Below are positions 1 through 49,027 of a DNA stretch of 49,027 nucleotides, in pieces (position 1 is the stretch's first letter; the number at the start of each line of letters is the position of its first letter). Location of the stretch: assembly GCA_016185345.1 (NCBI GenBank), contig JACPNS010000009.1, forward strand, positions 1-49,027, read 5' to 3'. This DNA comes from Solirubrobacterales bacterium. GTDB taxonomy: Bacteria > Actinomycetota > Thermoleophilia > Solirubrobacterales > JACPNS01. The position numbers and the translations under genes were made by a program. Below the pieces are notes generated by a model. The model worked only from the letters and a program-made list of their open reading frames with translations. It had not been told where the DNA came from and ran no database searches.

Positions 1-73
1 TGATCGGGGCCTGCCTTCTGCGAGCCACGGCGACGACGTCATCGCGGAACTCTTTCGGATACTGCTTTGCCAT
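1..73 (-). CDS. IS3-family transposase OrfA, partial (contig edge)
   Basis: This reading frame starts at 73 and leaves the contig after about 24 codons. It begins MAKQYPKEFRDDVVAVARRR, which matches the opening of the fuller OrfA at 17396 (MAKQYPKELRDDVVAVARSG). OrfA of IS3-type elements is a small helix-turn-helix protein that recognises the terminal repeats and is joined to OrfB by frameshifting. An in-frame ATG three codons upstream (position 82) is an alternative start. The same start is repeated at the right edge, so at least two copies of this IS exist in the genome. Confidence 0.85.
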   Translation of the reverse strand, partial: MAKQYPKEFRDDVVAVARRRQAPI

Positions 74-140
74 TTGGAACATCCTTTCGGTGAGGGGAAA
101 TCCTCACACATCAGATGTCAACCAAAGCTGGGGCAGACCC
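1..140 (-). repeat. Terminal inverted repeat, left copy (5' end of an IS3-family element)
   Basis: These 140 bases are the exact reverse complement of positions 48887-49026, and identity stops abruptly at 140/141. The block holds the outer end of an insertion sequence (it begins ggtctgcccc reading from 140 leftwards), a short leader and the start of its orfA. A diverged copy of the same end lies at 17330. The element runs off the contig, so its other end and any target duplication cannot be seen. Confidence 0.95.
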
Positions 141-307
141 TTTTGCACCCCGTACATGTGTTGCGCCGCGTTGACGCTGGTCACAAAGAGATCCGGAACA
201 TACCCCTGGGCTTCAAACTCCGACCAGTTCTCTTCGCGGACCACCCCGTGTTTGGGAAGTTCGAAATTCGGTTGATAGCTCTCGCCAGTGGTCTCATTGT
301 TTTTCAT
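141..307 (-). pseudogene. N-terminal fragment of an unknown gene interrupted by the IS
   Basis: The frame starts at ATG 307 after an AGAAGGA ribosome site and codes about 55 native residues. It then enters the IS at 140 and stops inside it at 104. The visible part is acidic and soluble, without signal peptide or membrane segment; it includes the stretch KHGVVREENWSEFEAQG. I do not recognise the family. It diverges from the J-domain gene at 367 with about 60 bp between, so the two probably share a promoter region. The remainder of the gene should lie beyond the IS outside this contig. Confidence 0.55.
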
Positions 308-366
308 TCATAACGGTTCCTTCTTACTACCTTGATTGTCCCGCAACTGGCAAAAGCTGTCAACCG

Positions 367-1173
367 TTGGAGTGTGATCGCATCAGTCGCAGGACGTTTC
401 CGGAACCGCCGGGTAGCTATTACGTTGCGCTCAACATCCCGAAGAGCTACCCCACCGAGAAGATCGGTGCTCTGCGGCGCGACTTCGCGAGAAAGCTTCA
501 CCCTGATGCACACCCAGGCGCATCTAAGGAGCGGCTCGACCAATTGGTCGCGGAACTCACGAAGATCAACGCCGCTTGCGACGTGCTTGGAAACCCGAGC
601 GAGCGCACGAGGTACGACAAGTGGGTTGAGGCGCGAGAGCTAGAAGCCGCCGCCGAACGTAAGCGAGAGGAGATGAAACGTGCGCGTGCGCAACGGGCTC
701 CGGCTAGCGATGCCGCCAATGCAAAAGGGCAAAAGTTCCGCTCAACGACAGCATCGGACGACAACTCATCGTCGACCGGCGGAAGTCCGTCGAGCAGCAG
801 CTCGTCAACGGGCGGCGGCGCGCCACCAGCCTCGGGGAAAAGCGGATCGCCGCCGCCCGCGCCGTCGAGTCGGACTCCAGGACTGAGCGCGGCAGAACAG
901 GATCGCCTGAAGGAAGAGCGTTACCGAAAGCACATCAACCGAGGGCTCGGAATCGCCTATGTCGGACTTACATCATTCATCCTGTTTTACGCCGGAGTCA
1001 TCGACAGGTGGAACCGATCTCCGACCGAGCCGATCCCAGCTGCTGACTGGATCATCGGATTCATACTGATTCCGCCCCTGTGCCTCCCGTTGACGATCCT
1101 GCTCTATCCCATTGTCGCCCTCGTGTGTTCGATTATCAGGGCCTCAGTGCCGTTGAAAGTCGATCCACGTTGA
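367..1173 (+). CDS. Membrane-anchored J-domain (DnaJ-like) protein
   Basis: This 268-residue protein has a J domain at about residues 18-70 with the HPD motif at 45-47, which in this family stimulates the ATPase of an Hsp70 partner. A charged segment follows at about 85-110. Residues 130-175 form a low-complexity linker rich in Ser, Gly and Pro, and two hydrophobic segments near 200-220 and 232-258 would anchor it in the membrane. No zinc-finger or client-binding domain of true DnaJ is visible. The only start upstream of the J domain is TTG 367, with a weak ribosome site. It opens the mobile-element block, so a role in conjugation or phage interaction is possible but is inference. Confidence 0.75.
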   Translation: MECDRISRRTFPEPPGSYYVALNIPKSYPTEKIGALRRDFARKLHPDAHPGASKERLDQLVAELTKINAACDVLGNPSERTRYDKWVEARELEAAAERKREEMKRARAQRAPASDAANAKGQKFRSTTASDDNSSSTGGSPSSSSSSTGGGAPPASGKSGSPPPAPSSRTPGLSAAEQDRLKEERYRKHINRGLGIAYVGLTSFILFYAGVIDRWNRSPTEPIPAADWIIGFILIPPLCLPLTILLYPIVALVCSIIRASVPLKVDPR

Positions 1174-1315
1174 GCCGCGGTCACGCGGTTCCACTCTCTG
1201 GCGCCAATCCACCGAACTTCTTCCATAGCTCCGTCACATCCTCCCCGTGGAAGTTCTCTGTCGGGCTCCGATACCAATCGCCAAGTCGTTGCCAAGCAAC
1301 ATCAACAGAATCCGA

Positions 1316-1495
1316 GTGAGGACAAAACGCCTCACGGACATCGATGAAGACAAGATCGCTTTGGCGTACTTCTTGCTCGCAAAACAGATCTGCGAAGACA
1401 AGTCTGATGAGAAGGAGCTGAACGATGATGCGGTGATCAAGCTCGCGTCAGACCTCGAAGAGCAAGACGACAACCGCGAGGAGTCGCAGTCGTGA
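1316..1495 (+). CDS. Small acidic protein upstream of the TraD-like ATPase
   Basis: A 59-residue acidic protein with no recognised domain; its C-terminus is rich in Glu, Asp and Gln. The frame is open from GTG 1247, but the charged, helix-forming part begins at GTG 1316, so I prefer the shorter form; neither start has a clear ribosome site. Its stop overlaps the GTG start of the ATPase gene by 4 bp (GTGA), so the two are translationally coupled. Small acidic partners of VirD4/TraD proteins are common in mobile elements, but calling this one a partner is inference from position alone. Confidence 0.55.
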   Translation: MRTKRLTDIDEDKIALAYFLLAKQICEDKSDEKELNDDAVIKLASDLEEQDDNREESQS

Positions 1496-3549
1496 GCCTC
1501 GACGGTTTTCGATCGGCCGGGACAGCAATGGCCGCACTCGCCGTGGGCGATCGTTCCGACGATCAGCTCGAGACGCGCGAGCTGCGTTTCGGCTCCGAGC
1601 TTGACGCGAATCAAGTTGAGGCGGTGCTGACGGGCATCACTGCGCTGCCTCGCGGAAGTCGGTTGACGTTCGACTGCGTGAGCGATCAGTTCGGAGTCCG
1701 GCATTTCGTACACGGCTCCCGGCACGCGGTGGCCATGCTGTCGTCGCGACTACGCGGTGTCGTCCCAACTATCCGCATCGAAACGACAAGTGAGCACGAA
1801 GAGTTCACGCCAACGTCAACGGCCCGAATCAATGGATCCCATCGTCACATGCTTCTCAGTGAGTCGAATGCGGTCCAATCGATTGCGGCGTTGCTTGCCG
1901 CCCTAACTGAGCCGCTTTCCGACGGCGAACGCATGCTGCTGCGAGTGGTCGTTTACGCGACTCGATCTCCGCGCCTTCCAGCAGACGGTGTCACGCCACT
2001 TCTAAGGCGGCACCGACTGCCGAAGCGCCACACAGCGCGAGTCCAGGCGAAGTACGACGGACCAGTGCTGGCCACGCAAACCTTGGTTGCCGTTCAATCC
2101 AAGTCGGCGCGTCGCGCGGACATGCACGTTCGTCGAGTCGTACAAGCGCTCCGCGCGTGTCAGGGAGAATTCGGGCAACTGCACGCGAGGCGCACCTCAT
2201 CGAGAGCGGCGAGGCTCTCCCACCGCGACCTGATCCCAAGGCGACAGGTTCTTTCGCCCGGAGAACTCACATCGATCATCGGTTGGCCAATTGGCGCACC
2301 GAACCTAATGGGACTCAAGCTCGGTATCGGTCCGATGCTTCCTGCGCCGCGCAATCTTCCTTCTCATGGCCGTCAATTTGCTCTCTCAACGGCAACCCAG
2401 TCTGCGGACCGCCCCATCGCCCAGCCGATTGCAGGGTCATTGCAGCACTCGGTTATCGTCGGCCCAACCGGGTCGGGGAAGTCAACGCTGCTCTCCAGTC
2501 TCATTCGTCAGGACATCCACGAGGGCCGGGGTTGCTTTGTACTGGACATGAAGGGAGACCTCGTGGAAGATCTCCTCAGTCAAATACCGCCGCATCGCCA
2601 GCGTGACGTCGTACTTCTAGATCCCTCGTCCGACCACGACCAGCCTGGCCTCCGCCTATTCCCGCCGGGCGAGACCGACATCGACCTTTCTGCCGACGTG
2701 ATGCTTTCGACGCTTCAAGAGTTGTTTGCCGATTCTTGGGGTGTGAGATCGAGTCAGTTCTTCCGACTCGGCCTCGTCACGCTCGGCACGTACGCGCGCG
2801 GCAAGCTGACGGATCTCCCCCGGCTCTTTCACGACCGGACTTTTCGTGCCCGAGTGCTCAGCGGTGTCGGCGACAGGTATGTACTCGCTGCGTGGCAACG
2901 CTTCGAATCGTTGAGCACGGCCGAACAGCTTCAGCAGCTTTCCTCACCAATGACGAAGCTTGAGCAACTCGTGGGCAGGCGCTCGCTTCGTTCAATCCTC
3001 GGCCAGAGCAATCCGAAGCTCCATTTCGGAGAAGTGCTCGCGCGTCGTCGAATCGCTCCTTTTCTCGCCTACATCGACGAGATCGCAGCGCTCGGAGCGC
3101 TCCCTCTGCCCCTCGACGGACTGCTGGAGCGCGCTCGCGGACTCGGCGTCGGCCTCACATTGAGCCCGCAGGCCCTTTCCCAGCTGAGTAAAACCGTTCA
3201 AGCTGCGGTTCTCGCAAATGTAGGAACCTTCGCCACGTTCCGCCAGTCTGGAAGTCAGGAAGCCAAAACAGCCGCAGCGGCCCTGCCCGGAGTGAGCGCA
3301 GAGCAACTCGCACATCTCGGTCGCTTCGAGATCGCGATTCGTATGAGCTTGGGTCCGGGCGCGACGTCACCGGTGATGACCGGGAGATGCTTGCCGCTTC
3401 CGCCGGGCGTCTCTGATGCGAGCGCGATTCGCGAGGTCGCCGCGAGCAACTGGGGAGGCAAAGCAGATGATGACGCGCTGTCGGAAGAACGTCCAGTCGC
3501 AGCGGACGCCGACCAGCGCGCGTCCAACCGGCGAAGGAGGACGAGTTGA
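1492..3549 (+). CDS. VirD4/TraD-like conjugative coupling ATPase
   Basis: This 685-residue P-loop ATPase of the HerA/VirD4/TraG type has Walker A GPTGSGKST at about 324-332 and Walker B LAYIDE at about 525-530. A C-terminal GARFIELD-like motor half includes TLSPQALSQL and the run through ANVGTFATFRQSG. The family moves DNA to a type IV secretion channel. There is no strong N-terminal membrane segment, as in the soluble versions carried by actinobacterial integrative elements next to replication-relaxation proteins. The start is GTG 1492, coupled to the small gene before it, and its TTGA stop overlaps the micro-ORF at 3546. No relaxase or other channel genes are seen in the window. Confidence 0.85.
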   Translation: MSLDGFRSAGTAMAALAVGDRSDDQLETRELRFGSELDANQVEAVLTGITALPRGSRLTFDCVSDQFGVRHFVHGSRHAVAMLSSRLRGVVPTIRIETTSEHEEFTPTSTARINGSHRHMLLSESNAVQSIAALLAALTEPLSDGERMLLRVVVYATRSPRLPADGVTPLLRRHRLPKRHTARVQAKYDGPVLATQTLVAVQSKSARRADMHVRRVVQALRACQGEFGQLHARRTSSRAARLSHRDLIPRRQVLSPGELTSIIGWPIGAPNLMGLKLGIGPMLPAPRNLPSHGRQFALSTATQSADRPIAQPIAGSLQHSVIVGPTGSGKSTLLSSLIRQDIHEGRGCFVLDMKGDLVEDLLSQIPPHRQRDVVLLDPSSDHDQPGLRLFPPGETDIDLSADVMLSTLQELFADSWGVRSSQFFRLGLVTLGTYARGKLTDLPRLFHDRTFRARVLSGVGDRYVLAAWQRFESLSTAEQLQQLSSPMTKLEQLVGRRSLRSILGQSNPKLHFGEVLARRRIAPFLAYIDEIAALGALPLPLDGLLERARGLGVGLTLSPQALSQLSKTVQAAVLANVGTFATFRQSGSQEAKTAAAALPGVSAEQLAHLGRFEIAIRMSLGPGATSPVMTGRCLPLPPGVSDASAIREVAASNWGGKADDDALSEERPVAADADQRASNRRRRTS

Positions 3550-3686
3550 CCCCTCGAAACCGATGTCCATTCGCTCGTCCTGTCGCCTGCGGATGGATTC
3601 CCACGCTCCCCGCAACGGCTGCGGCCGTCCACGACTACCGGAGAGGGACTGACTGCGTCGCACTCTCGCCACGGAGGCCTTCATGA
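3546..3686 (+). CDS. Coupled 46-residue micro-ORF between ATPase and replication-relaxation genes
   Basis: The frame starts at TTG 3546, overlapping the ATPase stop (TTGA), and its TGA overlaps the next ATG (ATGA at 3683). A strong AAGGAGG at 3534-3540 lies five bases upstream of the TTG, which is the best reason to believe it. The predicted peptide begins MTPRNRCPFARPVACGW and has three cysteines, no signal peptide and no recognised domain. It would keep ribosomes moving across an otherwise 133-bp gap. It could be a real small protein or only a coupling device. Confidence 0.5.
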   Translation: MTPRNRCPFARPVACGWIPTLPATAAAVHDYRRGTDCVALSPRRPS

Positions 3687-4477
3687 GCCGCGTAGGCCAT
3701 GCTCAACTCATCGAGGTAGTGGAGCGATGCGGCGAGAGGCGCCAGCGCATCGTGGAGACGGTGTGTGAGCTGAAGCTCATCACCGGACAACAGTTGCAGC
3801 GGCTGTTTTTCACCTCCGGCGCGAGCCTCTCGGCAGATCGTCGACACGCGACGCGGGAGCTGCGCTGGCTCACCGAGAACAAGCTGTTGCATCGACTTGA
3901 ACGCCGGGTCGGTGGACGCGAGTCGGGTTCGCAAGCGTTCATCTACTGCATTGGTCCGGTCGGTCGGCGCGCCGTTGAGTTCTGGCGAGGTCACGGATTG
4001 CAGCGTTCTCGATCGACATGGGAGCCGGGTGCTGCCTTTGTCGACCATGCCCTTGCGGTCACCGAGCTGTACGTGAAGCTGCACGAGAACGAACAACTCG
4101 AGCTTCTCAAGTGGCAGTCTGAGCCGTCGTGCTGGCGCACTCACCCCGGTTCGGTTGGCGAAGAACGGTGGGTGAAACCAGACGCCTTCGTCATCGTCGG
4201 TGATCAGAAATTCGAACACTTCTGGTTCATCGAGATCGATCGCGGCACCGAGCGCCTCGCCACACTTCGCCGGAAGTTTCAGGCGTACGCGGATTACGCC
4301 GCATCTGGTCGCGAGCAACGGGACCACGGGCTTTTCCCCCACGTCGTTTGGATTGCTCCGAGCGAGAAGCGTTCGCACGTTCTCATGGACCTCGCGACGA
4401 CGTTCTCAGCCATCTGCAAGTTCGTCTCAACGACTGATGAACTCGCCGTGCAACGGATTTCGGGAGTCACGCGATGA
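3683..4477 (+). CDS. Replication-relaxation family protein
   Basis: This 264-residue protein has the architecture of the replication-relaxation family of actinobacterial plasmids and integrative elements. An N-terminal winged-helix region at about 18-90 contains ITGQQLQRLFF and LRWLTENKLLHRLERR. The C-terminal half resembles a nuclease-like fold, with WVKPDAFVIV and FWFIEIDRGTERL at about 165-205. Members normally sit beside a VirD4-like ATPase, as here, and are thought to act in replication or transfer of the element. The start ATG 3683 follows GGAGG and overlaps the micro-ORF stop; the end overlaps the methyltransferase start by 4 bp (ATGA). Catalytic activity is unproven. Confidence 0.8.
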   Translation: MSRVGHAQLIEVVERCGERRQRIVETVCELKLITGQQLQRLFFTSGASLSADRRHATRELRWLTENKLLHRLERRVGGRESGSQAFIYCIGPVGRRAVEFWRGHGLQRSRSTWEPGAAFVDHALAVTELYVKLHENEQLELLKWQSEPSCWRTHPGSVGEERWVKPDAFVIVGDQKFEHFWFIEIDRGTERLATLRRKFQAYADYAASGREQRDHGLFPHVVWIAPSEKRSHVLMDLATTFSAICKFVSTTDELAVQRISGVTR

Positions 4478-5538
4478 AGTCTCGAATGAAGAACGACGCA
4501 ACCGACCGACCGCCGCTTTACGGCGACCTTCGCAAATGGGCGTTGGTGAAAGCCGACAGCCTCGCGTTGATGGCGAAGTTGCCCGACGGATGTGTCTCGG
4601 CAGTGGTCACCGATCCGCCTTACGGGATCGCGTTTGCGGGAGCATCCTGGGACGGCGGATCCGGAAACGAGTCCCTCGCGACCGGCGAAGGGTTTCAGGA
4701 GTTCTGTCGCGAATGGGCCAAGGAGGTTCACCGAATTCTCAAGCCCGGTGGTTATCTCGTGGCGTTTGGAGCGAGCCGCACCGCGCATCGATTGACATGC
4801 GGGATTGAGGATGCCGGTCTGGAGATCCGCGATGAACTCCTTTGGATGTACTCAAGCGGCATGCCTAAGAGCAGGCGACTGCCCGGTGGACGCGGAACGG
4901 CGTTGAAGCCTACCTACGAACCAGCGGTCCTCGCCCGCAAGCCCTTCGTCAAGCAGCTATCCGGCAAACCGGGCACCACTCTTGACTCGATTCGCCGGTT
5001 TGGGACGGGCGCGCTCAATATCGACGAGACGCGGATTCCTCGCGCGAATTCCGACCCTGGTCCGGACAACTACTGGCCGCCGAACGTGATCCTCACACAC
5101 GAGTCAGCCTGCACCGCCGACAGTTGCGATGACGAATGCACGGTCGCCCTGATTGACCGGATCGGAGCTGACGTCGATCGACCGCTCTCTCGCATCTTCC
5201 ACGCAGGGAAAGCAGCCCAGACCGAACGAGAAGCCGGATTAGCCGGACTCCGAGCCACAGCCAAACCGATTTTCTCGGCGTCGAAGTACAACGCGAAACC
5301 TCGGCGAAACGCGCACCCCACTGTCAAGCCGCTATCGGTGATGGAGTGGGTAATCCGACTCGTTGCTCCGAAGGATTCTCTTGTCGTCGACCCGTTTGCG
5401 GGGTCAGGCTCGACGGGCTGTGCGGCGATGCTCGCTGGCCGCTCATTCCTCGGCATCGAGCGCGAAGACGAATATGTATCGATCGCCCGCGCAAGGCTCC
5501 GTCACTGGGCTAAGGAGGCGGACCGACGTGCGAGCTAA
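4474..5538 (+). CDS. Beta-class DNA methyltransferase (DPPY type)
   Basis: A 354-residue DNA methylase with DPPY at 47-50 and the SAM-binding motif DPFAGSGSTG at about 306-315. DPPY before FxGxG is the beta-class order, with the target-recognition region between them. The DPPY motif points to N6-adenine or N4-cytosine methylation. The middle region holds four cysteines in a short span near 208-220 (CTADSCDDEC), which could form a small metal-binding insert. No restriction nuclease is encoded next to it, so it may be an orphan methylase protecting the element during transfer. It is coupled to the preceding gene by a 4-bp overlap. Confidence 0.85.
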   Translation: MKSRMKNDATDRPPLYGDLRKWALVKADSLALMAKLPDGCVSAVVTDPPYGIAFAGASWDGGSGNESLATGEGFQEFCREWAKEVHRILKPGGYLVAFGASRTAHRLTCGIEDAGLEIRDELLWMYSSGMPKSRRLPGGRGTALKPTYEPAVLARKPFVKQLSGKPGTTLDSIRRFGTGALNIDETRIPRANSDPGPDNYWPPNVILTHESACTADSCDDECTVALIDRIGADVDRPLSRIFHAGKAAQTEREAGLAGLRATAKPIFSASKYNAKPRRNAHPTVKPLSVMEWVIRLVAPKDSLVVDPFAGSGSTGCAAMLAGRSFLGIEREDEYVSIARARLRHWAKEADRRAS

Positions 5539-5664
5539 CGTCGCCGATCGACCCCAGAAACCACTTTGCGAAAGCGTTTTTCACATCGGAACTGGACTTG
5601 ACTTCGTTCGGAGAGAACGGGAACATGGACCCGACGTCGACACAAATCGAATGGGAGGAGGAAA

Positions 5665-7437
5665 ATGCAGCACGAATCGCAAGACCCCGCCGAACCGGTG
5701 GTCAACCTGACTGAAGAGCGCGGCGGACTGGACAAAATCGCCGTCACCTATCTACGCGTGTCAAGCAGTGCGCAGGCTGATAAGGACTTTGACTCGGAGG
5801 GGTTCTCGCTTCCCGCTCAGCGGCGTGCCTGTGCCGGAAAAGCATCGGCGCTCGGCGCGCAAGTGGTCGACGAGTTTGTCGAGCGAGGAGAGTCGGCTAA
5901 GTCGATGCGTCGTCGAACCGCCTTGCAGGCAATGCTTGAACGAATTAAGGCGGGCGATGTCGACTACGTAATCGTCCATAAAGTCGACCGCCTCGCTCGC
6001 AGCCGACTTGACGACGCAATGATTGTCGAAGAAATTCGCGCGGCGGGCGCGATGTTGGTCTCGGTCAGTGAGAACATCGACGAAACTCCAAGCGGACTCT
6101 TGATGCATGGAATCATGTCGTCGATCGCCGAGTTCTACTCGAGGAACCTTGCAGCCGAGGTGAAGAAGGGAACGCGCGAGAAAGCCCGGCGCGGCGGCAC
6201 GCCGTTTCGAGCACCGATCGGCTACTTGAATGTGACCGAGATGGTCGATGGTCGGCCGGTCCGGACGATTGCCGTCGATCCTGAACGTGCGCCGCTCATC
6301 ACCCACGCGTTCACGATGTACGCGACCGGGAGCTATTCACTTGCTCAGCTCGCCGAATGGTTAGAGGATCGAGGACTGCGAAATCGCCCGACGCGCGGCA
6401 GGGAGCCCCAGCCGATCGGCGTGAACCGACTCGCAGAGATGCTGCGAAGCGACTACTACATCGGAGTCGTCCGATATTCAGGCAAAGTCAGTGAAGGTCG
6501 GCACGAGCATTTGACTGATCCGGTCACATTTCACAGGGTCCAGATGGCTCTCGACAGCCAGCGCCAGTCGGGAGAAAAGAGCTGGCGTCACCACCACTAC
6601 TTGCGAGGCACCGTCTTTTGCGGGACATGCGGTGGTCGACTGACCTACACCCGTGCAAATGGCCACGGCGGAACGTATGAATACTTCGTGTGTACGAGTC
6701 GTCAAAGCAGCGGATGCACGCAGCCATACAGCCGTGTTGAGGCCGTCGAGCTAGAAATTGAGCAGGAGTATCGGAAAATCTCACTCACCTCGGCGCAACA
6801 GGAACGCATTCGAGATGCGATGGCTCGGCATGTAGATGCGCTCGATGACGCGGCTGCGCCGAAACGCCGCAAACTCACTGAAAAACTCGACAAACTGGCG
6901 CACCAGGAACGAAAGCTCCTGCGCGCCCACTACGACGACGAACTCTCAACGGAGTTGTTCTCCGAAGAGCAGCAGCGCATCCAGCGCGAGGTCGCGGCCG
7001 CCGCGCAACACCTGGAGGTCCTCGCGACTGACTACGCGGCCGTGATGGACGCGCTCGATGTCGCGCTCGAGTTATCTGACAACGCCTATGAGGCGTACTG
7101 CATGGCCAAGCCGTCGACTCGACGACTCATGAACCAAGCCATCTTCGAGTGGATCAGGATTGACCACGAGGACGTAGATGCGGTGCGCTACGCAGAGCCT
7201 TTCGCAACGCTGCTCAGCGACGACATCGCACCAGTGCGAGATTCTGCGGGGTCGGTGAACTGTCGTAAAAGAGAAAGAACCCCCACGGCGTCTTCTTGCC
7301 GTGGAGGTTCGAACCTCGAAGTTATGGTGCGGATGAGAGGACTCGAACCTCCACGGGGTTGCCCCCACGGCGACCTGAACGCCGCGCGTCTACCAATTCC
7401 GCCACATCCGCATGTGATGAGACGCGGGTCATGTTAG
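5665..7437 (+). CDS. Large serine recombinase (integrase) with read-through C-terminus
   Basis: This is a large serine recombinase of the phiC31/Bxb1 type. The N-terminal resolvase domain has the nucleophile in YLRVSS (Ser about 33) and the KVDRLARS motif near 110. A recombinase domain follows at about 190-290, then a zinc ribbon with CGTC near 318 and a second Cys pair near 340-350, and a coiled coil at about 375-450. A GGAGGAGG site precedes ATG 5665. The last 50 or so residues come from the tRNA-Leu terminator and the antisense of tRNA-Leu (7328-7411), so the native C-terminus was probably replaced at integration. The likely role is excision and integration of the 1-7.3 kb element. A 29-codon frame starting near 5624 overlaps its start; I do not call it. 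Confidence 0.9.
   Translation: MQHESQDPAEPVVNLTEERGGLDKIAVTYLRVSSSAQADKDFDSEGFSLPAQRRACAGKASALGAQVVDEFVERGESAKSMRRRTALQAMLERIKAGDVDYVIVHKVDRLARSRLDDAMIVEEIRAAGAMLVSVSENIDETPSGLLMHGIMSSIAEFYSRNLAAEVKKGTREKARRGGTPFRAPIGYLNVTEMVDGRPVRTIAVDPERAPLITHAFTMYATGSYSLAQLAEWLEDRGLRNRPTRGREPQPIGVNRLAEMLRSDYYIGVVRYSGKVSEGRHEHLTDPVTFHRVQMALDSQRQSGEKSWRHHHYLRGTVFCGTCGGRLTYTRANGHGGTYEYFVCTSRQSSGCTQPYSRVEAVELEIEQEYRKISLTSAQQERIRDAMARHVDALDDAAAPKRRKLTEKLDKLAHQERKLLRAHYDDELSTELFSEEQQRIQREVAAAAQHLEVLATDYAAVMDALDVALELSDNAYEAYCMAKPSTRRLMNQAIFEWIRIDHEDVDAVRYAEPFATLLSDDIAPVRDSAGSVNCRKRERTPTASSCRGGSNLEVMVRMRGLEPPRGCPHGDLNAARLPIPPHPHVMRRGSC
7263..7304 (-). terminator. Rho-independent terminator downstream of tRNA-Leu(CAG)
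   Basis: Read on the minus strand, a 7-bp GC stem (7298-7304 pairing with 7283-7289, 8-nt loop) is followed by a few Gs and then a U-rich tract ttctttctctttt. This is the layout of an intrinsic terminator for the tRNA. The tract resembles the one at 21837. Confidence 0.65.
7299..7356. repeat. 14-bp inverted copy of the tRNA-Leu T-arm; candidate attachment site
   Basis: The 14-mer ccgtggaggttcga at 7299-7312 is repeated in inverted orientation at 7343-7356 inside the T-arm of tRNA-Leu(CAG). Within it, 7304-7317 is a perfect 14-bp palindrome (gaggttcgaacctc). The repeat sits at the end of the serine recombinase gene, where an attachment junction is expected. That it is the crossover core is inference; the other end of the element is not in the window. 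Confidence 0.45.
7328..7411 (-). tRNA. tRNA-Leu(CAG)
   Basis: The acceptor stem is GCGGATG/CATCCGC with discriminator A. There is a long class II variable arm, the loop TTCAGGT gives anticodon CAG, and the T-arm contains GGTTCGAGTCC. CCA is not encoded. The recombinase frame runs across the whole gene on the other strand, which marks this tRNA as the likely insertion site of the mobile element. Confidence 0.95.
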
Positions 7438-7757
7438 TGGGCGCCGAGAGCCTCTGCGGCCCCGCGCTCCAGCCCAATCGCACTCTCTCCGGGGCGAATT
7501 TGATGCGACCGTCATTACTCGGGTTTCAGGCGCTTCGCCGCGGTGCTGATCGCCGCTGTCGTGATTGTCGGCATCGGCTAGCGCTGTGCGGGAAGGAAGG
7601 AGAGCGCCGCTGCGGTTTCAGGACCCGCCGGAAGGTTCTCGCCCGCACGAGCGGCGTTCGTGATGCGCGTCGCAGGCATGCAGCAGCGACGTGTGATCGC
7701 TTCGGGCTGATCTTCTGCGTCTCGGCTGGGCCCGGAGCATCGACGCCTTAAGACTGA
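7412..7757. other. Gene-free stretch upstream of tRNA-Leu(CAG)
   Basis: About 350 bp lie between tRNA-Leu and the end of the LemA-linked gene. I find no credible coding frame; the open frames lack ribosome sites and run antisense through the tRNA. It must hold the tRNA promoter (minus strand), but I cannot point to a clear -10/-35 pair. A short hydrophobic frame ending near 7580 looks like a decayed membrane-helix segment and is not called. Confidence 0.5.
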
Positions 7758-8858
7758 TCAGCCAAGCGTGGGAGGCGGCACCGAGGCGCGGCGAAACGCA
7801 TCTTCCACGACCACGGGCTCTGGCGCAACACGCAACGTCGGTTCGACGTGCGGCTTCGTAGGAGGCGGTGGCGACGGGAAAGCGTCAACTCCAGTTGGAG
7901 GCGCCTGGCTCTCTTCAACCATGTTCAGCGGCTCGCCCTCGGCGATGATCCTGCGCGCAATCCAACTGGCTGCAGCAAGCATCGCGTCGAGGTCTCTCCC
8001 CTCCTTCAGGCGCTTGGGCACGTAGACCACGAGCGTCCCGCCGCTGTACTCGAAGAATATCTGAAACGGCAGTTGACCGAGCCAGATCTGAAAGGTCGGC
8101 TTGAAGAGCTCAAGCAGCCGGCCGCGGTCCTGGTTGTTGCGGACCAGCAATTGATACTTACTGGCAAGTTCCGAGCTTTCGAGCTCAACCGGCGCGAGCG
8201 ACGGGCGGTCGAGCCAGTCGTCGCGACCGAAGAATCCACCGCGGCGGCTGAGGAACACCCCAGGGAAGACGCGCATCGCGCGGGGCAGATCGACCACAGC
8301 GATCGTGTAGTGATGCGGCGCGTAAACAGTGATCGGGCGCTTGCGGCGGTCGGCGCGGTCCTCGCGCGTCTCAAAGACAAAGTGCGCCAGCCCGACCGCA
8401 ACGTCATCCACGCCCTCGAGCGGCCCCTCCATGTAGTTCTCGCAATGGCGACGATCGCCAGCGCCCAGCAGCGGGGTCGTCTCCATGAGCGACATGCGCT
8501 CACTGAAGTTGAACCGGTGATCGAGCGCGTAGCCGGCGAAGAAGTCTCGCGCTGCCAGCCGGGTCGCCTCGCGCCAGACCATCGAAACCACAACTGCCAC
8601 GACGATCAAGAGCGGCACGACCGCAAACAGGACCTTTCCAGTGGAGGCGCCGATCAGGAACACCCCTCCGCCGATCAGGGCGATCGCCCAGATGTACTTG
8701 CGCGCTCCGACCAACTTGCGCAGGTGCTTGGCGCGGGTCGAGCTCGCAGAATGCGGCGCGCGGTAGCCCGCGACCATCACTTCGCGGCGCTTACGCGAAA
8801 CCGAAGGCGGCAGCGCCGAGCCGACGCGTGATCCGATTTCCTGGCCGTTGGGCGTCAT
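7758..8858 (-). CDS. Membrane protein partnered with LemA
   Basis: This 366-residue protein has two hydrophobic segments near 54-72 and 78-96, then a large cytoplasmic domain at about 100-320, and a Pro-rich tail. The layout fits the DUF3137-like membrane proteins often encoded after lemA, but I see no signature strong enough to name the family with certainty. Its ATG at 8858 overlaps the lemA stop by 4 bp, so the two form a coupled operon. No catalytic motif is visible. LemA and its partners are usually placed at the cell envelope; the specific job is unknown. Confidence 0.7.
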   Translation of the reverse strand: MTPNGQEIGSRVGSALPPSVSRKRREVMVAGYRAPHSASSTRAKHLRKLVGARKYIWAIALIGGGVFLIGASTGKVLFAVVPLLIVVAVVVSMVWREATRLAARDFFAGYALDHRFNFSERMSLMETTPLLGAGDRRHCENYMEGPLEGVDDVAVGLAHFVFETREDRADRRKRPITVYAPHHYTIAVVDLPRAMRVFPGVFLSRRGGFFGRDDWLDRPSLAPVELESSELASKYQLLVRNNQDRGRLLELFKPTFQIWLGQLPFQIFFEYSGGTLVVYVPKRLKEGRDLDAMLAAASWIARRIIAEGEPLNMVEESQAPPTGVDAFPSPPPPTKPHVEPTLRVAPEPVVVEDAFRRASVPPPTLG

Positions 8859-9421
8859 GCGGCAAATTCTCCCACTCGCGGCGCAACGGCGTTGAAGTCA
8901 ACTGGATCGAGCCGCAGATACGCAAAGGCATTCGGCGTCATCCACATCGCGATCAGCGAGATCGGGATGCTCTGTGCGCGCGTGTTGAAGAACTCGACGT
9001 TTGCGTTGTAGAGCGCGCGAGCCGCCTGGATCTCGTCCTCGATCACGGCGAGCTCATCCGCAAGAGCGATGAACTTCTCGGCTGCCTTCAGCTGCGGATA
9101 CTCCTCGGCCACCGCGATCATCCTGGAGAGATCCTTTGCCAGGGCGTTCTCGACTGCTTCCACGTCTTCGGGGCGTTCTGCGGCGATCGCCCGACTGCGA
9201 TGTGCGGCGGCGGAACGCATCAGCTCCTGCTCGTGATCGGCGTACGCGCGAACCACCTCGTTGAGGTTTGGCACCAGATCGTGACGAAGCTTGAGCTGGA
9301 CGTCAACGCCGCTCATGCCCTCGCGCACCTTGGTGCGCGCGTGGATCAAAAAGTTGTAGGTGTAGATCGCCCAGACAGCAAACAGACCAACTGCTGCGGA
9401 GACGATGACTGGGAGAGTCAT
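8855..9421 (-). CDS. lemA: LemA family protein
   Basis: A 188-residue protein with one N-terminal transmembrane helix (about 4-24) followed by the long helical LemA domain. Typical features are the segment VQLKLRHDLVPNLNEVV near 42-58, the central LSRMIAVAEEYPQLKA, and the final part with NANVEFFNTRAQSIP near 145-160. LemA proteins are membrane-tethered helical bundles of unclear function. It is the first gene of a two-gene operon with the membrane protein at 7758. Length is typical for the family, and the start ATG 9421 is the only one that keeps the membrane helix. Confidence 0.9.
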   Translation of the reverse strand: MTLPVIVSAAVGLFAVWAIYTYNFLIHARTKVREGMSGVDVQLKLRHDLVPNLNEVVRAYADHEQELMRSAAAHRSRAIAAERPEDVEAVENALAKDLSRMIAVAEEYPQLKAAEKFIALADELAVIEDEIQAARALYNANVEFFNTRAQSIPISLIAMWMTPNAFAYLRLDPVDFNAVAPRVGEFAA

Positions 9422-9467
9422 TTGACCCAGTATCGGTGCGGATCAGCGCCGCGTCAAGGCTGCGTGT

Positions 9468-9950
9468 CTAGTCGAGTGAAAGAACGACTTTGAGCGATTC
9501 CTGGACGTGCGGGTCCGAAACGAGCATGCCGCTCGAGTGGTGGCGCACGAAACCATCGCGATCGATCACGAAAGTCACGCGATCGTTCAGCTGCCAGACC
9601 TGCTGCGAAGACCGCAAGCCGAAGAGCTTGTAGGCCGTCGCCTCGGGATCGCTCAGGACCGGAAACGTCAGCTTGTAACGATCCGCGAAGGCCTTCTGCT
9701 TCTCGATGCCGTCGGTGCTTATTCCGACGATCCGCGCGCCAGCCGCAGCGAACTCCTCGAAGTTGTCGCGGAATGAGCACGCCTCGGCGGTGCAGACATT
9801 CGTGAATGCCTTCGGGTAGAAGAACACGACGACCGGCCCGTCTTTGAGCAGGTCGTAGAGGTTGACGTCGTTTCCGTCCTGGTCAGGAAGCGTGAAGTCT
9901 GGGGCCTTGGCGCCGTCTTTGAGCGGGCGGCTGATCAGTTTGGGGAACAT
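9468..9950 (-). CDS. Thioredoxin-type peroxiredoxin (BCP/PrxQ-like)
   Basis: This 160-residue AhpC/TSA-family peroxiredoxin reduces peroxides through a cysteine. The active-site region reads FYPKAFTNVCTAEACSF, giving a peroxidatic Cys about residue 53 and a second Cys five residues later, the spacing of BCP/PrxQ enzymes. It begins with PDFTLPDQDG, another family hallmark. Its ATG is immediately after the stop of the oxidoreductase gene (9951) with no spacer, so the two are one operon. Cytoplasmic, with no signal peptide. The pairing suggests a shared role in oxidative stress, which is inference. Confidence 0.9.
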   Translation of the reverse strand: MFPKLISRPLKDGAKAPDFTLPDQDGNDVNLYDLLKDGPVVVFFYPKAFTNVCTAEACSFRDNFEEFAAAGARIVGISTDGIEKQKAFADRYKLTFPVLSDPEATAYKLFGLRSSQQVWQLNDRVTFVIDRDGFVRHHSSGMLVSDPHVQESLKVVLSLD

Positions 9951-10934
9951 CTATTCATCCTCGGATACTTGGAGCACAACCTTGCCGGTCGCTTTGCGAT
10001 CGTCGAGCAGCTGCAGCGCATCGGCCGCATCCTCAAAGTTGAAGACCTTGCCGATCAGCGGCTTGATCTCGCCGCGGGCCGCCATTGCGTTCACGGTCTC
10101 GCCGATCTCGTGCGCGAGCTCGGGCCTGGTGCCGACAAAGGCGCCCCAAGCGACGCCGACAACAGATGTGTTGCGCAGCAGGAGGCGGTTGACCTTGACC
10201 TCCGGGATCGAGCCCTCGGCGAATCCGACCACAAGCAGGCGCCCACCTTCGGCGAGCGCGCGAAGGTTGTCGATGAAGCGCTTCCCGCCGACTGGATCGA
10301 GCACGACATCAACGCCGCGCTTCTCAGTCATTTCCTTGACCCGCCCGAGCCACTCGTCGCCGCCGGAGAAGACGATCTCGTCGGCGCCGGCCTCGAGCGC
10401 GACCTCGGCCTTCTCGTCCGATGAAACCGCAGCGATCACGCGCGCGCCCATCGCCTTTGCAATCTGAATCGCTGCGGTGCCCACTCCCCCAGCCGCGCCC
10501 TGGACCAACACCGTCTCACCACTCTTCAGTTGCCCGCGATCACGCAGTGCGAACAAGGCCGTGTGGTAATTGATGATCAGCGCCGCGCCCTCGTGGTAAT
10601 CGAATTCGTCCGGCAGCTTGAAGGTCATCAAGGGGGAAGTCACGACCTGCTCGGCGTACGCGCCGAGCGACAGAAATGCAACGCGATCGCCAACTGCGAA
10701 GCCGCTGCCCTCTGGCGCGTGAGCGACGCGGCCGGCGCCTTCGGATCCGAGCGTGAACGGCGGCTCGGGTTTGATCTGGTATTCGCCCTTGCTCAGCAGC
10801 AGATCAGGGAAAGACACCCCGGCCGAGCGCACATCGACGATCAGCCCGTGCTCGTTGGCCTCGGGCGCAGAGACTTCTTCCTCAACAGCATCTGCCGGGC
10901 CGCCGCCCGCCACGTTCATTCTGATCGCCCGCAT
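9951..10934 (-). CDS. Quinone oxidoreductase-like MDR dehydrogenase
   Basis: This 327-residue medium-chain dehydrogenase/reductase belongs to the NADPH:quinone reductase branch. The N-terminal GroES-like part has LGSEGAGRV near 62-70 and VGDRVAFLS near 81-89. The Rossmann nucleotide-binding motif VQGAAGGVGTAAIQIAK lies near 144-160. No zinc-binding cysteines are seen, as expected for this branch. Its natural substrate cannot be read from sequence. It precedes the peroxiredoxin gene without a gap and lies 176 bp downstream of tRNA-Pro; that spacer holds no gene. Confidence 0.85.
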   Translation of the reverse strand: MRAIRMNVAGGGPADAVEEEVSAPEANEHGLIVDVRSAGVSFPDLLLSKGEYQIKPEPPFTLGSEGAGRVAHAPEGSGFAVGDRVAFLSLGAYAEQVVTSPLMTFKLPDEFDYHEGAALIINYHTALFALRDRGQLKSGETVLVQGAAGGVGTAAIQIAKAMGARVIAAVSSDEKAEVALEAGADEIVFSGGDEWLGRVKEMTEKRGVDVVLDPVGGKRFIDNLRALAEGGRLLVVGFAEGSIPEVKVNRLLLRNTSVVGVAWGAFVGTRPELAHEIGETVNAMAARGEIKPLIGKVFNFEDAADALQLLDDRKATGKVVLQVSEDE

Positions 10935-11110
10935 GTACTCCCCGATTTCAATTTTGATGGTCAGACACCCTCTTGGACGCGATCTTCGGCGAGTCCTTCA
11001 GCTGATGCATGTAGAAATGACGCTCGACCCGGTCGCGGCGCGCAGCACCGTCTGCCTCACGTCGTTGTCCGACAGTCAGAAAGCCATGTATGCGAGCAAG
11101 TGCGGACAAA

Positions 11111-11184
11111 TCGGGGAGACAGGATTTGAACCTGCGACCGCTCGGCCCCCAGCCGAGTGCGCTACCAGACTGCGCCACTCCCCG
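11111..11184 (-). tRNA. tRNA-Pro(GGG)
   Basis: Acceptor stem CGGGGAG/CTCCCCG, discriminator A, anticodon loop CTGGGGG (GGG) on a CTCGG/CCGAG stem, and T-loop TTCAAAT. It begins 18 nt after the stop of the DUF1330 gene on the same strand, as part of a tRNA/protein mixed cluster. Confidence 0.95.
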
Positions 11185-11202
11185 GTCAGGGATGGATGGT
11201 AC

Positions 11203-11568
11203 CTAGCCCCAGGGTGTCGTGGCCTGAAGCACGGCGTCTGCCAGACCTTCGGTGCGCAGATGGGTGATCTCCTGGTAGCTGGGATCCATCACCATCTCGA
11301 GGAATTTCTGGCGACTTGGGTAGCGGACAAGCAGGACCGCGTCCCATTCGTGGCCGGCATCTGCGATCACCGCGGTTGAGCAGTCGCCCGCGTAGACAAC
11401 CTCGCCGCCGACGCGCTCGAGGTGCGCCTGCACCGCTTCCGCGTACTTGTCGTATGACTCCTTGCCACCGCTCCCGCCGTAGCGCAGCAGGTTGAGCATC
11501 ACCACCGGTCCGCCCTCGTCCTCTTCGACATAGCGCCGGACGTCGTCGGGAGTCGGATCAACCGGCAT
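11203..11568 (-). CDS. DUF1330-like small protein
   Basis: A 121-residue protein resembling DUF1330, a ferredoxin-like alpha+beta fold related to dimeric barrels. The central parts are VVMLNLLRY near 22-30 and AVLLVRYPSRQKFLEMV near 77-93. I choose ATG 11568 because the upstream open frame overlaps the SRPBCC gene and shows no protein-like composition. The gene overlaps the SRPBCC stop by 11 bp and is therefore coupled to it. tRNA-Pro follows 18 nt after its stop. No catalytic function is established for the family. Confidence 0.8.
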   Translation of the reverse strand: MPVDPTPDDVRRYVEEDEGGPVVMLNLLRYGGSGGKESYDKYAEAVQAHLERVGGEVVYAGDCSTAVIADAGHEWDAVLLVRYPSRQKFLEMVMDPSYQEITHLRTEGLADAVLQATTPWG

Positions 11569-12043
11569 AGTGCTTTCGCGTGTCAGTGAAGAGCGATCCC
11601 AGCAGGCGCTTGTTGATCGCGTCCCCGGGCTTGCCGATGGCGCTGGGCTCGTAAGCGATCGTCCACGTGAACTTGCAGCTCGTTTCAGACACGGGCTCAA
11701 CGACGTAGTCCTCGGCAAAGCGTTTGACCATCGGCGCACTGGCTTCGAGCACATAGAAGGACATGCGGCGCCCCTCATCCCATATGAAGAAGTGCTCGCG
11801 AAACTTGTTGGCACCCTTGAGCGCCGAGACGGTCCGCGTGGTTCCGACGCCGTGCGGCGGGTCGGAGGTCCAACTGATCCCCTTGCCGATGATGCGGCAC
11901 CACGAGAGAGGATGGAGCGCTGTCAACTCCTTCCAAACTTCCGCCGCCGGGCGATTGACCTCGAAGGTCTCGACCAGTCGCACGGGCGCCGACTCGAAGA
12001 ACGACTCATCGACGGGTTCGGTCTTGAACCAAGGCAATTTCAT
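11558..12043 (-). CDS. SRPBCC (START-like) family protein
   Basis: This 161-residue protein has the SRPBCC lipid/ligand-binding fold. The first strand is LVETFEVNRPAAEVWKEL near 23-40, the middle segment is VGTTRTVS, and the C-terminal helix begins near residue 135. Members bind hydrophobic ligands or act as aromatase/cyclase-like proteins; the ligand here is unknown. The ATG at 12043 is one base after the 3' end of tRNA-Gly (12045), and no ribosome site is possible outside the tRNA. Translation must therefore be leaderless after tRNA processing, or coupled. No other ATG or GTG precedes the domain. Confidence 0.85.
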   Translation of the reverse strand: MKLPWFKTEPVDESFFESAPVRLVETFEVNRPAAEVWKELTALHPLSWCRIIGKGISWTSDPPHGVGTTRTVSALKGANKFREHFFIWDEGRRMSFYVLEASAPMVKRFAEDYVVEPVSETSCKFTWTIAYEPSAIGKPGDAINKRLLGSLFTDTRKHYAG

Positions 12044-12044
12044 A

Positions 12045-12115
12045 AGCGGGCGACGGGAATCGAACCCGCCCTAAGAGCTTGGAAGGCTCCTGTGCAACCA
12101 CAACACCTCGCCCGC
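12045..12115 (-). tRNA. tRNA-Gly(TCC)
   Basis: Acceptor stem GCGGGCG/CGCCCGC, discriminator T, anticodon loop CTTCCAA (TCC), and T-arm GGGTTCGATTCCC. It sits 13 nt after the cupin stop and one base before the SRPBCC start, on the same strand as both. CCA is not encoded. Confidence 0.95.
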
Positions 12116-12128
12116 AGGGTGAACAAGT

Positions 12129-12569
12129 TTACGCGTCGTCTTTCAGTATCTGCTTGAAGCCGTCAGCGTCGTTGCGCCGATGGCTCACAAGTGTCTCGCC
12201 AGTGTCGAGATACTTCACCACGTCGGTCGAGTCTCCAGCGCTGATTGCAAGAAAGCGGATAACCGAATCCGACTTGTTGATCAACTGGTGCGCACCCTCG
12301 GGTCCGACCGGGAAACTCACGATGTCTCCGGCGGCGAGCTCACTCGTTCCGTCGGGAGTGCGAAGCGTTGGCGCGCCCTGGATGACGACCAGCAGCTCCT
12401 CTTCGCCGTAGTGGAAGTGGTACTTGTAGGCCGTCGCGCCCGGCTCCAACTCCCATACGGTGGCGCCGATTCGATCGGAGCCCGCCTTACGGCCGACGAA
12501 GTCCTGGCGTTTGATCGCCCCATCGCCGTCGCGCTCGGTGTCGAACTCGGGATCGAAGATGTTCGGCAT
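12129..12569 (-). CDS. Cupin-domain protein
   Basis: A 146-residue single-domain cupin. Metal-ligand motif 1 is visible as YHFHYGEEE near 49-57 (two His and a Glu), and motif 2 as GPEGAHQLIN near 89-98. The length and the conserved barrel suggest a small metal-binding protein; the substrate is unknown. It begins 27 nt downstream of tRNA-Trp and ends 13 nt before tRNA-Gly, so it is likely made from a transcript that also yields both tRNAs. The ATG at 12569 is preceded by only a weak ribosome site. Confidence 0.85.
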   Translation of the reverse strand: MPNIFDPEFDTERDGDGAIKRQDFVGRKAGSDRIGATVWELEPGATAYKYHFHYGEEELLVVIQGAPTLRTPDGTSELAAGDIVSFPVGPEGAHQLINKSDSVIRFLAISAGDSTDVVKYLDTGETLVSHRRNDADGFKQILKDDA

Positions 12570-12596
12570 GAATACCCCGCAGGAGAAAAGAGAAGG

Positions 12597-12670
12597 CGGG
12601 CCAGCCAGGACTCGAACCTGGAATCCCCGGTTTTGGAGACCGGTGCCTTAGCCAATTTGGCCACTGGCCC
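12597..12670 (-). tRNA. tRNA-Trp(CCA)
   Basis: Acceptor stem GGGCCAG/CTGGCCC with discriminator G, as usual for tRNA-Trp. The anticodon arm is CCGGTCTCCAAAACCGG (anticodon CCA) and the T-arm CCAGGTTCGAGTCCTGG. It is the first visible gene of the tRNA/protein cluster that runs leftwards to about 11111. The 104 bp upstream to 12775 show no gene and should hold its promoter. Confidence 0.95.
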
Positions 12671-12774
12671 GCGCGGGCGCAAGTTTACCCGGGCGGCATC
12701 CGAGCAGTAATCTCGTGCAGGATCAAGGGCAGCTGCGACGGGCTCTGTGAAGTTCAGCCTGATGAAGATGTAAG

Positions 12775-13386
12775 TCAGCCGATGCGGCGCGCCGTCAGCC
12801 AGTTGAAAGACTGCTGATTGCCGCCGGGTGTTTGGTGCAGCTCGTGCATTTCGCTGACGAATTCAAACTCTGGCCCCAGAAACGTCCGCAGATCTTCGGC
12901 CGAGTAGCGCCGCACAGTCAGTCCGGAGCAACGCTCGGGACCGTCCTCGGCGAACGTACCGATCACCGCATGTCCGCCGATCTCCAGCACAGATCGGAGC
13001 GCGTCCAGATACTGCGCCCGCTCATCATCTTCCGTGAGGAAATGGAGCACGGCGCGATCGTGCCAGACGTCGTAAAGCTCGGGTGACCGCCATTCGAGCA
13101 GGTTCGCGACGATCCAATCCACCTGTTCTGCCGCCGCACCCAGACGGTGGCGACTTATCGCCAGGCCGTTGTCGGCAAGGTCAAGAACTGCGACTTTGCG
13201 GTGACCGCTTGCCAGCAGACCATCGACGAGCGTTGAAGACCCGCCGCCCACATCAATCACTGAGGCGTGCGGGGCGGCGACTTTCTGAATCAGCTCGAGC
13301 GACGTGGTCGCCTCCGACTGGTACCAGCTCACGCTTGCATCGCCGCCGCTGTATGCGGCTTCCCAATGTTCTGCTCCAGCCCTCAT
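12775..13386 (-). CDS. Class I SAM-dependent methyltransferase
   Basis: This 203-residue methyltransferase has the SAM-binding motif VIDVGGGSS near 43-51, motif II AVLDLADNGL near 66-75, and WHDRAVLHFL near 108-117. It resembles small thiopurine/tellurite-type (TehB-like) methylases with an N-terminal HWEAAYSGGD segment, but the substrate is uncertain. The start overlaps the stop of the lysoplasmalogenase-like gene by 4 bp (ATGA), so the two form an operon. Cytoplasmic; no unusual features. Confidence 0.85.
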   Translation of the reverse strand: MRAGAEHWEAAYSGGDASVSWYQSEATTSLELIQKVAAPHASVIDVGGGSSTLVDGLLASGHRKVAVLDLADNGLAISRHRLGAAAEQVDWIVANLLEWRSPELYDVWHDRAVLHFLTEDDERAQYLDALRSVLEIGGHAVIGTFAEDGPERCSGLTVRRYSAEDLRTFLGPEFEFVSEMHELHQTPGGNQQSFNWLTARRIG

Positions 13387-14108
13387 CGTTCTGTAAGTCG
13401 TTCGAGCCCGTCGTAGATCAACGCCTGAGCAAATACGTAGCTGGCGAGCACGAATCCTTCGGCCGCCGCGCGTGCCGTCGGATTAGTCAGAAACGTGCGG
13501 CGGTGCAAGATCGTGCCGTCGGAGGCCATGAAGCTGAGCCCGCCGAGAGCCATTCCGCTGAGCGCCTCCTTTTCAGCAGAAAGCTTTGGATCGGCGAGCA
13601 GCGTCGCGAAGGTCGCGAGGAGCGCGGAGTACGGACCGAGCACTGGGAGCAACTGAGGCTTGGTCACGCCGAGCACTGCGCCGCCTTCGATGAGTCCGGG
13701 CAACCGCTTCAACGCCTCTGACTTCGACGGCCGTGCGCCATGGCGGATGGCCAGCGCGCCAAGCAACAGATGGTTGACCGCAAAGCTCGAGGCGCCGCGC
13801 TGGATCTGGCGATCAGCTGCCCCCTCGTCCTCAGCGAACTCCTCGAACAACATGAACCAGTCGCCGACGAACGAGGCCGCCGCGGCTCCGAGCAGCAAAA
13901 CATTGTCAGTTCGATCGCGAGATCCGCCGGTACGAAGCAGCCCAGCGACGATCGACCCCATCACGAGCGGCTTCGCGACCAGTTCGACGTTTTTGGCCCG
14001 GCGGGCTCCAGCGACAGTCAGCGCCACCGAGGCGGCGAGAAACACGGCGCGCTCCGGTCGCCTGAACGACGGTTTGAGCGCCTCGGATATTGATCGACCG
14101 ATCCCCAT
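13383..14108 (-). CDS. Lysoplasmalogenase-like (YhhN/TMEM86 family) membrane protein
   Basis: This polytopic membrane protein belongs to the YhhN/TMEM86 family, whose studied members hydrolyse lysoplasmalogens. Family-like parts are ELVAKPLVMGS, SFVGDWFMLFEE with the acidic residue of the active region, HLLLGALAI, and GGLSFMASDGTI. About seven hydrophobic helices are present. ATG 14108 gives 241 residues; a GTG at 14141 would add 11. It is coupled to the methyltransferase gene that follows by a 4-bp overlap. Enzymatic activity is inferred from family only. Confidence 0.8.
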   Translation of the reverse strand: MGIGRSISEALKPSFRRPERAVFLAASVALTVAGARRAKNVELVAKPLVMGSIVAGLLRTGGSRDRTDNVLLLGAAAASFVGDWFMLFEEFAEDEGAADRQIQRGASSFAVNHLLLGALAIRHGARPSKSEALKRLPGLIEGGAVLGVTKPQLLPVLGPYSALLATFATLLADPKLSAEKEALSGMALGGLSFMASDGTILHRRTFLTNPTARAAAEGFVLASYVFAQALIYDGLERLTER

Positions 14109-14198
14109 CACAGAACCGCCAGCGTACTGCGCCGATCGCACGCTGGGCAGTAGTCTCCTGCGCCAACAGCCGCACGAAAACTTCAGGAGAACTTTCTC

Positions 14199-14429
14199 AT
14201 GCCTTCCGCAATCCGCAATCTGGTTTTCCTCGTGGTTGCGCTGGCACTGATGATTCCCGCAGCGGCCCTCGCCGAATCGAAGATTTCCGGTTCCTACCAG
14301 GGCAAAGCAAAGTCGCTCGACGGATCGAAGACCTTTGGCACGGCGAAGTTCGTGCAGACCGCATCCAGCGCCGAGAAGTACACCCTCAACCGCGAGGGTT
14401 CGGCGAAGTTCACGCTGAAGAAGAAGTAA
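14199..14429 (+). CDS. Small secreted protein with signal peptide
   Basis: This 76-residue precursor has a clear Sec signal: basic start, hydrophobic core LVFLVVALALMIP and a cleavage site after AAALA near residue 25. The mature 50 residues are basic and beta-rich (KISGSYQGKAKSLDGSK and KFTLKKK at the end), with no cysteine. An AGGAGA ribosome site precedes ATG 14199. I know no family for it. It lies 14 bp upstream of the DUF1232 gene, so co-transcription is likely. Confidence 0.75.
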   Translation: MPSAIRNLVFLVVALALMIPAAALAESKISGSYQGKAKSLDGSKTFGTAKFVQTASSAEKYTLNREGSAKFTLKKK

Positions 14430-14443
14430 GCGCGGCGGAGGGA

Positions 14444-14851
14444 ATGCTCGTCGACGCGCTCATCGCGATCGTCATATCACTGACGGTGGTCTGGCTGGTG
14501 ATTGCGCTCGTCCTGGTCGTCAAGCGACCTGACCGAGAGACCATCGCCGCGGTCGCCAAACTCCCCGGCGAGCTGGTCAGCATGATCCGAACGCTTCTCC
14601 GCGAAGACCAGCTCCCACGCGCAGCTCGCATCCGCCTGTGGATTCTGCTCGGCTATCTGATCTCGCCGATTGACCTGGTTCCCGACTTCATTCCGGTCAT
14701 CGGATACGCAGACGACGTGATCGTGACCGCAATCCTCTTGCGCGGGACGGCGCGATCGGTCGGGGCGGACGCGCTGAGAGAGGCATGGCCCGGAAGCTCG
14801 GACAATCTCAAGGCCATTCTACGGCTCTGCGGAATCTCTGATCGGTCCTGA
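14444..14851 (+). CDS. DUF1232 (YkvA-like) membrane protein
   Basis: A 135-residue protein with an N-terminal transmembrane helix (about 5-27) and a DUF1232 domain. The domain signature LLGYLISPIDLVPDFIPVIG lies near 69-88 and ends in YADD. ATG 14444 is chosen because GGAGG sits just upstream; the longer frame from 14090 would pass through the secreted-protein gene. Function of the family is not established. The gene converges on tRNA-Leu(TAG), with only 13 bp between the stop and the tRNA 3' end. Confidence 0.85.
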   Translation: MLVDALIAIVISLTVVWLVIALVLVVKRPDRETIAAVAKLPGELVSMIRTLLREDQLPRAARIRLWILLGYLISPIDLVPDFIPVIGYADDVIVTAILLRGTARSVGADALREAWPGSSDNLKAILRLCGISDRS

Positions 14852-14864
14852 ACCGGCAATCCAG

Positions 14865-14948
14865 TGCGGGTGGAGGGACTCGAACCCCCACGAGCTTTCG
14901 CCCACCAGCTCCTAAGGCTGGCGCGTCTACCAATTCCGCCACACCCGC
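14865..14948 (-). tRNA. tRNA-Leu(TAG)
   Basis: Acceptor stem GCGGGTG/CACCCGC, discriminator A, D-arm TGGCGGAATTGGTAGACGCG, anticodon loop CTTAGGA (TAG), and a long class II variable arm. It converges with the DUF1232 gene. Confidence 0.95.
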
Positions 14949-15012
14949 GCATTTGAATCGTGTCAATCAGGCGTTTGGCAAGCGCCCGCGGGAGAGTCTA
15001 GACTTGCATCCG

Positions 15013-15552
15013 ATGCTGTGGGAGGACGTAAAAGCATCTGAGGAAAAGCCGCCTGTCCGACACCCCAACAGGGATCTGCCGGAATCGCATACGGCCCGAC
15101 TTGGAGTTGTAGGCATGCTCGCATTGAGCGTGGCGATGCTGCTCGTCGTCGCCCTCGGTGGCTGGAGCCTGCTCGTCGGCGCAAAGATGCCGGTTCTGGT
15201 CTTCGCGGTCATCTACGCCGTCATGGCGTGGGCTGTCTGGGAGTGGCGCCGCGGCGTACTTCCGGTGATCGCGGCGCTCGCGGTCATCCTTGCAGTCTTC
15301 GCACTCGTAGCTGGCCCAGATTGGTTTGCACGCGACAAGGTCGGCTACAACGACCCGACGCTGCCTTCCGCACTGCTTGGCCTGGTCACGCTGGCCCTGA
15401 TCCCGACGCAGATGCTTTTGATCTTCGTCTCCACGTGGGCCTTCAACCAGAAGTGGAACGTCGAGGAAGAGATTCATCCCGACGAACCCGATTGGCCCGC
15501 AGATCGCGCTCGGCCAGCCGTCATGCCGTCGGCCCCCGCGCCCGCTCGCTAA
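15013..15552 (+). CDS. Four-helix membrane protein, unknown function
   Basis: A membrane protein of 179 residues if started at ATG 15013. Four hydrophobic helices lie near 28-52, 55-73, 80-97 and 115-140, with a soluble Pro/Glu-rich tail. A TTG at 14953 would add 20 residues but lies almost against the 5' end of the divergent tRNA-Leu, where the tRNA promoter should be, so I prefer the ATG. The sequence MLWEDVKASEEKPP at the start suggests a short cytoplasmic N-terminus. I do not recognise the family. tRNA-Leu(CAA) follows 16 nt after its stop on the same strand. Confidence 0.7.
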   Translation: MLWEDVKASEEKPPVRHPNRDLPESHTARLGVVGMLALSVAMLLVVALGGWSLLVGAKMPVLVFAVIYAVMAWAVWEWRRGVLPVIAALAVILAVFALVAGPDWFARDKVGYNDPTLPSALLGLVTLALIPTQMLLIFVSTWAFNQKWNVEEEIHPDEPDWPADRARPAVMPSAPAPAR

Positions 15553-15568
15553 TTTCTTCACGCACCCT

Positions 15569-15651
15569 GCCCGGGTGGCGGAATCGGTAGACGCGCGGCA
15601 CTCAAAATGCCGTGTCCTTTGGGCGTGAGAGTTCGAGTCTCTCCCCGGGCA
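15569..15651 (+). tRNA. tRNA-Leu(CAA)
   Basis: Acceptor stem GCCCGGG/CCCGGGC, discriminator A, anticodon loop CTCAAAA (CAA) on a CGGCA/TGCCG stem, and a class II variable arm. The acylphosphatase ATG starts two bases after its 3' end, and a membrane-protein gene ends 16 bases before it. CCA is not encoded. Confidence 0.95.
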
Positions 15652-15653
15652 CT

Positions 15654-15929
15654 ATGAGTTCAGTTGTTCACGCGCGAGTCGTCGCACACGGCCGCGTCCA
15701 AGGAGTCTTTTATCGCGACACGATTCGGCGTGCCGCCGAGTTGCGTGGTGTCGGCGGATCAGCCGTGAATCTGCCCGACGGAACCGTCGAATGTCACTTC
15801 GAGGGCTTCAGGCCGCCGGTAGAAGAGATGATCGATGTTGCGCGCGTGGGTTCACGCGGCGCAGATGTCGAGCGCGTTGACGTCGATTGGTCCGAACCGG
15901 AGGGAATCACCGAGTTTTCGACGAGTTGA
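15654..15929 (+). CDS. acyP: Acylphosphatase
   Basis: This 91-residue acylphosphatase hydrolyses carboxyl-phosphate bonds. The active-site region is GRVQGVFYRD at 13-22 with the catalytic Arg at 21, and the catalytic Asn is at 39 in GSAVNLPDGTVE. The usual G-W-V-R-N is altered to G-S-A-V-N but the Asn is kept. The start ATG 15654 is only two bases after the tRNA-Leu(CAA) 3' end and has no ribosome site outside the tRNA. The frame is open upstream through the tRNA, but those codons are tRNA sequence. Length is normal for the family. Confidence 0.9.
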   Translation: MSSVVHARVVAHGRVQGVFYRDTIRRAAELRGVGGSAVNLPDGTVECHFEGFRPPVEEMIDVARVGSRGADVERVDVDWSEPEGITEFSTS

Positions 15930-15943
15930 ATCTGCGAGCCGAC

Positions 15944-16486
15944 TCATAGAGACAGCTGTTTCTTAAGCCCTTCCAACATTGCCTTGACTCGCTCAATTTG
16001 TTCGTCGCCGATCGGCAGCTCATCGGCCCGAGCGTTCAGGATGTCGAGCTCAACAATCCCCTCGCGGATCGCCGCCTTCGCAAACTCCCAGTCGCGGTCG
16101 CGGCCAGCGGCGCACTTAGAGAGGACGAGATCATGCGCCTCGAGACACTCGGCGGTTACCTCTTGACCGGAAAGCGTTTCGAGTTCAAGCTTCACCAGCC
16201 GATCTTCCCAGCCCGCTGGGCATTTTGCTGTCTCCGGTCCCACACCGTGGGCGTAGTAGCCGAATGTTTCTTGAAATATCGAACCTTCGCCTATCCCGCC
16301 GTCCACCTGTATTGCCTTCGAGGGCGCGTCTGCGGGATACAAGTCCGCTTCCATCGAGAACACCATCTCTTCGGGAAGGTCTTCCCGAGTGCCAAGGATC
16401 GCCTGACTTCCAACCACGATGAATCGAGTCTCTTTGGTTATGTCCGCGGAGGCCCGAACGACGTGAATCAACTCATCGCGATTCAA
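15944..16486 (-). CDS. DUF6036-type nucleotidyltransferase (possible toxin)
   Basis: A 180-residue protein of the DUF6036 nucleotidyltransferase-like group. The N-terminal segment FIVVGSQAILGTREDLP at about 22-38 has the G-S core of such folds, followed by the acidic strand SMEADLYP near 44-51. Its start overlaps the stop of the HTH gene at 16483 by 4 bp (ATGA). Comparable nucleotidyltransferases paired with DNA-binding proteins act as toxin-antitoxin or abortive-infection modules (the AbiE/MenAT type), but the classic second catalytic acid is not obvious here. The location between a tRNA and an IS relic fits an accessory module. The toxin role is inference. Confidence 0.7.
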   Translation of the reverse strand: MNRDELIHVVRASADITKETRFIVVGSQAILGTREDLPEEMVFSMEADLYPADAPSKAIQVDGGIGEGSIFQETFGYYAHGVGPETAKCPAGWEDRLVKLELETLSGQEVTAECLEAHDLVLSKCAAGRDRDWEFAKAAIREGIVELDILNARADELPIGDEQIERVKAMLEGLKKQLSL

Positions 16487-17193
16487 CCTGCAACCTGGGC
16501 TATCGCCTCGCGCCTCTCAACCTCGCTTAGTGCGCCTGCGAATGGCGAGTTTTGACGAAGATCCCTCCCGCGCTCGGAATCTTCCACCATTTCGCGCCTT
16601 ATCTGATCCAAACTTCGCGCCAGAACGATCTCCCACTCATCCGCGTACCGGGAATGGATACGACCTTCGTCCCGCAAACGCCAGAGCGTCGTCAGGGCAA
16701 ACCGCACGGTTTCCGGCTGGAGATCTCGTGCCACGGCTTCGTGGAACGCCAGCGCGCGTTCAGCTGCCGCGTCATGCGGGTCTCGATGAACCGAGCTGAT
16801 CGGCTGCTTGCCGAGCGATAGTTCTTTGATCTGTCGTGCGCGATCGCGGTTTGCCTGAAGTGCGGGCTCGAGAAAATGACCTTTGCGCTCAGCACTTGAT
16901 TTTGCTGACTCGACTGATTCAGATAGGTCGACGACTGTCGCGAGGGGCACCTCGATGCGACCCTTAGGCGTGTATACCGTCGGGATATCCCCAGAGGCAA
17001 TCCAACGCTGGATAGCCGTATGGCTTACGCCAATTGCCCGGGCGGCGAAACGCTGGGAAACTGTGCGTCCGATTTCGCGTTCGAGTCGGTCGCGCACTTT
17101 CCAAAGATCCCTATTTTCAGGCAGCTCCCGCTCGACCCGGCGCAGCCGAGCGATGTCCTCAAAGATTCTTAGCTTTTTCTCAGTCGGGCTCAT
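16483..17193 (-). CDS. HTH DNA-binding protein paired with the nucleotidyltransferase
   Basis: A 236-residue protein with an N-terminal helix-turn-helix near 46-70 (FAARAIGVSHTAIQRWIASG), of the excisionase/MerR-like kind that reads a short motif and then a PKGRIEVPLATVVDL strand. The rest, about residues 100-236, is helical and charged, with no domain that I recognise. It is the first gene of a coupled two-gene operon with the DUF6036 protein, the position expected of an antitoxin that represses its own promoter. The AT-rich region 17194-17260 upstream would hold that promoter. The antitoxin role is inference. Confidence 0.65.
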   Translation of the reverse strand: MSPTEKKLRIFEDIARLRRVERELPENRDLWKVRDRLEREIGRTVSQRFAARAIGVSHTAIQRWIASGDIPTVYTPKGRIEVPLATVVDLSESVESAKSSAERKGHFLEPALQANRDRARQIKELSLGKQPISSVHRDPHDAAAERALAFHEAVARDLQPETVRFALTTLWRLRDEGRIHSRYADEWEIVLARSLDQIRREMVEDSERGRDLRQNSPFAGALSEVERREAIAQVAG

Positions 17194-17329
17194 CTATACG
17201 AACACTATACCTAAACTTGCCACTTTGTGCAATTATCGGCAACTTTCCGCGCCAAATTGATAGCGCGTTTCCAGCCTCCGGTCAGTCGTGATTAGGCTAC
17301 CCAAAATCACGCATCTACGGCGGTTGGGG

Positions 17330-17766
17330 GGTCTGCCCCGCATTTGGTTGACACCTTGATCTGTGAGGATTCACTTCACAGAAAGGATGTCCGAAATGGC
17401 AAAGCAGTACCCGAAGGAATTGCGAGACGATGTCGTTGCCGTTGCGCGCTCTGGCCAAGCTCGAAGGAGCCAAGTGGCAAAGGATTTCGGAATCTCCGAG
17501 CAGACTCTGAGCAACTGGCTCAAGAAGGCCGAGATCGAAGAAGGCGTGCGGCCCGGCATGACTGAGGCCGATCGCAATGAATTCCGCGAGCTGAAGAAGC
17601 GAAACCGCCTACTTGAGCAGGAGAATGAAGTGCTGAGGCGCGCCTCTGCCTATCTGTCCCAGGCGAATTTGCGCGGAAAATGATCTTCCCTCTCGTCCGC
17701 GAAATGGCCGCCCCCGGAGCCCGCATCAGGGTTCCGGTGGCGGTGGCGTGCAGGGTGCTTGGGTTC
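17330..17766 (+). mobile_element. IS3-family element remnant, 3' truncated
   Basis: The left end ggtctgcccc at 17330 matches the IS ends at both contig edges, followed by a similar leader, a full orfA and only the first 29 codons of orfB. Sequence similarity to an IS3 OrfB stops at about 17766 (CRVLGF). No right terminal repeat is visible. It is a decayed relative, not an identical copy, of the edge element: the leader and first codons differ at many positions. Confidence 0.8.
17396..17683 (+). CDS. IS3-family transposase OrfA
   Basis: A 95-residue OrfA with a helix-turn-helix at about 20-45 (SQVAKDFGISEQTLSNWLKK) and a C-terminal leucine zipper near 60-85 (ELKKRNRLLEQENEVLRRAS), as in IS3/IS2-type OrfA proteins, where the zipper drives multimerisation. 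Its stop overlaps an orfB ATG (ATGA at 17680). ATG 17387 would add three residues. It is intact, but without OrfB the element cannot move by itself. Confidence 0.9.
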   Translation: MAKQYPKELRDDVVAVARSGQARRSQVAKDFGISEQTLSNWLKKAEIEEGVRPGMTEADRNEFRELKKRNRLLEQENEVLRRASAYLSQANLRGK

Positions 17767-17835
17767 TGGAGTACGAAGGTTGCCTGCCTCCACTCATTGC
17801 GGCCATCGACGGTACCTGGGACGCGACTGCCGTGA
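17680..17835 (+). pseudogene. Truncated IS3-family transposase OrfB
   Basis: The frame begins MIFPLVREMAAPGARIRV and continues to VACRVLGF, the typical opening of IS3 OrfB, then loses similarity after about codon 29 and stops at 17835. The DDE catalytic domain is absent. The break coincides with the start of an unrelated reading frame at 17769, so a deletion joined the IS to other DNA. Confidence 0.75.
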
Positions 17836-17891
17836 CTTCGGTCACTGACGAGATGGCGAGCGTGGCGTACGACTCCATCTGGAAGTTGTGA
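17769..17891 (+). pseudogene. C-terminal relic of an unknown gene
   Basis: A 40-codon open frame starts right where the IS sequence breaks off and ends in a stop at 17891. It contains PPLIAAIDGTWDATAVTSVT and ends SIWKL. It has no start or ribosome site and looks like the tail of a gene cut by the IS. I do not recognise it. Confidence 0.3.
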
Positions 17892-17904
17892 CGAGCCCGG
17901 TCGA

Positions 17905-19881
17905 CTAATCGAGAGTCACGTTGAGCGCCGCGCGGATCACGTCGAGCGCCTCTGGGTTTTCTGCTGAAGAGAGATCGCCCGGGTCTTCTCCTAGCGCTGC
18001 GGCTCTCACAGCCCGGCGCAGGATCTTCGCCGAGCGCGTCTTTGGCAGCGCGGGAACGATCACTACGCGTGAGGGCTTGAACGGTCGCCCGAGTTCTTCG
18101 GCCACGGCAGCTGCAAGCTCGCCTGGAAGCGAATCATCAGATGCAGCGTCGCCAATCGCAACCGCGAAGCACCAAACAGCCTCGCCCTTGGTCTCATCGG
18201 GCACTCCGATCGCGGCGGCTTCGGCAACACGCGGATCGGCAACCAGAATGCCTTCGACCTCAGCCGGCCCTAGCCGTTTGCCGGCAACGTTTATCGCCTC
18301 GTCGGAGCGACCGAACAGGAACCAGTCTCCGTCGCCGTCCACCATCGCCCAGTCGCCGTGGCGCCAGATCCCGGGATAGGTGCTCCAGTAGCTCGACTTG
18401 TAGCGCTCCGGATCTCCAAGGACGCCACGGGTCATGCTCGGCCACGGCTGCTTGCAGACCAGCTCGCCTACCGAGCCGTGGATCGGGTTGCCCTCGGGGT
18501 CAAAGACATCGACATCCATGCCCAGCGAGGCGCCACCAAGAGAGCAGACCTTGATCGGCTCGACCACGAATGGAGACAGGAAGCACGCCCCCACCTCGGT
18601 ACCGCCACTGATGTTCACGATCGGCACGCGCTCGCCAGTGATCTCCATCAGCCAGCGGTACGGGTCTTCGTTCCACGGCTCACCGGTCGAGCCGAGCACG
18701 CGCAAGGCGGACAAATCCGCGCCGGTCGCAAAGTCATCCCCCTTCGACTTCAGAGCGCGGATCAGCGTCGGCGAGATCCCAAGCACGTTGATCTCTTCGG
18801 ATTCAACAAGCTTCCAGAGCCGGCTCGGATCGGGCCAGTCGGGCGCGCCTTCCATCATCACCATCGTCGCGCCAAGCCCATGCGCGCCGAGCATGTTGAC
18901 CGGACCCATGATCCAGCCCATGTCCGTTACCCACATGAACCGCTCGCCGGCATGCACATCGAGTTGGTAGGCGACCTCGGCGATCATCTTCACGGTGAAG
19001 CCGCCGTGCACGTGAACCGCGCCCTTGGGCTTGCCGGTGGTGCCGGATGTGTATCCGATCATCACGGGGTCCTCGCTGCTGGTCGGCTCAGCGTCGATCA
19101 GCTGGCCCCGGAACGGCGCGACGAGCTCTTCCCACTCAAGATCAAATCCCGGGTTGAAGGCAACTTCATTGCCCTCTTCGCGCGCGACGATCAGATGCTC
19201 GAGCGTTGGGACCTCCTGGACCACTTCGTCGGCAACCGGCTTGATCGCCGCAGCCTTTCCGCGACGAGCGCTTCCGTCGGCGACGATCAGAACCTTTGCG
19301 CCGGCATCGTTGAGGCGAGCCGCTACCGCGTGGGCGGCAAATCCAGAGAAGATCGGCAGGTAGACCGCGCCGATCTTGGCGACTGCGTAACTGGCGATTG
19401 CGGCTCGGGGCGTCATCGGCATGAACACGCCGACGTGGTCGCCCTTGCCAACACCGATCGATCGCAGGCCCTGCGCGAGCGCATCGACCTCGGCGCGAAG
19501 CTCCGAGTACGTGAGGCGCTCGACCTCACCGGTTTCGCGCTGGCAGACAACCGCCTCCTGATCTGCAGTGCGCGGAAGACTCGCCCAGCGATCAATGCAG
19601 ACGGCGGTCATGTTGATCTCTCCGCCGGTGAACCACTTCGTCCACTCGATGCCACCAGAGTCATCTATCACCTGGTCATAGGGCTTCGAGAACGGAAGGC
19701 TCAGGTCACGGACCACGAACTCCCAGAAGCGGGCGATGTCAGCAACGCTCGCCGCGCGCAGCTCGTCGATCGTCTCAACGCCGTACTCCCTGAGCAACCT
19801 GCCCACGTTGGCCCGCTCGATGTATTCCGGCGTCGGTCGCCAGGCGACCTCGGCTGCTTGCGTCTCCCCATTCGCAGTCAT
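17905..19881 (-). CDS. Acetyl-CoA synthetase-like acyl-CoA synthetase
   Basis: This 658-residue AMP-forming acyl-CoA ligase has the phosphate-binding loop IGYTSGTTGKPKG near 273-285, the family part VNISGGTEVG near 420, and the C-terminal PKTRSAKILRR near 614-624. The Lys in the last motif forms the adenylate and is the site of regulatory acetylation in acetyl-CoA synthetases. The N-terminal region and length resemble acetyl- or propionyl-CoA synthetase, but the acid used is uncertain. It is a single transcription unit; a 73-bp gap separates it from the HEPN-like gene. ATG 19881 is the chosen start. Confidence 0.85.
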   Translation of the reverse strand: MTANGETQAAEVAWRPTPEYIERANVGRLLREYGVETIDELRAASVADIARFWEFVVRDLSLPFSKPYDQVIDDSGGIEWTKWFTGGEINMTAVCIDRWASLPRTADQEAVVCQRETGEVERLTYSELRAEVDALAQGLRSIGVGKGDHVGVFMPMTPRAAIASYAVAKIGAVYLPIFSGFAAHAVAARLNDAGAKVLIVADGSARRGKAAAIKPVADEVVQEVPTLEHLIVAREEGNEVAFNPGFDLEWEELVAPFRGQLIDAEPTSSEDPVMIGYTSGTTGKPKGAVHVHGGFTVKMIAEVAYQLDVHAGERFMWVTDMGWIMGPVNMLGAHGLGATMVMMEGAPDWPDPSRLWKLVESEEINVLGISPTLIRALKSKGDDFATGADLSALRVLGSTGEPWNEDPYRWLMEITGERVPIVNISGGTEVGACFLSPFVVEPIKVCSLGGASLGMDVDVFDPEGNPIHGSVGELVCKQPWPSMTRGVLGDPERYKSSYWSTYPGIWRHGDWAMVDGDGDWFLFGRSDEAINVAGKRLGPAEVEGILVADPRVAEAAAIGVPDETKGEAVWCFAVAIGDAASDDSLPGELAAAVAEELGRPFKPSRVVIVPALPKTRSAKILRRAVRAAALGEDPGDLSSAENPEALDVIRAALNVTLD

Positions 19882-19954
19882 GAGCCGGAGTCTACGGGGC
19901 GCCTAACTAAGCAGCGAACGCCTACCCAGCGCGGTGCCGGGCCCTCCGAGTCGG

Positions 19955-20620
19955 CTACTGGTGCTCGGCTAGAAACATCCCGACACCCTGGCGCATTAAT
20001 GCGACAGCTTCTTCGGAAAACTCATCGGTCTTGCCGTGCGCAGCTTTGTTTCTCAGGTCGAGCCATGCGGTTACGTTTTTCTGCGCTAACCCGTTGTAAA
20101 CGTCAGCCTTTTTCAGCTCGGCATTCAAGACGTCCGATTTCAAATATTTTCCAGGCTCGCGCTCGACGGCGATGTTCACACCAGCCGCCAGCTTGCGTAG
20201 TCGCTCCTCCAAGACGCAGCCAATCAGCACCGCCGCAGGCGTCTTATAGTGCTTTTCAAGTTGCTCATCAGCCATTTCCAAGAAGTCCGCGAATACCTCA
20301 GACTCGATCAGACCCTGAACCGTGGCGCCGTAGCCGTCCTTCAAGTCATCGAGAAGTGCGCTCGCTATACCGAGTACGTCCTGAACCTTGTGTCCCTCAT
20401 GGGTTTTCGCATCGATTGCGGTCTGAGCTTGCCGCGCATACAAGTTGTTTGTCGGGACCGCAGCGTTGATCGCACTTGCCATGCGAAGCGCCGCCCTCCG
20501 CTTTTCATGATCAGGAAAGCCGCCAGAAAAATCACTGTGAGGCGAGGCGCGACCCACGCTGCGACCAAGTTCAATCGCAGATTCGAGTCGCTGAATTGCC
20601 GCTTCCTGAACGCTACTCAT
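19955..20620 (-). CDS. Protein with HEPN-like C-terminal domain
   Basis: A soluble, helical 221-residue protein if started at ATG 20620; a TTG at 20647 would add nine. The C-terminal part has LRNKAAHGKTDEFSEE near 190-205. RNKAAH fits the R-x4-H motif of HEPN domains, found in many RNases of toxin and defence systems and in DUF4145-like proteins. The middle segment LIGCVLEERLRKLA also fits the helical fold. No second domain is clear. It is on the strand of the GAF gene, 70 bp after the small protein at 20690. RNase or defence activity is inference. Confidence 0.6.
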   Translation of the reverse strand: MSSVQEAAIQRLESAIELGRSVGRASPHSDFSGGFPDHEKRRAALRMASAINAAVPTNNLYARQAQTAIDAKTHEGHKVQDVLGIASALLDDLKDGYGATVQGLIESEVFADFLEMADEQLEKHYKTPAAVLIGCVLEERLRKLAAGVNIAVEREPGKYLKSDVLNAELKKADVYNGLAQKNVTAWLDLRNKAAHGKTDEFSEEAVALMRQGVGMFLAEHQ

Positions 20621-20689
20621 CCGTCGCCGTAAGCAGGGCACGGCCAAAGCTCAGAAGGCTCGACGAAGGCGCCAACAAAGTTGAAATGA

Positions 20690-20890
20690 CTATGCCGCCC
20701 GGGAACGGGATTTCGGTGCGCTCCTCTTTCGAGCGAAGCCGAAACTCCGACGCTGTGGCTGGGCGACCTGTCGAGAGCTCGAAACTCGGCGCTCGACCTC
20801 CTTCACATACTCGTCCGCCGACATCTGGCCACGGAGCAGCTTGAGGTACTGCGGGGATGGCCCCGACGGAACAGAATTCATATCTTTCAT
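20690..20890 (-). CDS. Small basic protein following the GAF-domain gene
   Basis: A 66-residue protein. The N-terminal half contains YLKLLRGQMSADEYVKEVERR and the C-terminal half is strongly basic and Gln/Ser/Arg rich. I do not recognise a named family. A good GGAGGG ribosome site precedes ATG 20890, which overlaps the end of the GAF gene by 4 bp, so it is translationally coupled. It could bind nucleic acid through the basic tail; that is inference. Confidence 0.6.
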   Translation of the reverse strand: MKDMNSVPSGPSPQYLKLLRGQMSADEYVKEVERRVSSSRQVAQPQRRSFGFARKRSAPKSRSRAA

Positions 20891-21753
20891 TGACCCTCCA
20901 CTTCGTGCGTGATCGATCCTGATTCTGCCGGATGCTGCGGACGCGAACCACCATCGGCGTTGTCCTCAGTCTCATTTTTTTGATCTCCGGAGTCTTCGTC
21001 AGCGGCGCTGAACGCGACTCCCAGAATCGCGCCCAGAATCTCTACGTACGTTTTGTCGACGGCAGTGAACGCCTCTACGAAAGTCGAGATTACGCAGAAA
21101 ACGCCAACGCTCTCATCGCCATCAAGTAGCGGCACAGCTATCAACGATCCGTACTCCCGGCCGGGTCGTGCATGCGAATGAGTCTTGAACCGATCGTCGT
21201 CCTGGACATTCTGCGAGATCTTTGTCTCCTTCGAGGCGTACGCCCGACCGGCGAACGACGTGCTGATGTCGAGACGAAACTTCTTTTGTCCGTCCAGCGA
21301 GTGGCCAGAGGTCGCGACCATCATCCATTTGAGCTGATCGTCGTCGGCCGGCATCAAGACCGAAAGCCGAATCTCTTCTCCCTCGCCTTGTGTCAGCACG
21401 TCCCGCGCAGGGTCGAGTATTCCCTTAGATATGAAGTCGTCGAGTGTGACGCCGGCAATGTCTCCGCTCAGCGCGCGCTGGAAAGTATTCAAGACTTCGC
21501 GCACATGCTCGCCATAGGTCTGCCCTAGGACTATTTCTCGCTCAATCTCAGCTGATATCTCTGGCCCGCGCGACACCCTGCCAGCCCAAAACCCGACCCC
21601 TAATGCAACCAGTACGCCGAGCGCAATCTCCCACGCTCTCAGACTGAGACTGCCGCCGAGCACGCTGTATGCGAGAACGGCCATGGCAGCAATGCCAATC
21701 CAGATTGCATTCGCAATCAGGTTGGCAACGACGTCTCTCACCCACTGTTTCAT
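20887..21753 (-). CDS. Membrane-anchored GAF-domain protein
   Basis: A 288-residue protein with two N-terminal transmembrane helices near 14-34 and 40-58, then a linker helix and a GAF domain at about 100-260. The GAF-like parts are SFAGRAYASKETKI and GREYGSLIAVPLLDGDESVG followed by VFCVIS. The tail is acidic, with no kinase or cyclase output domain. GAF domains sense small ligands or redox state. ATG 21753 is chosen because the longer frame to 21906 is basic, non-helical sequence. It is the first gene of a coupled pair with the small basic protein. Confidence 0.75.
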   Translation of the reverse strand: MKQWVRDVVANLIANAIWIGIAAMAVLAYSVLGGSLSLRAWEIALGVLVALGVGFWAGRVSRGPEISAEIEREIVLGQTYGEHVREVLNTFQRALSGDIAGVTLDDFISKGILDPARDVLTQGEGEEIRLSVLMPADDDQLKWMMVATSGHSLDGQKKFRLDISTSFAGRAYASKETKISQNVQDDDRFKTHSHARPGREYGSLIAVPLLDGDESVGVFCVISTFVEAFTAVDKTYVEILGAILGVAFSAADEDSGDQKNETEDNADGGSRPQHPAESGSITHEVEGQ

Positions 21754-21836
21754 CGTGGGCGATCGTAACGACCTACCAAGTCGTGAGTACCGTGCGCCAG
21801 TCGTACTGCGGTGACACCGGGGCAAGAACGAAGGCT

Positions 21837-21878
21837 TAAAAGAGAAAGACCGTCGGGCTCGGCCCCCAACGGTCTTTC
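21837..21878 (-). terminator. Terminator downstream of the HMG-CoA lyase gene
   Basis: A perfect 10-bp stem (21844-21853 with 21869-21878) has a GC-rich 15-nt loop. Read on the minus strand it is followed by tctctttta, a U-rich tract, so it would end transcripts from mvaB. The tract is nearly the same as that of the tRNA-Leu terminator at 7263. Confidence 0.7.
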
Positions 21879-21906
21879 GGTAAACGGACTCGGGCTCGGC
21901 CCCCAA
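21853..21906. repeat. 17-bp direct repeat beside the terminator
   Basis: tcgggctcggcccccaa occurs at 21853-21869 (the terminator loop) and again at 21890-21906, 37 bp apart. The second copy is outside the hairpin. It may be a duplicated terminator arm, or part of a structured RNA. Confidence 0.8.
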
Positions 21907-22085
21907 GTGCGCTTCGATCTGGACAGGACCTCAATGAAGGGTCCGTCGATGCCTCATACATCGTCGCTTAGAGAGACCGACTTTATACACCAAATTAGGT
22001 AAATTGCAAAGAAATTCGCCAAATATTGAAGAATTTCCACGGTTCTGCAGTTATCGGCCGTTCGTGGCCGAGACTAAACAGCTAC

Positions 22086-23009
22086 CTAAGGGGAATCGGC
22101 CCATTCGACTGGGCCAGCCGTGAGAACGTGGCTGGTGAGCTTGCGGCCGAGCCGCTCCTGCATCTCGCGCGAAGTCTCGATCAGCGCGGGAAGGTCGATC
22201 CCGGTTGCCACACCCATCTCTTCGAGCATCGAGACGACGTCCTCGGTTGCGACGTTGCCGGTCGAACCTGGAGGGACCGGACAGCCCCCGAGCTCACCGA
22301 ACGACGACTCAAACGACGTGCATCCGGCCCAGAGCGCGGCGAGCACGTTGGCCAGCCCCTGCCCCCTGGTGTTGTGAAAGTGCGCGGTCAGCTGCGCGCC
22401 TGGAAGCGCCGCCTTCGCCAGCGGGAAGAACTCGCCGACCTGAAGAGGATTGGCCATGCCGGTCGTGTCGCCGAAGCCGATCTCGGCGGCGCCCGCCTCG
22501 GTCAGGGCGCCAGCGATCTCGAAGACGCGCTCGGGGTCGATGTGGCCTTCGTAGGGACAGCCGAAGGAAGTTGAGATCACGGCAACGCAGCGCAGGCCGT
22601 CCTTGCGGGCGTCTGCAACCACGCCGGTCAGTTCAGCCAGCGACTGACCGATCGTTCGATTGACGTTCTTCATGTTGTGCGTCTCGGACGCGGAGAGGAA
22701 GACGCTGATCTCGTCGATCCGGTCGCGCTGCTTGAGCGCGTTCTCGAGGCCGCGGCGGTTCGGCAGCAACACGGAAAAGGTCACGCCCTCGCGGCGCTGC
22801 ACGCGGCTCAATACTTCCGCACCGTCAGCCAACTGCGGGATCACATCCGGTCGCACGAACGAAGTGATCTCGAGGCGCGACAGGCCCGTCGCCGTGAGCT
22901 TGTCGATGATCGCGACCTTGTCGTCGGTGCTGATGATCTCGGGTTCGTTCTGGAAGCCGTCACGTGGACCGACTTCGCGGATCAGCGCTTCAGTTGGTGG
23001 GGCGATCAC
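22086..23009 (-). CDS. mvaB: Hydroxymethylglutaryl-CoA lyase
   Basis: This 307-residue TIM-barrel lyase splits HMG-CoA into acetoacetate and acetyl-CoA, in leucine or ketone-body breakdown. Family features are EVGPRDGFQNE near 12-22, which holds the metal and catalytic residues, FHNTRGQG near 206-213, and ELGGCPVPPG near 235-244, where the active-site Cys lies in GGCP. Its start is coupled to the thioesterase gene by a 4-bp overlap. A terminator lies about 200 bp downstream. Other leucine-pathway genes are not in the window. Confidence 0.9.
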   Translation of the reverse strand: MIAPPTEALIREVGPRDGFQNEPEIISTDDKVAIIDKLTATGLSRLEITSFVRPDVIPQLADGAEVLSRVQRREGVTFSVLLPNRRGLENALKQRDRIDEISVFLSASETHNMKNVNRTIGQSLAELTGVVADARKDGLRCVAVISTSFGCPYEGHIDPERVFEIAGALTEAGAAEIGFGDTTGMANPLQVGEFFPLAKAALPGAQLTAHFHNTRGQGLANVLAALWAGCTSFESSFGELGGCPVPPGSTGNVATEDVVSMLEEMGVATGIDLPALIETSREMQERLGRKLTSHVLTAGPVEWADSP

Positions 23010-23401
23010 GCGCTCTCCGTCACTTCATTGCGTCCGTCAAAGGTCTCGCTGTGAATGATCCGGCGTTCATGCGTACCCACGCCAATCGTGCGTCCGTCGC
23101 ATTTCACCTCGACATCGAAGTGCAGCTTGCGCCCGTCCTCAATGTCGGTCAGCGTCGCGGTCGAAACGCACTCGCCGCCGATCGGCGCCGAGCCCACGTG
23201 CTTGATGTTCACGGCAAATCCAACGCAGGTTGAATCCTCAGGCAGCTCCGACCAGACAGCCTGCATCGCGGTGTACTCCATCCGACCGATCATGCGTGGG
23301 GTTGCCAGCACGCGGTTGGCAACGCTCTGCCCGACGTCGGTCGAAAGTTCGTCGGTCACTTCGAAGCGGTGCTCGTAGGTCATTCCAGGTTCTAGGGGCA
23401 T
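23006..23401 (-). CDS. Hotdog-fold thioesterase
   Basis: A 131-residue hotdog-fold protein resembling the fluoroacetyl-CoA thioesterase group. Visible parts are FEVTDELSTDVGQSVANRVLAT near 13-34, GRMEYTAMQAV near 39-49, GFAVNIKHVGSAPIG near 61-75, and GTHERRII near 108-115. It probably hydrolyses an acyl-CoA. It is the first gene of a coupled operon with HMG-CoA lyase, so a role in removing a CoA intermediate of that pathway is plausible. It diverges from npdG with 41 bp between the start codons. Confidence 0.85.
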   Translation of the reverse strand: MPLEPGMTYEHRFEVTDELSTDVGQSVANRVLATPRMIGRMEYTAMQAVWSELPEDSTCVGFAVNIKHVGSAPIGGECVSTATLTDIEDGRKLHFDVEVKCDGRTIGVGTHERRIIHSETFDGRNEVTESA

Positions 23402-23442
23402 GGTGAAAAAGCCTATTTGAAGCAGTGGCTAGGATCGCCGCG

Positions 23443-24141
23443 ATGAACGGAATGGACAACACCGTCGCGATCGTCGGAGGAACTGGCGCCCTCGGCTCGG
23501 CCTTGGCGCTGCAACTTGCGCGCGCCGGCGTGAACGTTCGGATCGGATCCCGCCAGCTCGGTTCGGCCGAGGAAGCAGTCGAGCGGATCCAGAGCAAGCT
23601 CGAATCACCGACTGCCCCAGTCACCGGCCACGTCAATGAAGACGCGGTCCAAGGCGTTGAAATCGTCTTCCTGACCGTGCCGTTTCGCTCGCAGTCCGAG
23701 AACCTCACGAACTTGAAGAACGCGCTCGTTGACGGGCAGATTCTTGTTGACGCGACGGTGCCGCTCGCGGCAGCGATCAGCGGCAAGGCCACGCGCACGA
23801 TCGGTGTCTGGCAGGGCTCGGCCGCGCAGCAGGCGCAGGAGATGGTTCCCGACGGCGTGATCGTCGTCTCTGCGCTCCACACCGTGAGTGCAGTAACGCT
23901 CGGCGATCTCGACAACGCTTACGAAGAAGATGTCCTCGTGATGAGCAACAAGAAGGCCGCCAAGGCGCGCGTCGCGAAGCTGATCAACTTGATCCCCGGC
24001 CTTCGCGCCGTGGACGGCGGCCCGCTCGAGGCCGCGCGAATCGCCGAGCAGCTGACCGCGTTGCTGATCGGCATCAACATTCGTTACAAGACCCACGCCG
24101 GCGTGCAGTTCACAGACCTGCCGGTCAAGGAGTGGGACTAG
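23443..24141 (+). CDS. npdG: NADPH-dependent F420 reductase
   Basis: A 232-residue F420:NADP oxidoreductase that passes hydride between F420H2 and NADP. The Rossmann motif VAIVGGTGALGSALA lies at the start, followed by RIGSRQ near 35-40 that reads the 2'-phosphate, and later LVDATVPL and DGGPLEAARI. ATG 23443 is chosen over a GTG at 23425. It heads the cofD-cofC-cofE gene run with a 5-bp gap to cofD. Its presence shows the cell uses F420 as well as making it. Confidence 0.9.
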   Translation: MNGMDNTVAIVGGTGALGSALALQLARAGVNVRIGSRQLGSAEEAVERIQSKLESPTAPVTGHVNEDAVQGVEIVFLTVPFRSQSENLTNLKNALVDGQILVDATVPLAAAISGKATRTIGVWQGSAAQQAQEMVPDGVIVVSALHTVSAVTLGDLDNAYEEDVLVMSNKKAAKARVAKLINLIPGLRAVDGGPLEAARIAEQLTALLIGINIRYKTHAGVQFTDLPVKEWD

Positions 24142-24146
24142 CGCCG

Positions 24147-25109
24147 ATGGACGTGGCGCTGCTTGCCGGCGGCACCGGTGGCGCCAAGCTCGCCGTTGGG
24201 TTGCGCGACATCCTGCACGGCTTCGACGGTGAGGCGGCAGAACAGCCTGGCCAGCTCAGTGTCATTGCCAACACGGCAGATGACATCGAGATCTACGACG
24301 TCCACGTCTCGCCCGATCCCGACCTGATCACGTTCCGGCTCGCCGGGGTGCTGAACGATCTTGGATTCGGCATCGAAGGCGAAGGCCACGAGTTGATGGA
24401 CGCCCGCCGCGCTGCCGGCGAAGAGATCTGGTTCGAGCTTGGCGACGACGACATGCGCGTCTGCGCCGAGCGCGCGCAACTGCTCGCTGCGGGTAAGCAG
24501 CTGACCGACGCCCACGCAGAAGCCACAGCCGAGTACAACACCGGAGGCGCGCGGGTGCTGCCGATGAGCAACGCGCCGGTCCGCACGGTGATCGAAACGC
24601 CCGATGGTCCGCGCGGGATACAGCAGTATTTGATTCAGGACCGCAGCGCCCCGGACATCGACTCCGTGCACTTCGGCGGGATCGACACCGCTGTGATCAC
24701 GCCCGAGGCCGCAGCGGCTATCGCCGTGGCCGATCTGATCATCGTCGGACCGTCCAACCCGGTGATCAGCGTCATGCCAATCCTCTCCACGCTTGGTCTT
24801 GCCAGGGCGCTGCGCGAGTCGCCTGCGCCGGTCCTGGGCGTCAGTCCATTCGTCGGCGGCGAGGTGCTCAAGGGGCCGACCGCGAAGTTCATCGAGGCCG
24901 AGGGTTTCCCGCCCACGAGCGCGGGCGCAGCCGACTACTACGAGAGCGTCCACGGCGACCTGATCGACGCCTGGGTGGCCGACGATCCGATCCCCGGTCA
25001 CGCCCACCACCTTGCAAACGTCGAGATGAGCGACCCCGACCGCACGCGCTCGGTGGCGGCCGAGGTGCTGCGCTACGGCGCGTCCCTGCCGCGCACTGGG
25101 TCAGACTGA
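24147..25109 (+). CDS. fbiA: 2-phospho-L-lactate transferase (FbiA/CofD)
   Basis: This 320-residue enzyme joins the lactyl- or enolpyruvyl-phosphate unit to FO, giving F420-0 or its dehydro form. The N-terminal LLAGGTGGAKLAVGL is the family signature. Other conserved parts are VIANTADDIEIYDVHVSPDPD near 39-59 and the TVIETPDGPRGIQQYLI stretch. ATG 24147 is chosen because the Met begins the GGTGG strand directly; the earlier frame start overlaps npdG. cofC begins 5 bp downstream. Cytoplasmic. Confidence 0.9.
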   Translation: MDVALLAGGTGGAKLAVGLRDILHGFDGEAAEQPGQLSVIANTADDIEIYDVHVSPDPDLITFRLAGVLNDLGFGIEGEGHELMDARRAAGEEIWFELGDDDMRVCAERAQLLAAGKQLTDAHAEATAEYNTGGARVLPMSNAPVRTVIETPDGPRGIQQYLIQDRSAPDIDSVHFGGIDTAVITPEAAAAIAVADLIIVGPSNPVISVMPILSTLGLARALRESPAPVLGVSPFVGGEVLKGPTAKFIEAEGFPPTSAGAADYYESVHGDLIDAWVADDPIPGHAHHLANVEMSDPDRTRSVAAEVLRYGASLPRTGSD

Positions 25110-25114
25110 CGAGC

Positions 25115-25816
25115 ATGCGCGCCCGCCGTGAACGCACCTGCGTGATCTTGCCCGTCAAGCCCTTCGACGACGCCAAAGAGCGCCTGGCCACGGGGCTGGC
25201 CGCGGAGCAGCGCAGGCTGATCGCCGAGGCAATGGTGCGCGACGTGATCGCGGCACTGGCTCGCACACGCGAGGTCGATGGCGTCGTCGTGGTCAGCGCC
25301 GAGCCGAAGCTCAAGGAGATCGCTGGTGAAGTCGCCGACGCAATCATCCCCGATGAGCGGACCGGACACAGCGATGCCGCAAAAGCCGGCGTCGCATGGG
25401 CGATCGAGAACGATTTCGGCCGAGTGGTGATGCTCCCGGGCGATTGTCCGCTGCTGGACGCCACCGAACTCGACGAGCTGATCGCGCGCACGCGCGAGGA
25501 CCGCATCGAGTTCGCAGTCATCCCAGATCGCATGGGCACCGGCACGAACGCGCTCGTGATTTCGCCCCCGGACGCAGTGGACCCCTCGTTCGGACCCGGC
25601 AGCAGGCAACGCCACATCGCGATGGGCCTCGCGGCTTCGCGCCGCGTCGCCGAGCACGAGGTGCCGTCGCTCGCACTTGATCTCGACACCGCCGATGATC
25701 TGATGGAACTCGCAGAACGACTCTCGGCCGGCGAGCACGAAGCCGTCAACACCGAGCAGGCCATCGCAACGCTGCTGACCGACCGTCGAAGCCTTCCGGG
25801 CGGGTACGCGCGTTGA
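25115..25816 (+). CDS. fbiD: Phosphoenolpyruvate/2-phospholactate guanylyltransferase (FbiD/CofC)
   Basis: A 233-residue nucleotidyltransferase that makes the GDP-activated three-carbon unit used by FbiA. It starts with VILPVKPFDDAKERLA near 9-24, the GTP-binding part of CofC-type enzymes. VMLPGDCPLLDATELDELI near 106-124 has the catalytic Asp, and GTGTNALVISPPD follows near 145-157. It lies 5 bp after cofD and overlaps the cofE start by 4 bp (TTGA), so the order in the operon is the order of the pathway. ATG 25115 is the start. Confidence 0.9.
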   Translation: MRARRERTCVILPVKPFDDAKERLATGLAAEQRRLIAEAMVRDVIAALARTREVDGVVVVSAEPKLKEIAGEVADAIIPDERTGHSDAAKAGVAWAIENDFGRVVMLPGDCPLLDATELDELIARTREDRIEFAVIPDRMGTGTNALVISPPDAVDPSFGPGSRQRHIAMGLAASRRVAEHEVPSLALDLDTADDLMELAERLSAGEHEAVNTEQAIATLLTDRRSLPGGYAR

Positions 25817-26556
25817 AGCTGAGCATCGAGGCGGTCGCGGGCCTGCCAGAGATCGCGCCAGCTGACGATCTCGCCGGCCTGATCAGCAGTGGCGCCGAGC
25901 TTGAGGATGGCGACATCGTGGTCATTGCCCAGAAAGCTGTGAGCAAGGCCGAGGGCCGCTTCGCGGACCCGTCCTCAATCGACCCGGGCACAGAGGCGGT
26001 CGAACTGGCGGGCAAGACCGGCAAGGACCCAGGCCTCGTCCAGCTGATCCTCGACGAGAGCACCGAAGTACTGCGAGCGACCAAGGGCGTGCTGATCGTT
26101 GAGACGCTCCACGGATTCATCTGCGCAAACGCGGGGATCGACAGCTCCAACGTTCCCGGCGATGGTCGGGTGCTACTCCTGCCGGTTGACAGCGATCGCT
26201 CGGCGCGGTCGCTGCGAGCAGAGCTTCAAGCTGCGACTGGCAAGCGACTCGCCGTTCTGGTCACCGACAGCTTTGGCCGCGCCTGGAGGTCGGGTCAACT
26301 CGACGTCGCAATCGGCTGCGCCGGGATCGAGCCTTTGATCGACGAGCGAGGCGACATCGATCGTGACGGTCGAGAGATGAACGCGACGATCCAGGCCGTC
26401 GCCGACGAACTCGCGGCTGCCTCGGATCTTGCTCGCTCGAAGACCAGCGGCGAGCCCGTCGTGGTGATTCGCGGTCGCTCAGAGCTCGTGATCACGGGCG
26501 ATGGACCTGGTGCTGCAGCGTCACTACGCGATCGCACACAGGATCTGTTCCGCTGA
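25813..26556 (+). CDS. fbiB: F420-0:gamma-glutamyl ligase (FbiB/CofE), single-domain
   Basis: A 247-residue ligase that adds glutamates to F420-0. Visible parts are DGDIVVIAQKAVSKAEGR near 37-54, RVLLLPVDSDRSARSLR near 118-134, and TDSFGRAWRSGQLDVAIGCAG near 154-174. The start is TTG 25813, overlapping the cofC stop by 4 bp. Mycobacterial FbiB has an added nitroreductase-like domain that carries out FMN-linked reduction; here only the ligase domain is present, so reduction of dehydro-F420 needs another protein, or the short archaeal-style form suffices. Confidence 0.85.
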   Translation: MKLSIEAVAGLPEIAPADDLAGLISSGAELEDGDIVVIAQKAVSKAEGRFADPSSIDPGTEAVELAGKTGKDPGLVQLILDESTEVLRATKGVLIVETLHGFICANAGIDSSNVPGDGRVLLLPVDSDRSARSLRAELQAATGKRLAVLVTDSFGRAWRSGQLDVAIGCAGIEPLIDERGDIDRDGREMNATIQAVADELAAASDLARSKTSGEPVVVIRGRSELVITGDGPGAAASLRDRTQDLFR

Positions 26557-26833
26557 CGCCGTAGTTGTTAATGGGTAAATACGCGCCAGTACCCGTTCGC
26601 AACTAACTAATTTGTGGTATTCACAGGTAGCGTTTTTGCTATTATGAATACCCGAAAGTAAGGCAATTAGGATTTTTCACCCATGGAACGGGCATTTTCT
26701 GGCATATTGACTGCAATCGATCTTGCGAGCGGATCAGTTTTCTCGGCGCTTGCCGCTTCTCCGCGCGCAGATCATCTCTCCCCCATCTGAGCAAACACTT
26801 TCACGCCAGCTCACCGCTGGATCGCGACGACCG
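26557..26833. promoter_or_regulatory. AT-rich intergenic region upstream of the GGDEF gene
   Basis: This 277-bp gap separates the F420 operon from the diguanylate cyclase. It is much more AT-rich than the flanks, at about 26570-26700, and contains several near-repeats of the kind gggtaaata/ggtattcaca and gaatacccg. This suggests a promoter with an operator, but I cannot mark the boxes with confidence. There is no coding frame with a ribosome site except an in-frame extension of the GGDEF gene to 26723. Confidence 0.4.
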
Positions 26834-27946
26834 ATGACGAATACCGAATTCCCCAATACGCCAGAATACTCTGAAGCTGAGCAGGCTCAAGAAACCGCGC
26901 TGCTTGCCCCGGAGTCGGCGCGCAGCTTCTTCGACTTCAGCGAGGCCACCGCCACGGTGCTGGACCTGCTTGCGAAGCAGTTGCCCGACTGTGCAGTATT
27001 TGTCGCCTACCACGACGACGAAGCCAAGCTTCTGCGCATCGTCGACTTCCGCGGCCCAGACCTCTTCGGCATTCACAACGGTCAGACGCTCGCGCTGATG
27101 GACCGCCCCGGAAGCGCAGACAACCCGGACCCGGCCCCGGCGATCCTCGCCAGCCCCGATGTGAAGAACGCCGACAGCTTCGTCGGGATCCCACTCGAGA
27201 TGGCCGATGGCAGCCACTTCGGCACGCTCTGCGCGATCTCAGACTCTGCAAAGCGCTTCCACCGCAACGAACTCGACCTGCTCACAGTCCTAGGCCGCGT
27301 TATCGTCAATGAACTCGACCGCGAGCGCCAGGAAGAAGCCTTTGAGCGCAAGCACGCCGACCTCGTCGAGCACGCGGAGAAACTGCGCAGCGATGCCTTC
27401 ACCGACGCCCTGACCTGCGTTGCCAACCGACGCGGCTTCGAACGCGCCCTGGCACGCGAGTGGAAGCTCAGCAGGCGTGGAACCGTTGGCTCATACCTCG
27501 TGCTGATCGACCTGGACGGCTTCAAGGCCGTCAACGATCGCTTCGGCCACGCCGCGGGCGACCGTGTGCTCCAGCTCTGCGCCCAGGCTCTTCAAGAAGC
27601 CGCCCGCGGCACCGACGTGGTCGGGCGAATCGGCGGAGACGAATTCGCCGCGATTCTCGTCGGCTGCGAGAGCCAGGACGACGCCGTCGGCTACCGCGAG
27701 CGCGCCCACATCACGCTCGAGCGATACCTCAAGGGCGAAGACGCCCGCGTGAGTTTCTCGGCAGGCCATCAGGCCCTTGCCGAATCTTCTTCTCCGGTCC
27801 GCGCGATGGAGCTGGCCGATCAAGCGATGTACTGGCAGAAGCGCCAGCGCGCCGGTCGACTTCCGCGCGGCGCGGATCTGGCAAGCAAGATGGGGCGCGC
27901 TTCACGACGCGCAAACCCACCGGCTCCTACCGAGCCGGCCGCCTGA
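26834..27946 (+). CDS. GAF-GGDEF diguanylate cyclase
   Basis: This protein makes cyclic di-GMP. A GAF sensor covers about residues 30-175, and the GGDEF domain about 190-345. The catalytic motif GGDEF is intact in RIGGDEFAAIL near 275-285, and the inhibitory-site RxxD (RGTD) is five residues upstream, so product inhibition is likely. There is no transmembrane segment. ATG 26834 gives 370 residues; the frame is open from 26723. Its stop at 27946 abuts the fbiC stop at 27947 with no spacer, so the two converge. Confidence 0.9.
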   Translation: MTNTEFPNTPEYSEAEQAQETALLAPESARSFFDFSEATATVLDLLAKQLPDCAVFVAYHDDEAKLLRIVDFRGPDLFGIHNGQTLALMDRPGSADNPDPAPAILASPDVKNADSFVGIPLEMADGSHFGTLCAISDSAKRFHRNELDLLTVLGRVIVNELDRERQEEAFERKHADLVEHAEKLRSDAFTDALTCVANRRGFERALAREWKLSRRGTVGSYLVLIDLDGFKAVNDRFGHAAGDRVLQLCAQALQEAARGTDVVGRIGGDEFAAILVGCESQDDAVGYRERAHITLERYLKGEDARVSFSAGHQALAESSSPVRAMELADQAMYWQKRQRAGRLPRGADLASKMGRASRRANPPAPTEPAA

Positions 27947-30205
27947 CTAGGCCGCCTGCGCGGCAGGAGCGACTGGCAACGGGTACTCCCGGAGTCGCTT
28001 CAGGTAGAGCGTGTCGCGCTGAAACACTGGCCTGCCGGCGGCGTGACCAGCCGCGACAAGATCCACTGGATCGAGTCTCGAGCCATGCAGCGACCCCGCC
28101 GCCCTTGAAATCGACTCTTCCATCAAGGTGCCGCCAAGATCGTTGACTCCCCAGCGCAGCGCTTCGGTCGCAGTTTCCAATCCCATCTTCACCCAGCTCG
28201 CCTGAACGTTCGGGACGGTGCGGCCGAGCGCGAGCCGGAAAACCGCTGTGTGCTTGAGATTCTCTTCGCGCGTTATCTCAGCGATCCCGTGCGTGCGGCC
28301 GAGCAGTGTCTGGTACGGAATGAACGAGAGCGGCACGAACTCGGTGATCGCTGCGGGCGAATTGGCGAGCGATCGCTCCTGCAACTCGCGGATGACGCGC
28401 ATATGTCGAGCGAGCTCCCACGGCTCCTCGATGTGTCCGAACATCACCGTGGATGTCGTGGGCACTCCAGCCGCGTGCGCGGCCTCGACGATCTCGACCC
28501 AACGCGCGGCCTGGAGCTTGTTCGGTGAGATCCTCCCGCGCACGTCGTCGTCGAGAACTTCGGCGGCAGTGCCGGGCGTCGATCCGAGGCCGAGCTCTTT
28601 CAGGTACTCGAAGACCTCACGCGGCGACTTGCTGGAGCGGTCGACCATGTTGGCGACCTCCATCGGCGAGTACGCGTGCAGGTGCAACTGAGGCGCGGCA
28701 TCCTTTGAGACGGCGAGCCAGTTTCCGTAGTCGAGAAGCTCGTAATCCGGATGGATGCCGCCCTGCATGCACAGCTCGGTCGCGCCGAACTCGACTGCCT
28801 CGGCGATCTTCTCACGGAAGCTCGCCTCGTCGGCCTCGTAGGCGTCGGGGGAGCGGCGACTCTGGCCGAATCCGCAGAAGGCGCAGCCGACGGTGCAGAT
28901 GTTCGTGAAGTTGATATTTCGGTTGACGATGAAGCTGACGTCATCGCCGACGATCTCCTCGCGCAGGCCGTCGGCTCTCGTACGGATTTCTTCGATCAAA
29001 TCATCACGCGTTTCGCTGAAGAGCGCCGTGAGCTGAGCCTCGGTCAGCGCCTCCCCCTCGCCTGCGGCGGAGATTGCCTCGCGCACGAACGCTGGTTCTG
29101 CGAGCTCCGGGCGCTGGGCTCGGCGACGCTCGCCGCGCGGGATGAAGGACCAGAAGCGCTGCGTAATCGTGTCCATCACCGCGGGCGCGATCCAGTCGGG
29201 ATTCGTGTATTGCGGGTAGACGCAGAGACGCTCTGCAAGAGCGACGTGATCGTCAGCCAGGCGGTCGCGCACCTGCGTGGGCGACGGAAACGGATGCTCG
29301 GGCGAGATGTGGTCGCCATTGGCCGAAAGGCCGCCAAGGTCGGTCGCGCCAGCTTCGACAAGCTCCGGCCACCAGTCAGCGAGGTTGGGCGGGATCTGGA
29401 TGCCGACGTCGGGCATCATCTCGCGGGTCGCCCGCACAAGATCCTTCATGTCCTCGATCGACACGCTGCAGGCCCACTCGGGTAGCCGCGCATCGTCCGA
29501 CGGGCCGCCACCTGGGGCCATGCCGGTGCGCCAGAGATCATCGGCGGCGTCGGTTGCGATCTCCCCCACGTCCAGGCCGTGATAGCGCGGGTGCGGCACG
29601 AAGTTCTGCAGGATGACCTCTTGGATGTGGCCGTGCTTCTCGTGCAGGTCGGCGATCGCCCGCAGGCTCGCGATCCGTTCATCGGGCGTCTCGCCGATTC
29701 CGACGAGGATCCCTGTCGTGTACGGCACTTTGAGCTCGCCGGCGAGCTCGATCGTGCGCAGCCGCTCGCGCGGGTGCTTGGTCGGCGAGCCCGCGTGGAC
29801 GGTCCCCATAAGCCGCTCCGAAATCGATTCGAGCATCAGGCCCTGCGAGGCGTTGACCTCGCGCAGGCGCTCCATGTCGTGGCGTTCCATCACGCCGAGG
29901 TTCGTGTGCGGGAGGATCCCGCGCTCGAGCGCCCGCTCGCAGACCCACACCACGTAGTCAACGAAGTCGTCGTGGCCCAGCTCGTTCAGTTGAGCCATCA
30001 CCTTGGGGTGCTCGTCCGGCGCTTCGCCGGTCAGGATCAGAAGTTCTTTGGCGCGGCGCTTCTCGGCGTCGTCGAGCAGCTTCTCAACTTCGTCTGGCGT
30101 TCGCAGGTGCGCCTGGTGGGTTGCGAAGGCGCAGTACTTGCAGTAGCAGCGGCACGTCCGCGACAACGAGATCGTGAAGTTTCGCGAATAGGTGACGCGG
30201 CGCAT
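27947..30205 (-). CDS. fbiC: FO synthase (fused CofG/CofH radical SAM enzyme)
   Basis: This 752-residue bifunctional enzyme makes the deazaflavin FO from tyrosine and a pyrimidine precursor. Two radical SAM halves each have a CX3CX2C cluster site. The first is CRCYCKYC near 18-25 (CofG-like). The second is CTVGCAFC near 437-444 (CofH-like). The fused form is usual in actinobacteria. AAGGTGG precedes ATG 30205, and the Usp-like gene ends 19 bp upstream on the same strand, so the two may be co-transcribed. It ends against the GGDEF gene. Confidence 0.95.
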   Translation of the reverse strand: MRRVTYSRNFTISLSRTCRCYCKYCAFATHQAHLRTPDEVEKLLDDAEKRRAKELLILTGEAPDEHPKVMAQLNELGHDDFVDYVVWVCERALERGILPHTNLGVMERHDMERLREVNASQGLMLESISERLMGTVHAGSPTKHPRERLRTIELAGELKVPYTTGILVGIGETPDERIASLRAIADLHEKHGHIQEVILQNFVPHPRYHGLDVGEIATDAADDLWRTGMAPGGGPSDDARLPEWACSVSIEDMKDLVRATREMMPDVGIQIPPNLADWWPELVEAGATDLGGLSANGDHISPEHPFPSPTQVRDRLADDHVALAERLCVYPQYTNPDWIAPAVMDTITQRFWSFIPRGERRRAQRPELAEPAFVREAISAAGEGEALTEAQLTALFSETRDDLIEEIRTRADGLREEIVGDDVSFIVNRNINFTNICTVGCAFCGFGQSRRSPDAYEADEASFREKIAEAVEFGATELCMQGGIHPDYELLDYGNWLAVSKDAAPQLHLHAYSPMEVANMVDRSSKSPREVFEYLKELGLGSTPGTAAEVLDDDVRGRISPNKLQAARWVEIVEAAHAAGVPTTSTVMFGHIEEPWELARHMRVIRELQERSLANSPAAITEFVPLSFIPYQTLLGRTHGIAEITREENLKHTAVFRLALGRTVPNVQASWVKMGLETATEALRWGVNDLGGTLMEESISRAAGSLHGSRLDPVDLVAAGHAAGRPVFQRDTLYLKRLREYPLPVAPAAQAA

Positions 30206-30224
30206 TGCGCCACCTTATCCACGG

Positions 30225-30674
30225 CTACTGGCCGGAAAGCTGTTCCTGCGGCTCGACGACCGAAATGTCAACGACCACGTGCTCGACGGGCAGGTGTGTC
30301 TTTCCCTGGATCTTCTCGACCACGCCCTTCTCGATCCAGTTCGAGCGACCCTCGGGATGAGTCGAGACGAGTACGCCGTCTGGCTCGTAAATCGTCACGG
30401 CGTCCTCGAACGCGCGTACGGGGTTGGCGTCGCCGACTTCGCCTTCGGCGTCGATCGCGCTCTCGTGAAGCAGGGCGATTGAGGCGTCGAGGCGCTCTTG
30501 GGCCTCTGCGCGAGGTTCGTCCACGTCCGAGAAGACGTACTTCAAGCGCGAACTGAGTGCCGGCGCGACAATGATCACGCGCCCTCCATCTGCGGTCAGC
30601 TCTCGGATGCGACCGTGCAGGCCTTTGCCGGCGATCGTTTCATTTGCGATCACGAGCAGTCGTTGGTATGCCAT
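30225..30674 (-). CDS. Universal-stress-like small protein
   Basis: A 149-residue alpha/beta protein. The N-terminal strand YQRLLVIANETIAG and the later YEPDGVLVSTHPEGRSNWIEK (near 95-115) fit a Usp-like or nucleotide-binding flavodoxin-type fold; the common G-2x-G-9x-G-(S/T) ATP motif of UspA is not clear. A GGGG-type ribosome site precedes ATG 30674. It lies 19 bp upstream of fbiC in the same direction, so it may share the operon and be regulated with FO synthesis, but no direct link to F420 is known to me. Confidence 0.65.
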   Translation of the reverse strand: MAYQRLLVIANETIAGKGLHGRIRELTADGGRVIIVAPALSSRLKYVFSDVDEPRAEAQERLDASIALLHESAIDAEGEVGDANPVRAFEDAVTIYEPDGVLVSTHPEGRSNWIEKGVVEKIQGKTHLPVEHVVVDISVVEPQEQLSGQ

Positions 30675-30710
30675 GCGTCTGCCCCTTTCGAGAAAAAGGC
30701 TCGTTGGATC

Positions 30711-30738
30711 CCCCTTCCGGACATTGTGCCGGAAGGGG
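30711..30738 (-). terminator. Strong hairpin after the aquaporin gene
   Basis: A perfect 10-bp stem (30711-30720 with 30729-30738, ccccttccgg/ccggaagggg) with an 8-nt loop lies 20 bp past the aquaporin stop. On the minus strand, five U's follow only about 14 nt after the stem, so it is not a textbook terminator; it could also protect the mRNA 3' end. Confidence 0.55.
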
Positions 30739-30758
30739 ACAACCCGTGCGGCAACGGG

Positions 30759-31538
30759 CTAAAGCGGTGACTGCTCCGACGGAGCCGGGGCCGGCTCGAG
30801 CACTTCGCCCTCTATGAAGAGGAAGTTGTAAAGCGTCGCGGCGAGCACTCCTGCTGCGATCGGTGCAATCAGGTAGACGAGGAAAAAGTCCTTGACCGGT
30901 CCAAATCCATTCGAATCCTTGGCGCCGAACAGTGCGTTTGCGACGTCAGGTCCGAACGCGCGAGCCGGGTTCAGCGCTGCTCCGGTCCATTGGCCGATGA
31001 TCAAGACACCGAGAGCCAGCGAGAGTGCGATCGCCGCCGGCGCCCACTCCTTTGTTCCAGTTGGGTTTACCGCGGTGGCGACGACGGTCCAGACCAGAAC
31101 GAAGACAAACAGCGCTTCAAGCGCGATCGCCGAGCCGACCGAGACGCCTTCGCTCACGCTCGGTGCGCCGAAGTTCACGAGCTGGCCCTGCTTGTTGAGC
31201 ACGAGAGCCAGGAAGAAGGCCGCGAGCAGCGCTCCGACAATCTGGGCAACGATGTAGAGCATCGCGTGAGGCGCCTTGATCTTTCTGATTGACAAAAGAG
31301 CGATCGTGACGGCAGGGTTGAAGTGCCCACCGGATATCGCACCGAGCGTCTGGATTCCGAGAAAAAGACCGAGGAAATGCGCGAGCGCGATGAACGGGAT
31401 GACGATGTTCGGCAATGGCGTCTCGGCTCCGGCGAGCGCGCCGCCGTAAAGCGTCGCCGCGCCGATGATCGAAATGACGAGTAGGAAAGTTCCTATGGTC
31501 TCGGCCAGATAGGCCTTGCCGATGTTTGGTTCATCCAT
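30759..31538 (-). CDS. Aquaporin/MIP-family channel
   Basis: A 259-residue MIP-family channel with six membrane helices and both NPA boxes: GGHFNPAVT near 72-80 and ALNPARAFGP near 190-199. The extra residues between helices and the C-terminal acidic tail are unremarkable. Whether it carries water or glycerol depends on selectivity-filter residues that I cannot fix from sequence alone. AGGAGCT precedes ATG 31538. It is a single-gene unit with its own hairpin downstream. Confidence 0.9.
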   Translation of the reverse strand: MDEPNIGKAYLAETIGTFLLVISIIGAATLYGGALAGAETPLPNIVIPFIALAHFLGLFLGIQTLGAISGGHFNPAVTIALLSIRKIKAPHAMLYIVAQIVGALLAAFFLALVLNKQGQLVNFGAPSVSEGVSVGSAIALEALFVFVLVWTVVATAVNPTGTKEWAPAAIALSLALGVLIIGQWTGAALNPARAFGPDVANALFGAKDSNGFGPVKDFFLVYLIAPIAAGVLAATLYNFLFIEGEVLEPAPAPSEQSPL

Positions 31539-31620
31539 GCTGAGCTCCTGGAAGTTGGGGTGAGGTGGGACGAGTAATCCCGCATATTCCCACTTGTGCC
31601 AGAAAGAAAAACGGCGGTCG

Positions 31621-31950
31621 CTAGGCGCGGGCCAGCCGAGTAATCAACTGGGCGCCTTCGCGCATCATGCGCGAGCGCGGAACCAAGAGATCGAAACCGG
31701 CGTCAAGCGCCGCTCGCCGGACGTCGTCATCGGTGTGTGCGTAGTACGCCAAAGTCGGAAGTTGAGCGTCGTCGGCGCGTACTTCGGCGAGCGCGACCTC
31801 GGGATTGGTCGAGCTGTCCGTGAGATCCACGATCGCCAGTGCCAACGCGGGATCGGGGGTCAGAACCGGTTCATATCCTGCCTCGCGAATCATCCCTTCG
31901 ACCTTCGAGCCGAAAAGCAGGTCACCGCTGACGAGCCGAACGAGCGCCAA
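31621..31950 (-). CDS. Degenerate response-regulator receiver protein
   Basis: A stand-alone receiver-like protein, 109 residues from TTG 31950. The fold is suggested by SKVEGMIREAGYEPVL, then a strand with LAIVDLTD near 40-47, which could carry the phosphoacceptor Asp, and AYYAHTDDDVRRAALDAGFD near 68-87. The conserved acid pair at the first strand is reduced and the usual Lys near the end reads Arg (VPRSRM), so phosphorylation is doubtful. The frame to 32010 overlaps the previous gene; TTG 31950 leaves a 5-bp gap and looks like an operon start. No output domain is present. Confidence 0.6.
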   Translation of the reverse strand: MALVRLVSGDLLFGSKVEGMIREAGYEPVLTPDPALALAIVDLTDSSTNPEVALAEVRADDAQLPTLAYYAHTDDDVRRAALDAGFDLLVPRSRMMREGAQLITRLARA

Positions 31951-31955
31951 TGGAC

Positions 31956-32318
31956 CTAGAGGCTGCGGCGTTCGCGGAACTCGCGGCGAACGGCTTCGGG
32001 GCGGCCCCACATCTGGACCGTTTCTGCGCGGCCTTCGCGGATCTGCCGAACGATCATCTCGCCAGAGATTTCGTTCTGATCGAGCAGCCCGAGTGTGGCG
32101 TGCACAGCCTCAGGGGCAGCGCCGTGGCCGAAGCGGTGGGCGACGAGAATGTTGAAGTGCCAGTCGGCGCGCGAGTAGGGGCGGGCGTTGCACTGCGTCA
32201 GCAGCGTGGCGGCATCGACGTAGTTGTCCTCGTCGTCGATGCGCAGGTCGAATTCCAGATCGGTCCAATCGTCGGGAAGCGAATCGACGATTTCCTGGAA
32301 TTCCGTTGCGAGGGCCAT
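31956..32318 (-). CDS. Hypothetical acidic protein
   Basis: A 120-residue acidic, soluble protein with no signal peptide. It includes DDWTDLEFDLRIDDEDNYVDA near 15-35 and a HFNILVAHRFGHGA segment near 54-67, which has three His. I do not recognise the family. It lies between the cation exporter (10 bp upstream) and the receiver-like protein (5 bp downstream), all on the minus strand, so the three look like one operon. Confidence 0.65.
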   Translation of the reverse strand: MALATEFQEIVDSLPDDWTDLEFDLRIDDEDNYVDAATLLTQCNARPYSRADWHFNILVAHRFGHGAAPEAVHATLGLLDQNEISGEMIVRQIREGRAETVQMWGRPEAVRREFRERRSL

Positions 32319-32328
32319 CGCTGCGATG

Positions 32329-33249
32329 TTATCCCCCGTCGAGCTGTAGGAGCTGCTCAGCGGTCACCTGGAGGGTCGTGTGCTCAACCTCGAACTCAGC
32401 CTTGAGCATCTTTTCGATAGCCCTTCGCGTGTCATCCACGACGCATGTGGCATCGACCGTTACGTGCGCGGCCAGCGCCGGGAAGCCCGAAGTAATGGAC
32501 CAGATGTGCAGGTCATGCACCTCTCGCACGCCGGGCACGCGCGCGATCGCCATGCCCACGGCTTCCACGTCCATGCCCTCCGGGGCGCGCTCGAGCAAGA
32601 CCTCGATCGGCTCGCGGATCAGGCGCCAGGAGGAGATCAGGATCAGCACTGAGATCAGGAGGCCAACGATCGGGTCAAGCTCGTTCCAGCCGGTCAGCAC
32701 GATGCCCAGACCGGCGATCACAACGCCGAGCGAGCCGAGTGCGTCGGCGACCGAATGGCGCAGCACGCCTTCGAGATTGATGTCGCTGCGGTCGCCTCGC
32801 ACAAGGACCCATGTGGCCACAGCATTGCCGAGGAGGCCGAGGCCACCGAAGAGAAACACGCCCAGGCCATCGATCTCGGGAGGCTCGGAAAAACGGCCAA
32901 TGGCTTCGTACGCGATGTAGATCGAAATCGCGACTAGCGCGAGGCCGTTGATCAGCGCGGCAAGAATCTCCACGCGTCCGAGGCCGAACGTGCCGCGTCC
33001 ACTCGCTGGCCTGGCTGCCACCTTGGCCGCGGCGATTCCGAGTGCGATCGCCAACACATCCGAGAGAACGTGCCCGGCGTCCGCGAGCAGCGCGAGCGAG
33101 CCCGTGAGCCACGCGCCGATGATTCCGAGCGCCAGCATGGCGATGTTGATGACCAGCGCCTGGACCATGCGGCGGGTGTTGTCCGTGCGCGATCCACCTC
33201 CATCTGAATGGGCATGGCCGTGCGAATGCGCGTGAGCGGGTCCGTGCAT
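32329..33249 (-). CDS. Cation diffusion facilitator (Zn/Co exporter)
   Basis: A CDF-family metal/proton antiporter of 306 residues from ATG 33249; the frame is open to 33315. The N-terminus is His-rich (HAHSHGHAHS). Six helices follow, with metal-site motifs ALLADAGHVLSD near 52-63 and HSVADALGS near 160-168. The cytoplasmic C-terminal domain has EVHDLHIWSITSGFPALAAH near 240-259, typical of CzcD/ZitB-like proteins. The gene diverges from the YgfZ-like gene 58 bp away. The metal is most likely Zn or Co; that is from the family. Confidence 0.9.
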   Translation of the reverse strand: MHGPAHAHSHGHAHSDGGGSRTDNTRRMVQALVINIAMLALGIIGAWLTGSLALLADAGHVLSDVLAIALGIAAAKVAARPASGRGTFGLGRVEILAALINGLALVAISIYIAYEAIGRFSEPPEIDGLGVFLFGGLGLLGNAVATWVLVRGDRSDINLEGVLRHSVADALGSLGVVIAGLGIVLTGWNELDPIVGLLISVLILISSWRLIREPIEVLLERAPEGMDVEAVGMAIARVPGVREVHDLHIWSITSGFPALAAHVTVDATCVVDDTRRAIEKMLKAEFEVEHTTLQVTAEQLLQLDGG

Positions 33250-33307
33250 GCCCTTCAAATTATCGAGCGGGGTCGGCGGTCTCGATCGGGAGTACGATGT
33301 TGTTTCG

Positions 33308-34219
33308 ATGAACACCGAACTAACAACCGGCTACCTGCGTGCGACGGACCCCGCAGTTCTCGTGCTGCGCGGCGACGACGCCGGCGAGTTCCTCAATGGC
33401 CAGGTGACCAACGATGTCGGGTCGCTGACCGATGGTGAATCCCGCTACGCGCTGCTGCTCACCCCCAAGGGCAAGATCCGCGCGGACATGCGAATCGCGC
33501 GTGACGGCGACGAGACCGTTGTCGTCACCAGCGGCGAGCACCTGCCGGTGATCCGCCACATGATCGATACGTACAGGATCGGCTATTTCTTCTCGACAAC
33601 CGACGCCACCGGCGAGTATGCGCTTGTCCAGTTGATCGGCCCCGACGCCGTCCCTGCACTTGAACGCATCACGCTGCCGTTTGTCGAGCTTGAATCGCCG
33701 ATGGGCGTGGATCTGCTCGTCGAGTCGGCCGAGGCGGCGGCATTGATCGACGAGCTGACGGCCCAGGGCATCGCTGAGTTCACGCCCGAGCAGCACGAGA
33801 CGGCGCGCGTCGAGTACGGCGTGCCGGCATTCGGCAGCGAACTCAACGAGGACACCTTCCCCGCCGAAGCCTCACTCGAGAGCCGCGCGGTGAGCTTTGA
33901 GAAGGGTTGCTACGTTGGCCAGGAGACAGTCGCCCGCATGCACTGGAAGGGCAAGCCCAACCGTCATCTGCGCATCCTGCGTTCCGAGAAGCCCCTGACG
34001 CCGGGGGCCTCTGTGACGATGCCCGACGGTAAGGAGCTTGGAAATGTGGGCACGTCGACCGTCGCGACCACCGGTGAACCCATTGCTCTGGCGATTCTTC
34101 GCCGCGAGGCCGAGCCGGGTTTGGTCGTGAGAGCAGGCGGCATCGATGCAACGATCGTTGAGGTTCCGGAGCTGGCAAATGCAAAGCTCCGAATCAGACG
34201 GCCGGTCAGAGGTGTTTGA
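33308..34219 (+). CDS. ygfZ: YgfZ/GcvT-like folate-binding protein
   Basis: A 303-residue protein of the YgfZ group, which binds folate and supports Fe-S enzyme repair or assembly. It has GQVTNDVGSL near 31-40, the signature KGCYVGQETVAR near 200-211, and a C-terminal GcvT-like barrel. ATG 33308 is chosen over the upstream frame at 33248. A TACGAT box ends 9 bp before the ATG and there is no ribosome site, so the transcript may be leaderless. It is one of the core genes of the region. Confidence 0.9.
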   Translation: MNTELTTGYLRATDPAVLVLRGDDAGEFLNGQVTNDVGSLTDGESRYALLLTPKGKIRADMRIARDGDETVVVTSGEHLPVIRHMIDTYRIGYFFSTTDATGEYALVQLIGPDAVPALERITLPFVELESPMGVDLLVESAEAAALIDELTAQGIAEFTPEQHETARVEYGVPAFGSELNEDTFPAEASLESRAVSFEKGCYVGQETVARMHWKGKPNRHLRILRSEKPLTPGASVTMPDGKELGNVGTSTVATTGEPIALAILRREAEPGLVVRAGGIDATIVEVPELANAKLRIRRPVRGV

Positions 34220-34321
34220 TCTTTTGAGGATGCCGATACGTATTCATGCATGTACGCAATGGGTGGCCATCCGCCCAGTCGGCAAGTACGCTGTAAGTCA
34301 ATCCCAGAACGGAGGTCCGAC

Positions 34322-34558
34322 ATGGCAGCAGTAAGCCAACAGCCCGTAGGCGCTGAGCTCGACCGACTCGAAGAGTCAGAAGCCAAGGCATGGCGCATTT
34401 ACTCCAAGAGCCTTGAGGGCCTCAACGGAGACGCCTACAACGAGGCAGAGGACCGTTCATGGGAGCGCCTTCAGCGCAAACTCGGGCAGATCGCCTCACG
34501 CCGCGAAGAACTCGGCGCTTCTGGTCACACCCACAACACAACGGGCGGCCAGTCCTGA
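34322..34558 (+). CDS. Small protein, unknown function
   Basis: A 78-residue soluble, strongly charged protein that is mostly helical (ELDRLEESEAKAWRIYSKS and SWERLQRKLGQIASRREE). GGAGG sits before ATG 34322. I do not recognise a family, though similar small helical proteins occur in actinobacteria. Its stop overlaps the possible CTG start of the cytochrome c gene (CTGA at 34555), which suggests coupling. It lies in the heme A/cytochrome region but I see no heme or metal motif. Confidence 0.7.
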   Translation: MAAVSQQPVGAELDRLEESEAKAWRIYSKSLEGLNGDAYNEAEDRSWERLQRKLGQIASRREELGASGHTHNTTGGQS

Positions 34559-34890
34559 AATCTTTCCCCACCGTCATTGTCGTGGGCGCGCTGGCGGCGT
34601 CATCGACACTGACTGCGTGCGGTGGGAGTACTCCTTCTGCCACCGGGGCAAATCCCGGCGACGGCAAATTGATCTTCACCAACTCGTGCGGCTCGTGTCA
34701 CACGCTCGGCGCTGCCGGAACCAACGGCAGCAACGGCCCAGTGCTGACATCGAGCGCGCTTACGGCAGCCGAGGTCTCGATGCAGGTCCTGCGCGGCGGC
34801 GGCGGAATGCCCTCGTTTGACGGCGATCTCACCGATCAACAGATCAAGGCCGTATCTGAGTTCGTCGCCGAGAACGACGGCTCCAACTAA
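34555..34890 (+). CDS. Cytochrome c lipoprotein
   Basis: A small class I cytochrome c with lipobox LTAC near 19-22, heme motif CGSCH near 45-49, and GGGGMPSF carrying the axial Met near 83. The lipoprotein signal KSFPTVIVVGALAASSTLTA starts at once after a CTG at 34555, which overlaps the stop of the preceding gene (CTGA). No ATG, GTG or TTG lies near; ATG 34459 would add 32 non-signal residues. So a CTG start with coupling is likely. It is exported and lipid-anchored; it may carry electrons to the terminal oxidase. The heme A synthase gene follows 26 bp later. Confidence 0.8.
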   Translation: MKSFPTVIVVGALAASSTLTACGGSTPSATGANPGDGKLIFTNSCGSCHTLGAAGTNGSNGPVLTSSALTAAEVSMQVLRGGGGMPSFDGDLTDQQIKAVSEFVAENDGSN

Positions 34891-34916
34891 CTCGCCTTCT
34901 CCTAGAGTCCCTCTCG

Positions 34917-35891
34917 ATGTTCGCCCGCCTGCGCGAGAAGACCAACGGCTTCACAGTCACGCCTGAGCAGTTCACGAAGATCGCCTTCGTTGGCGTGCTT
35001 ATGCTCACGCTGATCGTTGCCACCGGCTCAGGCGTGCGCCTGACTGATTCTGGACTGGGCTGTCCGGACTGGCCGCGTTGTTACGGCAAGGCCTATCCCC
35101 CGGCCGACTTGAATTCGATCCTTGAATTCGGCAACCGGGTGCTTTCCGGGCTGGTCGGACTCGGGACGTTTCTCGTTGCTTTCGCGGCAATGCGTCGCAG
35201 GCCCTATCGGCGCGACCTGGCGCTGCTGGCCTGGTTCCTGCCGCTCGGCGCGATGATTCAGGCCGTGCTCGGCGCACTGAGCGTCGAGAGCGAGCTGAAG
35301 TACGAGTGGGTGATGGCGCACTTCACAGGTTCGATGATCATTGCAATCGCTGGCGTTGCGCTGATCTGGCGATCAATGCACGAGCCGGGTTCGCGCCCGC
35401 GCTCAGACGACAAGCTCGCCGTGTGGTCGATCCGCGGCTTGGTCGTATTCACGGCAGCTGCATGGATCAGCGGAATGGCGACCACCGCAGCTGGCCCCCA
35501 CGCCGGAGGCAATCCCGGCGAGGTCGACCGCTGGGAGCCGCGTGGCGGCGACTCGCTCGAATGGGTCGTGCATCGCCACGGCCGAGTTGCGGACGTGCTC
35601 GGAATTCTTGCCGTAGGCGTCTGGCTGTTGCTCTGGCGCCGGAAGGCTTCGCGTGAGCTACGGCTCAACTCGACCATCTTTGTGGTGCTGGTTGGAATCC
35701 AGGGCCTGATCGGGTCGATCCAGTGGAATCAGCAACTGCCTGCCGAGCTCGTCTGGCTGCATGTGATCTTCGGAACGCTCTGCTGGATCTCGGCGCTGTG
35801 GTTCGCGTGCGTGGCGGGACGGCTCAGACCGGCAGACGAACGGGAAGAAGCCCCGTCCGACTACGAGAGAAAGCCACTCAGCGCGTCGTAA
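34917..35891 (+). CDS. ctaA: Heme A synthase (COX15/CtaA)
   Basis: A 324-residue, eight-helix membrane enzyme that oxidises the heme O methyl group to make heme A for cytochrome oxidase. The family part TGSGVRLTDSGLGCPDWPRCYG lies near 41-62, with two Cys in the first loop. HFTGSMIIA near 141-149 and HRHGRVADVLG near 224-234 carry heme-ligand His. Its last 31 bp overlap the convergent mntH gene. It follows the cytochrome c lipoprotein gene. Confidence 0.9.
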   Translation: MFARLREKTNGFTVTPEQFTKIAFVGVLMLTLIVATGSGVRLTDSGLGCPDWPRCYGKAYPPADLNSILEFGNRVLSGLVGLGTFLVAFAAMRRRPYRRDLALLAWFLPLGAMIQAVLGALSVESELKYEWVMAHFTGSMIIAIAGVALIWRSMHEPGSRPRSDDKLAVWSIRGLVVFTAAAWISGMATTAAGPHAGGNPGEVDRWEPRGGDSLEWVVHRHGRVADVLGILAVGVWLLLWRRKASRELRLNSTIFVVLVGIQGLIGSIQWNQQLPAELVWLHVIFGTLCWISALWFACVAGRLRPADEREEAPSDYERKPLSAS

Positions 35892-37186
35892 AGCAGAAAG
35901 ACGTTCAGCGCCGAGATGATCGCGGCAACCACGCTGATCGCGATCGTCGTGATTCGACGGTTCACGAGATCGCCCATGACCATCTTGTCACGCGTGATGA
36001 GGATCAACGGGATCAGCGCGAACGGTATTCCGAAGGAGAGCACTATCTGCGAGTAGACCAGCGCCTCGGTCGTGTTCACGCCGAGTGCCAGAACTAAAAG
36101 TGCCGGAGCCATCGTGATCAGGCGGCGGATCGTCAGCGGGATTCGCCAGCCCATGAAGCCAGACATCACGACCTGGCCCGCGTATGTTCCGACGCTCGAC
36201 GATGAAAAGCCCGACGCCATCAACGCGACACCAAAAGCGAGCGCTGCCCCCCCACCCACGAGCGTTCCGAGCTCACCGTGGATGCTGATCAGGTCATTGA
36301 TTTGTTCAAGTCCCGGCACGTGAAACAGCGCAGCCGCGATGCAGAGCATCGAAAGATTGACGACGCCGGCGATGCCCAGGCCGACGAAACAGTCGAGTCG
36401 GTTGTACTTGAGCAGCGTGCGCATCTCGTGCTTGTTGCTCGGACGGATGCGGTTTTTCTGTAGGGCCGAGTGCAGGTAGACGACATGCGGCATTACCGTC
36501 GCACCAATGATGCCCACGGCAAGTGCGAGTGCGCCGGTACCGCTGAGACTGGGGATCACACCCTGGGCGATCGCTGGGTAGTCCTGATCCCCAGCTGCGA
36601 AGAACGTGTAGATGAAGCCCAGACCGATCAATGCGAGCAGCGCCATGATTGCCAGCTCGAACTTGCGGTATCCGCGTTGCTCGAGGGCGAGTATCCCGAA
36701 GGCTACGACCGCCGTGATCAGACCAGCTGGAAACAACCCGATACCGAAGATCAAATACAGCCCGATCGCGGCCCCGACAAACTCGGCAAGGTCAGTGGCC
36801 ATGGCGACGATCTCGGCCTGCAGCCAGAGGAAGAAGTTGGTCTTCTTGCCGAAGCGTTCGTGGCAGAGCTCGGGCAGGCTGCGGCCCGTGAAGAGCCCGG
36901 CTTTTGACGTGAGGTACTGAACAAGGATCGCCATCAGATTGGCCATCAGGATCACCCAGACCAGCTGGTAACCGAACTGCGCCCCTGCCGCAAAGTTGGT
37001 GGCGAAATTGCCCGGATCGACGTACGCGACGGAGGCTACGAACGCGGGGCCAAGAATCGCCACCGTGCCTCGGATACGACCCTTGGAGAGCTTCTCCGAG
37101 AGCACGCTGTTGGGATCCAGTGCCAACGAATCGGCGAGCCCGAGACCGGGCGCTTCTGGCTCGACTGATGGTTCTCTCAAGTTCAT
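35861..37186 (-). CDS. mntH: NRAMP-family Mn2+/H+ transporter
   Basis: A 441-residue NRAMP transporter with eleven or so helices. DPGNFATNFAAGAQFGY near 56-72 is the helix 1 metal-site motif (Asp and Asn ligands), and MPHVVYLHSALQ near 232-243 holds the helix 6 motif (MPH). It shares a short intergenic region with the DtxR/MntR-type regulator at 37241, which carries an inverted repeat that may be the operator. Thus Mn repression is probable. Its 3' end overlaps ctaA by 31 bp on the other strand. Confidence 0.9.
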   Translation of the reverse strand: MNLREPSVEPEAPGLGLADSLALDPNSVLSEKLSKGRIRGTVAILGPAFVASVAYVDPGNFATNFAAGAQFGYQLVWVILMANLMAILVQYLTSKAGLFTGRSLPELCHERFGKKTNFFLWLQAEIVAMATDLAEFVGAAIGLYLIFGIGLFPAGLITAVVAFGILALEQRGYRKFELAIMALLALIGLGFIYTFFAAGDQDYPAIAQGVIPSLSGTGALALAVGIIGATVMPHVVYLHSALQKNRIRPSNKHEMRTLLKYNRLDCFVGLGIAGVVNLSMLCIAAALFHVPGLEQINDLISIHGELGTLVGGGAALAFGVALMASGFSSSSVGTYAGQVVMSGFMGWRIPLTIRRLITMAPALLVLALGVNTTEALVYSQIVLSFGIPFALIPLILITRDKMVMGDLVNRRITTIAISVVAAIISALNVFLLYDALSGFLS

Positions 37187-37219
37187 ATCGTGGCTTATCT
37201 AATACAAAAGTTTGGCATA

Positions 37220-37232
37220 CCTAGAAATTAGG
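37220..37232. promoter_or_regulatory. Candidate DtxR/MntR operator
   Basis: cctagaaattagg is an imperfect palindrome (CCTA-N5-TAGG) in the 54-bp space between the divergent mntH and regulator genes. DtxR/MntR proteins bind such A/T-centred palindromes, and the site could control both promoters. Binding is inferred from position and form only. Confidence 0.45.
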
Positions 37233-37240
37233 CAGGGCAC

Positions 37241-37930
37241 ATGTATGATCGCGTTGTGTCCACCGAGGTTCAGCACCGCTCTCCAGCCGTCGAGGACTAC
37301 CTCAAGGCGATCTACTCGCTGACCGTCGCCAGCGAAACCGCTTCAACAAACGATGTCGCGGCGCGGTTGGGCGTCTCTACGGGATCGGTTTCGGCAATGA
37401 TCAGCAAGCTTGCCGACGAAGAACTGGTCACGCACGAGCCGTACCGAGGTGCCGGACTGACCGAGGAAGGACGCCAGATCGCACTGCGCGTAGTGCGCAG
37501 GCACCGCCTGATCGAGCTCTTTCTCGCCAGCTCACTTGAGATGCCCTGGGAGGACCTCCACGACGAGGCTGAGATCCTCGAGCACGCTATGTCCGACCGT
37601 CTGATCGACCTGATCGCTAAGCGACTCGGCGACCCGCAGTTCGATCCCCATGGCGACCCTATCCCCTCTCAAAATCTGACGATCGAGTTGCGCCCGACGA
37701 TCAGCCTTGCCTCACTCAACCCGGGAGCCGAGGCGATCTTCGTCCGCGTCTCGGACTCTGACCCAGATATGTTGCGATTCCTTTCGGCTCAGGGCATCAG
37801 CATCGGCGACCGCGTTGAAATGATCGGAAAGCAGCCATTCGGCGGTCCGTTGATCGTGCGCATTGCCGGCGGCGAGCATTCTCTCGGACTGACGCTTGCT
37901 CGTGCCATGCATGTCTCCGTGGACGGCTGA
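37241..37930 (+). CDS. DtxR/MntR-family metal-dependent repressor
   Basis: A 229-residue regulator of the DtxR family. The winged helix is at about 10-70 (AVEDYLKAIYSL, VAARLGVSTGSVSAMISKL). The metal-binding/dimer domain is at about 75-140, with HRLIELFLA and the EILEHAMSDRL His/Glu cluster. A C-terminal FeoA/SH3-like domain runs from about 150-229. Divergence from mntH suggests it controls Mn uptake; iron control is possible. ATG 37241 or GTG 37256 could be the start. The methyltransferase gene follows after one base. Confidence 0.85.
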   Translation: MYDRVVSTEVQHRSPAVEDYLKAIYSLTVASETASTNDVAARLGVSTGSVSAMISKLADEELVTHEPYRGAGLTEEGRQIALRVVRRHRLIELFLASSLEMPWEDLHDEAEILEHAMSDRLIDLIAKRLGDPQFDPHGDPIPSQNLTIELRPTISLASLNPGAEAIFVRVSDSDPDMLRFLSAQGISIGDRVEMIGKQPFGGPLIVRIAGGEHSLGLTLARAMHVSVDG

Positions 37931-37931
37931 A

Positions 37932-38585
37932 ATGGCCGCTGATTTCGTCCCGGCCGCCGGACGGGCGTCGCTGACCCGCTTTTACGACACGGCGATTGCC
38001 ATGCTCGCCCGTGAACACCTACTTCGCGGCGGCGTTGTCAGAGAGATTCGCTCGGCGACCGATCGGATTCATGCGCCCCGCGTCCTCGAGCTTGGCTGCG
38101 GAACCGGCTCGCTCTCAATTGCTCTCGCGGAGGACTTGAACGATGCGACGGTTACCGGTGTTGAATTGGATCCCCTTGCGCTGTCGATCGCGCAGCGCAA
38201 GCCTGGTGCGGGGCAAGTTGAGTGGCTGGAGGGAAACGTCTTGCACGACCCCCCCTCGCCCGGAACCTGGGACTGCGTCGTGATTTCCTTGGTACTCCAC
38301 CACTTGAAGCCTGCAGACCAACCCACTGCAATCTCGCAGGCGCTGGTCGCGTTGCGCCCGGGAGGCACGCTTCATGTCGTTGACTTCGCGCCGCCCGCAA
38401 ACAGGGTCGCGCGAATTGGCTGGCCGATTCTGCAACGCATCGACGGCGTCGAGAACACCACGCCGCTGGGGGAAGGCGCGCTCCCGTCGATGATCGACCG
38501 ATCCGGGTTTGTGAATCGAACTCTTGTACAGCGTTACAACACGATCTTCGGCACCAACGAGCAGTACCGCGCTACGGCTGGTTGA
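37932..38585 (+). CDS. Class I SAM-dependent methyltransferase
   Basis: A 217-residue methyltransferase with SAM motif VLELGCGTGSL near 51-61, acidic motif II GVELDP near 77-82, and WDCVVISLVLHHL near 114-126. It resembles UbiE/phospholipid-type methylases (RFYDTAIAML at the N-terminus), but the substrate is unknown. ATG 37932 lies one base after the regulator stop, so the genes are co-transcribed. Its 3' end overlaps the convergent lipoprotein gene by 14 bp. Confidence 0.8.
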   Translation: MAADFVPAAGRASLTRFYDTAIAMLAREHLLRGGVVREIRSATDRIHAPRVLELGCGTGSLSIALAEDLNDATVTGVELDPLALSIAQRKPGAGQVEWLEGNVLHDPPSPGTWDCVVISLVLHHLKPADQPTAISQALVALRPGGTLHVVDFAPPANRVARIGWPILQRIDGVENTTPLGEGALPSMIDRSGFVNRTLVQRYNTIFGTNEQYRATAG

Positions 38586-38973
38586 GATCCTGCTGGGCGC
38601 TCGCGCGCTCGGGTCCGACTTCGACGAGCTCCCCCTCAGATGCACTCTTGTCGGCCGAGATCGAGAGTTCGCCCGGCTTGAGCGTCTGCTTGAAGTTGAA
38701 GGTCTGTCCGCTGCCGACCGAAACCTCGCGGTCGAACTGCTCGCTTGAGAAGAGAACATTCTGGGTCACGCCGGTTTGATTGGTGATGACGAACCGCGTC
38801 GGGCCGGCGCCAAATGGATTCGGCGAGAGCGCGATTGCGTCCTCGGCGACGATCACCGAAACGCTCAGCGTTGCTGGCGGCTTGGGATCGTTCGGGTAGC
38901 TCTCGGTGCCGCAGCCGGTGAAGGCCAGCACCGCTGCGAGCACCGCGATCGCCCCCACGATTGTTTTGAGCAT
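38572..38973 (-). CDS. Small lipoprotein, cupredoxin-like
   Basis: A 133-residue lipoprotein with lipobox FTGC near 18-21 after a hydrophobic core. The mature part is beta-rich: TLSVSVIVAEDAIALSP, then PTRFVITNQTGVTQNVLF near 59-76, which resembles cupredoxin-like domains but lacks visible copper ligands. The tail is acidic and Gln-rich. ATG 38973 is chosen because it starts directly before the signal peptide; the longer frame overlaps the ccr promoter side. It diverges from ccr. Function unknown. Confidence 0.7.
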   Translation of the reverse strand: MLKTIVGAIAVLAAVLAFTGCGTESYPNDPKPPATLSVSVIVAEDAIALSPNPFGAGPTRFVITNQTGVTQNVLFSSEQFDREVSVGSGQTFNFKQTLKPGELSISADKSASEGELVEVGPERASAQQDLNQP

Positions 38974-39077
38974 CCTTCGCACCGCGGTGAAGGTTACCGT
39001 CGCCCGCAGAGCGATACGATTCGCGCCGAGTTTCCAGTCCCAAGACACTGTCAAAACGACACCCCAGAGAAAGCGCC

Positions 39078-40343
39078 ATGCCTGTACTTGAAGCAACTGA
39101 CGTAGATCTCCAGACAAGACTCGCCGACGACTCCCAGCCGCTCGGCGAACTGCCCACCTCGATGCTCGCCTGGGTCATCCGCGAGGACCGCTTCGGCGAG
39201 CCCAAGGATGCGATCAAGCTTGAAGAGATCGAGTGCCCTGAGCCCGGTCCGTTTGAGGTCGTCGTGAAGACGATGGCCGCTGGCGTCAACTTCAACAACG
39301 TCTGGGCCTCGCGCGGCGAGCCGGTAAGCCCCTTCCGCTACCACCCGGAGGACCACCACATCGGCGGATCCGACGCGTCGGGGATCGTCTGGAAGGTCGG
39401 CGAGGGCGTCACGCGCTGGAAGCCCGGTGACGAAGTCGTCGTCCACTGCAACCAGGCCAGCTACGAAGACGTCGAGGTCCACGGCCTCGACCCGCTCGCA
39501 GCTCCGAGCCAGCAGATCTGGGCCTACGAGACCACGTGGGGCAGCTTCGCGCAGTACTTCAAGGTGCAGGCGCAGCAGCTCCTGGCCAAGCCCAAGAGCC
39601 TCTCCTGGGACGAAGCCGCAAGTTACGGCCTCACATACTTCACCGCATACCGCATGCTGATGAACCGCGCCGAGCTTCAGGCCGGCCACAAGGTTCTGAT
39701 CTGGGGCGCAGCGGGTGGCCTCGGAGTCTTCGCAACGCAGCTGGTCAAGATGGCCGGCGGAAAGAGCGTCGGCGTGGTCAGCAGCGACGAGAAGGGCGAG
39801 CTGATCATGAAGCTCGGTGCCGAGGGCTACATCAACCGCAACGACTACGGATTCGCGCGCAAGGGCGGCGAGACCCCCGAAGAAGAGAAAGCGCGCTTCA
39901 AGGAGTCACGTCGCTTCGGCAAGGCCGTCGGCGAGATTCTCGGCGGCGAGCCAGACATCGTTTTCGAGCACGTCGGCAAGCAGACCTTCCCGACCAGCGT
40001 GCTGACTGTCAAGCCATTCGGCAAAGTAGTGATCTGCGGTGCGACCAGCGGATTCAATCTCGACTTCGACGTCCGCTACCTGTGGATGCGCCAGAAGGAG
40101 ATCCTCGGCAGCCACTTCGCGAACGCCTGGGAGGCCCACAAGGCCAACCAGCTGATCGAAGATGGTCAGATCAGCCCCGTGCTCTGGAAGACGATGGGCT
40201 TCGAAGACGTGCCGAATGCTCACCAGATGTTGAGCGACAATGAACACCTTGGAAAAATTGCAATCCTCGTGGGAGCGACCGAAGAAGGCCAGGGAATTAC
40301 GGCCGAAGGTCCCCGCGCGATTCGCGCAGAAGTTGGAGGCTGA
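39078..40343 (+). CDS. ccr: Crotonyl-CoA carboxylase/reductase
   Basis: A 421-residue MDR-type enzyme that carboxylates and reduces crotonyl-CoA with NADPH to ethylmalonyl-CoA. Typical parts are MAAGVNFNNVWASRGEPVS near 65-83, HIGGSDASGIVWKVGEGV near 94-111, IWGAAGGLGVFATQLVKMAG near 211-230 (NADPH site), and the late EILGSHFANAWEAHKAN. Residues in these parts match Ccr rather than simple quinone reductases. It lies 5 bp upstream of the 111-residue gene at 40349, with the Ecm gene 4.3 kb downstream, so the ethylmalonyl-CoA pathway or ethylmalonyl-CoA supply is implied. Confidence 0.9.
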   Translation: MPVLEATDVDLQTRLADDSQPLGELPTSMLAWVIREDRFGEPKDAIKLEEIECPEPGPFEVVVKTMAAGVNFNNVWASRGEPVSPFRYHPEDHHIGGSDASGIVWKVGEGVTRWKPGDEVVVHCNQASYEDVEVHGLDPLAAPSQQIWAYETTWGSFAQYFKVQAQQLLAKPKSLSWDEAASYGLTYFTAYRMLMNRAELQAGHKVLIWGAAGGLGVFATQLVKMAGGKSVGVVSSDEKGELIMKLGAEGYINRNDYGFARKGGETPEEEKARFKESRRFGKAVGEILGGEPDIVFEHVGKQTFPTSVLTVKPFGKVVICGATSGFNLDFDVRYLWMRQKEILGSHFANAWEAHKANQLIEDGQISPVLWKTMGFEDVPNAHQMLSDNEHLGKIAILVGATEEGQGITAEGPRAIRAEVGG

Positions 40344-40348
40344 ACAAG

Positions 40349-40684
40349 ATGGCCAAAGCAGTAGAAGTCGCGTGGAACCTCACGCCGTTCCGCAGTGATG
40401 AGTTCTGCGACATTCTCAAGCCCTACGCCGAACGCGTGATCAACTACGGCGCCACCGGCTTTCTTGTCGTGCGCCAGGCAGACGACGAACTGATCGTCAA
40501 GCAGTACGCCTGGTTCGAGAAGAAAGAGGACTGGGACCGTTACTGGAACTCCGAGCTGATGCAGGAGTGCCGAGCAAAGCTGCTCAGTCACTACGCCGTG
40601 CCGGTTCTGTACACGTGGCAGGAAGTCGTCACGTTCAACAAGTTCCCCGACGAAGCAGAAGTGCCAGTCGAAGTAGAGGCGTAG
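40349..40684 (+). CDS. Small protein coupled to ccr
   Basis: A 111-residue soluble protein. The form EFCDILKPYAERVINYGATGFLVVRQADDELIVKQ and WFEKKEDWDRYWNSELMQECRAKLLSHY suggests a dimeric alpha+beta barrel of the antibiotic-monooxygenase/EthD kind, but the match is from fold-like features only. It follows ccr by 5 bp and is followed by an alpha/beta hydrolase after 6 bp, so the three are one operon. It could act on or bind an intermediate of the same pathway; that is inference. Confidence 0.75.
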   Translation: MAKAVEVAWNLTPFRSDEFCDILKPYAERVINYGATGFLVVRQADDELIVKQYAWFEKKEDWDRYWNSELMQECRAKLLSHYAVPVLYTWQEVVTFNKFPDEAEVPVEVEA

Positions 40685-40690
40685 ATCACC

Positions 40691-41509
40691 ATGGCGACGA
40701 GGAACGGCGAGAGCGGCAAATCACCAATGCTCTTGCTGCATGGGTTCACCGGCACGCCGGTGATGTGGGATCCAGTCCTCCCATATCTCGAGATGCACCA
40801 CGAGTGCGTCGCCATCAATCTGCCTGGGCACCACGGCGGTCCGCCGTTCACAGATCCGAAAGACCACATCGCCAACGCATTCGTCGATGTTGTTGAGGAA
40901 CAGATGGACGCGCTTGGGTGGGACCGCGCGCACATCGTCGGAAACTCGCTCGGCGGCTGGCTTGCGCTTCTGCTCGCGGAACGCAAGCGCGCCCTGACGA
41001 CGGTGGCGATCGCCCCCGCCGGCGGTTGGAAGCTGCATTCCGCCGAGACGAGCCGTGCAATTCGCCTGTTCAAGCAGATGCATTACAGCGCGACGATTTT
41101 TGAGCCCATTGCCCTCGAGCTTGCAAAGCGGCCGCGAGGGCGCAAGCTCACGATGCGCGACGGAATGGCATTTCCCGAGCGACTCCCGGGCCCCCTGGCG
41201 AAAGAGTGGATTCGCGCGATCGTTGACACCCCGGCTTGGAAGCTTCTGCTCGAACACTCTCCCGGTGTCAACGCCCCCACCACGATGGACGGCCTCGAAG
41301 GCCCCGTGCGGATCGCCTGGGGCACCAAGGACCGCATCCTGCCGTTCAAGCGCTACTCGCCCGGCTGGAAGGCCGTACTGCCCGACGCCGACTGGGTGAC
41401 GCTCGACGGCATGGGCCACGTGCCGATGTCAGACGACCCCTCGCTGATCGCGTCGACGATCCTCGAGGTGAGCACTGCCCACCCGAGCGAAGTCGTAGAG
41501 CCTGACTAA
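40691..41509 (+). CDS. Alpha/beta hydrolase in the ccr operon
   Basis: A 272-residue alpha/beta hydrolase. The oxyanion region is LLLHGFTGTP near 14-23, the nucleophile Ser 86 lies in VGNSLGGW, and the catalytic His is in MGHVPM near 246-251. It has no signal peptide. It is 6 bp downstream of the small ccr-linked protein. The substrate cannot be read from sequence; a CoA thioester or ester of the ethylmalonyl-CoA route is possible. It converges on clpS with a 6-bp gap. Confidence 0.85.
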   Translation: MATRNGESGKSPMLLLHGFTGTPVMWDPVLPYLEMHHECVAINLPGHHGGPPFTDPKDHIANAFVDVVEEQMDALGWDRAHIVGNSLGGWLALLLAERKRALTTVAIAPAGGWKLHSAETSRAIRLFKQMHYSATIFEPIALELAKRPRGRKLTMRDGMAFPERLPGPLAKEWIRAIVDTPAWKLLLEHSPGVNAPTTMDGLEGPVRIAWGTKDRILPFKRYSPGWKAVLPDADWVTLDGMGHVPMSDDPSLIASTILEVSTAHPSEVVEPD

Positions 41510-41515
41510 CGCGCG

Positions 41516-41806
41516 TTAGCTCTGCGCGAGCGGAGCCATCGTCAGACCGGAGTCTGCGAGTTGCTCCCAGTAGAGCTCGGCGATCTCGAGCTGGCCCGAC
41601 CAGACCGTCGCGCGGCCAGCGTTGTGGATCTCGTCGGCGAACTCGTAGCCGCGACCCATCGTGACGCCCGGCAGCGTGCGCGAGAGCATCATCGCCACGC
41701 CATCGAAGGTGTTGTGGTCGTCGTTCTTGACGATGATGTGCCAGAGGCCACCGAGCCCGGAGCCGGGGCCCCGAGTTATTGGTTTTTCAATCGTCTCGCT
41801 GCTCAT
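41516..41806 (-). CDS. clpS: ClpS-like adaptor
   Basis: A 96-residue ClpS-family adaptor, which delivers N-degron substrates to ClpAP or ClpCP. The family core LWHIIVKNDDHNTFDGV near 21-37 has the Asn/Asp pair of the substrate pocket, and later VHNAG is replaced by IHNAGRATVWSG, followed by AELYWEQL. The Clp ATPase gene is not in the window. It converges with the ccr-linked hydrolase and lies 10 bp downstream of the MBL-fold gene on the same strand. Confidence 0.85.
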   Translation of the reverse strand: MSSETIEKPITRGPGSGLGGLWHIIVKNDDHNTFDGVAMMLSRTLPGVTMGRGYEFADEIHNAGRATVWSGQLEIAELYWEQLADSGLTMAPLAQS

Positions 41807-41816
41807 CGGAATTATT

Positions 41817-42671
41817 TTAGGCGGAAGCTTCGGCTTCTGCAGCGGCTTTTTTCAGCCAGTAGCGCTCGAGGCCCGCGTAGTTGTGATCGACCGGCAGCGC
41901 GCCGACCATCGATTCGGCCACGTCTGGCGGCACGGCCTCGAGCTTGCGCTCGAAGTCGAGCATGAAGTCCTCCATGCTGCCGTTTCTCGCGAGCTCTGCC
42001 AGGCGGCGGAGTTCCTGCTTTGCGGCGGCGATCGCGTCGAGCACGTCGGGCACGCGGCCAAAGTGCGTGAGGCCGAGAGTTGACGGGACCGGGTCGTGCT
42101 CGGCGAGCTTGTCGAGCGACGCGAGCCAGGCCTCGATGTCCACCTCTGGGGGCGGCGTCGAGACCACGCGCAGGTCAAAGCCGTGGATCGTCTGACCGAC
42201 AAGGTCGCCGACGATCGCGTACTCGGTCTCCTGGTGGAAGAAGGCCATGTGGTGGCCAGAGTGACCGGGCGTGTGGATCGCCTCGAACCCCTCCACCACG
42301 TCACCGTCTGCGATCGCGTGGATGTTTTCCTCGGGGACCGGGATGATCTCACCCCATTTGGCCATGTCGTCGCCATAGATCCGCGTTGCGCTCGCGATCA
42401 GTCGCGTCGGATCGACCATGTGCGGCAGGCCGACCTCGTGAATGTAGACCTGAAGCTCGGGGTAGTGCTCGACCAGGCGGCCGGTGCCGCCGGCGTGATC
42501 GAGGTGCACGTGGGTGAGCAACACGGTCGTCGGAACGCGGTCGCCGAGCGCACTGATCACGTGCTCAATCGACGACTCGGGGCCGGGATCGATCAGCACG
42601 TCTTCGTAGCGGTGGCAGGCGATCGAGCGCTCGATGCCCTGGAAGCGTGTGTCAATAATTTCGAAACTCAT
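41817..42671 (-). CDS. MBL-fold metallo-hydrolase
   Basis: A 284-residue metallo-beta-lactamase-fold hydrolase with THVHLDH near 53-59, the metal-binding HxHxDH motif. Further ligand His residues are in HTPGHSGHH near 134-142, and the C-terminal part is helical. Such proteins hydrolyse thioesters, lactones or other esters. The gene lies 10 bp upstream of clpS. The substrate is unknown; a glyoxalase II-like role is one option. It ends in a Lys/Ala/Glu-rich tail. Confidence 0.85.
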   Translation of the reverse strand: MSFEIIDTRFQGIERSIACHRYEDVLIDPGPESSIEHVISALGDRVPTTVLLTHVHLDHAGGTGRLVEHYPELQVYIHEVGLPHMVDPTRLIASATRIYGDDMAKWGEIIPVPEENIHAIADGDVVEGFEAIHTPGHSGHHMAFFHQETEYAIVGDLVGQTIHGFDLRVVSTPPPEVDIEAWLASLDKLAEHDPVPSTLGLTHFGRVPDVLDAIAAAKQELRRLAELARNGSMEDFMLDFERKLEAVPPDVAESMVGALPVDHNYAGLERYWLKKAAAEAEASA

Positions 42672-42696
42672 ATGAGCGCCACACTATCGGCGGGCG

Positions 42697-43632
42697 TCAA
42701 TGCCTGGCGGAGGTCGGCGAGCGGTCGATCAGTCGAGCCAGCGCATCAACCACTTGGTGGGGATTCTTGATCGGCAGTTGATGGTCGCCTTCGATCTCAG
42801 TGATCGTCGTGTCCGGCAGGGCCTCGGCGAGTCGCCGGCCGTTCTTCAGGCCTACCGTCTGGTCTTGGCGGCCGTGCAGAATCAGCGATGGTGCGGTGAT
42901 TTTCCCGAGATTGCGAGTGACCGTGCGCTCGGTGTCGTTGAAGATCTGGCGGTCGTTCATCAGCGCGCGGACGCTGGTGTGACGCGCCAACACGGACACA
43001 GCGATATTTCGTTCGGCGGCGTGCTCCGGACCGGGGCCGTAGGCAAATAGGGCGCCCTGGGTTGACGCGAACTTACGGACGATCCGCAGGAAGATGAGGT
43101 CAAGCACTTGGGCGAGCCCCGGGCGTTCAAGCGCTGCGATCAACTTCGCCTGCTTTACCCGCTGCTCGCCAACGCGGGTCCCGCCGGCGGCCGGCGCCAG
43201 CAGCAGCATCGACTCAACGAAGGCTGGCTTGCGAATCGCGAGTCCGAGCGTTGCCAGTCCGCCGAAAGAATGCCCCACCACCACGGCGCGCTCCACGCCC
43301 AGCGTTCCGGCTGCCTCGACGATCGCGTCCAGCTGTTTGCTGAACTCCTGCGGCTTGCCCTCTGACCAGGCGTAGCCCGGGCGGTCAAACGCGATCGTGT
43401 GGCGACCTTTCAGCTCCGCACGCACGCGGTCGAAGTCACGGCAGCTTCCGGGCATTCCGTGGATGAAGACGATCGGAGTCCCGTCCCCCACCGTCTCCAC
43501 ATAGTGGATCGGCCCGTGTGCCGTCTCGATGATGCCACCTGCGCCGTCGGGCCGTCGCGGCAGCCGACCGAGCACGAGATTGAGGACGGCAAGTGCGCCG
43601 AAGAGCGCTGCGATTAAGTAGAGGGCGAGCAT
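42697..43632 (-). CDS. Membrane-anchored alpha/beta hydrolase (first of a paralogous pair)
   Basis: A 311-residue alpha/beta hydrolase with an N-terminal hydrophobic segment near 2-22. The oxyanion part is VFIHGMPGSC near 55-64, the nucleophile Ser 122 lies in VGHSFGG, and the His is in EGDHQLPI near 293-300. It is clearly related to the gene at 43676: both have GRLPxxP, then YVET, HGxPG and TIAxDRPGYxxS in the same order. The gene pair arose by duplication, and both lie downstream of the divergent ecm promoter on the minus strand. The substrate is unknown. Confidence 0.85.
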   Translation of the reverse strand: MLALYLIAALFGALAVLNLVLGRLPRRPDGAGGIIETAHGPIHYVETVGDGTPIVFIHGMPGSCRDFDRVRAELKGRHTIAFDRPGYAWSEGKPQEFSKQLDAIVEAAGTLGVERAVVVGHSFGGLATLGLAIRKPAFVESMLLLAPAAGGTRVGEQRVKQAKLIAALERPGLAQVLDLIFLRIVRKFASTQGALFAYGPGPEHAAERNIAVSVLARHTSVRALMNDRQIFNDTERTVTRNLGKITAPSLILHGRQDQTVGLKNGRRLAEALPDTTITEIEGDHQLPIKNPHQVVDALARLIDRSPTSARH

Positions 43633-43675
43633 CGATACGGATCGAGGGTACGTACGGGCCAGGAAGACCCGCGGT

Positions 43676-44590
43676 TCAGCGAGCTGCCGAGTTAATCGCG
43701 CGCGCCACCTGGGTTGGGTGTACCCAGGTCTGCATGTGTCCGCCTGAGAGCGGGATGTACTTTGCGTTTGGAAGCTGGCCAGCCATCTGTTCCACGGCCG
43801 AGGTTGGCACGAGCTGATCGTCGGTGCCCTGGATCACCCATGCCGGCGTGCGAGTCGCGCTGTACTTTGCCGCGAGCTGATCCACCACACCGCCGTAGTC
43901 GAGCTCCTCATCCGCGAACGTCTTGAGATCGCTGGATTTGAGGCTCACGGCCTTGAGTTGCTTTTCGTAGTCGGGGTTGATCGGGTCCGGCTCGAACGCC
44001 TTCTTGACCTGCGGGTCTGCGCTTGCGCTGAGCACCGCCTGGCTGAAGGTCGCGTATGCGAGCGGCTGAATGACCGGTAGTTGCATCACTTTTACAAACT
44101 GCGCCTGCAGCTTGTCGAAGGCGCTTCCGCCGTTTGGTTCTACGCCGGGATCGACCGCGACGATTGCTTTTGTCTCGCGCGGGTACTTCTGCGCATAGGC
44201 GATGGCAAGCGCACCACCGTATGAGTGTCCCGCGATCACCGGCCTGTCGAGCTTGAGCTTCTTCGTCAAGGCATGGATCGCGCTGACCTGATCATTGAAG
44301 TCGATGTACCCGCCGCTTGAGTAGCCGTAGCCCGGCCGGTCAATCGCGATCGTGCGTCGGCCGGAAAGCTTCTGTTGAACGTACGCCCAATCGAGATATG
44401 TGCCCGGGTGACCGTGGATCATCACGACTGCCGGCTCGCGGCCCGGCGTCTCGACGTAGTTGAAGTTCACGCCCTCGGTCATCGCGTACTTGCTGCCCGC
44501 GGGCGCGGGCGGCTCGGACGGCAGCCTGCCCCACGTCCAGTTGACCGCGACGATCGCGACGACCACGGCAAAGATGAATTTGCGCTTCAT
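43676..44590 (-). CDS. Exported or anchored alpha/beta hydrolase (second of a paralogous pair)
   Basis: A 304-residue alpha/beta hydrolase with an N-terminal signal or anchor (FIFAVVVAIVAVNWTW near 5-20). VMIHGHPGT near 56-64 forms the oxyanion region, Ser 123 lies in AGHSYGG, and the His is in SGGHMQ near 289-294. A 43-bp gap separates it from the paralogue at 42697. AAGGA precedes ATG 44590, just after a long hairpin at 44602. It diverges from ecm, 97 bp away. Confidence 0.85.
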   Translation of the reverse strand: MKRKFIFAVVVAIVAVNWTWGRLPSEPPAPAGSKYAMTEGVNFNYVETPGREPAVVMIHGHPGTYLDWAYVQQKLSGRRTIAIDRPGYGYSSGGYIDFNDQVSAIHALTKKLKLDRPVIAGHSYGGALAIAYAQKYPRETKAIVAVDPGVEPNGGSAFDKLQAQFVKVMQLPVIQPLAYATFSQAVLSASADPQVKKAFEPDPINPDYEKQLKAVSLKSSDLKTFADEELDYGGVVDQLAAKYSATRTPAWVIQGTDDQLVPTSAVEQMAGQLPNAKYIPLSGGHMQTWVHPTQVARAINSAAR

Positions 44591-44601
44591 GTGAGATCCT
44601 T

Positions 44602-44628
44602 CATGCGGCGGCAGCCTACCGCCGCATG
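44602..44628. repeat. Perfect 10-bp inverted repeat between the hydrolase and ecm genes
   Basis: catgcggcgg and ccgccgcatg form a perfect 10-bp stem with a 7-nt loop. It lies just upstream of the hydrolase ribosome site and about 60 bp before the ecm start. There is no U-tract. It could be an operator or a 5' UTR structure of the hydrolase mRNA. Confidence 0.6.
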
Positions 44629-44674
44629 GGGTGACGAAACGGCGCGCCTGCTGGCCGATTGATTTGCCGCCCCG

Positions 44675-44687
44675 TACAATTTGTTAC
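44675..44687 (+). promoter_or_regulatory. Candidate leaderless promoter of ecm
   Basis: TACAAT at 44675-44680 is a good -10 box, and the ATG starts seven bases later with no ribosome site. The transcript would begin at or next to the ATG, as is common in actinobacteria. No convincing -35 is seen. Confidence 0.55.
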
Positions 44688-46685
44688 ATGAGCAACCACC
44701 GTCTCCCCCAGCCGGACCGCCCGTGGGTCATGAGGACCTACAGCGGCCACAGCAACGCCAAGAAGTCGAACGAGCTGTACCGCAAGAACATCGCCAAGGG
44801 CCAGACCGGCCTTTCGATCGCCTTTGACCTGCCGACGCAGACTGGCTACGACGCGGACGACGAGCTTTCCAAGGGCGAAGTGGGCAAGGTCGGTGTGTCG
44901 GTTGCGCACAAGCACGACATGCACACGCTGCTCGACGGCATCCCGCTGGGCGAGATGAACACCTCGATGACGATCAACGCGACTGCGATGTGGCTGCTCA
45001 GTCTTTACATCGCGACCGCCGATGAGAACGGCGTCGATCAGGCGGATCTTTCTGGCACGACCCAGAACGACATCCTGAAGGAATACCTCTCGCGCGGCAC
45101 CTACGCCTTCCCGCCCGCGCCCTCGATGCGCCTGATCGCCGACATGGTCAGCCACACCGTCAACCACGTGCCCAAGTGGAACCCGATCAACATCTGCAGC
45201 TACCACCTGCAAGAGGCCGGCGCCACCCCGGTCCAGGAGATCGCTTACTCAATGTCCAACGCGATCGCCGTGCTTGACGCGGTCAAGGAACGCGGACAGG
45301 TCTCTGACGAGGACTTCCCGAAGGTCTTCGGTCGCATCAGCTTCTTTGTCAACGCCGGCATCCGCTTTGTAGAAGAGCACGCCAAGCTGCGCGCGATGAA
45401 CAAGCTGTGGTCCGAGCTCGCCGACAAGTACGGCGTCGAGGACGAGAAGCTGCGCCGCTTCCGTTACGGCGTGCAGGTCAACTCCTTGGGTCTCACCGAA
45501 GCCCAGCCCGAAAACAACATCCAGCGCATCGTGCTTGAGGCGCTGGCCGTGACAATCGGTCGCGACGCCCGCGCCCGCGCGCTGCAGCTGCCGGCATGGA
45601 ACGAGGCGCTTGGACTGCCGCGTGCATGGGATCAGCAGTGGGCGCTGCGCATTCAGCAGGTCCTGGCATTTGAGACCGACATCCTTGACTACCCGGACAT
45701 CTTCGAGGGATCGATTGTCATGGACGGCCTGGTGGACGAGCTCGTTGAGGGCGCGAAGGCCGAGATGGCGATCGTTGACGAACACGGCGGAGCAGTCGAA
45801 GCCGTGCCGTACATGAAGTCCGCGCTGGTCGAGAGCCACAGCCGCCGCGTCAGCGCGATCGAGAACCACGACCTCACCGTCGTTGGCCAGAACAAATTCA
45901 CCACGACCGAAGAATCGCCGCTCACCGCTGACGCCGAGGGCGGAATCATGGTCATCGACCCCGAGGTCGAGCGCGAGCTGATCGAGTCCGTCGAGAAGTG
46001 GCGCGACGAGCGCGACCAGGCGGCAGTGGACAAGGCGCTTGCCGATCTTGCCGCAGCTGCTGCAGACGAATCCGTGAACCTCATGCCGTTCTCGATCGCC
46101 GCCGCGAAGGCAGGCGCAACGACCGGCGAGTGGTCATCGACCCTGCGTGACGTCTTCGGCGCCTACCGCGGGCCGACAGGAATCGGCGACGCAACGATGC
46201 ACGGCGACAACGAGTCCCTCGAGGCCCTGCGCGAACGCGTTGAGGAAGTCTCAGAGACCCTCGGCCGCCGCCTGAAGATTCTCGTCGGCAAGCCCGGTCT
46301 TGACGGCCACAGCAACGGAGCCGAGCAGATCGCCGTTCGCGCACGCGACGTGGGCATGGACGTGGTCTACGAGGGAATCCGCCTTACGCCGTCGCAGATT
46401 GCGACCAGCGCGGTCCAGGAGGGCGTCCACGTGGTCGGCCTCTCGATCCTCTCTGGTTCGCACCGCGAGCTGATCCCGGCCGTGATCGAGAACCTGCGCG
46501 ATTCAGGTGTTGAAGTGCCGGTCGTCTGCGGCGGGATCATTCCCGACCACGACGTCCAGCCGCTGCTCGACGCGGGCGTGGCGCGTGTCTACACCCCGAA
46601 GGACTTCGAGCTCAACCGCATCATGGGCGACATCATCGAGCTGGTGGCTGAGCGCGCTGGCCAGCCGGCGACTGCCGCCGTCTGA
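44688..46685 (+). CDS. ecm: Ethylmalonyl-CoA mutase (MeaA-type)
   Basis: A 665-residue coenzyme-B12 mutase with the catalytic barrel at about 1-500 and a B12-binding domain at about 520-650. The N-terminal part RPWVMRTYSGHSNAKKSNELYR and AFDLPTQTGYDADDE is typical of ethylmalonyl-CoA mutase/MeaA, not of methylmalonyl-CoA mutase. The cobalamin motif GLDGHSNGAEQ lies near 540-550 with the His that ligates cobalt. It shares the locus with ccr, which makes its substrate. ATG 44688 is chosen from the -10 box position; the frame is open from 44631. Methylmalonyl-CoA mutase activity cannot be ruled out. Confidence 0.9.
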   Translation: MSNHRLPQPDRPWVMRTYSGHSNAKKSNELYRKNIAKGQTGLSIAFDLPTQTGYDADDELSKGEVGKVGVSVAHKHDMHTLLDGIPLGEMNTSMTINATAMWLLSLYIATADENGVDQADLSGTTQNDILKEYLSRGTYAFPPAPSMRLIADMVSHTVNHVPKWNPINICSYHLQEAGATPVQEIAYSMSNAIAVLDAVKERGQVSDEDFPKVFGRISFFVNAGIRFVEEHAKLRAMNKLWSELADKYGVEDEKLRRFRYGVQVNSLGLTEAQPENNIQRIVLEALAVTIGRDARARALQLPAWNEALGLPRAWDQQWALRIQQVLAFETDILDYPDIFEGSIVMDGLVDELVEGAKAEMAIVDEHGGAVEAVPYMKSALVESHSRRVSAIENHDLTVVGQNKFTTTEESPLTADAEGGIMVIDPEVERELIESVEKWRDERDQAAVDKALADLAAAAADESVNLMPFSIAAAKAGATTGEWSSTLRDVFGAYRGPTGIGDATMHGDNESLEALRERVEEVSETLGRRLKILVGKPGLDGHSNGAEQIAVRARDVGMDVVYEGIRLTPSQIATSAVQEGVHVVGLSILSGSHRELIPAVIENLRDSGVEVPVVCGGIIPDHDVQPLLDAGVARVYTPKDFELNRIMGDIIELVAERAGQPATAAV

Positions 46686-46729
46686 TCCGCTCAGCCCTAC
46701 GTCCGCCGCCAGGCGTATCTTGGAGGCAA

Positions 46730-46957
46730 ATGACTAAGAACCAATCTGCGTTTATTGATGACTTGTCCGACGCTCTAGCTGAGGCAAAAACTCAGCTGAA
46801 GAGCACCGCGAAGCTCCTAAAAGCACGCGGAGAGAGCTCAACGGCCAATGAGCTCACGGACATCGAGCAGACGCTCGTCAACGCGGAAATCACGATCTCA
46901 AAGAAGTTTCCCGCAATTAGCGAAATCGTATCCGGCCCGGCGGAAAAGACGTCGTAG
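46730..46957 (+). CDS. Small helical protein, first of a tandem paralogous pair
   Basis: A 75-residue, mostly helical, charged protein with no signal peptide. It includes LKARGESSTANELTDIEQTL near 29-48 and SKKFPAIS near 57-64. It resembles the protein at 46968 in the pattern G-[ED]-SS-x-A-x-E and the later AEITIS/AWILAE helix. A GGAGG precedes ATG 46730. I know no family. It follows ecm by 44 bp but its character suits the accessory right edge. Confidence 0.6.
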   Translation: MTKNQSAFIDDLSDALAEAKTQLKSTAKLLKARGESSTANELTDIEQTLVNAEITISKKFPAISEIVSGPAEKTS

Positions 46958-46967
46958 TCTGCGGCCG

Positions 46968-47210
46968 ATGACGGGCGCGGAGAAATGGACGGCGGTTCAA
47001 AAGCTGCTTGACAGCATCGGTTTTGCCGCCGATCGCGCTCGAAGCGCGGCACGTGAGGCGAGGGAGACTGGCGATTCCTCGGCGGCTGAAGAGTTCGAAC
47101 GTCTCGACGCGGAACTCACCGAGGCTTGGATCCTGGCTGAGCGGAAGCTTGTACTCGAGGGGCAAGGCACGCAGATTGAGCTCCCACCAGAGCAGCTGAC
47201 GCTCGGTTAG
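46968..47210 (+). CDS. Small helical protein, second of a tandem paralogous pair
   Basis: An 80-residue, helical protein with ARETGDSSAAEEFERLDAEL near 31-50 and WILAERKLVLEG near 53-64. It is related to the preceding protein (46730) by the shared GDSS/GESS turn and spacing of the next helix. Its stop at 47210 abuts the stop of the type ISP gene at 47211, with no gap, so the genes converge. Position beside a restriction enzyme hints at an accessory or defence role; that is inference. Confidence 0.6.
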   Translation: MTGAEKWTAVQKLLDSIGFAADRARSAAREARETGDSSAAEEFERLDAELTEAWILAERKLVLEGQGTQIELPPEQLTLG

Positions 47211-48886
47211 CTATTCCGACTCGTCATGAGCGGCGTTCGGCGGTTTCCGCTCGCTGTCGCTCGGAGTCGGAAACTCAGATGCTGAAATCGTCTCGCCGCC
47301 GACAACGGCGACCAGGAGGCGATCCAATTCGTCGCTCATTTCTACAGTGCCCTCAAGTGTCCAAATCAGTTCGAGTAACTCGTTGCTGAACGATTCCGGC
47401 CAAATAGTCGGACGCAGCTCGTCCAGTGGCGAAGATTTTCGACCAGCGCCCTTCTTCATTCGGTAACCGAGCCACGAGCGGATGACTTTGAATCCGGATA
47501 CCTCGAAATTCCACACCTCCGCCGATACGGGGCCGAACCGGCCTTGGCCGACGAGAATTTCGCCGCTCGACTCTTCGTAAGAGAAGTCCTCGGGAAAATC
47601 CTCCGCAGTCGAACCTATCCCGGCGATCGAGCGTGCGATTCCTTGTCCTACCTCCCCCGCCTTTTTGCCGGACGGAACGAAACGTTCGCCGAACGTATGA
47701 ATCCACATGAGCTTCCGTCCGGCTTCGAGCACTTCCGAGAAGAGCCGAGGGTCCGCAGTGATGGGAATGTGTGGTCCCGGCAGTTCCAATTCCTCCACGA
47801 AGCGTGCAGTGAAGCTCGGTGCTTGAAGAATTGCGTAGGTGTAGAGGAAAAGCTCCTCAGGCCCAATCGTCATCGCTAAACATTTTTCTAACTGTTCCAA
47901 CACTCCAGCAGCGACGTTCGGATCCCGTGCCAACTTGTCACGCCACAAAGGAATCACATCCTTCGCGCCACGACCGCAGAATGCGTCTAGATCCGGTATT
48001 AGATGGGTCGCGACCGCTGCGGGACCGCTCCCCAATGGTTTCGTCAACAAGCTCGTCATATAGAGCTGGCGGGGACCATGCGATCGCCAAAGCGGTGGCC
48101 GCAAGTAGTCGCCAAGTCGATTATCAGCAAAAGCATGTTGGCGATCGAACGACCGGTACAAGATTTCGGCGATGCGTGGGGCAGCAGATCCCTCATCCAG
48201 TTCGAAAACTGGAGTGGTCGTCTGGCTTCCGTCCAACGTGGGATACTTGCGCGCGATCTTTCTGTCCCGGGACTCTCTGAATAGAACTGCGCGATCTTCG
48301 GCGCTCGAGGACACGAGCGACTCCCAGCGGCGTTCAAGCGCGGACTTTTCGGCAGAGATTGGCCAGGTCCGTTTGTATTGCATTCCCGAGTGTTGCCATG
48401 GAAACAAGTCGGTGAGTTTGGGCCACTCGCGATATCTCGCGCCGCCATCGCTGAGCGGAAGCATTGGATCCTCCCAACCCTCCAAGCAGGTCTGCCATTC
48501 GATCGAGCCGAGACCTTCGATCTCCAGCAGGGCGGCATACTTCTCCTCCCGAGTCCCGTCGATGCGCGCATAGCGAACGGCTGCCGGCAGCGACTCTTGT
48601 GGTTCACCGGTGCGAATGCCGATCCCAATAGCCACCGGCGTCTGGATGTCGAATACATTCTCGCTCTTCCGCGCGCCGATGCCGTCGCCGCCGAGGTCAA
48701 GCACGAATAGCTCATCGAACTCCTGGCGCATATGGCTTCGCATGCCAGCGAAACCCGGCCCTCTGAGATATGAAGAAGCGGTGATGAAGGCGACCACGCC
48801 TTTCGCAGGCGGGTTTTCGAATACCTTCCACGTCGCCCAGCGCCAAAAGTAGACGTAAAGGTTGTAAAGGTTCTTGACGTGAACGC
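47211..48886 (-). pseudogene. Type ISP restriction-modification enzyme, C-terminal part, interrupted by the IS
   Basis: About 558 residues remain, ending normally at 47211. The visible part starts with VKNLYNLYVYFWRWATWKVF, just after the methylase motif IV. ITASSYLRGPGFAGMRSHM and DLGGDGIGARKSENVF follow, then a long target-recognition region ending in WLGYRMKKGAGR. This is how type ISP (single-polypeptide helicase-methylase-specificity) enzymes look after the methylase; related DISARM-type or PglX-like methylases are alternatives. The helicase-nuclease and methylase N-terminal parts are missing beyond the IS at 48887. The frame runs on into the IS to 48953, but that is not native. Without the rest it is unlikely to work. 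Confidence 0.75.
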
Positions 48887-49026
48887 GGGTCTGCCCCAGC
48901 TTTGGTTGACATCTGATGTGTGAGGATTTCCCCTCACCGAAAGGATGTTCCAAATGGCAAAGCAGTATCCGAAAGAGTTCCGCGATGACGTCGTCGCCGT
49001 GGCTCGCAGAAGGCAGGCCCCGATCA
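48887..49026 (+). repeat. Terminal inverted repeat, right copy (5' end of an IS3-family element)
   Basis: This is the exact reverse complement of positions 1-140. It begins with gggtctgcccc at 48887, immediately after the type ISP reading frame is cut. See the left copy. Confidence 0.95.
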
Positions 49027-49027
49027 A
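48954..49027 (+). CDS. IS3-family transposase OrfA, partial (contig edge)
   Basis: The same 24-codon start as at the left edge (MAKQYPKEFRDDVVAVARRR), cut by the contig end at 49027. An in-frame ATG at 48945 could be the start. It points away from the type ISP gene that the IS has interrupted. Confidence 0.85.
   Translation, partial: MAKQYPKEFRDDVVAVARRRQAPI

Follow-up and report, generated by a model that had tools for sequence, protein, structure and literature searches.

Layout of the tRNA-Gly(UCC) locus

The window analysed here is one entire contig (C9, 49,027 bases) of a 2.43-Mb genome (G000), whose assembly is 96.74% complete. On its minus strand lie, in this order, tRNA-Trp(CCA) (12595..12670), a cupin gene (12129..12569), tRNA-Gly(UCC) (12045..12115), an SRPBCC gene (11558..12043), a DUF1330 gene (11203..11571) and tRNA-Pro(GGG) (11111..11184). 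This tRNA-Gly occurs once among the 40 tRNAs identified in the genome, encodes no CCA, and has an acceptor stem of seven pairs (GCGGGCG/CGCCCGC) followed by a discriminator T at 12045. A single T (12044) separates it from the ATG of the SRPBCC gene (12043..12041), exactly the one-base spacing described in the initial annotation, and the accompanying claim that a ribosome site could find space only within the tRNA was borne out too, as the tRNA abuts the message directly.

The SRPBCC gene encodes 161 amino acids, and its product belongs to the Polyketide_cyc2 family (PF10604; 45.8 bits against a cut-off of 27.4, residues 21-146). The DUF1330 gene (PF07045, 33.9 bits) overlaps its end, and we infer that it forms the second cistron of the same mRNA; tRNA-Pro(GGG) follows 18 nt past it. 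On the other side of tRNA-Gly, a -10-like box, TAAACT (12126..12131), begins 16 nt 5' of the mature end, and the cupin reading frame stops at its TAA. Both this box and the single T recur in the sister species G001. No terminator fits between the tRNA and the SRPBCC gene, where there is no space for a promoter either, and a scan of positions 10900-16100 returned two terminator-like matches, both within the cupin gene, compared with 3.7 in shuffled sequences. Predicted RNA folds of the junctions were not unusually stable (z -1.37, -0.73, -0.04, and -0.06), and the bases from the discriminator to just beyond the ATG were left unpaired.

tRNA-Pro(GGG) is a habitual neighbour of this tRNA-Gly in the order. 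Of 30 loci examined, 29 contain tRNA-Gly(TCC); tRNA-Pro(GGG) is the next tRNA in 27 of these and is no more than 60 nt away in 19. It therefore seems that the SRPBCC and DUF1330 genes lie within a long-standing pairing of tRNA-Gly with tRNA-Pro, which would explain why they touch one tRNA and nearly touch the other. In several genomes of the order tRNA-Trp, tRNA-Gly, and tRNA-Pro lie near one another, and the genus of the window fills both gaps with protein genes (11111-12670).

Start codon, putative tRNA promoters and 3' processing signals

The SRPBCC reading frame stays open for nine codons upstream into the tRNA (open frame of 170 amino acids), and these nine codons, read by eye, hold no ATG, GTG, or TTG, so that 12043 is the first possible start. 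The sister species, whose SRPBCC protein is 86% identical, has an identical tRNA-T-ATG junction, and the first 12 residues of the two proteins are the same. In G004, another member of the genus, the SRPBCC protein (64% identity) has an N-terminus of the same kind (MK.P.FK.EPVD), encoded behind a 119-nt spacer in which a GGAGAAG ribosome site immediately precedes the same Met and so establishes which codon is the start. Judged from these alignments, the SRPBCC protein starts at 12043. Since dN/dS between G000 and G001 is about 0.11 (dN 0.094, dS 0.84), the protein is evidently used. No match to it was obtained in G002 and G003, the remaining two genomes of the genus.

Most tRNAs of this genome seem to have promoters of their own, because a TANNNT box starts 12-19 nt before the mature 5' end of 31 of the 40, tRNA-Gly(UCC) and tRNA-Leu(CAA) included, against 0, 1, 3, and 3 of 40 in control windows. 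A strict sigma-70 two-hexamer scan of positions 10900-16100 detected no promoter-like site before either of these two tRNAs and gave a single match, at 14975 (shuffles 0.7). As a separate observation, the tRNA-Gly(TCC) promoter of G004 (a TATGCT box plus the first seven tRNA bases) is contained in 31-bp tandem units (L003, about 1218-1310).

CCA is not encoded in 39 of the 40 tRNAs, the one exception found in the genome being tRNA-Leu(CAG) at 7325-7411 of the window. The genome has a gene for RNase Z (TIGR02651, 322.8 bits, cut-off 292.95) and two matches to PF01743, the family of CCA-adding enzymes and poly(A) polymerases. RNase Z cuts CCA-less pre-tRNA directly after the discriminator and is hindered by C residues there, according to the accessible part of PMC7479834. 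tRNA-Gly(UCC) has the features of such a substrate: it lacks CCA, no CC follows its discriminator, and the enzyme gene is present. All 39 CCA-less tRNAs carry a pyrimidine at +1 after the discriminator, versus 52.5% pyrimidines at +3..+20, and the lone T in front of the SRPBCC start codon seems to be the minimum demanded by the tRNA enzyme. A repeat of at least about 130 bp, beginning TGTGATGTGTCGGGACATCGGAGACAG, was also noticed a few nucleotides after the discriminators of tRNA-Gly-GCC, tRNA-Ser-GCT, and tRNA-Leu-TAA; each copy lies at a contig end of G000 (C4, C14, and C5; L015 end, L032 start, and L035 start), and it looks like a mobile element sitting at tRNA 3' ends.

In the available portions of two reports, CCA-bearing tRNAs are mostly or often cut between the two Cs, that is, one base past the discriminator, in Streptomyces (PMC4681348) and also in Cutibacterium (PMC3848588). 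Two points from the same excerpts count against a tRNA-made message: several CCA-less tRNAs of S. coelicolor are cut a few nucleotides downstream (PMC4681348), which here would destroy the SRPBCC start codon, and Cutibacterium acnes is described as having no obvious RNase Z (PMC3848588).

Signals for leaderless expression were assessed in 46 ORFs of the window selected by a GC3 rule. The signature of a leaderless gene, a TANNNT box whose first base lies 11-13 nt ahead of the start codon, occurs at 7 of them versus 0-2 in ten displaced controls, while an SD-like 4-mer precedes the start of 20 versus 9-18 in the displaced controls, which means that use of the SD is weak. Judged by the counts of the leaderless signature, the cell can probably use leaderless mRNAs. 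Such messages have been reported in Actinobacteria, with 707 leaderless of 2,147 mRNAs in C. glutamicum (PMC3890552), 791 leaderless mRNAs in S. lividans (PMC8079986), and 264 mRNAs with leaders under 10 nt in S. coelicolor (PMC4681348).

A second junction and a survey of the order

A survey of the 40 tRNAs of G000 identified one further ORF of at least 60 amino acids with an ATG within 2 nt of a tRNA. On the plus strand, tRNA-Leu(CAA) (15569..15651, discriminator A at 15651), the only copy of its anticodon among the 40, is followed by a CT gap (15652..15653) and an acylphosphatase gene (15654..15929) whose 91-residue product belongs to the acylphosphatase family (PF00708, 62.7 bits, cut-off 22.5). 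A -10-like TAATTT box (15550..15555) begins 19 nt before this tRNA, and the upstream ORF ends at its TAA. Both tRNAs are thus preceded by a TAAnnT box that begins 16-19 nt upstream and takes its TAA from the preceding stop, and each is hemmed in by a stop codon on its 5' side and a start codon on its 3' side. The box lies at 16-19 nt before tRNA-Leu(CAA) in G000, G001, and G004, at 48 nt in G002, and at 26 nt in G003. The acylphosphatase gene lies 1-6 nt behind this tRNA in all five available genomes of the genus (leaders CT, CT, T, TTTCAG, and TTCTTG), the 1-nt case being that of G004; in the genome with the TTCTTG leader, a TTG three nucleotides past the tRNA is an alternative possible start. 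Outside the genus, no tRNA was present in the flanks retrieved for the 25 acylphosphatase loci from other genera (30 loci examined).

The 61 genomes of the order were then searched with a pattern that combines a tRNA T-arm, by which the discriminator was placed, with an ATG 0-2 nt past the discriminator. This gave 66 matches in 38 genomes (16 with the reversed pattern), 22 of which are tRNAs by ARAGORN; at 3-5 nt there were 102 matches in 49 genomes. Because the T-arm pattern fits 34 of the 40 tRNAs of G000, these counts, which cover ATG starts and leaders of 0-5 nt, are lower bounds. Confirmed ATG sites opened an ORF of at least 88 amino acids in 0/0 cases at offset 0, 10/13 at offset 1, 4/9 at offset 2, 5/21 at offset 3, 8/14 at offset 4, and 6/17 at offset 5; the 22 sites confirmed at 0-2 nt thus include no ATG at offset 0. 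Across all ATGs of these loci the corresponding background is 34% (3189/9364), a value inflated by internal Met codons.

The position of the ATG by itself was dropped as a statistical signal, as the 13 sites at offset 1 and the 9 at offset 2 are not above a rough chance expectation of about 30 per offset in 61 genomes; this expectation, derived from base composition after the tRNAs of G000, overestimates offset 1 because A at +2 is rare (2/40). The signal resides in real genes beside tRNAs rather than in the bare ATG, and its statistics are modest: long ORFs are found at 10/13 sites at offset 1 versus 19/52 at offsets 3-5 (Fisher p 0.0125), or p 0.043 when orthologues are collapsed at offset 1 only (8/11). 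Leaders of 3-5 nt also precede genes, and there is accordingly no sharp or exclusive preference for one base.

Pfam assignments were made for 20 chosen proteins, 17 of which have a family; several unscanned members of the 33 long ORFs look spurious. Besides the SRPBCC pair of G000 and G001 and the acylphosphatase of G004, the genes at 1 nt encode an alkyl sulfatase (tRNA-Arg), SelA (tRNA-Sec), a class IV aminotransferase (Aminotran_4; tRNA-Lys), an SDR protein (tRNA-Tyr; two genera, one of them Pfam-scanned), a DUF4235 protein (tRNA-Leu-TAA), and a protein of unknown family (tRNA-Thr). A SRAP peptidase gene lies 3 nt behind tRNA-Leu(CAA) in two genera, with the profile aligned from residue 1; its second residue is Cys, which we take to be catalytic and which would fix the start. 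The SelA gene follows tRNA-Sec after one T (L089; G032:C11, 206996-207022, minus strand; PF03841, 387 bits), and a single transcript may carry both this substrate tRNA and the gene of its enzyme.

The results of a wider pattern search of 198 genomes of the phylum were confounded by tRNAs whose encoded CC(A) is followed by TG; among the 30 loci listed, at least 14 are tRNA-ATG junctions at 0-2 nt and at least 3 of these have ORFs of at least 88 amino acids. The three are a GlmU-like ORF 2 nt after tRNA-Gln and a TadA-like ORF 2 nt after tRNA-Ser (L243 and L247, both named by eye), and a 501-codon ORF behind a tRNA-Sec call.

tRNA 3' processing as a proposed source of leaderless messages

We surmise that tRNA-Gly(UCC) has a promoter of its own and that transcription from it reads through into the SRPBCC and DUF1330 genes, into which the RNA would run on since there is no room for a terminator. 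RNase P, which trims tRNA 5' ends, would mature the 5' side of tRNA-Gly, and RNase Z or a local equivalent would cut the 3' side, after the discriminator or one base later. The same cut would free the CCA-less tRNA for CCA addition and release the downstream mRNA. If it follows the discriminator, the T at 12044 would be the first base of the message, which would begin 5'-U-AUG; a cut one base later would give exactly 5'-AUG. The 5' ends that RNase Z produces carry a monophosphate and lend themselves to leaderless translation, by which the released RNA, with a predicted leader of 0-1 nt, would be read. The acylphosphatase RNA would likewise begin 5'-CU-AUG or U-AUG, with a predicted leader of 1-2 nt. 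The tRNA would thus both supply the promoter and make the 5' end of the messenger.

The initial annotation had proposed that a tRNA cut makes the mRNA start at or one base before the ATG and that the message is translated as leaderless. The signs in the DNA agree with this: the tRNA lacks CCA and has its own promoter-like box, genes for RNase Z and a CCA-adding-type enzyme are present, the tRNA end contains no -10 box, no second copy of this tRNA was found, leaderless start signals occur elsewhere in the window, and the arrangements are conserved or recurrent in relatives. What we infer from them is that the genes are co-transcribed with the tRNA, that the RNA is cut at that base, which sets its 5' end, and that the message is translated without a leader. 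Of the explanations considered, punctuation by tRNA as in mitochondria, with tRNA 3' processing making a leaderless mRNA, is the best reading of these sequences, and we would give it a probability of roughly two in three; several cases, in place of one, now underlie it. The SRPBCC gene of G004, which does without the tRNA junction behind its 119-nt spacer and ribosome site, counts against it. So do the strict sigma-70 scan, negative before both tRNAs, the greater distance of the box from tRNA-Leu(CAA) in G002 and G003, the number of ATGs beside tRNAs, which is no higher than rough chance, and the genes with leaders of 3-5 nt. As for the order as a whole, we only tentatively suggest, and with some doubt, that housekeeping tRNA 3' processing, not a promoter, regularly determines where a group of leaderless mRNAs begins.

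The message might instead be translated from the uncut tRNA-mRNA precursor by internal entry at an SD-less start, the tRNA being excised afterwards or from other transcripts. The weak SD use in the window implies that SD-less internal starts may be tolerated, the unpaired bases between discriminator and ATG point the same way, and the downstream cuts in CCA-less tRNAs of S. coelicolor, as excerpted from PMC4681348, shift weight slightly toward it. However, judging from its known footprint size, a ribosome entering here would need to melt the acceptor stem of the folded tRNA; furthermore, tRNA-Gly and tRNA-Leu(CAA) need cutting out because each is the sole copy of its anticodon found, and the precursor must therefore be cut. 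We consider this explanation unlikely.

Passive genome compaction within an old Trp-Gly-Pro tRNA cluster is another, rather improbable, explanation, under which several nucleases would make the 5' end, and either little protein would be made or the coupling would have no role. It fits the usual succession of tRNA-Gly(TCC) and tRNA-Pro(GGG) in the order, with genes in both gaps in the genus of the window, and the ATG counts beside tRNAs that do not exceed rough chance. The dN/dS of the SRPBCC gene, on the other hand, argues that the protein is used, and the acylphosphatase gene has been kept within 1-6 nt of tRNA-Leu in 5/5 available genomes of the genus while the spacer changes.

A promoter inside the tRNA, whose primary transcript would have its first base at or beside the ATG and so be leaderless, would be in line with the leaderless promoter signatures of the window, but we rejected it as very improbable. 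TANNNT marks 93.4% of the leaderless genes of S. lividans in the accessible text of PMC8079986, whereas it occurs in the 18 nt before the ATG at none of the 33 tRNA-abutted sites of the survey (leader of at most 5 nt, ORF of at least 88 amino acids, both window cases included); a -10 box about 11-13 nt before the start, as expected of a leaderless mRNA with its own promoter, is thus absent from 33/33, an SD-like 4-mer is present at 3/33, and a tRNA sequence is not free to drift toward a box. Equally improbable is a later true start, for instance the GTG of codon 21 preceded by an unrecognised ribosome site. It would match the residue where the Pfam domain begins but was rejected because the N-terminus is conserved: residues 1-20 are kept for the most part in G001 and G004, the ribosome site of G004 precedes the same Met, and most changes in the first 20 codons fall at third positions (6/11 with G001, 13/18 with G004).

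If messages are indeed released by tRNA maturation, the synthesis of the encoded proteins would be tied to tRNA output and RNase Z activity, and maturation of tRNA-Sec would release the mRNA of SelA, the enzyme acting on that tRNA. It would also mean that the 3' trailer of a tRNA can serve as a message, explaining start codons that are poorly handled by ribosome-site models, and the case would offer a clean test of whether 5'-monophosphate RNA with 0-1 base before AUG is well translated in Actinobacteria.

No precedent for a bacterial leaderless mRNA arising from tRNA processing was found in the literature searched, which included few subscription journals and no supplementary tables. The predicted messages resemble actinobacterial leaderless mRNAs in having the start codon at or near the 5' end and no ribosome site, but the ends of the latter were mapped to transcription start sites, whereas here tRNA processing would make them, with a monophosphate. 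Mycobacterial leaderless mRNAs are stated, in the available part of PMC4633059, to arise de novo by transcription and not by processing, which counts against our main reading. The predicted cut after the discriminator, with CCA added later, is that of RNase Z maturation of CCA-less pre-tRNA (PMC7479834, in part). Unlike in an ordinary pre-tRNA, the 3' trailer, usually waste, would here be coding mRNA. The housekeeping tRNA enzyme leaves 5'-phosphate ends, unlike MazF. The leaderless mRNAs of E. coli MazF are similar to those predicted here in that a nuclease makes them after transcription, yet MazF is a stress toxin that produces 5'-OH ends (both from the accessible text of PMC3848588), and here a housekeeping tRNA enzyme would do the work.

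By analogy, mitochondrial tRNA punctuation comes closest among known systems. Ojala, Montoya, and Attardi reportedly described it in 1981, with tRNA excision producing mRNA ends that lie at the start codon or close to it. Leaderless translation is regarded by some as ancient, and mitochondria feed it by tRNA excision; a bacterium doing so would offer a simple, testable link from tRNA maturation to protein expression. As in mitochondria, tRNAs flank messages, and their excision and leaderless translation are predicted to set and to use the mRNA ends. Unlike in mitochondria, the host is a bacterium, only a few genes are concerned, each tRNA has a promoter-like box, and the enzyme would be a bacterial RNase Z.
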